Source: a virus. Taken from it: 29,277 nt of DNA. Shown here piece after piece: positions 1-29,277 of this stretch (the first letter of the stretch is position 1; each line of letters begins with the position of its first letter). The notes under the pieces are model-generated. The model had not been told where the DNA came from and ran no database searches. It saw nothing but the letters and a program-made list of their open reading frames with translations. Where the stretch lies: the IMG/VR virus record IMGVR_UViG_3300028388_004431, positions 1 through 29,277 of that record; one strand, 5' to 3'. The translations under genes were made by a program, and so were the position numbers.

Positions 1-269
1 TTATAAGGGTCATCTTCAGCAACTACAAAAGTATGGTCAAACATATAATCAAACCAATCTTTAGGAGACATTCCATCGATTGTTCCTTTTGCTCTTTTCA
101 TACCTCCAAAATCCCATACCCAGTTACGTTCGTCTAAATCACCTTCAAACCATAACTTTACAGAGACACCGTACCCATGTATGTATTTACAATGTGTAGT
201 TTCTGCTTTCCATTGACGAAATACTGTTGAGAATCCGTCAAATACTTTAGTTGATTGAAATCTGCTCAT
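1..269 (-). CDS. queD: Divergent QueD-like 6-carboxy-tetrahydropterin synthase, 3' end outside window
   Basis: The ATG is at 267-269 and the frame stays open to base 1, so about 89 N-terminal residues are visible and the C-terminus is missing. Residues 26-34 read HCKYIHGYG, followed by WVWDFGGMK at about 55-63 and FDHTF at about 79-83. This is the pattern of the QueD/PTPS fold: catalytic Cys, HG motif, DF...K motif, then DH. QueD converts dihydroneopterin triphosphate to 6-carboxy-tetrahydropterin in the preQ0/queuosine pathway. The canonical HGH zinc motif is HGY here, and the upstream FxAAH histidine is replaced by an FRQW segment, so metal binding must differ or the protein belongs to a divergent PTPS subfamily. 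It starts 2 nt after the stop of the small membrane gene. QueC is encoded about 9 kb upstream in the same transcriptional direction, which supports a pathway role. Confidence 0.72.
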   Translation of the reverse strand, partial: MSRFQSTKVFDGFSTVFRQWKAETTHCKYIHGYGVSVKLWFEGDLDERNWVWDFGGMKRAKGTIDGMSPKDWFDYMFDHTFVVAEDDPY

Positions 270-271
270 AC

Positions 272-523
272 CTAAACTAATTCTTCAATTATGCCTACTA
301 CTTCCGATAATATAAGCAAAAATGCTGAGATTCCCAAATTAAAAGGTATAAAAATATACCCTACAATTCTAATACCAGATTTGATAAAAGAAACTAGTTG
401 ATGCTTTTTAGCATCGGGATAATCTGTAAGTAATGGTGATACTGAGAGATCTTTGATACCAGATACTCTTCTAGACTCTCTATCATAGAGTTCGTCTAAT
501 AACCTTTGTTCTTCTGTTTTCAT
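272..523 (-). CDS. Small membrane-anchored protein of unknown function
   Basis: An 83-aa protein. The N-terminal half (about 1-45) is charged and hydrophilic, beginning MKTEEQRLLDELYDRESRR. The C-terminal half (about 46-80) is a long hydrophobic stretch interrupted by a glycine/proline pair, consistent with one long or two short membrane segments. It ends EELV. I do not recognise a named family. It sits between the glycosyltransferase (10-nt gap) and QueD (2-nt gap), so it is probably co-transcribed with them. The size and layout (basic/acidic head, membrane tail) resemble small anchors seen in many marine phage genomes, but that does not identify a function. Confidence 0.6.
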   Translation of the reverse strand: MKTEEQRLLDELYDRESRRVSGIKDLSVSPLLTDYPDAKKHQLVSFIKSGIRIVGYIFIPFNLGISAFLLILSEVVGIIEELV

Positions 524-533
524 ATACGTGTTT

Positions 534-1136
534 TTAAAGTGGTGCTACGACACTATCGTCAATAATATATAAATATAGGCTTTTTAGATAGTATTCTTTT
601 TTCAATAATCTAACTACTTCTTTAGCAAAATCCCCATCTTCCCCATAACGTTGATTTGGATTTAAACTATGAGCTACTTTTCTTGCTATATCAGTCTTAA
701 TTACACATTTATTAGAAGGTGGGTGACACTCATCATAAGGTAGATGTGGGGCTTCTTTCTTTTTCATTAAAACCTTATATCTTCTTCTAAAATCAGTAAT
801 TCTTAAATATCCTGTTTCTCTATACTCTGCTCTACCTTGAAATTCTGATATCATTCTATAACAAACACAATCTGGTTCAGTTTCCAATCCTTTCATTATA
901 CTAAAGATTCCTAATGGGTGTATCCAGTCATCGTCATCCCATTGCACACTATATGGTTTTGTAGCCATATCGTATAAGAGAGCTCTTTTTTTGGCTAAGG
1001 GCATAGTGCCGTCGTCAGATAAGTACAATATTTCTACCTTATCACCAAATGGTGCTGCTTGACGTTTTAACTCGTAGTAGAGAGGTTCAAAAACATTTTT
1101 TCTTCTTTCTACAGTTGGAATCTGTATGGATAACAT
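534..1136 (-). CDS. GT-A (family 2-like) glycosyltransferase
   Basis: A 200-aa protein. It opens with a Rossmann-like strand (MLSIQIPTVERR) typical of GT2 enzymes. The acidic metal/sugar-nucleotide motif DDDDW lies at residues 67-71 (DxD type), and an ED pair occurs in GEDGDF at about 165-170, where the catalytic base of GT2 enzymes usually sits. At 200 aa it is close to a bare GT-A catalytic domain, with no membrane segments. Its ATG overlaps the stop of the protease gene by one base (TAATG), implying coupled translation. Next to a tail-fibre gene and a virion-type protease, a plausible job is glycosylating a virion protein or a host surface molecule. Acceptor and donor cannot be read from sequence. 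Confidence 0.72.
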   Translation of the reverse strand: MLSIQIPTVERRKNVFEPLYYELKRQAAPFGDKVEILYLSDDGTMPLAKKRALLYDMATKPYSVQWDDDDWIHPLGIFSIMKGLETEPDCVCYRMISEFQGRAEYRETGYLRITDFRRRYKVLMKKKEAPHLPYDECHPPSNKCVIKTDIARKVAHSLNPNQRYGEDGDFAKEVVRLLKKEYYLKSLYLYIIDDSVVAPL

Positions 1137-2743
1137 TAGAAGTTTAAATCTGCAGTACTTGTAAAAGAACCTTCAAATTGTAATGGTTGACTATTACTAT
1201 ACTTATTATACAACGTTTTTTGTGCTCCTCCTTGGAGAGAACTAGAACCAGAAATACCTTCTTCTGGATTATATAATGTAGCACCGGTATTTGACATAAC
1301 TAAATTTTTCATTTTTACTGGAGGCAAACCTGGGTTAGATTGAGCATATAGAGCTACGACTCCTGTTGCTTGAGGTGCAGCCATAGAAGTGCCGTTTAGT
1401 ATTGCTACATAATATTCATTATCATAATAGTATGCACCAGAGGAATAACTGTTTGTTTCTGAAACAGTAGATAGTATTCTATTTCCAGGAGCGTATAAAT
1501 CTACACCTGGGCCATGGTTAGAATAAGCAGAACGTTGATCAATATATGCAGAACCTGATTGTACTTGTGCATGATTCATTGAACCTACAATAAGTGCATT
1601 TTCATGCCAAGGGGAACTACCTCTATGATAGTACCTCCACGTTGTATTATTAATCAATGCTTGATTATCATAATCTTGACCTCCTTGAACATCTACTTTC
1701 ATATAATTATTTCCTGCTGCAACGCAGACATGTATACCTTCGTCTATCATTTCTTCTACGTCAGTATCAATAGATGCTACTCTAACAGGATGTTTCCATC
1801 TATCTGAACTTGTTAGATTCGACCTAAATTCATTCAAACCAAAATTCCTTAAATCCCCATCAAAATTATTTTGTATATCTGTAGATGAGTATTGTGTACC
1901 TCTATACCTTACAGAATAAGCTGTTGAACCACCTGTGAAATTTGCTTGCCAGGCAAATGACATATTAACTACAGTAGGTCTTTTGAAACCTGTTGCTGGG
2001 TCTCTAGGTTTAGCTCTATGCCATAGTTTAATAGCATCAAATGCATAACTATCATCTATACCTGTCCCACTATCTCCTGTTCCTTCGATACCGGAAAGTT
2101 TTAAACTATGAATTTTAGCATTTTTAGCCCAACCAAAAGTTTTACCTGCTGCAATACCAGCACAGTGAGTACCGTGACCATCAAAATCTCTATCATGATT
2201 ACCATTCTGAGTAAAACCTCCATGTATAGCTCCCCAATCAACTGAGGTATATCTTGAATTACCGTCTTTATCGTTCCATTCGGGGTGATTAGGGTCTACA
2301 CCGCTATCTAAAATAACAATATCTACCCCAGTACCGTCTAAACTGTAATTAAAGTTACTTTCGTATACATTTGAACCGTTGAAAGGGTTGTCTTTGTACG
2401 AAGATCTTACTAATCCCCAATTTGTATCATTTGTATTTAAACTAGGAAGCCTTGTAAAGCTACCAGATACGGTAGCTGATAGACCTTTAACAATGTCTAT
2501 TCTTTGTGAAGGTGGGATTTCAACTGCTAAAACAGAAGGATGTTTTTCTACTAATGTTTTTTCAGCTTCAGTAAGATAATAGTGTGTTTGCCTGTAACTC
2601 CCATTTCTTCTATTTGCAACTTCTACTTTTCTATTTGGAATGCCATCAAGAGTAGTAATAGTTTCTAGATCTTTCCAAAAACTGTCATAATCTATATTTT
2701 TTTTGAGAATAATGTTAAATTCTCTTTCATTTAATGTTGGCAT
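1136..2743 (-). CDS. Subtilisin-like (S8) serine protease, full catalytic triad
   Basis: A 535-aa subtilase. The triad is complete: Asp146 in VILDSGVDPNHPEW, His190 in DGHGTHCAG and Ser453 in NGTSMAAPQATG, with the oxyanion Asn345 in AAGNN. Residues 1 to about 85 contain a segment ending HPSVLAVEIPP that looks like an inhibitor-I9-type propeptide, so autoprocessing is possible. No signal peptide is visible (the start is hydrophilic, MPTLNEREF), so it acts in the host cytoplasm or as a virion component rather than by Sec export. The last 50 residues after the catalytic domain carry no recognisable domain. It lies 12 nt downstream of the tail-fibre gene and overlaps the glycosyltransferase start by 1 nt. 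This suggests a role in maturing, or travelling with, the adsorption apparatus. T4 head protease gp21 is a different family. Confidence 0.9.
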   Translation of the reverse strand: MPTLNEREFNIILKKNIDYDSFWKDLETITTLDGIPNRKVEVANRRNGSYRQTHYYLTEAEKTLVEKHPSVLAVEIPPSQRIDIVKGLSATVSGSFTRLPSLNTNDTNWGLVRSSYKDNPFNGSNVYESNFNYSLDGTGVDIVILDSGVDPNHPEWNDKDGNSRYTSVDWGAIHGGFTQNGNHDRDFDGHGTHCAGIAAGKTFGWAKNAKIHSLKLSGIEGTGDSGTGIDDSYAFDAIKLWHRAKPRDPATGFKRPTVVNMSFAWQANFTGGSTAYSVRYRGTQYSSTDIQNNFDGDLRNFGLNEFRSNLTSSDRWKHPVRVASIDTDVEEMIDEGIHVCVAAGNNYMKVDVQGGQDYDNQALINNTTWRYYHRGSSPWHENALIVGSMNHAQVQSGSAYIDQRSAYSNHGPGVDLYAPGNRILSTVSETNSYSSGAYYYDNEYYVAILNGTSMAAPQATGVVALYAQSNPGLPPVKMKNLVMSNTGATLYNPEEGISGSSSLQGGAQKTLYNKYSNSQPLQFEGSFTSTADLNF

Positions 2744-2755
2744 ACTAAGTTAATT

Positions 2756-4318
2756 TTACAGTAGAGCAATAGAAGCAGAGAAATCATTATATGTTGGTGC
2801 TGCTGCTACTAATGCTTTTAATCTTTCTATGCTAATATAATCATCTGCTACACTACCAGATGTTTCTAAATCTGGTTTATTTAAGATATTAGTATACTCT
2901 ATAGAAGAAGCTGTTAATGCGTATGAGCTTGAGAGCACAGTCATTGAACTGGTCTGACTGTTTGTTACATATGAACCTGTAGATGCTTCAATAGAATCTA
3001 ACCTACTATTAGCAGAAGCTGTATATGTATTTAAATCTGAAATAATTGTGGTATCACCGTCGGTATACTCAGTTCTAAAAGCTGTTGCTGCAGATGAACT
3101 TAAAGCTGCTCGTTGAGTGTGGGCAGATTCAGATAAAGCTGTAGTTTCTCCACCGGCTTCTAATACTTCAATTCTCGTATTTAAGGCTCCACTTAATTCA
3201 GTATCCCCTGCTGCGTACTCTACCCTAAAAGCAGATGCTGCTGAACCTGAATATGTGTTGTGATCTGCTGTTGCAAATTTAGTACCTAATGTAGTGGCAA
3301 ATGAAGCAGATATGTTAGGATCATCTCCTAAAGCAGCTGCCAATTCATTTAATGTGTCTAGTGTAGCTGGAGCACTATCTACTAATCCAGCTAGTTTTGC
3401 ATCAATATGAGTATCAACAGAAGAACTTAAGTTTACTCTTGCTGTATGTGCTGAAGAAGAAAGTGCAGTTATATCTGAAGTTGTTCCAGCTATTAATGCT
3501 ACTCTTTGATCATGGGCACTTGATGATAATATTGTATCAGCATCTGTAAATGCTGTTGTAAGTGCAGAAGAAGAAGCGTTTAGTTCAGCTACTCTGGATG
3601 CATGTTCTGCATCGCTAACTTCATCGACTGAAGCTGATAAAGCTGTAATTTCTGCTCTAATATTTGTTGCTGTAGAAGAAGATATAGCTAATCTCTGATC
3701 ATGTGCTGATCCTGATAAGTCTGAAATTTCGCTTCTTCTAGCTGTATGTGCTGAACCAGACAAATCACCTATTTCCGATCTTCTAGCTGTATGTGCTGAA
3801 CTTGATATAGCTACTCTGGCGATATCTGCTGAGCTAGATAATTGAGTACGTGAAAGATGAGCTGATGCCGATAACTGACCCCTTGCTACATGTGCTGATG
3901 CTGAATTAGCTATAATATCATCTTCTGCTTGTTTAAGTGAAGCAGAAACATCAGTATAATCACCTAAAGTTAAAGTTCCTGTTATAGTCTGGTCACCGAT
4001 AAGATCTATACTATTTGAAATGTATAAGGAACCTGTAAATGTATGTGTATCATCTATACTATTACCGAACTCTGAAGAACCAGATTCATAAATTACAGAA
4101 GATGATACAGTAGTTGCAATAAATTGTTTAGCGGTCACATTACCGAAAACTCTTAAATCTCCACCAATAGTTTGACTACCGGTTACGTGTAAACTACCGC
4201 TTAAATTTACTGAACCAGTAACTGGTGAGCCTAGTCCATTATATACTATTTGTCCATTGTCAACTTGTAGGACTTTATAGTATGTATCTTTTATTTTTTT
4301 TCCGGTTAGAGTAGCCAT
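2756..4318 (-). CDS. Tail-fibre/virion fibre protein with Ser-Ala-His repeats
   Basis: A 520-aa elongated structural protein. Residues about 30-120 are short beta-rich, Gly/Ser/Thr-rich repeats (GSLHVTGSQTIGGDL, FTGSLYISNS) typical of phage fibre shafts. Residues 139-297 carry degenerate SAHxxR repeats (SSSAHTARR, GSAHDQR). Residues about 312-340 contain DSAPATLDTLNELAAALGDD, a sequence common in phage tail-fibre proteins. Overall composition is very low in Cys and rich in Ser, Ala and Thr, as expected of a trimeric fibre. No chaperone or cleavage domain is visible at the C-terminus. It is followed 12 nt later by the subtilase, which may process it. The start is preceded by a CTATTTAT element (4333-4340) found before other probable late genes. 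Likely role: receptor binding or a spacer fibre on the tail or head. Confidence 0.78.
   Translation of the reverse strand: MATLTGKKIKDTYYKVLQVDNGQIVYNGLGSPVTGSVNLSGSLHVTGSQTIGGDLRVFGNVTAKQFIATTVSSSVIYESGSSEFGNSIDDTHTFTGSLYISNSIDLIGDQTITGTLTLGDYTDVSASLKQAEDDIIANSASAHVARGQLSASAHLSRTQLSSSADIARVAISSSAHTARRSEIGDLSGSAHTARRSEISDLSGSAHDQRLAISSSTATNIRAEITALSASVDEVSDAEHASRVAELNASSSALTTAFTDADTILSSSAHDQRVALIAGTTSDITALSSSAHTARVNLSSSVDTHIDAKLAGLVDSAPATLDTLNELAAALGDDPNISASFATTLGTKFATADHNTYSGSAASAFRVEYAAGDTELSGALNTRIEVLEAGGETTALSESAHTQRAALSSSAATAFRTEYTDGDTTIISDLNTYTASANSRLDSIEASTGSYVTNSQTSSMTVLSSSYALTASSIEYTNILNKPDLETSGSVADDYISIERLKALVAAAPTYNDFSASIALL
3428..3904 (-). repeat. Degenerate in-frame SAHxxR repeats in the fibre gene
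   Basis: Codons for residues 139-297 of the fibre protein encode about ten imperfect copies of S-x-S-A-H/D-x-x-R spaced 10-18 residues apart. At DNA level two copies share the same 20 bases on the plus strand (ttctagctgtatgtgctgaa), starting near 3736 and 3781. The perfect copy suggests recent duplication or recombination within the fibre shaft. Confidence 0.65.
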
Positions 4319-4332
4319 ATATAGAGTTTATA

Positions 4333-4340
4333 ATAAATAG
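4333..4340 (-). promoter_or_regulatory. CTATTTAT element before fibre gene
   Basis: On the coding strand this reads CTATTTAT, 14 nt before the fibre ATG. The same octamer precedes three other probable late genes. It could be part of a late promoter, but this is unproven; on the opposite strand it is an ATAAATAG match to the T4-type late promoter. Confidence 0.3.
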
Positions 4341-4342
4341 CG

Positions 4343-4465
4343 TTAGAAGCTCTTATATACGAAAGGATCTCTTTTTTTGAGTTCTTCGAGTCTCTTTTCA
4401 AACTCCTTGTCTAATTCCTTTTGAGATTTTTTTTTAGATTCTTTCTTTTTTTGTTCAGCTGCCAT
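4343..4465 (-). CDS. Lysine-rich 40-aa protein, unknown
   Basis: A short ORF that starts with ATG at 4463-4465 inside the last codons of the carbamoyltransferase (11-nt overlap) and stops with TAA at 4343-4345. The product starts MAAEQKKKESKKKSQKELD, continues with a Lys/Glu heptad-like helix, and ends RDPFVYKSF. About 45% of residues are Lys or Glu. The overlap and the fit between two real genes suggest a translated small basic protein rather than chance, but the low-complexity poly-A coding makes this less certain. No family recognised. Confidence 0.5.
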   Translation of the reverse strand: MAAEQKKKESKKKSQKELDKEFEKRLEELKKRDPFVYKSF

Positions 4466-6113
4466 ATTTTTGGATCAAATAATTATTGATAACTAAAAAA
4501 TCTATATCACTACTTAGAAACCTATCAATAGCCTGATTAGGTGTCATTGTGATTGTCTGATCTTTTAAGTTAAATGAGGTATTCAAAACTACAGGTAAAC
4601 CGGTTGTTCTTTGGACCTCTTCTAACAATAAATAGTAACGTGGATTTTGTTCTTTAGTTACTGTCTGAACTCTTGCAGTACTATCTATATGTACTGCTGA
4701 TGGTATTTGTTTAGTTTTTGCTGGGACTACAATATTCATGTAAGGAACAGGTTCCTTGAGATCAAATAATCTATTAGCTTTATCTGCTTTTACAGAAGGA
4801 GCAAAAGGTCTGAAGCCCTCTCTCTTTTTTATAATTTTATTTAGTTTTTCTCTCATTTCAGGGTACTGTGGAGAAGCAATAATTGATCTATTACCAAGTG
4901 CTCTTGCACCAAACTCCATTCTGCCTTGAAACCATGCTACAACTTTTTGATTTTTTATTAATTCAGCTACCTTTTTTAGTAGTAGATCATCTGCTAATCT
5001 AAAAGAGCGTATATTAGGATAAGTTTGAATCAGCTTATGTACTTGTGTATCGGAAAAATCAGGGCCAAGATATGGGCTTGTATTACTTTTCTTAGGACCA
5101 TTATAATTATAAAGACAGGCACCAATTGCAGAACCAGCATCAGATGGGGCAAATGGTACAAATACTGAGTTAAAGTAATTATAGGCTAATTTATTAGCTA
5201 CACCGTTATATGCACAACCTCCTCCTAAACATATATTCTGTTCTCCGGTTAGCTCTTTAGCCTGTTTAACTAACCTGACAAAATTTTCTTCATATAGTTT
5301 CTGTATGGCAGCAGCTAAATCTTTATGTTCTTGTTTTACTTCTTCCTCAGGTAATCTAGGCATAATTTCAAGTAACCTAAATAACTCTTTTGTAAACATT
5401 ATCTTATCTGAGTATTCCCAGGCAAAGTATTTCTGATTTACAATAAATCCATCGGTAGTTAATGTTATAGTCTGTCTTAACTTTTTTAGGTATTTGTTAG
5501 GATCACCATAAGGTGCTAAACCCATAACTTTATATTCGCCTTCATTAGGTTTAAACCCTAAATATGCAGTAATAGTAGAATACAAAAGTCCTAAAGAATT
5601 AGGAAAATTTATACTCTTAAGTTTTTTTATCGAACCTTTAGTACCATGTGAAATAGTAACTGTTTCCCATTCCCCTACTCCATCAACAGTTAAAATTGCA
5701 GTGTTTTCATACGGGCTAGTAAAGTAACTAAAAGCAGCATGTGAAAGGTGATGATCAGTATAGATAATCTGACCGGAAAACCCACCTTCTCTAATGATAT
5801 GTTCTGGGTCATTTTTTTTGCTATCTGATAAAAATTTAATTCTCTTAGAAAGAGTTTTAAAAAAGTGTTTATTGAAAGACTTAATAATTCTATCTTTCTT
5901 AGTTATAGGATTTTCGTACCAACAAACTTGGTCAACAGCATTTATCGATGTTCTACTCTCTCTAAGGCACCAGTTTATAGCATTAATAGGGAATCTGCTA
6001 TCATGTTTAATACCTGTAAATCTTTCCTCTTCTGCTGCTGCAATAACTTTACCGTCAACCACAATACAAGCGGCTGAATCATGATAAAAAGCTGAAATTC
6101 CTAGTTGAATCAT
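4455..6113 (-). CDS. NodU/CmcH/TobZ-family O-carbamoyltransferase
   Basis: A 552-aa protein of normal length for the family. The N-terminal domain opens GISAFYHDSAACIVVDG with HD at 11-12 and AAAEEERFTGIKHDSRFP at 25-42. DHHLSHAA at 120-127 supplies the conserved metal histidines, and TVDGVGEW follows at 142-149. The C-terminal carbamoyltransferase domain shows FQGRMEFGARALGNRSI at about 394-410 and a KIIKKREGFRPFAPSV-type segment soon after. Known members transfer carbamoyl from carbamoyl phosphate via carbamoyl-AMP to a hydroxyl of a sugar or antibiotic. The acceptor here is unknown: a surface glycan, a modified base or a cofactor are all possible. An AAGGT stretch before the ATG is one of the few Shine-Dalgarno-like sites in the window. 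The start is 1 nt after the stop of the 52-aa gene, and the gene is the last large member of the accessory cassette. Confidence 0.92.
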   Translation of the reverse strand: MIQLGISAFYHDSAACIVVDGKVIAAAEEERFTGIKHDSRFPINAINWCLRESRTSINAVDQVCWYENPITKKDRIIKSFNKHFFKTLSKRIKFLSDSKKNDPEHIIREGGFSGQIIYTDHHLSHAAFSYFTSPYENTAILTVDGVGEWETVTISHGTKGSIKKLKSINFPNSLGLLYSTITAYLGFKPNEGEYKVMGLAPYGDPNKYLKKLRQTITLTTDGFIVNQKYFAWEYSDKIMFTKELFRLLEIMPRLPEEEVKQEHKDLAAAIQKLYEENFVRLVKQAKELTGEQNICLGGGCAYNGVANKLAYNYFNSVFVPFAPSDAGSAIGACLYNYNGPKKSNTSPYLGPDFSDTQVHKLIQTYPNIRSFRLADDLLLKKVAELIKNQKVVAWFQGRMEFGARALGNRSIIASPQYPEMREKLNKIIKKREGFRPFAPSVKADKANRLFDLKEPVPYMNIVVPAKTKQIPSAVHIDSTARVQTVTKEQNPRYYLLLEEVQRTTGLPVVLNTSFNLKDQTITMTPNQAIDRFLSSDIDFLVINNYLIQKYGS

Positions 6114-6114
6114 T

Positions 6115-6273
6115 TTACCTTGGGTTTGGAACTAATCGAAATGTACATCCTGGTCTGCCGTTAATTATTGGCATACCAAATTCGTCATATTCAATCGTTT
6201 TTACTTTAACTCTCTTATTTTTAAAACGACCGGTCATTATTATATCACCGACCTTAACGTCTATTTTTATCAT
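6115..6273 (-). CDS. 52-aa conserved-looking small protein
   Basis: ATG at 6271-6273, TAA at 6115-6117. The protein begins MIKIDVKVGDIIMTGRFKNK, continues through KVKTIEYDEFGMPIINGRPG and ends in Pro-Arg. The alternation of short beta strands with VGD and INGR turns is that of a small SH3-like barrel, and similar VGD...G+(F/W)KNK...INGR proteins are familiar from phages and Bacteroidota. It overlaps the end of the DUF2061 gene by 20 nt and ends 1 nt before the carbamoyltransferase start, so it sits inside the operon. Function unknown. Confidence 0.72.
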   Translation of the reverse strand: MIKIDVKVGDIIMTGRFKNKRVKVKTIEYDEFGMPIINGRPGCTFRLVPNPR

Positions 6274-6472
6274 TTAAACCAAATTTACTGTACTTATACC
6301 AAGCTCTTTCGTGGAAATAGTAAAGCACCATTTTAGTTACTACTTCAACTCCTCCGATAGCAACTCCAAATTTCCAATTTCCTGTAATAAGCCAAGACAG
6401 TATAATAGTATCTAAAGTACCGATAATTCTCCAGCTAATAGTCTTAGCTAAATGTCTTTTATAACTTACCAT
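6254..6472 (-). CDS. DUF2061 small membrane protein
   Basis: A 72-aa protein with the DUF2061 signature: KRHLAKTISWRIIGTLDT at about 5-22, then a hydrophobic helix, a WKFGVAIGGVE turn, a second helix, and LYYFHERAWYK at about 50-60. Two membrane segments are expected. Known DUF2061 proteins are about this size and are sometimes encoded next to or fused to APS kinases, as is the neighbour two genes upstream here. Molecular function is not established. It overlaps the nucleotidyltransferase by 14 nt and the 52-aa gene by 20 nt. Confidence 0.85.
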   Translation of the reverse strand: MVSYKRHLAKTISWRIIGTLDTIILSWLITGNWKFGVAIGGVEVVTKMVLYYFHERAWYKYSKFGLNDKNRR

Positions 6473-6809
6473 CTTTTCTTAATTCTTCTCGAATTTTTGT
6501 AGCAGATATTTCTTCAATATCAGCAGGAGGTACATGCTCTATTACTTCATACCCAACTCCTCTACCGTAATTTATAGATTCTATATCTGGAACTATACTA
6601 ATAAATATTTTACCTTCCTGTATTAAGTCAGTTAGTTCTTTTTCTAGGTTCATTAATACCTCATGAGGTGTCCAAGGTTGATTTTCGTTAGGTTCTACAT
6701 CTCTTATAGCAATCCAAACTTTTTTACCTTCCTTTAATCGTTGGTCAATCAGCCATCTATGACCTGAATGCCAGGGCTGCCACCTCCCTATGAACAGACT
6801 GTATTTCAT
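6459..6809 (-). CDS. Short NadM-like nucleotidyltransferase
   Basis: A 116-aa protein of the HxGH cytidylyl/adenylyltransferase superfamily. The nucleotide motif GRWQPWHSGHRW is at residues 8-19 (His14, His17), and the C-terminal ISATKIR at 101-107 matches the ISATxIR signature of archaeal/phage NMN adenylyltransferases. It is shorter than typical NadM (about 170 aa), so it may be a minimal catalytic core; the substrate could be NMN or another phosphorylated small molecule. The start must lie at or near 6809 because the HxGH motif follows at once. The gene therefore overlaps the APS-kinase gene by 53 nt in another frame, unusually long for this window. Confidence 0.82.
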   Translation of the reverse strand: MKYSLFIGRWQPWHSGHRWLIDQRLKEGKKVWIAIRDVEPNENQPWTPHEVLMNLEKELTDLIQEGKIFISIVPDIESINYGRGVGYEVIEHVPPADIEEISATKIREELRKDGKL

Positions 6810-7248
6810 TTTTTAATGTTATTAGTGATTCTTCAGGTGTTTTACCTGTGGTATCTAAATTAATAAAATTCTTTAAAGGTTTCTGATATCCTTCAACATG
6901 GTAATTTTCTCTACCTCTAATATCTGTGGTATGTACGTAAATTTCTATAATCTTATCTTTGAGTAGAGCTTTAAATTCTTCTCTTTGATCAATATAAGGA
7001 GAAACTAACGAAACAATTACATCTTCGTCATTATTATGTAAATAATGTGTAATTTTTTGTGCCAAGGCTACGTTGGCAACTCTACCTTCAATTCCGTAAT
7101 TCGTATTCTCAGTTAAAGCTCTTAAATCATCGCCATCTACACGTTGAACCTTGTAAAAGAAACTTCTATTTTTTTCTAACTCTTCTTTTAAGAGGTTAGC
7201 GACAACAGTTTTACCAGCCCCAGGCTGGCCTGTAAACCAATATACCAT
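6757..7248 (-). CDS. cysC: Adenylylsulfate (APS) kinase-like P-loop kinase
   Basis: A 163-aa protein. Walker A is GQPGAGKT at residues 7-14. VDGDDLRALTENTNYGIEGR at 37-56 corresponds to the APS kinase DGDxxR...N.dLgf...R region, with NYGI in place of DLGF. The length is slightly under bacterial CysC (about 200 aa), and the lid and C-terminal part are reduced. CysC phosphorylates APS to PAPS. No ATP sulfurylase or sulfotransferase is seen here, so the true substrate may be another adenylylated or hydroxylated compound. It is followed by, and overlaps by 53 nt, the NadM-like nucleotidyltransferase, suggesting consecutive steps on the same nucleotide-type substrate (inference). No strong Shine-Dalgarno; AAAGTT precedes the ATG. 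Confidence 0.82.
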   Translation of the reverse strand: MVYWFTGQPGAGKTVVANLLKEELEKNRSFFYKVQRVDGDDLRALTENTNYGIEGRVANVALAQKITHYLHNNDEDVIVSLVSPYIDQREEFKALLKDKIIEIYVHTTDIRGRENYHVEGYQKPLKNFINLDTTGKTPEESLITLKNEIQSVHREVAALAFRS

Positions 7249-7282
7249 AACTTTGCTTTACTATTAATATAATATTTTAACT

Positions 7283-7948
7283 TTAAATAAGCAACTTTTC
7301 TTTTGGTTCTTTTAGTTCTATATAATTATTAAAATTGCTTTTTAGTATATAGTTAGCAAATTGCCAATGTCCTTTGATAGAAAAATGACCATCAATAAAC
7401 TTACCCTTAGTACGAACAGATACAGTCTCAAACTTTTCACCTGTTTTAATATTATTAAAAGTAACTTGAAATGGTATTAAAATAAACCTTGCTCCTATGC
7501 TAGTAATATATTTACCAATATTTTGATAAATGTCTCTATAGTATAATTCAAAATGATCCATCCTTTTGTATCTATGGTCATAGGTAAAATTAAAAGCACT
7601 CATAATATCATTGTAACTATCAAAATCACTATCTTTCTTATTGCTAACGGCCTCCACTAAATGAGCATTCGTAAGTGAAATAATTTTATTCAAATGAGGG
7701 CTGTATATTTCAATTCTATCAGGAACTGTCTCTAATAAAAAAACTATATCTCCTGGTTTTATAGATGTTAGGTGTTCTATAATTAACTTGAGTATTATTA
7801 AAGGGCTTGCAGCGCCCTGTCCGTAGTTCTTATAATTAAACTGCTCAAACATAGCTTTTTGGATTAATTTTGGCCAAATATAATTTGTCCTAGCTAAAGC
7901 GTGTCCTTCTGTAAAGCTATCTCCGAAAAAATGAAGTGTACTTTTCAT
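7283..7948 (-). CDS. SGNH/GDSL-like hydrolase
   Basis: A 221-aa protein. The block I motif FFGDSFTEG is at residues 7-15 (nucleophile Ser11). NYGQGAAS at 41-48 fits the block III oxyanion Asn, and DGHFSIKGHWQFA at 186-198 fits the block V Asp/His dyad. No signal peptide, so it probably acts in the cytoplasm. SGNH enzymes remove or transfer acyl groups from sugars, lipids or peptides. Its ATG overlaps the stop of the radical SAM gene by 4 nt (ATGA), so the two proteins are probably made together and may act on one substrate. The acceptor cannot be predicted. Confidence 0.72.
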   Translation of the reverse strand: MKSTLHFFGDSFTEGHALARTNYIWPKLIQKAMFEQFNYKNYGQGAASPLIILKLIIEHLTSIKPGDIVFLLETVPDRIEIYSPHLNKIISLTNAHLVEAVSNKKDSDFDSYNDIMSAFNFTYDHRYKRMDHFELYYRDIYQNIGKYITSIGARFILIPFQVTFNNIKTGEKFETVSVRTKGKFIDGHFSIKGHWQFANYILKSNFNNYIELKEPKEKLLI

Positions 7949-8991
7949 ATTAAAGATGCATCTAAAGTATCAATGTGATGAAAATTATGTATTACACCAG
8001 CTCTTGTAACTTTTTTAAGTTCCTTAACAAATTGTTCGTATTCAGGATGATTAGGATTATGTATCTCCTCTTGCTTAAACAACTCTTTAGTGGGATATGC
8101 TCCCCAATCTGTAATAGCGTTAAAGTATATTTCGTATTTCTTATTCTTACCCTTCATAAGGTCTGTAATCATCTCATAAAACATTCTCATTTCGGTATAA
8201 TTCTTTTGTTGAACTACAAATGAAAATCTCATCACATTTATTGAAGGAATTTTCGAAATAAACTGCAAATTACTCTGAAGTAGGTCCCAGTCGCCTCTTA
8301 GTCTAACTTTATTTTCATATGTATCTTTTGTAGCTGCATCTATAGAGATTTCACAACTACTAATATACTTATGTACTTTGTTTACCTGTTTCCATAACTT
8401 TGGAGTCCATAGATTAGCATTTGTATGTATGTGAATTTTTTTTAATTTTGGAAATTTAGAGCTATCAAAATTTTTCATGAAGTTCACATAACTTTTGGAG
8501 AAGAAAGGATCCCCGGCACCACATAAAGTTATATTTTCTACATACTTACCAACAGTGTCAGAAACATTATCAATTGTAACGTCAACCTTATCTCTTAATT
8601 CTCCTTTATAATTTACAAAATTTAATCTACATGACGGGCATTGTAGGTTACAACTAGGGTCCCAACCAAATGTAATTGTTCTAGGTTCTGGGGTTGCTAA
8701 TCTGCTATTTTCAAATTGATCTTTAGGAATGAATTTGTTAGATACTCTTCCATTATCTAATTCAGATAAGTAAGGACATTGTTTTGCATCACAGTACTTA
8801 TATGAACCGTCTAAAATACTTTCTCTTATTTTATTAGACTTATCAGAATACCAATTTTTTCCGTAGTCTTCACTTTCTTTGATATCCTCTCTCAACCATG
8901 AAGGGCAGCATAACCACTGATGATTTTCAGATATTTCAGAATATGAGAACGGAAACATGCAAACATACTTCTTTCGTAACTCCTTACTCAT
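7945..8991 (-). CDS. Radical SAM protein with N-terminal Cys-rich (SPASM-like) module
   Basis: A radical SAM enzyme of 348 aa from the chosen start. The [4Fe-4S]/SAM motif CNLQCPSC is at residues 114-121 (Cys114, 118, 121), followed by LCGAGDPFFS (GGE-like) and HIHTNANLW. Unusually, about 110 residues precede the core and carry Cys11, Cys28-Cys29, Cys67 and Cys72 (CMFPF, WLCCPSW, YCDAKQCP). These look like the auxiliary-cluster (SPASM/twitch) signature normally C-terminal to the core. I chose ATG at 8989-8991 rather than the in-frame ATG 24 nt upstream because it carries a start context (CTATTTATATATATG) identical to that of the gene starting at 12658. Likely chemistry is radical modification of a peptide, sugar or nucleotide. 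It heads the accessory cassette just downstream of the tRNA. Confidence 0.82.
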   Translation of the reverse strand: MSKELRKKYVCMFPFSYSEISENHQWLCCPSWLREDIKESEDYGKNWYSDKSNKIRESILDGSYKYCDAKQCPYLSELDNGRVSNKFIPKDQFENSRLATPEPRTITFGWDPSCNLQCPSCRLNFVNYKGELRDKVDVTIDNVSDTVGKYVENITLCGAGDPFFSKSYVNFMKNFDSSKFPKLKKIHIHTNANLWTPKLWKQVNKVHKYISSCEISIDAATKDTYENKVRLRGDWDLLQSNLQFISKIPSINVMRFSFVVQQKNYTEMRMFYEMITDLMKGKNKKYEIYFNAITDWGAYPTKELFKQEEIHNPNHPEYEQFVKELKKVTRAGVIHNFHHIDTLDASLI

Positions 8992-8995
8992 ATAT

Positions 8996-9003
8996 ATAAA
9001 TAG
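8996..9003 (-). promoter_or_regulatory. CTATTTAT element before radical SAM gene
   Basis: The coding strand reads CTATTTAT 4 nt before the chosen ATG, within a 15-base string (CTATTTATATATATG) also found exactly at the start of the Calx-beta gene. Possible late promoter or translation element; unproven. Confidence 0.3.
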
Positions 9004-9033
9004 GAAAAGCCGCATAATAGCGACTTCTCATAG

Positions 9034-9106
<73 letters not shown>

Positions 9107-9111
9107 ATTCT

Positions 9112-9441
9112 TTAATTACCTACCTTATACCAAAGCCATGCTTTATTAGTACGAGGTTTAGAAATCACCATAGTTGTATTATTAACAAAGAAAGCTAAAT
9201 CGTAATCATCTTTTTTATCATATCTTTCAATATGCATTTCTCCGTTTTGAAATATAATTACTCCTGTGGCTAAGACTTTACCATCTGGTCCTCTGCGTTC
9301 AAATATTTCACCATACCGTATGCGTAGAAATTCTCCACCTTCACTTTTCCAGGTACCGTAAATATTCTGTGGGATAAGATCCTCTTGCCCAAAAGCAAGA
9401 GAACCTCCCAAAATTAAAAAAAGGAATATTAACTTTTTCAT
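9112..9441 (-). CDS. Small secreted protein with N-terminal signal peptide
   Basis: A 109-aa protein. MKKLIFLFLILGGSLAFGQ is a classic signal peptide (basic n-region, hydrophobic core, AFG|Q cleavage likely after residue 18). A Gln right after cleavage is common in Bacteroidota exported proteins. The mature part (about 90 aa) contains IYGTWKSEGGEFLRI and later beta-strand-like segments, reminiscent of small lipocalin-like domains beginning with a GTW turn; this resemblance is weak. Its ATG overlaps the queC stop by 4 nt. A secreted protein from a lytic-type phage could act in the periplasm, for example in superinfection exclusion or lysis control, but nothing shows which. Confidence 0.72.
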   Translation of the reverse strand: MKKLIFLFLILGGSLAFGQEDLIPQNIYGTWKSEGGEFLRIRYGEIFERRGPDGKVLATGVIIFQNGEMHIERYDKKDDYDLAFFVNNTTMVISKPRTNKAWLWYKVGN

Positions 9442-10259
9442 GCTGCGTGTTCTGCTAATAATTTTTCAACATGTGCTTTCGCAATGTTATAATCAACCGG
9501 TCCAGTTTCGTCCTCGTACTGTACAGGGTCATCCACACCCAGTGCGATAAATGCTTCAATCCTTTCAACAGATGAAGCTGATTTGTAATCGCTATTACCG
9601 CTAGGATAGGGCTTGTAAGATGTATTAGTTCGTTTGTACACCTCATTAAACTCGATTCCGAGCTCTTTAACCAATTCTTGTCCATCTTTTAAGATTCCTA
9701 ATTTATCAGTTTCTAAGTAAGGTGTGAAGTATCCTACCTTCTCAGCTTCCCAGTTACCTAATCTAAATGCATTATCATCAGCATCTCTAAACTCTTGTCT
9801 ACAGTCAGGATAGATTGCATGATCTCCTGCATGAATACCTAATGCAATATCAGTATCATTTCCATTAGCATTAGCTGCTGACAGAGCAACTGCTTGAACT
9901 AAAGAAGCAAAGATTTTGTTTCTGTTAGGTACTACAGTAGCTTTCATGTTATCTTCTTCATAATGACCTTCCGGTACATCATCTCCTCCTGTTACTAAAG
10001 CTGAGTTTAGTAGGTTAACTAATCCGTCTAATTTAATAACTTGGTAGTTAATTTTGCATCCTCCAAAACATTCGTTATCTGAAGGGCAATTATCATTAAT
10101 ATAGTCTACTAATGATTGAGCTCTTTCTAGTTCTACTCTATGCTTTTGACCGTAATCAAAAGATATCGCAGTTACATTGTCATACTCTGATAAACATCTG
10201 AGTAGTAAAGTTGAGGAGTCCATCCCTCCTGAAAGACTAATAACAACATTTTTTGCCAT
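9438..10259 (-). CDS. queC: QueC-like 7-cyano-7-deazaguanine (preQ0) synthase lacking the usual zinc cysteines
   Basis: A 273-aa protein. The N-terminal PP-loop is SLSGGMDSSTLL at residues 8-19, then FDYGQKHRVEL at 34-44, VVPNRN at 109-114, GIHAGDHAIYPDCRQEF at 141-157 and TPYLETDK at 179-186, all in QueC order. QueC makes preQ0 from 7-carboxy-7-deazaguanine, ammonia and ATP. The C-terminal zinc site of typical QueC (W-x-C-Y...C-x-x-C-x-x-C) is TNTSYKPYPSGNSDYKSASS here (211-230), with no Cys at all. Instead, a small Cys cluster (Cys58, 64, 68: CPSDNECFGGC) is inserted after the first strand-helix unit. It may still fold as QueC, using a relocated or no metal site. Together with the QueD-like gene it suggests 7-deazaguanine synthesis for phage DNA or tRNA modification. 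Confidence 0.85.
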   Translation of the reverse strand: MAKNVVISLSGGMDSSTLLLRCLSEYDNVTAISFDYGQKHRVELERAQSLVDYINDNCPSDNECFGGCKINYQVIKLDGLVNLLNSALVTGGDDVPEGHYEEDNMKATVVPNRNKIFASLVQAVALSAANANGNDTDIALGIHAGDHAIYPDCRQEFRDADDNAFRLGNWEAEKVGYFTPYLETDKLGILKDGQELVKELGIEFNEVYKRTNTSYKPYPSGNSDYKSASSVERIEAFIALGVDDPVQYEDETGPVDYNIAKAHVEKLLAEHAA

Positions 10260-10308
10260 TTTATATAATATTAAATTTGCCAGGTATTATAAAGCGTATA
10301 GGCAAACG

Positions 10309-10605
10309 CTATTCTAAAATAGAAGTTAAGGAATTTTTTACTTCTTCCCAACGTTTTACATAACTTTTTAAATCGTATACTTTACCGCCTTCATTTAATA
10401 TTTCTCTTGCAACTGTTTGAAGTGCGCTTCCAAAATTTGAAGGATAACTTACAGTTTTAATATACTCTGTATTATTTTCTCCTTTAACTACTCTTTCGTA
10501 AACAGTGAATCCTCCTGTTTGTGATCTAGTAATAAAAAAAGGTTCCATAGCTGGGTCCTGTATAACAGTGTCTGTAGCTGGAACTGAATCTGGTCTTCTT
10601 AACAT
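10309..10605 (-). CDS. 98-aa protein, conserved phage-type, unknown function
   Basis: A 98-aa soluble protein with IQDPAMEPFFITRSQTGGFT at about 15-34, then a beta-like FTVYERVVKG..YIKTVSYPSNFGSAL, then a C-terminal helix pair. The segments DP-MxPFFIT and the YPSNFG turn recall small phage proteins whose role is unknown; no domain name can be supported. The start has the context AGTTATATG shared with three other genes in the window. It lies 9 nt after the thioredoxin stop and 49 nt before queC. A weak inverted repeat (AGCGT/ACGCT) follows its stop and might attenuate transcription. Confidence 0.62.
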   Translation of the reverse strand: MLRRPDSVPATDTVIQDPAMEPFFITRSQTGGFTVYERVVKGENNTEYIKTVSYPSNFGSALQTVAREILNEGGKVYDLKSYVKRWEEVKNSLTSILE

Positions 10606-10614
10606 ATAACTTAT

Positions 10615-10881
10615 TTATTTTAACAAATCTCTTAACTCATCAGCTTTAATAATACCGGTTTTTCTCAATACTTCAGACCCGTCCGAATTATTTAATAACA
10701 GGGTTGTTGGTACTGATTGTACTTTATGCTGTGCAGCAAGACCAGAAGTATCTTTATCAATATCTACTTCTAGAAATTTAACACCATCAATAGTGTCTTT
10801 TACTTTTATCCACTGTTTATCGTAAACCTTACAAGGTCCACACCAGGTTGCGTAAAATTTAATTAACGTTTTTGTGTCCAT
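10615..10881 (-). CDS. Thioredoxin
   Basis: An 88-aa protein with the active site ATWCGPCKVYD (Cys14, Cys17). The cis-proline segment VQSVPTTLLL lies at about 54-63, and the length is slightly shorter than E. coli TrxA. It is cytoplasmic with no signal peptide. In this context it most likely reduces the C-terminal CLSC cysteines of the NrdA encoded upstream, as phage thioredoxins and glutaredoxins do, and could also serve other redox enzymes nearby. Its 5' end overlaps the 54-aa gene by 23 nt. Confidence 0.9.
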   Translation of the reverse strand: MDTKTLIKFYATWCGPCKVYDKQWIKVKDTIDGVKFLEVDIDKDTSGLAAQHKVQSVPTTLLLNNSDGSEVLRKTGIIKADELRDLLK

Positions 10882-11023
10882 ATCTTTCTCTAGTTTTTTT
10901 ATAATGATCTGCTTTAGAAAATTTCTTAGGATTAGCGGAATTTTTAAATGATTTTGAACTACCTCTCCACTCGAGCCAGTCTTTTAATTGATCTAATCGC
11001 TGTTTTGGTGAACTTTTTGACAT
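10859..11023 (-). CDS. 54-aa basic protein, unknown
   Basis: ATG at 11021-11023, TAA at 10859-10861. The product begins MSKSSPKQRLDQLKDWLEWR and continues with a Lys/Ser-rich tail containing KSFKNSANPKKFSKADHYKK and ending GHKNVN. It is strongly basic, with a short amphipathic helix at about 8-20, so nucleic-acid binding is conceivable. The start context AGTTATATG matches three other gene starts, which supports real translation. It overlaps the thioredoxin start by 23 nt. No family recognised. Confidence 0.6.
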   Translation of the reverse strand: MSKSSPKQRLDQLKDWLEWRGSSKSFKNSANPKKFSKADHYKKTRERYGHKNVN

Positions 11024-11074
11024 ATAACTTATTTTATACTACAATATACGAATATTTATTCAATCTACAAACTA

Positions 11075-12658
11075 CTATGGTAGTAAAGTTAGTGCTTCTG
11101 TAGTATTTGTAAAATTAGTTCCGATATGGTTCCATGAGGCTGGTCCACTACCTAAAGTTACAACCTGAGAATATGCTTCTTGCTGTGCTCCTGAACCTGT
11201 AATTGGTGCTTCACTATGTTGTCTACATGTTCCAGTATATCCAGTAAAGTCTACTGTAGAAGTGTATGTATATGTTCCTGGGCTTACTGTGCCTATTTCT
11301 GTAAATTCTAACTCAATAGGATCAATACCATAAAATAAAGGGTTATGTAGTGAATTTGCTCCACATTTTACAATCCCGGACACCCATGCTCTAGGAGTAC
11401 CTAAAACTAAGTCTGTAACACCTACTGTGTAGTTAAGTGATAATGTTCCTGTAAAGTCACCAGTAATATTATTAGTATTTACGCTGTAACTACCACTATT
11501 AATGAAAACTGTACCGACTAAAATACTTGTATCGTTAATAGTTACAGATTGAGAAGCCTGTCCATTGTCTAAGGACAGAGTCATAGTCTCAGTACCTTCG
11601 GTAGTATTATCGTTTATTAAAGAAACGATCGTTTGGGCAGTATTATTATTAACAGTAAAATTACCTGTTAGATTTTCATTGATATCATTAGAGGATATTC
11701 CTGTAATTGTAAAAGGTAGAATAGTACCGTTAGCAATATTAGATGTAGTCAGAGTAAATACTACTGTGTCTCCTTCGTCAACTGGTGTTGTAGCTGATAT
11801 TGTATAAGTAGGTGCGGGTGTAGTACTTGTATCATTAATAGTCACCGAAATAGGTTCACACACTACATCATCTAAGTCTATTGTTAATGTTTCAACCCCT
11901 TCTGAGACGGCGTCTTCTGCAATAGTTAACGCAATTGACCCTGATTGGTTATTAACTGTAAATGATCCTGTAATATTTCCCGATGATAAATCACTTTGGC
12001 TAATCCCAGTGATTGTATAGTCAAATGTTGATCCTCCGTCAACACTAGTAGTAAGCAATGTAATAGTTAAATTATCACCTTCGTTGACTGTAGCTTTAGA
12101 AGCAGATAATTCAAATGTTCTAGTAAATCCTTCGAATCTAGCCCAAAATGAATCAGAACCTGTAAATGTAGTTTGAGTAATTGTAAGAGGATTTGTAGTA
12201 GAAATTAAATTTCCTCCTGTTTCTGAATCGTACCAGCCTAAAAACGCTGTGTAGTCAGGGTAGACATAAGAAGCTTCTATAATAAAAGCCGAATGATTGA
12301 TGAAGTTAACAGTCTGTTCTAATGAGCCTGTAGTTGGTCCTGCTGCAATTGGTGCATTTATCTGAACAGTGTTAGTCAATGACCCTGAGTTAGCTACGTT
12401 AAAATATCTTTTATTAGGTTGAAATATAGAATTCGAAAAACTTGCTGATACTTGAGTACAATCCCCAGAATCAGACACTAATGCCCAAAAGGTATCTACT
12501 CCGTCTGCTACCTGTACTGTTACACCCGAACCTGTTAGTTGTGCTGGTGTAATGTTTTCTGCAAGTAAGTTAGCCGGTGCAATAGAAGTATGATACAAGG
12601 ACATTGAAGTAATATCCCCACCTATTGAATTTGCGTATAATTTTATACTCTTGGACAT
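11075..12658 (-). CDS. Virion adhesin-like protein with two Calx-beta repeats
   Basis: A 527-aa Thr/Ser/Asn-rich beta protein. Two Calx-beta-type repeats occur at about 184-277 and 285-378, each with V-(N/D)-EGD near its start, ITGIS, GxFTVNN, EGxETxTxxLD and a closing VTINDTS. The N-terminal 180 residues contain two DxFWAxx segments and FLGWYDSETGGN, which resembles InlB/Listeria-Bacteroides-type beta repeats (GWY...GG). The C-terminal 140 residues are unassigned. Calx-beta domains bind Ca2+ and are common in surface adhesins and phage structural proteins, so this is probably a decoration, fibre or whisker protein contacting the host surface. It lies 12 nt after nrdA, an odd place for a virion gene, and starts with the CTATTTATATATATG context. 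Confidence 0.75.
   Translation of the reverse strand: MSKSIKLYANSIGGDITSMSLYHTSIAPANLLAENITPAQLTGSGVTVQVADGVDTFWALVSDSGDCTQVSASFSNSIFQPNKRYFNVANSGSLTNTVQINAPIAAGPTTGSLEQTVNFINHSAFIIEASYVYPDYTAFLGWYDSETGGNLISTTNPLTITQTTFTGSDSFWARFEGFTRTFELSASKATVNEGDNLTITLLTTSVDGGSTFDYTITGISQSDLSSGNITGSFTVNNQSGSIALTIAEDAVSEGVETLTIDLDDVVCEPISVTINDTSTTPAPTYTISATTPVDEGDTVVFTLTTSNIANGTILPFTITGISSNDINENLTGNFTVNNNTAQTIVSLINDNTTEGTETMTLSLDNGQASQSVTINDTSILVGTVFINSGSYSVNTNNITGDFTGTLSLNYTVGVTDLVLGTPRAWVSGIVKCGANSLHNPLFYGIDPIELEFTEIGTVSPGTYTYTSTVDFTGYTGTCRQHSEAPITGSGAQQEAYSQVVTLGSGPASWNHIGTNFTNTTEALTLLP
11525..12109 (-). repeat. Tandem Calx-beta coding repeats
   Basis: Two about 94-residue tandem repeats (residues 184-277 and 285-378 of the adhesin-like protein), each ending VTINDTS and separated by a Pro/Thr linker. 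The DNA has diverged although the protein spacing is kept, implying an old duplication. Confidence 0.65.
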
Positions 12659-12662
12659 ATAT

Positions 12663-12670
12663 ATAAATAG
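12663..12670 (-). promoter_or_regulatory. CTATTTAT element before Calx-beta gene
   Basis: The coding strand reads CTATTTAT 4 nt before the ATG, directly after the nrdA stop region. It would let the virion gene be switched on separately from the nrd genes (inference). Confidence 0.3.
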
Positions 12671-14386
12671 TTAACCATCACAACTTAGACAATCAGTAGA
12701 CGTTCTACTTCCTATGTCCCCATTAATAACAGAATCGGTTCTTAAATAATATAATGTTTTTACTCCTAATCTCCAAGCAGTTTGGTGAACTTCGTTAATA
12801 AACTTAGGACTATCTGTTGGATCAAAAGCTAAGTTAAGTGACTGTGTTTGGTCAATATATTTCTGTCTTGCTGCTGCTTGTTCTACTAGTTGTAGCTGGT
12901 TGATTTCAGCAAATGTTAAAAATATTGGCTTATCTTCTGCAGGCATTACGTCTTCAGGTAGATTAGCAATACTTCCTCTATCTTTCATAATTTGATCCCA
13001 AACTTCTTCAGTATTTGCACCTTTTTCCTCTAAATAGGTTTCTAATGCTGGGTTCTTTCTAATAAAAGTACCTTTGGCTGAGTTAAAAGTATAAACGTTA
13101 GCAGGTACTGGTTCAATACCGGCAGATACTCCTCCTGAAATCGTAGAGTTTGATACGGTAGGTGCAATAGCTAGTAAGTGGGTATTTCTCATACCAGTTC
13201 CTTTACACCATAGTGGCTCTCCATACTCTTCTGCTAATTTTCTTGATGCTGCTTCAGCTTCGTTTCTAATTTTTGAGAAAATTTGATGAGTTAAAGAGGT
13301 TGCCATTAAAGATGCAAATGGAATTCTTTCGTTTTGTAAAAAAGTATGCCATCCTAACACTCCTAAACCAATTGCTCTACCTTTTTTAGCGGATCTGTGA
13401 GCTCTTATTAACGAATCTCTTCCAGAAGTTTTTGCTAAGAACTCTTCTAACACTCCATCTAAAAAATATATTGCGGTTTCTACTAGGTCCGTGTTTTTCC
13501 ATTCATGCCATTTAGTAAGGTTAACAGAAGAAAGGCAGCAAATAAAAGAATGCTCTTCATCTGTATGTAAAGTAATTTCAGAACAGATATTAGTCATACT
13601 AACATCCAAGTTATTCTTCTTATATGCTGGTGGATTTGCGTTATTTACGTTATCCTTAAACATAATATAAGGTTCTCCTGTTTCGACTCTAGATTTGAGT
13701 ATTTCTACCCATGTCTCCATTGCCTCAGGTTCTCTATGCTCTAGTTTTTGCATAAATGTATCATCCACTACAACGCATTGATGTAGGTTTAGACACTGTC
13801 TATTAGGGTCTCCTTTAGGTCTTCTAATCTGTAAGAACTCTTTAATGTCTGGGTGGTTGATATCTAGGTTTACAGAAGCTGCACCTCTTCTTACCGCCCC
13901 TTGGTTAGTTGCAATAATAGTAGAGTCATAAATCTTAGCCCATGGAACGATACCTTCTGATTGTCCCATATCGTCTTTACCGATTTTTTCACCTCTACCT
14001 CTAACTTTTGATAGACCTATACCTACTCCACCACCGAGAGAAGTCAGCCTCATTAACTCAGCGTTAGTAAGGCCGATTCCTCTAATGGAGTCTGGTGTAT
14101 CTATACCAAAACAAGAGATGGGCAAACCTCTATCTGTTCCGGTGTTAGATAATACCGGGGAGGCTAAGTTCAACCAACCTTTCCACATATAGCGAAAGAA
14201 TTTATTCGCTAAATCAGGTCGGTCTAATCTTTTTGCTACCGTGTCAGCAACACGTTTGTATGCTAGTTTAGGTGTTTCGTTCGGTAACAAATATCCTTTT
14301 GAGACAGTTGCAATCGATACTTCATTCATCCATTCTGGGTAATCTTTTCCAGCAACCCAGGCACTGGTATCTACTATATGTGACAT
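12671..14386 (-). CDS. nrdA: Class I ribonucleotide reductase large subunit (compact NrdA)
   Basis: A 571-aa catalytic subunit. Redox Cys92 is in PISCFG, followed by SLGGGVGIGLSKVRGRG at about 116-132. The active-site loop MTNICSE carries Asn266, Cys268 (thiyl radical) and Glu270, and redox Cys284 is in FICCLSSVNL. The radical-transfer tyrosine pair Tyr546-Tyr547 is in LYYLRT, and the C-terminal CLSC (566, 569) accepts electrons from thioredoxin. All catalytic residues are present. It lacks the N-terminal ATP cone of the about 760-aa E. coli enzyme, so overall activity control by dATP should be absent, as in several phage enzymes. It makes dNDPs for phage DNA synthesis. It lies 9 nt after nrdB; AAGGTT precedes the ATG and is one of the better Shine-Dalgarno-like sites. 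Confidence 0.95.
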   Translation of the reverse strand: MSHIVDTSAWVAGKDYPEWMNEVSIATVSKGYLLPNETPKLAYKRVADTVAKRLDRPDLANKFFRYMWKGWLNLASPVLSNTGTDRGLPISCFGIDTPDSIRGIGLTNAELMRLTSLGGGVGIGLSKVRGRGEKIGKDDMGQSEGIVPWAKIYDSTIIATNQGAVRRGAASVNLDINHPDIKEFLQIRRPKGDPNRQCLNLHQCVVVDDTFMQKLEHREPEAMETWVEILKSRVETGEPYIMFKDNVNNANPPAYKKNNLDVSMTNICSEITLHTDEEHSFICCLSSVNLTKWHEWKNTDLVETAIYFLDGVLEEFLAKTSGRDSLIRAHRSAKKGRAIGLGVLGWHTFLQNERIPFASLMATSLTHQIFSKIRNEAEAASRKLAEEYGEPLWCKGTGMRNTHLLAIAPTVSNSTISGGVSAGIEPVPANVYTFNSAKGTFIRKNPALETYLEEKGANTEEVWDQIMKDRGSIANLPEDVMPAEDKPIFLTFAEINQLQLVEQAAARQKYIDQTQSLNLAFDPTDSPKFINEVHQTAWRLGVKTLYYLRTDSVINGDIGSRTSTDCLSCDG

Positions 14387-14395
14387 AACCTTATA

Positions 14396-15370
14396 TTAAA
14401 ATGCTGATGACCAGTCCATATGGCCTTTTGCGTAATTAGTAACTCTATTTGCAAAGAAATCAGTTTGTTGTTTACCGGCAATTACCGCATCAAACCATTT
14501 CATAGTTTTTAATGCCCCTTTGTCAATATCTGCTGCAGGGATTAAAGGAGATAATCCTAAATCTGACATTTTAGTATTAACTCTATGTTTAATAAAATTC
14601 TTTAATTCTTCTTTTGTAAGATTTTCTAAATCTCCCATTTCAAATATCTTATCAATAAAATCAAACTCTAACTGTAAAGCATTCTTAGCAGCTTCACTAA
14701 TATCAGCAACCAGTTCTGGTGTTTTAAATTCTGGGTGTTCCTCCATTAGAGTTCTAAATAACCAGCATCCTGCATCTGAATGTAAAGATTCATCTCTTAC
14801 AGACCATTCGACAATCTGTCCTACACCTTTAAGAAGGTTTCTCATCTTAAATGAAAGTAACACTGCAAAGGATGAAAATAAGTTAACACCTTCTGTGAAA
14901 GCAGAGAAAATAGCGAGAGAAACAGCTCTTTTATGCCAGTCTGGGTTTTCATGACTATCTCTAACTTCCATTAATGATTCAATTTTAGCCATAGTGGCTT
15001 CATCTTCCATAAATTCAGCGAAGTTGTCAAGACCGAGCTGCTCATTTAATAATGAATATGCTTCTGCATGAATAGTCTCAGAAGAACCGAGCGTGGTACC
15101 CATCATAATAACTTCTGGTTTACGGAACCATTTAGTTACTAATGTAGACCAGTAATCGTTTACTATAGTTTCTGTTTGTGCAAATCCTTTTAAGATCCCA
15201 CCTACTACATTTTTTTCGTGATCTTTTAAATTAGATTTCCAGTCAGTAACATCTTGAGCCATTGGTACTTCAGTATGAAGCCAATGTGCTTGTTGTTGTT
15301 TTAACCAGTAATCGTATGCTTTAGGGTATTCAAAAGGCTTATAGACAACTCTTTCTTCTAGTAAACTCAT
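14396..15370 (-). CDS. nrdB: Class I ribonucleotide reductase small subunit NrdB
   Basis: A 324-aa ferritin-like radical subunit. Metal ligands are Glu68 (AQTETIV), Glu98 and His101 (SETIHAEAY), Glu160 (FTEGVN), and Glu194 and His197 (RDESLHSDA). The radical tyrosine is Tyr105, four residues after His101, as in E. coli Tyr122. It forms the tyrosyl radical passed to NrdA. The order nrdB then nrdA is the reverse of the common bacterial order. The gene stands alone after a hairpin terminator (15402-15435) that follows the helicase, so it may have its own promoter in the 15371-15486 gap. The start context is AAAGATATATG, without a good Shine-Dalgarno. Confidence 0.95.
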   Translation of the reverse strand: MSLLEERVVYKPFEYPKAYDYWLKQQQAHWLHTEVPMAQDVTDWKSNLKDHEKNVVGGILKGFAQTETIVNDYWSTLVTKWFRKPEVIMMGTTLGSSETIHAEAYSLLNEQLGLDNFAEFMEDEATMAKIESLMEVRDSHENPDWHKRAVSLAIFSAFTEGVNLFSSFAVLLSFKMRNLLKGVGQIVEWSVRDESLHSDAGCWLFRTLMEEHPEFKTPELVADISEAAKNALQLEFDFIDKIFEMGDLENLTKEELKNFIKHRVNTKMSDLGLSPLIPAADIDKGALKTMKWFDAVIAGKQQTDFFANRVTNYAKGHMDWSSAF

Positions 15371-15401
15371 ATATCTTTATATATTACTTAACATGTTAGA
15401 C

Positions 15402-15435
15402 AAAAACACCCGTCGGACAGAGTCTTTCGGGCATG
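15402..15435 (-). terminator. Probable intrinsic terminator between helicase and nrdB
   Basis: On the coding strand: ATGCCCG, a 16-nt interior holding a small GAC/GTC hairpin, then CGGGTGT running into TTTTTG. The stem is about seven pairs, two of them G-T. It lies about 50 nt after the helicase stop and 31 nt before the nrdB ATG. The CTATTTAT element is also seen just upstream, at 15439-15446. Confidence 0.55.
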
Positions 15436-15486
15436 TTTATAAATAGAATATATATTCTAGTTCATGCACGATATTGTACAAAAAAA

Positions 15487-15822
15487 TTAGAATAATTTAC
15501 TCAACGTTTCTTGATCTAGGTTAAATCTAGGTCCAGCAGATTCCTGATCATGGGTCTCTGTAACCTTTCCTTCAAATTCAATACGACCGTTATTAGTGTC
15601 CATTTTAACATTATAGGTCATACCGTCTTGTCCATATCTATTTTTCATAACATGAACTCTTCCTGTACCAAGTACTTTATCTTCTTTCTGTCTTGATAGT
15701 GATAGACAAATATCTGCAACCATCATTTTATCATATGAGCCCAATAAATACATCATCGATTTCATCTTTACGTTCCGAAAACTTGCCTTTAGAGGGAGCA
15801 CGTAAGTAATCCACATAATCAA
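15487..15822 (-). pseudogene. Frameshifted C-terminal fragment of the gp41/DnaB-like helicase
   Basis: An open frame of 111 codons, of which only the last 84 residues (from about 15741 down to 15490) look like helicase. They begin GSYDKMMVADICLSLSRQKE and continue GTGRVHVMKNRYGQDGMTY, matching the end of the RecA-like core of T4 gp41-type helicases, with a short variable tail ending LSKLF. The first 27 codons are an out-of-frame reading of the upstream gene. Relative to the family, roughly 35-40 residues that should join ...KDEIDDV to GSYDK are missing, including the segment with the motif SQ-x-NR. Either this strain has a broken helicase or the assembly lost about 110 bases. An ATG near 15756 could restart translation, but a free C-terminal piece would not be a helicase. 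Confidence 0.7.
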
Positions 15823-16717
15823 TAATAACCATATCAGGCTTGTGATCCATGTCGATACATTTTTGTATATGTGACTTAACGGTATTTACCGTCGCTGATT
15901 TAGGGGCGTACTCTTTTACTATAAGTTTACCTTTAAGACTGTCTACATAGGTCTGAACCTCTTTACGGTGTTTATTGACCTCATCAATAGAGTACCCTGT
16001 AAAGTAGCAGTCAAAGCGTTTTCCAACGTAATCTTCTCCAAGTTCCAAAGTATAATAGTTGACTTTATACCCCATTTTAACAGCATGAGCAGCAATTGCA
16101 ACCATAGTCCAACTTTTACCGCCGCCTGGATTACCAAAAACAATAGCCAGGTCCCCAGGTCCAAATCCTCCTTGAATGCCATCGTTAAGGATAGGCCAAG
16201 GTGAAGGGATAGTAGGGCGATAATCAGTCCTATATCTAGTTTCAACATCTTTGTTGTATTCATGTCCTATATTTTTATCCATACCTGCCTTCATGGCTTT
16301 CTCTATCATATTTCGGATACCGTCAAAGTCATGTTCTTTTAATAAATCAGCCGATGAAAGTATGGCGTTTTTCATTTCTTGATTCTTACAAAAAGTCTGA
16401 AATTCTTCTTGTACGTAATCTAAATCATCTTGAGAAGCTTCATAAGAATTTCTCAGCTCTTCTTTTAACGCTACTTGGAGTACTTCGTTTTCTAACTTTT
16501 GAAGTTCTACTTTAAGAACATCCATTGTAATGTTAGTATGGTACTTATCGAAGTAGTCTTTAATTTGATTGATAATCCATTTATGGGAATCAGCATCAAA
16601 GTAATGATCATGTAATACGTCTCTAACATTGAGTAAGAAACTTTTGTCTGTGAGTAATGATCCTAAGACCTTTAATTGGAACCCCTTCCCGTACTGCTGT
16701 AAGCTTTTTAATGTCAT
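15731..16717 (-). CDS. Replicative DNA helicase (gp41/DnaB-like), truncated by frameshift
   Basis: 328 aa. Residues 1-150 are the helical N-terminal (DnaB/gp41-type primase-interacting) domain. The RecA-like domain then shows SPWPILNDGIQGGFGPGDL at 172-190, Walker A GNPGGGKS at 195-202 (Lys201), YTLELGED with the catalytic-type Glu at about 225, and Walker B MVIIDYVD with Asp300. The frame ends 22 codons later, after RKDEIDDVFIGLI, where family members continue for over 100 residues (sensor Gln, arginine finger). The missing end partly reappears in another frame at 15487-15741, so this is a deletion plus frameshift, not a natural C-terminus. An intact version would unwind DNA at the phage fork with the polymerase and gp32-like protein encoded upstream. 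The start is preceded by AAAGG. Confidence 0.88.
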   Translation of the reverse strand: MTLKSLQQYGKGFQLKVLGSLLTDKSFLLNVRDVLHDHYFDADSHKWIINQIKDYFDKYHTNITMDVLKVELQKLENEVLQVALKEELRNSYEASQDDLDYVQEEFQTFCKNQEMKNAILSSADLLKEHDFDGIRNMIEKAMKAGMDKNIGHEYNKDVETRYRTDYRPTIPSPWPILNDGIQGGFGPGDLAIVFGNPGGGKSWTMVAIAAHAVKMGYKVNYYTLELGEDYVGKRFDCYFTGYSIDEVNKHRKEVQTYVDSLKGKLIVKEYAPKSATVNTVKSHIQKCIDMDHKPDMVIIDYVDYLRAPSKGKFSERKDEIDDVFIGLI

Positions 16718-16741
16718 TTAATAACCTTTGTTTAAATATAA

Positions 16742-17164
16742 CTATTTTTCGTCTAATAACCAACTAGATGATTGAATTTTATCTCCTAATCCATCAACTA
16801 ACTCTATACCCAATTTTTTACATATTTTAGCCTCAGGTATAGTTTTATTGGTCTGGTCACCTCCGTTTGCAAAACAAAGATTATGTTGCTTTCCATTAAG
16901 CTTATGAATATACTTAAGGGATTCGATTTGTGTTTGATCCTTATCAATAGAGACCATAGTATAATCGACATATTTTATACTGTCAACAATAGTAGCTCTT
17001 TCTTCTTGATCCATAAATTCTTTCGAACCTTTTAATTCTCTTTGAAGATCTGAGTTAACTACAACAACAAGAATATCTCCGTATTCTTTTGCTTTTTGAA
17101 AGAGCTCTAAATGCCCTTTATGGAGTGGATTAAAATACCCACTAACTATTACTGCTTTTTGCAT
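16742..17164 (-). CDS. HxGH nucleotidyltransferase (RfaE/HldE adenylyltransferase-like)
   Basis: A 140-aa single-domain protein. The motif GYFNPLHKGHLELF at residues 9-22 has the complete HxGH (His15, His18); VVVNSDLQRELKG lies at about 34-46, NGGD at about 100-103, and KIQSSSWLL at 129-137 corresponds to the ISSTxLR-type C-terminal motif. Family members join a nucleotide monophosphate to a sugar phosphate, alditol phosphate or cofactor precursor; the heptose-1-phosphate adenylyltransferase type is the closest by eye. It overlaps the related gene upstream by 23 nt, so the two are a tandem pair of diverged paralogues, and it ends 24 nt before the helicase start. Substrate unknown. Confidence 0.8.
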   Translation of the reverse strand: MQKAVIVSGYFNPLHKGHLELFQKAKEYGDILVVVVNSDLQRELKGSKEFMDQEERATIVDSIKYVDYTMVSIDKDQTQIESLKYIHKLNGKQHNLCFANGGDQTNKTIPEAKICKKLGIELVDGLGDKIQSSSWLLDEK

Positions 17165-17558
17165 AACTATCTGAAATTAATTTTTTAAACTTTGTTGTTG
17201 ACCAACCATGATTTCTATTTAAATAATGAATTCTAATATCTAAATTATCACCTGTGAATGGCTTATCTTTATAATCATCCCCTAAAAACCTAACATCGAA
17301 TTCACCCATCTTAAGTAGATCAAGTAGCTGCTCTTCATAGGTGTACCTTATAACATGGTTTACCATTCTGAAGCATTCAAGCATATCTTTTCTATCATCA
17401 GATGAAGTTATAGGTTTTAATTTATGCGGTCTTTCAATTGACGGATCAGTATGAAGTAGAACAATTAAAACATCACAATGACGTTCCATTTCTCTGAACA
17501 TTTTTATATATCCCGGATGTATTACATCAAAATTACCTGCTATAACTCCTTTTATCAT
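17142..17558 (-). CDS. TagD-like cytidylyltransferase with HPGY motif
   Basis: A 138-aa protein of the glycerol-3-phosphate cytidylyltransferase/TagD type. GNFDVIHPGYIKMF at residues 8-21 is the nucleotide motif with the second His of HxGH replaced by Tyr17. FLGDDYKDKP at about 91-100 and WSTTKF (STT-type motif) at about 120-125 complete the signature. The His-to-Tyr change removes one residue that stabilises the transition state, so activity may be lower or altered, although the fold is clear. Its ATG overlaps the exonuclease stop by 4 nt. Together with the next gene it might make a nucleotide-activated sugar or alditol. Confidence 0.8.
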   Translation of the reverse strand: MIKGVIAGNFDVIHPGYIKMFREMERHCDVLIVLLHTDPSIERPHKLKPITSSDDRKDMLECFRMVNHVIRYTYEEQLLDLLKMGEFDVRFLGDDYKDKPFTGDNLDIRIHYLNRNHGWSTTKFKKLISDSYAKSSNS

Positions 17559-18580
17559 TTTACTGTTGTTAACCCTCTAAAATTTTCCAACCAACTCTCT
17601 GTATTCTTAGTTATTCCTTCAATTTTATCTTGATCTAAGTGATGTAAAAATGCTCCTGTTTGAAGTGCCGGTATAGGCTGTTTTAAACTATCCTCTACAA
17701 TTTCTATTTCATTCTCATTTAATGCTGTTTTATGTAGATCCATCAACTGGTAGTTAGTCAATACCTTCTCCCAATTGTGTATAATTTTAGCAAACACTTT
17801 CTTAGGTTTATTTCCGTCAAGTTGAGTTTCACAATGATCCCAAACGTCTTGTAATGACGCATTAGTGTCATAAGTAAAGCTTTTCCATTCAGATAATATA
17901 GTCTTAATCCCTAGCCCTTTGACTCCTGGTAAGTTATCTGAATTATCACCAAGTAACGCTTTTACTATATTATAGTTTTGTGGTAGTACTCCAATTTCAT
18001 CTTTTACATTCTCAAACGTAAAAGTTTTTTTCTTAACCGGAGCATATACCTCTATATTTTGATCAATCAATTGAAAAAAATCTTTATCTGATGATACTAT
18101 GGTAACTTTTTTATCAGCTTTAGAAGCTCGTTTAGCAATATAAGCTATTATATCATCAGCTTCTAATTTTTCCATACCGATTTGATGTACTGGTAAGCAT
18201 TCAAGATAGTCCCTAGTTCTAAATAATTGACCTATCAATGCTTCTTGTTCTTCTTCTCTTGTATCGTACAGACCCCAGTGAGTTATTCGAGCTGTTGCAC
18301 GTTGTGCTTTATAGTTAGGATTAATATTCTGTCTATTACCAGATCCTCCTTTACCGTCCCATATAATAAGCACCCTTGTTGGATCAAAGATTCTAGTTAC
18401 ATATCCAAGAGAGCGAAGAAACCCTACCAGGCCTCCGATATGTGTGCCTGATGGGTTCATCGCTTTGAGCAGTGAAAAGCTACGAATTAACATATTCATA
18501 GCATCAATAATCAAAATATGATCATTCAATGCTCTCGGGGGGGTCTCCTTTAAATTATTTAATATGGAATTATATTTCAT
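17555..18580 (-). CDS. rnh: 5'-3' exonuclease/flap endonuclease (T4 RNase H-like)
   Basis: A 341-aa FEN/PIN-domain nuclease. Metal-site acidic residues are in HILIIDAMNML (Asp26), VLIIWDGKGGSGNR at about 82-95, KLEADDIIAYI at about 143-153 and VSSDKDFFQLI at about 168-178, followed by LLGDNSDNLPGVKGLGIKT (the helix-hairpin-helix region with another Asp pair). The T4 counterpart is 305 aa and removes RNA primers and flaps from lagging-strand fragments; this fits the neighbouring helicase, polymerase and ssDNA-binding genes. Here the nuclease is a separate protein rather than the N-terminus of Pol I, matching the short polymerase. It overlaps the radical SAM gene by 11 nt and the TagD-like gene by 4 nt. 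Confidence 0.92.
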   Translation of the reverse strand: MKYNSILNNLKETPPRALNDHILIIDAMNMLIRSFSLLKAMNPSGTHIGGLVGFLRSLGYVTRIFDPTRVLIIWDGKGGSGNRQNINPNYKAQRATARITHWGLYDTREEEQEALIGQLFRTRDYLECLPVHQIGMEKLEADDIIAYIAKRASKADKKVTIVSSDKDFFQLIDQNIEVYAPVKKKTFTFENVKDEIGVLPQNYNIVKALLGDNSDNLPGVKGLGIKTILSEWKSFTYDTNASLQDVWDHCETQLDGNKPKKVFAKIIHNWEKVLTNYQLMDLHKTALNENEIEIVEDSLKQPIPALQTGAFLHHLDQDKIEGITKNTESWLENFRGLTTVK

Positions 18581-19769
18581 TTCTACTATTTAGTTTTTCT
18601 TCTCTGTGAAGTTCAAAAATTGTATCTAAAGCATTCTTTTTACCACAGTAAAGTGAGCATGCTGCTTGTTTACCTTCGGCTACTGATTTTTTCCACTTAT
18701 CGTTAAATATCTTCTCTAGTAATCCGCTAGTTAATATATGGTCTATAGAAGAAGTATTTAGATTGAAATTTTCTTTCCCATATTTTTCATGAGCTTCAAA
18801 CATTTGACGAAAAGAATAACTTACATAACCGCCCTGTTCGTACGCAGATCTAACTGCTCCAAAACCTAACCCTACAAAACAGCATGGATGCACAGTACCA
18901 TCGGCATCTACATAGATATCATTATGACCGCATCTTGGAATAATCCTAGTCTGGTCTGTTTCTTTAACTACGTCCCAATCACTATCTAATGTACATCCAA
19001 AATCAGGATTAATTTTTGCAGACCATAGAGTTTCCTCTTTGTATTTTGTCTTTACGTTATCTGGAAGATAAGTAGGTTTAAATTTATCAAGTGTAGTAGG
19101 TTCCAACCAGTACTTTACTTTTCCTTCTGAATCTAATACGCTTACTGGTGTTATGTTTTCACCGTCGTCTAAATTTACTGGTGCTTTAAATTCAATAGCT
19201 GCAAAGTTTAGTTCTTTTGAAAGTTTTTCAGCCTCTTCTAGTTGATGTTCATTATGTTTAAATACTAAGTAGTCCCAAATGACAAAAATATTATTATATT
19301 TAGTAATTTGCTTTACATTCTCTATTAATTTATCCCATTTAACATTTCTTCTGTAAATATGATTAGTATCTGCTAATCCGTCAATACTATATGTAAAATT
19401 GACATTTTTAGCTTTCATATTATTTAATGCAAAACCTATTTCATCCCAAAACCTAGGAGATTTCATTCCCCCATTTGTATGTATTTCAAATTTTTCAAAC
19501 GGAAACTGCTTAAGATAATCTATAATTTTAGGCAGATCCGGATTAGTACCAGGATCACCGTGGTTACCACAAAAATTAAGGTACTTAACTCGTTCTAATA
19601 CCTCTACTGGGAACCATTTTATAAAGTTTTCATATGATATATAACCTAAAAACTGCCCAGGTGCGGTCATAGGAGAGGTACTATTAAACCTAGGACAACA
19701 TGGACATGCAGCATTACAGAGACTTGATATCTCTAAATGCATATAGTTTATATAATCGAACCCTACCAT
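18570..19769 (-). CDS. Radical SAM/SPASM protein
   Basis: A 399-aa protein. The SAM/cluster motif CNAACPCC is at residues 18-25 (Cys18, 22, 25), followed by FCGNHGDPGTNPD at about 67-79 (GGE-like), then IHTNGG and YSIDGL. The C-terminal half has the SPASM auxiliary-cluster cysteines: GCTLD at about 260, CGHNDIYVDADGTVHPCC at about 285-302, and CSLYC near 380. SPASM enzymes modify ribosomal peptides, protein side chains or sugars; no precursor peptide gene is visible next to it. It lies between a 2OG-oxygenase-like gene (7-nt overlap) and the exonuclease (11-nt overlap) inside the replication block, so it may be expressed early. Substrate unknown. Confidence 0.9.
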   Translation of the reverse strand: MVGFDYINYMHLEISSLCNAACPCCPRFNSTSPMTAPGQFLGYISYENFIKWFPVEVLERVKYLNFCGNHGDPGTNPDLPKIIDYLKQFPFEKFEIHTNGGMKSPRFWDEIGFALNNMKAKNVNFTYSIDGLADTNHIYRRNVKWDKLIENVKQITKYNNIFVIWDYLVFKHNEHQLEEAEKLSKELNFAAIEFKAPVNLDDGENITPVSVLDSEGKVKYWLEPTTLDKFKPTYLPDNVKTKYKEETLWSAKINPDFGCTLDSDWDVVKETDQTRIIPRCGHNDIYVDADGTVHPCCFVGLGFGAVRSAYEQGGYVSYSFRQMFEAHEKYGKENFNLNTSSIDHILTSGLLEKIFNDKWKKSVAEGKQAACSLYCGKKNALDTIFELHREEKLNSRNEI

Positions 19770-20425
19770 GCTAAACTCCAGTACGCAACTTCTCTATACT
19801 CTTTACTACGGTTCCAACCTTCATGATAAGCCCATGGAGTATTAATATGTAAAATACCTGTTCCTGCTTTTGTAGGTCCTTGATGTATAAAAGAACCATA
19901 TTCAGGTCTTATCTCTCCATTTAGACTAAAGTTCTTATAGTACTTAGTACCAGAGTCAACCGGGTTATCTTTTATATTATAAACCATAGTAGCTAATATA
20001 CCGAAGTTATCTAGATGTACACTCTGTCTGTAATCAGGAGCATCTCTCCAGATATCCATAAAGCTCTCTATCGTAGTATAACTATCTAAGTCTACTGTAC
20101 TGTTGTCAAGTGCTTTCCTAAATTTATAGGATGGCCAGACATTCTCATAGAAGTAGTCAGTCTGAGTTAGTAGGTGCTCTCTAACACCTTTGATTAGTTC
20201 TCGGGCTGATTCTATAAACGTTAACGGAACATCAGTATAACATTCCTTACCTTGATATGCTAACTTATCTTCTTCACTAGCTGTTTCTAGATAGAATTCA
20301 TGTGCAGGTATCCATTTATTAGGATCCAGACTAGTAAAAATAGGTCCTTCACTAATTTCCCAGGCAGGGATAACTTCGATCAAATCTAATTCTCTATTAT
20401 TAGGAAATATAGGTGTAAATTTCAT
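19763..20425 (-). CDS. 2-oxoglutarate/Fe(II) dioxygenase-like protein
   Basis: A 220-aa protein. Its C-terminal half has the layout of a 2OG-Fe(II) double-stranded beta helix: HLDN (His137, Asp139), then the MVYNIKDNPVDSGTKYY strand-loop-strand at about 147-163, then the distal His201 in WAYHEGWNRS and Arg206 as a possible 2OG anchor. Phage members of this superfamily hydroxylate proteins, nucleosides or small molecules. The gene shares a base with the uvsX stop (TAATG) and overlaps the radical SAM start by 7 nt, so the two oxidative enzymes are probably coupled. The ligand triad is read by eye, so the family call is probable rather than certain. Confidence 0.7.
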   Translation of the reverse strand: MKFTPIFPNNRELDLIEVIPAWEISEGPIFTSLDPNKWIPAHEFYLETASEEDKLAYQGKECYTDVPLTFIESARELIKGVREHLLTQTDYFYENVWPSYKFRKALDNSTVDLDSYTTIESFMDIWRDAPDYRQSVHLDNFGILATMVYNIKDNPVDSGTKYYKNFSLNGEIRPEYGSFIHQGPTKAGTGILHINTPWAYHEGWNRSKEYREVAYWSLAW

Positions 20426-21495
20426 TAATCTAATAAGTTAGGTGAAATATTATCTTCTTCAAGATCACCTTCCTCAATTAAATCAAAGTCTAAACTTCCT
20501 ACTAATTTTAACCAGTGATCTTTATGTTCGTCTTTATATTTATCAATTGCTCTCTTTTCATCTGGTAAGAATCCATGAGATGTCATAACAATTCTACCTC
20601 TAGATTGAACACCGCCGATATGGTTTTTTTCTATCTGTACATTTGTTCTTTTAGCAAACTCTACTTGTAATCCGTCTTTGATTGCTTTAATCTTAGAAGT
20701 ACCCGGGTTGGTAATATTACCGAAAGTAATAACTAAAGTAGCATCATACCACATAGACATTCCACCTTTATTCTGAAGTTTAGGTTGGCCCATTGGTGAT
20801 TCAGGTTTCATTGTCCATACCTTATTAATAGCAACAAGCGTATTAGTATAAGGGGAGTTTTCTTTTCTAGATAACAAAATCTTTTGATTTAAATTATTAC
20901 CAAACTGAGTAGACATTGCTCCTGCGTTCCATTCGTTGTTATTCTTATTAGAACGTACTGATAAATCACAAGGTACAGAACCGATACTATCCCAGAAGAA
21001 ACACATATCGAAAGGTAAATTACCTTTAGCTTGTTCATCTAAGAGATCAGCAATATAAACTGCTACATCCTCAATAGTATTTAAGGTACCTCTATCAGCA
21101 TATAAAAAATGACCTTCATAATCAAGTACGTTACCGTCTCCGTCGCTAACTTCTTCGAACTGTAAGCCCATTTCCTTAGCGTGTTCCCAGGACCACTTCA
21201 TCTCAGTAATAATAAATACTGGTAGTATTCCTAATTTCTGTGCATTAACTGCAGCTTCAAGTAATGCAGTGGTTTTTCCTGTATCACTATGACCTCTAAG
21301 TAGAGTAATATGCCCGGTAGGAATACCGGGTAGTGATGTTATATCTTGAAAAGCTTTTGATAGCGGTATCCAGCCCTGTTCTTTGAACTTAACTGATGCA
21401 TTTGAATAACCTTTCTTTTGTTTAAAATTGGATAAGTTAAACGACTTTCTTACTGATGCAGTCGCTTTTTCTTGAGTTTCTTTCTTTTTTGCCAT
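20425..21495 (-). CDS. uvsX: RecA/UvsX-like recombinase
   Basis: A 356-aa protein. Walker A is GHSDTGKTT at residues 68-76 (Lys74), the catalytic-type Glu98 is in ITEMKWSW, and Walker B is FDMCFFWDS at 162-170 (Asp169). An NNNEWNAGAMSTQFG segment lies at about 184-198 in the loop region, and the C-terminus is acidic (EEGDLEEDNISPN), like UvsX/RecA tails that regulate DNA access. The N-terminal 40 residues are Lys-rich. It forms filaments on ssDNA and drives strand exchange, recombination-dependent replication and repair, displacing the gp32-like protein encoded just upstream. A strong terminator separates it from that gene, and the start context is AGTTATATG. Confidence 0.92.
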   Translation of the reverse strand: MAKKKETQEKATASVRKSFNLSNFKQKKGYSNASVKFKEQGWIPLSKAFQDITSLPGIPTGHITLLRGHSDTGKTTALLEAAVNAQKLGILPVFIITEMKWSWEHAKEMGLQFEEVSDGDGNVLDYEGHFLYADRGTLNTIEDVAVYIADLLDEQAKGNLPFDMCFFWDSIGSVPCDLSVRSNKNNNEWNAGAMSTQFGNNLNQKILLSRKENSPYTNTLVAINKVWTMKPESPMGQPKLQNKGGMSMWYDATLVITFGNITNPGTSKIKAIKDGLQVEFAKRTNVQIEKNHIGGVQSRGRIVMTSHGFLPDEKRAIDKYKDEHKDHWLKLVGSLDFDLIEEGDLEEDNISPNLLD

Positions 21496-21551
21496 ATAAC
21501 TATATTATAGTATAATATAATAAATTTTTATCAAAATACATACTAAATAAT

Positions 21552-21578
21552 GAAAAAAAAAGGCCGCTAATGCGGCCT
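21552..21578 (-). terminator. Strong intrinsic terminator after the ssDNA-binding gene
   Basis: The coding strand reads AGGCCGC-ATTA-GCGGCCT followed at once by a run of T. The perfect 7-bp GC-rich stem with a 4-nt loop stands out in this A+T-rich DNA. It starts 7 nt after the ssDNA-binding protein stop and would let that abundant protein be made in excess over UvsX. Confidence 0.9.
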
Positions 21579-21584
21579 GATTTT

Positions 21585-22376
21585 CTATTCATTAAACAGG
21601 TCGTCAAATTTGCTGACTGTGTTCTGTTTACCGGCTGTAGCATTCTCTAATGTGAAGTCGCTACTTGAAGATTCACTATCACTGCCGCCTGGTAGAGCTG
21701 CAGGAGCAGACTCCTCGTTAGAACCAGGATTTAGATAATTTTGAAGTTGCTTCTTAATGAAGTCATAATCGTACTCTGTATGTACTTCTATCGGATTAGG
21801 TTGGGTTTTTAACCATGTATCTACTTGATCGTTGTTGTCTGATAAAGCAGTTTGTTTAGGTTTAATTCTAACCGTAGTAGTTGGATAAGGGTTACCTTGT
21901 TGTTGTTCAACAACTAAATCCCAACCATTGATTACATCTGTGTAATCCCCTACGTCTTCGTCCTCTGCCAATGCAAGAAGAGCTTTATAAATTGTGATAC
22001 CGAAGCCCCATAGTCTTACACCTTTATCTTCTTCTCCTCTAACAATAACAGGAGCAAAGATTCTAGTCTTAGGGTTGAGTTTACCTGATAATGACCAATT
22101 GTCTTTGTCATTAGTCTTTCTTAGTTCTTTTACGAACTCTTCAATAGGGTCTTGCTTACCAAAATTAGATAACGCAACCATCGGATATTTACCGATACCA
22201 TAGTGAAATTTTAATTCCTTAAATGGGAATGTTGGATCGTACGCAGAAGGTACGATTCTAATCGTCTGTTTTCCTAATTCAGGTTTCCAGAAGATAGTTG
22301 AATAGTCAGTCTTTTCTCTTTCCTGACCGGTGTTGTTTAACTCGCCGAGTTTCGCTTTAATAGCATTTAAATCCAT
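21585..22376 (-). CDS. Single-stranded DNA-binding protein (T4 gp32-like)
   Basis: A 263-aa protein. The segments FWKPELGKQTIRIVPSAYD at about 29-47, FKELKFHYGIGKYPMVALSN at about 52-71 and TRIFAPVIVRGEEDKGVRLW at about 104-123 with the following FGITIYKALL match the OB-fold core of gp32-type proteins. No zinc-finger cysteines are seen, unlike T4 gp32. The C-terminus is a Gly/Ser-rich linker ending VSKFDDLFNE, an acidic tail that usually recruits helicase, polymerase and recombinase. It coats ssDNA at the fork and in recombination. The start context is AGTTATATG; the gene is followed by the best terminator in the window, suggesting a separately abundant transcript. Confidence 0.88.
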   Translation of the reverse strand: MDLNAIKAKLGELNNTGQEREKTDYSTIFWKPELGKQTIRIVPSAYDPTFPFKELKFHYGIGKYPMVALSNFGKQDPIEEFVKELRKTNDKDNWSLSGKLNPKTRIFAPVIVRGEEDKGVRLWGFGITIYKALLALAEDEDVGDYTDVINGWDLVVEQQQGNPYPTTTVRIKPKQTALSDNNDQVDTWLKTQPNPIEVHTEYDYDFIKKQLQNYLNPGSNEESAPAALPGGSDSESSSSDFTLENATAGKQNTVSKFDDLFNE

Positions 22377-22424
22377 ATAACTAATTTTTATTTAACGTTA
22401 ATACTAAAATATAAGAAGAATAAT

Positions 22425-22886
22425 TTAATTATCCAACTCTATTATCTTATAAAGTTTAGTATTAATCCTTTTCAATTCAGGGCCTTTAGTAAGAAGTATA
22501 CAGTTCCTGAAGTCACTCCAATTTATACGGTAAGAAGTATCAAGCACGCCACCGTTTAATTCTTTAATTAAAGTATTTAGTGCATTGATTGTATAGAGAG
22601 TGTTAGATTCTTTTTTTCTATGAACAAGAATGGTATTATCCAAAAATGTGCTTACGTTTCCAAAGTCCACATTATAAGTACAGATGTACTCATCTTGTGA
22701 TTTTGAATATAGCACAAAAATTTTGTTGTAAATTATTTTGTACTTTTCTTGTATTGTAGCTAGTACTTCGTCTAAATTTTCTTCTACAGAGAAAGTACAG
22801 AAAAGTTTATTACTCATATCATCAGTTAAATGGATAGGATCGATATCATAATCGAACCCTCTATCTATAACGTTTATATCTTTCAT
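22425..22886 (-). CDS. Unknown protein between polymerase and ssDNA-binding genes
   Basis: A 153-aa soluble mixed alpha/beta protein, starting MKDINVIDRGFDYDIDPIHL and ending KLYKIIELDN. It contains TDDMSNKLFCTFSVEENLDE at about 21-40 and two Tyr-rich strand regions. No signal peptide, membrane segment or catalytic motif was noticed. It starts 17 nt after the polymerase stop and ends 48 nt before the ssDNA-binding gene, so it is probably part of the replication operon. The position is the best clue: it could be a polymerase accessory factor, but nothing in the sequence proves this. Confidence 0.6.
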   Translation of the reverse strand: MKDINVIDRGFDYDIDPIHLTDDMSNKLFCTFSVEENLDEVLATIQEKYKIIYNKIFVLYSKSQDEYICTYNVDFGNVSTFLDNTILVHRKKESNTLYTINALNTLIKELNGGVLDTSYRINWSDFRNCILLTKGPELKRINTKLYKIIELDN

Positions 22887-22903
22887 ATAAATATCATTTT
22901 GTT

Positions 22904-24220
22904 CTATAAACAGAGATCTTTAGAATATTTAAATTTTATTGGGTATTTACCCCCCGATTCTAATATCTCCTGTAGTTCTTCTAAGGTTTCTTTGCCGTCT
23001 TCTTTATAAAAGTCAAACAATAAAGCGTCGTACGTGTAAAGAACTAATTTAGTTTTTTTATTTTGTAAGTATCTCAGTACTTCTTTCAATATAAGAATAT
23101 TTCTTGAAGTCTCTAACGACTGCATGATATAGTTCATTAATTTCTGAGGATTCATGTCTTTTAATCCTCTTCCAAATGGTTTTCCACTAATCGGTGCCAA
23201 GACTTCTCCGTCATCTTCAAATCGTCTCCAAAGCTCTCTGATAAAGCTATCAATTTTTGTAAAGATTTCAAGGAATGCCCATTTCTCTGGGATCTTGCCA
23301 TAAATTGCGTGAAAGTTAATTTGCTTTGCTTGGTTGTACTCGTCTTCATCGATCTCTTCTTTATTAAAATACTGTTTAGCTAACTGTTCGTGTGCTGATT
23401 CTTTTGTAAGTGGGTAGTCTATCTGATCAGAAAGTAACCTAAGGTGATAGCCATCAAAATCCAACTCAACAAAATAGTCCCCTTTCGGTACGAAGCACTT
23501 GCGGTGCTCGATGCTTTTAGGTATAGCAGCGAAATTAACAGAATTAAAAGCATTAGTGGGTCTAGATGTAACATTGTATAAATTATAAGAGGTTAGAACG
23601 GTATTATCTACCGTATTAAATAAAGGATTACGAGGGTTAAACATTTTTTTATACGCCTCATAATGTACTCCAATACCAGACTGCTCTAAAAGAAAGAAAA
23701 CATTGGTTGCAGTCTTATTGTAAAAGTCAAAACCAGACGGTATGTCATATTCGATCACATCTTTAACCTTATCGTATACTTTTTCACATGACTCAAACAA
23801 TTTACTTATAGGAACTAACTTATTTACTTCCTTAAATCCATTAAATTTATTATAGAAAAAATTTAAATCGTGAGAATACTCTAACTTATCGTATTTAGTC
23901 ATTGAGTATAATAACGAAAGGTCGATGGCTGATTGTATATTAAAGTAATATAGTAGGTTCTTTTTATCTAACGTATACACATTAGTAGCTTTAGAAAGAA
24001 TAGCAGAGACACGGTCTCTAGACACATTCATACCTTCATCGTGATCGATAGGAATTATGTATCCTTGCTTGGAGCCTACTAATCTAATGTAGACTGCCAC
24101 ACAAGAATTTAGCTTAGGGTGATAGGAGTAATTAGATGGGATTACATCTACATAAATTCCAAGTCTACCAAGCTTTTCGAGATTGTCTAACTTATCGTCT
24201 TGTTCTACTATATAAAACAC
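22904..24220 (-). CDS. Compact family A DNA polymerase
   Basis: 438 aa from a GTG start; the upstream frame closes within five codons and holds no ATG. Motif A is ELDFDGYHLRLL at 252-263 (Asp254; the Pol I Glu710 position is His259). Motif B is QAKQINFHAIYG at 297-308 (Lys299, Phe303, Tyr307, but the usual Arg four residues before Lys is Tyr). Motif C is LYTYDALLFD at 394-403 (Asp398, where HDE is YDA). Both catalytic aspartates remain. The N-terminal 140 residues look like a degenerate 3'-5' exonuclease-type fold without a clear DEDD set, so proofreading may be absent or supplied in trans. It is far shorter than Pol I (928) or T7 Pol (704) and has no 5' nuclease domain, which is encoded separately at 17555-18580. 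T4 itself uses a family B enzyme. Confidence 0.82.
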   Translation of the reverse strand: MFYIVEQDDKLDNLEKLGRLGIYVDVIPSNYSYHPKLNSCVAVYIRLVGSKQGYIIPIDHDEGMNVSRDRVSAILSKATNVYTLDKKNLLYYFNIQSAIDLSLLYSMTKYDKLEYSHDLNFFYNKFNGFKEVNKLVPISKLFESCEKVYDKVKDVIEYDIPSGFDFYNKTATNVFFLLEQSGIGVHYEAYKKMFNPRNPLFNTVDNTVLTSYNLYNVTSRPTNAFNSVNFAAIPKSIEHRKCFVPKGDYFVELDFDGYHLRLLSDQIDYPLTKESAHEQLAKQYFNKEEIDEDEYNQAKQINFHAIYGKIPEKWAFLEIFTKIDSFIRELWRRFEDDGEVLAPISGKPFGRGLKDMNPQKLMNYIMQSLETSRNILILKEVLRYLQNKKTKLVLYTYDALLFDFYKEDGKETLEELQEILESGGKYPIKFKYSKDLCL

Positions 24221-24265
24221 GTATAACCATTTTTATTTAATATAACGATTTTTTATTTATCAACC

Positions 24266-24280
24266 AACTAATAGTTAGTT
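24266..24280. other. Small perfect inverted repeat at block boundary
   Basis: AACTAA-TAG-TTAGTT on the plus strand, followed there by more T. It spans the stop of the baseplate-side gene and marks the gap (24221-24274) between the virion block and the polymerase. It has terminator form only in the plus direction, where no gene reads, so its role in the minus-strand operon is doubtful. Confidence 0.3.
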
Positions 24281-24802
24281 TTTTACAAACTGAGAGGTAT
24301 CGGTAAGTGCTTGTTTACCTATACCGGGTAGTTCTTTTTCTGCTTGATTAATGACATCTTGGTTCTTTGCTTTAATACCAGGGTACACATAACCGTTAAT
24401 TGTTTGATCTTCTAGTTCACCTTTTATATACCAGTTTACTTTCAGAGTCTTTCTATACAGCTTATTTTCTTTTCTTTGCTCTAAATATTTTGGTTTATCT
24501 ACTTCTATGACTCTTCTAGATCTAGCATCCATTACAAAGTATCTAATAAACGTTCCTTTAGTATAGTCTTCTGCTGTTGGCTTGACATAAACTGTTCTTA
24601 GACCTAACGCCTTCTCTTCTGCAGCAGCGTCTTTAACTAATACTAGAGGTTGGGATTTGCTTGTAACTTCAGAACCTTTAAAGTAATTACCTTTATAGTC
24701 TTGTACAAATTTACCTAGGTACTGTCTGCCTGATGAAGGATCGATTAACTTCCCAGGTACTTTACCTCCTACTTTTATTTTATGTTTAGGTACGTATCCC
24801 AT
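24275..24802 (-). CDS. Probable virion/baseplate-associated protein, unknown
   Basis: A 175-aa basic protein starting MGYVPKHKIKVGGKVPGKL. Residues about 23-42 (SSGRQYLGKFVQDYKGNYFKG) form two short strands with a GxYxxG turn. IRYFVMDARSRRVIEVDK at about 86-103 and LKVNWYIKGELEDQTINGYVY at about 118-138 follow, and the tail is helical. No enzyme motif. It shares one base with the stop of the large structural gene upstream (TAATG) and is the last gene of the virion block, so a structural or assembly role is likely by position. I do not recognise the family. Confidence 0.62.
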   Translation of the reverse strand: MGYVPKHKIKVGGKVPGKLIDPSSGRQYLGKFVQDYKGNYFKGSEVTSKSQPLVLVKDAAAEEKALGLRTVYVKPTAEDYTKGTFIRYFVMDARSRRVIEVDKPKYLEQRKENKLYRKTLKVNWYIKGELEDQTINGYVYPGIKAKNQDVINQAEKELPGIGKQALTDTSQFVKN

Positions 24803-26973
24803 TATATATTTCTCATTTTAGCTCGAAGATTAGTCTTCCAACCTTCTCTTCCAATTTCATGATCTACACCAACAATATAAAAAGCAAAGTCTTTATATTT
24901 TCTAGGAACAATATCTGTATTAATAGTAAAGGTACTAGCAATTTTAAATCCTGAGATACCTTTCATACCTATTGACAGTTCGATAGGTACTGGTAGTCCG
25001 TTAGGTTTTTTATTCTTAGCATTATCTAACTGTATTGCTCTTTTTAATTCAGCTGATGCTTCGTTATAGAGTTCTGACCAATAAACAGGATTGATAACTT
25101 CTTTTTCATTTAAGTTTTTCCATGCCTTTTCGAATCTTTCTTTAAAAGGTTCTTTTTTAGCATCATCAGTAGATTCTACCTTATTTCCACCTTTGTCGTC
25201 TTGCCCTTTAGATAGTGCATGTCTATCTACACACCCAGCATTAAACTTCAAGATATTAGATAAATTATCGTTATAGTCGGCAGTATTTCCTTGGGCAGCA
25301 ATAGAAACCATACTAGCCATTTCAGATGTAATTTTACTATCTACTTTTATATCGTGTACTGTGCTTGAAAGACCAGAGACTTGTATCTCTTTTGGTCTAC
25401 TAGTAGTAGTAGGAAAGGATCTATCGTATACTGTATATGTTTGTTTCTCATCATCGTAGAATAAATCCAAATTATTTATTCCTCCTAAAGAAAAATTAAT
25501 GCCTGCCAATACAGATTTAATAAATTCAAATATACCTTCTCCTGGTTCTACAGGGTTTTCTACAAAAGTATCCATCTTATCTTTTAAATAATAAGTCGAT
25601 ATCATGATACTTGTACAGAAATTTTCTTTTCCAGCAAGAGCTTTTTGAGCTTTGCCTATAATATCATTTTTAGGTTTAGTTAAGCTGAAATTAGCAAAAG
25701 GATAAGAACCGGAAGCTTTTTTAGGAATAAATACATTCAATGGATCACAAGAATAATGACCAGGAAAGGTTACGTATTTTTCTTGAGAATCTGTTTCAAA
25801 ACCACAAATAACATTCCCGTGGTGGTCTTTCATTAACTCGAAAGAGTTAACAATATCCAATAATGCTCCTAATGGTATATAGTTAACAAAAACAGATGAA
25901 TTATAAAATAATCTTGTAAACGCATAATTTCCTTCTCCTACTGAGGCTCTAAATCCTACTGTAGGCCAATCTTGTCTAAATTTATTAGCAATAGATGGAG
26001 CTTTCGCCTCTCTTAACAAACTAAGTAGGAAGCCGTCATCTTTTTTAATTTTTTCTAGTCGTTCACTAATAAAGTGAACAACACTCTTAGCTTCTTGTTG
26101 ACCTTCTTCTTGATCATCATTTTTTTGATCTTCTGCAGATGCGTGAGTTGTAACGTTACTTGCTTTTAGTCCTTCTAGTATAATTCCTTTTGAAATTATT
26201 TTTACTGAACAATCATAAGTACCATCGTTGCCTAAAGTCCAGTTAAAGTTAGTAATATACCCAAACATTCCATCGTAGTTCCCATCATATTGATTTCTTA
26301 GTGTATTAATAGTAGCAACGATTCCTGATGATGTACCGTTAAACCATGTGGTATCTGGTACAACCGGGTCCCCGCTAGGTGTTTTTACATTACCGCTGTT
26401 ATCTACATAAACTGAATGTCCCCATTCTAATAATGCTCCGTAACCCACTCTAAAGTATAATCTTTCGATATCGTCTAAGTCCTCTTTAGAAAAAACTTTA
26501 AATTTAACTGATGCTTCTTTTAATGTACCGAAAGTATTTTTAGCTTTTACTGTTGCGCTAATAATACCAGGCATAGGTTTAAAGCCTGTAGATTTAGAAA
26601 CATGGTAGGCTCTTGAACCTGCAGAGGTTTTACTAGCATATGATATGCCACTCCTCATTCCTCCGGGATCTAGTACATCAGGATTGTTTTGATTTTGTGT
26701 GGATTGAGTTAATACGCCTCCAGTCAGTACTAAACTTCTAGCTAATTCATTACTACCCGGTACTGATGATTTTAATGTAGATTGCTTTAGCAGTGATTCT
26801 GCTTCTGAGTTACTGATTGTATTAACAGAAGATCTTAATCTTATCCAAGCATTTGATGAATTAAGATAATTTAATGCAGCCTTAGATCTAGATGTAGAAG
26901 CATGAAGTGCTTCACGTTTAGAAATTTGAGTGTGAACTTTCTCCGAAATTGATGATCCAATACCTTCTGCCAT
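24802..26973 (-). CDS. Large virion protein, probable baseplate/tail hub component
   Basis: A 723-aa protein with no signal peptide or transmembrane segment. The N-terminal 100 residues are Ser/Ala-rich helix (THISKREALHAS-like). LYFRVGYGALLEWGHSVYVD lies at about 171-190, and GYITNFNWTLGNDGTYDCSVKIIS at about 238-261 resembles a jelly-roll strand pair seen in phage baseplate proteins. FIKSVLAGINFSLGGINNLDLFYDD is at about 485-510, and the end DHEIGREGWKTNLRAKMRNI resembles the last strands of hub/VgrG-like and gp27-like barrels. It is translationally coupled to the LysM protein upstream (TAATG) and to the 175-aa gene downstream (TAATG). Size, position beside a gp53-like protein and barrel-like ends support a baseplate role, but the family is not confirmed. 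Confidence 0.62.
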   Translation of the reverse strand: MAEGIGSSISEKVHTQISKREALHASTSRSKAALNYLNSSNAWIRLRSSVNTISNSEAESLLKQSTLKSSVPGSNELARSLVLTGGVLTQSTQNQNNPDVLDPGGMRSGISYASKTSAGSRAYHVSKSTGFKPMPGIISATVKAKNTFGTLKEASVKFKVFSKEDLDDIERLYFRVGYGALLEWGHSVYVDNSGNVKTPSGDPVVPDTTWFNGTSSGIVATINTLRNQYDGNYDGMFGYITNFNWTLGNDGTYDCSVKIISKGIILEGLKASNVTTHASAEDQKNDDQEEGQQEAKSVVHFISERLEKIKKDDGFLLSLLREAKAPSIANKFRQDWPTVGFRASVGEGNYAFTRLFYNSSVFVNYIPLGALLDIVNSFELMKDHHGNVICGFETDSQEKYVTFPGHYSCDPLNVFIPKKASGSYPFANFSLTKPKNDIIGKAQKALAGKENFCTSIMISTYYLKDKMDTFVENPVEPGEGIFEFIKSVLAGINFSLGGINNLDLFYDDEKQTYTVYDRSFPTTTSRPKEIQVSGLSSTVHDIKVDSKITSEMASMVSIAAQGNTADYNDNLSNILKFNAGCVDRHALSKGQDDKGGNKVESTDDAKKEPFKERFEKAWKNLNEKEVINPVYWSELYNEASAELKRAIQLDNAKNKKPNGLPVPIELSIGMKGISGFKIASTFTINTDIVPRKYKDFAFYIVGVDHEIGREGWKTNLRAKMRNI

Positions 26974-27278
26974 TATAACGTTTCATTTAAGCTTTCAAAT
27001 AATGCTTGTGCTTTTCGGCCATCAGCCGGTATTCTTAATTGCACGCCGGGTTGAACAATCATTCCATCTCTTTTAGAAGTATTTGCCATAGCAATAACCC
27101 ACCATAGAGTTTGGTCTCCATAGAACTGCTGTGCTAAAGTATCATACCTATCAGAACCTGTTGTTATAATATAGGTATCGTCCGCTGTAGCAGGTATCTC
27201 TGGGTATATAGCATTCTTTCTATATCTTCTACCGCTTGCAGTATGTAGTGATTCTATATTTTTATATCTATCGGCCAT
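26973..27278 (-). CDS. LysM-domain baseplate wedge protein (gp53-like)
   Basis: A 101-aa protein. The C-terminal two thirds form a LysM-type fold: YIITTGSDRYDTLAQQFYGD at about 35-54, then LWWVIAMANTSKRDGMIVQPGVQLRIPAD to about 86. The pattern (T-x-G-D-R-x-D-x-L-A, Y-G-D, WWVIAMAN, PG-x-x-LRIP) is characteristic of T4 gp53-type baseplate wedge proteins and gpX-like tail LysM proteins. In the virion it links wedge subunits; no peptidoglycan role is implied. Both ends are 1-nt TAATG junctions with its neighbours. Confidence 0.85.
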   Translation of the reverse strand: MADRYKNIESLHTASGRRYRKNAIYPEIPATADDTYIITTGSDRYDTLAQQFYGDQTLWWVIAMANTSKRDGMIVQPGVQLRIPADGRKAQALFESLNETL

Positions 27279-28846
27279 TATCCTATAAATGTACTATTTG
27301 CTGTAGGAACGAAATCATGAATTGGAGTAAACGCTACACTTACGTCTAATATGTGAGGTAACATTTTATCTCCTTCACCTTCGTTATCTATATCCCATGG
27401 GTAACCTACATCCCATTTGACACCAACAGATGAAATAAATCCTGATACGTTTTTCAAATAATCACCTATTGTAATTTTTGTTAACGTACCTCTCATAAAA
27501 GATCCTGCTCCATAAGTAGGTGCTGTTGAACCAACTAACTTATTTAGCTTTTCATATAATGGATCTATATCCTTTTTAGAAAAAGCAGCTATCTTAAAAT
27601 CAAATGAGATATCTCTTTTGAAACCTTCATAGTTGTATAACTCTTCTCCTCTACCAACATACTTAGTTCCTCCCCAGTTTCCTGAGTAGTTATCGTTTAA
27701 TCCTCCTAAGAATGCTCTAAAATATAAGAACTTTCCAGTAGAATCGCCAGGAGTAAATACATTAAATTCAAAAGGAATAATATCTTGTTTGTCTGAACCT
27801 AATATACTTGCTGTTTGAACTGCTAAAGACTGAACTGCATCTGGTTTATCAGCAGCAGGTACTACTGAGGATCTTTTTTCTCTATCCTTTCTAGATTCAT
27901 CTTTTGATCTATTACCTGTAACAGTAATTTGATCTGAGTAGAATATTTCAGTACCGTCTATATTAATGTCTTTAATGTACTGCTGTTGATTATCTTCATA
28001 CCCAACACTAGGTCTTTGTCTATAAGAACGTGTAGGCTGATTAGCTACAGGTTTTACTGTAATGGTAGGTTGTGGTTTTGGATCAACTACTACAGCACTT
28101 TCTTGTGGTGGGTTCCATCCTTCACCTCCTGTATTATCAACAAAGGCTTTATTACCAGCTTTAACTATTTTTCTTACATCACCACCTTCAGTATCTATAT
28201 AGTCGTTCTTCTGCTTTGGTATAAATGTTCCAAAAGCTCTATCCCATGTCTGCCCACTATTGTACTTATTATTAGCAGTTTTTCCTAATCCTGTAATTTG
28301 AAAATTATCTACAACAATAAAACTACCTCCATTTTCTGGAGCATCTGGTGCTATATTTGGTATGATTGAGCCATCTGGAGCAGATAAATGAGCTTGTTTC
28401 ATTCCTTGCTTACCCAAATAAGAAGTATCTTTTAATCCTCTTATAAGATGAGTTCCTGTTCCGTTTAAAGGTACCTGTGCAACGATTGAAGCTGTTGCTA
28501 GGACTGTATCTATTGCAGTTTTCTTAGCTTTATCTCCTAAAGCTTTAAGCTTCTGTTTGCCGCTATAAAGAGGTTTACCGTCAGCATCTTTAGCCATAAA
28601 CTTGGCTATATCTTGCTTTATATTAGTCTGTGCTAATAGAGCTTGATTACCTAAAAACTTAAGTCCTGGTTTTCTAGCTAGTATCTTAACATGTCTAGCT
28701 AAATCATCTATACGATGATTAATTTGCATAGAAATACCGCCTGTCTTCGGTGGATCGTTAATATCCTTAGATACCAGCAGGTTTTTTGTCCCAGTATCGC
28801 TATGCTTTAAGGACTTTAGGTTAGTTTTTAGCTCTAATAACGCCAT
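27278..28846 (-). CDS. Baseplate/tail structural protein, unknown family
   Basis: A 522-aa protein. The N-terminal half is Lys- and Gln-rich and partly unstructured (LKTNLKSLKHSDTGTKNLL, PKPQPTITVKPVANQPTRSY). The C-terminal 180 residues are an ordered beta domain: FEFNVFTPGDSTGKFLYFRA at about 353-373, YNYEGFKRDISFDFKIAAFS at about 400-420, MRGTLTKITIGDYLKNVSGF at about 448-467, and GVKWDVGYPWDI then HILDVSVAFTPIHDF to about 513. The order resembles tail-tube/baseplate proteins of contractile phages in which a late strand reads LDVSxxFTPIHDF. TAATG coupling with the LysM gene downstream supports a shared baseplate function. Confidence 0.65.
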   Translation of the reverse strand: MALLELKTNLKSLKHSDTGTKNLLVSKDINDPPKTGGISMQINHRIDDLARHVKILARKPGLKFLGNQALLAQTNIKQDIAKFMAKDADGKPLYSGKQKLKALGDKAKKTAIDTVLATASIVAQVPLNGTGTHLIRGLKDTSYLGKQGMKQAHLSAPDGSIIPNIAPDAPENGGSFIVVDNFQITGLGKTANNKYNSGQTWDRAFGTFIPKQKNDYIDTEGGDVRKIVKAGNKAFVDNTGGEGWNPPQESAVVVDPKPQPTITVKPVANQPTRSYRQRPSVGYEDNQQQYIKDINIDGTEIFYSDQITVTGNRSKDESRKDREKRSSVVPAADKPDAVQSLAVQTASILGSDKQDIIPFEFNVFTPGDSTGKFLYFRAFLGGLNDNYSGNWGGTKYVGRGEELYNYEGFKRDISFDFKIAAFSKKDIDPLYEKLNKLVGSTAPTYGAGSFMRGTLTKITIGDYLKNVSGFISSVGVKWDVGYPWDIDNEGEGDKMLPHILDVSVAFTPIHDFVPTANSTFIG

Positions 28847-28849
28847 TTA

Positions 28850-29137
28850 TTATCTAGGTAGATTATCTGAATACTTATCTGGTGCTAGTCCATCTAAATC
28901 ATATTCAGACATACTTTTCTGTTTTTTATACCCTAGGTTATAAGCTTCTTCTGGTTTAGATGCAATAAATTCATTGTTTATCTTACCAAAACCGGGAGCT
29001 TCTTCTCCAGGTACACCTTGAGCATGTATTTGCGATGTGTTAAACGCTCCTGCCCTTTTAGTTATCTGCTCTCCTTCTTTCGAACCTACTCGAATTAGTT
29101 CAGACTTACTGCTGTTAAAAATGTCTAATAATCCCAT
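28850..29137 (-). CDS. Small virion-block protein, unknown
   Basis: A 95-aa soluble protein starting MGLLDIFNSSKSELIRVGSK, rich in Gly, Ser and Lys with no predicted hydrophobic core; residues about 37-60 (HAQGVPGEEAPGFGKINN) look like an extended linker, and the end reads YSDNLPR. It resembles a short connector or disordered virion peptide. It lies 3 nt upstream of the 522-aa structural gene. A CTATTTAT element occurs 26 nt before its start. No family recognised. Confidence 0.58.
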   Translation of the reverse strand: MGLLDIFNSSKSELIRVGSKEGEQITKRAGAFNTSQIHAQGVPGEEAPGFGKINNEFIASKPEEAYNLGYKKQKSMSEYDLDGLAPDKYSDNLPR

Positions 29138-29163
29138 GATTAATTTATTTAAGTTAATTTATT

Positions 29164-29171
29164 ATAAATAG
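29164..29171 (-). promoter_or_regulatory. CTATTTAT element before 95-aa virion gene
   Basis: The octamer CTATTTAT follows directly after the TAA of the partial upstream gene and lies 26 nt before the next ATG. Same element as at 4333, 8996 and 12663; function unproven. Confidence 0.3.
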
Positions 29172-29277
29172 TTACGATGATTTATATGACGCCATTAATA
29201 ATGCTTCTCCTGCTTTATTACCGTCTATATAAACACTACCTCCTTGTTTGACTGCAGCTATAAGCTCATCTAACTTA
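29172..29277 (-). CDS. C-terminal end of a virion protein (5' part outside window)
   Basis: Only the last 34-35 codons are present, ending with TAA at 29172-29174. They read KLDELIAAVKQGGSVYIDGN followed by KAGEALLMASYKSS. A short amphipathic helix followed by a VYIDGNKAGxA turn and a final SYK(S/x) is a common C-terminal ending of tail tape-measure-like or other large tail proteins in phages, especially those of Bacteroidota. The identity cannot be settled without the rest. Its position first in the baseplate block agrees with a tail protein. Confidence 0.55.
   Translation of the reverse strand, partial: KLDELIAAVKQGGSVYIDGNKAGEALLMASYKSS

Follow-up and report, generated by a model that had tools for sequence, protein, structure and literature searches.

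Closest described systems and genomic context

The closest isolate that we found to carry this helicase region is Flavobacterium phage vB_FspM_immuto_2-6A (Immutovirus), whose replicative DNA helicase (QQO91686.1; 72% DNA identity) is encoded by one intact ORF (record positions 5380-6732). Among structures, chain 8dtp and related entries, which we take to be T4 gp41 (the file label reads DnaB-like replicative helicase), are the best relatives by sequence of the intact homologue (E 1e-25, residues 17-431). The window analyzed here, meaning the whole stretch of DNA under study, is a linear IMG/VR virus record of 29,277 bases from a metagenome assembly. It shares with the Flavobacterium phage the core order ssb, recombinase, exonuclease, helicase, nrdB, and nrdA, but it carries additional genes between the recombinase, exonuclease, and helicase, and its helicase gene is broken. 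The replication block lies on the minus strand and includes the recombinase, a 5'-3' exonuclease, the helicase, and both ribonucleotide reductase subunits. This contig is that of a marine Bacteroidota-type phage with an Immutovirus-like replication block.

The nearest relative is IMG/VR contig 3300021964_000637 (here, L001), which served as the reference for DNA identity. Its 444-aa helicase is 97% identical in protein to that of the window over residues 1-326 and 99% identical over the C-terminal 83 residues, and the neighboring genes are the same downstream and largely the same upstream. L001 has 35 codons that are absent from the window, and the DNA identity between the two changes from 87% before the junction to 98% after it.

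Several other minus-strand genes were observed on the contig. A QueC-type 7-cyano-7-deazaguanine synthase gene (9438-10259; PF06508, E 4e-38), common to 35 fetched relatives, may belong to a pathway for deazaguanine modification of DNA. A radical SAM/SPASM-like gene and a gene for a 220-aa protein without a Pfam match (18570-20425) separate the recombinase gene from the exonuclease gene, an insert present in only a few fetched relatives. The accessory cluster at 4455-9015 consists of a carbamoyltransferase, an APS-kinase-like gene, two small genes, one gene with no hit in Pfam, and one that matches radical SAM weakly; it resembles a cassette for modifying small molecules or glycans. A subtilase-family peptidase gene (PF00082) is found at 1136-2743. 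A short family A DNA polymerase-like ORF (22904-24220; 438 aa) covers part of the polymerase profile only; its relatives are equally long, and this group may therefore have a split or reduced polymerase.

A helicase gene in two frames

The helicase gene comprises the following features.

15742..16717, minus strand: N-terminal part of the helicase, residues 1-325 plus one base, with K201 and D300; under purifying selection relative to L001
15731..15741, minus strand: out-of-frame tail past the junction, ending in a premature TGA stop
15741..15742, minus strand: deletion junction, with a net 104 nt absent; blunt or with an overlap of at most 1 nt; L001 DNA identity changes from 87% to 98%
15487..15741, minus strand: C-terminal part of the helicase (GSYDKMMVADI...LSKLF), one frame over; 98% DNA identity to L001

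An internal deletion with a frameshift had been proposed from a sequence-only reading, and the frame does break at 15742/15741. The N-terminal ORF (16717..15731, minus strand; 328 aa) matches PF03796 (DnaB_C, E 3e-10) and phrog_19, DnaB-like replicative helicase (E 1e-57). Walker A (GGGKS, with K201) and Walker B (IIDYVDY, with D300) are both kept in it, as that reading held, although the stop that it placed 22 codons after D300 comes directly after residue 328 and therefore 28 residues on. The C-terminal stretch GSYDKMMVADI...GTGRVHVMKNRYGQDG, correctly expected in another frame from about 15741, begins at 15741 in a frame different from that of the N-terminal ORF and also matches phrog_19 (E 2e-5). 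A scan of IMG/VR recovered 407 relatives, the best 80 of which are 87-97% identical in protein to the truncated ORF; because of this identity and because both pieces match phrog_19, a chance ORF is excluded.

The missing segment, sized on relatives

Alignment to relatives, suggested earlier as a way of sizing the gap, gave a single answer: the spacing from DEIDDVFI to GSYD is exactly 35 codons in 220/220 loci with both flanks recognized, representing 108 distinct alleles. Measured on L001, the net loss in the window is 104 nt, close to the 35-40 residues and about 110 bases, with the SQ-x-NR region, that had been predicted to be missing. As the loss equals 35 codons less one base, the frame shifts and a stop follows a few codons on. 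Residues 326-360, which are lost, contain the SQVNR motif and the loop ahead of GSYD, and every relative compared has them. In chain 8dtp they correspond to about residues 338-372 (position read from the printed alignment), in the RecA-like core, and they presumably represent the H3/H4 region, on which nucleotide sensing and DNA contact depend in the DnaB family. One continuous core domain with an SQxNR (H3-type) motif and the following loop is not found in the window, since the deletion removed both. Judged by its sequence, the window helicase is a broken and predictably non-functional member of the DnaB/T4 gp41-type family.

Could the two pieces work together? The TGA stop (15733-15731) is followed by four bases and then by ATG ATG in the C-terminal frame, and conserved sequence is kept in both pieces, as would be expected if the active helicase were formed by residues 1-328 together with a C-terminal piece that restarts at ATGATG, or through a frameshift. 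Neither frameshift, reinitiation, nor bypass can restore residues 326-360, because their DNA is absent; these residues occur in all relatives compared, and the two-polypeptide arrangement was found in no relative. We therefore give this explanation almost no credence, and, as the DNA itself is missing, a functional split, a programmed frameshift, an intron, and an intein are all unsupported.

It is also very unlikely that the missing piece was moved or is supplied elsewhere (by inversion, transposition, or removal of an intron or intein) or that another helicase substitutes for it. The window is only a fragment, and a second helicase elsewhere in the genome would be compatible with that. Against relocation, a search of all six frames of the window found no second copy of the missing stretch, and relatives encode it as plain continuous coding sequence. 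An excised intron or intein, one of the causes listed earlier, was rejected on the same kind of evidence: the 35 helicase codons are uninterrupted in 108/108 intact alleles, and nothing intron-like is left in the window. Replacement by a host helicase, also raised in the sequence-only reading, is not needed as an explanation. The collapsed assembly and the defective variant from the same list both survive and are weighed below.

A family branch that naturally ends at DDVF was sought and rejected, as relatives that stop nearby do so at the end of their contig. At the deletion end points of the intact relative, no pair of flanking direct repeats was found, and the L001 stretch across the deletion has a fold z of −0.86, which is nothing unusual; a repeat- or hairpin-mediated deletion was rejected accordingly. 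The 34-mer spanning the junction occurs in no other IMG/VR contig, in a search that may omit records very near the window. An independent assembly with the same junction, such as a natural deletion might have left, was not found in that search.

Soundness of the contig and state of both halves

Among ORFs from about 9.4 to 24.2 kb that have several full-length relatives, ends agree with those of the relatives, and the helicase alone differs, its relatives running 120 residues further. This comparison leaves out 11075-12658, which is poorly conserved (only a third aligns); ORFs near both window ends had no or single relatives among the fetched loci. The shared end points led us to reject a generally error-ridden contig. 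Neither helicase half shows signs of decay, and both are under purifying selection relative to L001, which implies that the break is either very recent or not real.

An allele switch at the junction

DNA identity to L001 is 86.7% in the 300 nt before the junction and 98.1% in the 160 nt after it (40 versus 5 mismatches in the 300-nt comparison; Fisher P about 2e-7). Synonymous differences drop as well, from 99.5 over 193 sites in the N-terminal part to 4 over 51 sites in the C-terminal part, so protein constraint does not explain the jump; nonsynonymous differences number 20.5 and 1, respectively. The tail at the C terminus, which usually varies more than any other part of the gene, matches L001 nearly exactly, with the next best relative at 80%. 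A 42-mer from the C-terminal end has the L001 contig as its sole match, and a 28-mer just upstream of the junction, representing the N-terminal allele, has no match in other contigs. As a control, we compared 19 pairs of relatives that are equally close past the junction: in 17/19 the 300 nt upstream are at least 98.7% identical, and the other two pairs reach 94.3% and 90.7%, leaving the 86.7% of the window below all 19. Nearest-relative identity thus changes abruptly at the junction, as in a chimeric contig, and the jump together with the control pairs places a switch from one strain allele to another no more than about 15 nt from the deletion.

The same comparison bears on whether a real, defective phage was sampled, in which recombination between strains replaced the N-terminal tract of the helicase and 104 nt were lost at the downstream crossover. 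The divergent helicase tract, from about −850 to 0 (codons 40-325), averages about 86% identity to L001 and is flanked on both sides by 94-100% identity (upstream in 50-nt bins 900 to 1300 nt from the junction), as a replaced tract would be. Mosaicism relative to L001 is strong over 15741-21726 (minus strand), with stretches at 94-99% identity interspersed with stretches at 50-80%, and the mosaic tracts elsewhere in the contig show no break. Recombination is therefore common in these phages, and chance may account in part for the coincidence of an allele switch with the deletion; counting the tract borders in 7 kb, we estimate the probability of such a coincidence at roughly 5-15%. The coincidence is therefore suggestive of a join and no proof of one.

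Weighing against a defective recombinant are the absence of the junction from other contigs, the lack of decay in either half, the loss of an essential replication gene, which should be quickly lethal, and the fact that deletion is not a normal outcome of homologous recombination. A null helicase allele of this kind would persist only through complementation in mixed infections or as a dying variant. We regard the defective recombinant as a serious contender that is nonetheless the less probable of the two surviving causes. It is improbable that a helicase-null lineage exists in the population, kept by complementation or a second helicase, with the window as a natural defective recombinant caught at birth.

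Origin of the junction

The deletion falls where the DNA of the gene is best conserved (80-84% site identity versus 65-75% elsewhere). Contigs of relatives tend to end here: among 78 relatives examined, 9 contig ends fall in the 200 nt after DDVF, where about 1.6 were expected (Poisson P about 4e-5); the following 300 nt contain no such end, and the remainder of 5 kb has about 0.8 per 100 nt. Inspection of upstream lengths showed no clustering of relatives' contig starts at the site, and near-duplicate populations could be an alternative source of the contig ends. Where mixed strains share conserved stretches, assemblies are known to fragment or to yield chimeric contigs (PMC11443906, PMC5610896), conserved stretches between strains have been named as a weak point (PMC11443906), and in viromic benchmarks chimeric contigs made up as much as about 5% of contigs of at least 10 kb (PMC5610896).

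On balance, we favor, with some reserve, the view that the break is an artifact of metagenome assembly or library preparation and that the gene is intact in the real phage genomes. Pieces from two slightly different strains would have been joined with 104 nt missing, and the contig would be a chimera of co-occurring strains, or a collapse of them, at the point where the gene is most conserved. With >100 related phage alleles intact, an artifact, or at best one defective genome, is the most likely source, and we infer an in vitro or in silico origin of the join, outside the phage.

The junction itself constrains how an artifact could have arisen. It is almost blunt (0-1 nt overlap relative to L001) and free of N, which means that a read or an overlap step must have bridged the join. 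A de Bruijn assembler normally needs spanning reads, making a pure graph misjoin an imperfect fit, and shared exact 21-mers show no clear enrichment there, which makes a k-mer tangle a weaker form of the assembly explanation. A library chimera would also yield a blunt junction, as would genuine illegitimate recombination, and in this respect the junction fits the defective recombinant too.

Implications

On the preferred reading of an artifactual join, the object is a broken copy of an ordinary, known gene; that copy is probably absent from the living phage and reveals no new biology. The case is a caution for uncultivated viruses: here, the apparent loss of an essential gene from a contig coincides with a switch of strain alleles at a conserved stretch, and a chimeric or collapsed join would leave such a coincidence. 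Comparing nearest-relative identity on either side of a break is a simple check, usable for other supposed pseudogenes in viral metagenomes. If the break is real, the window would instead have caught a defective recombinant in a natural phage population.
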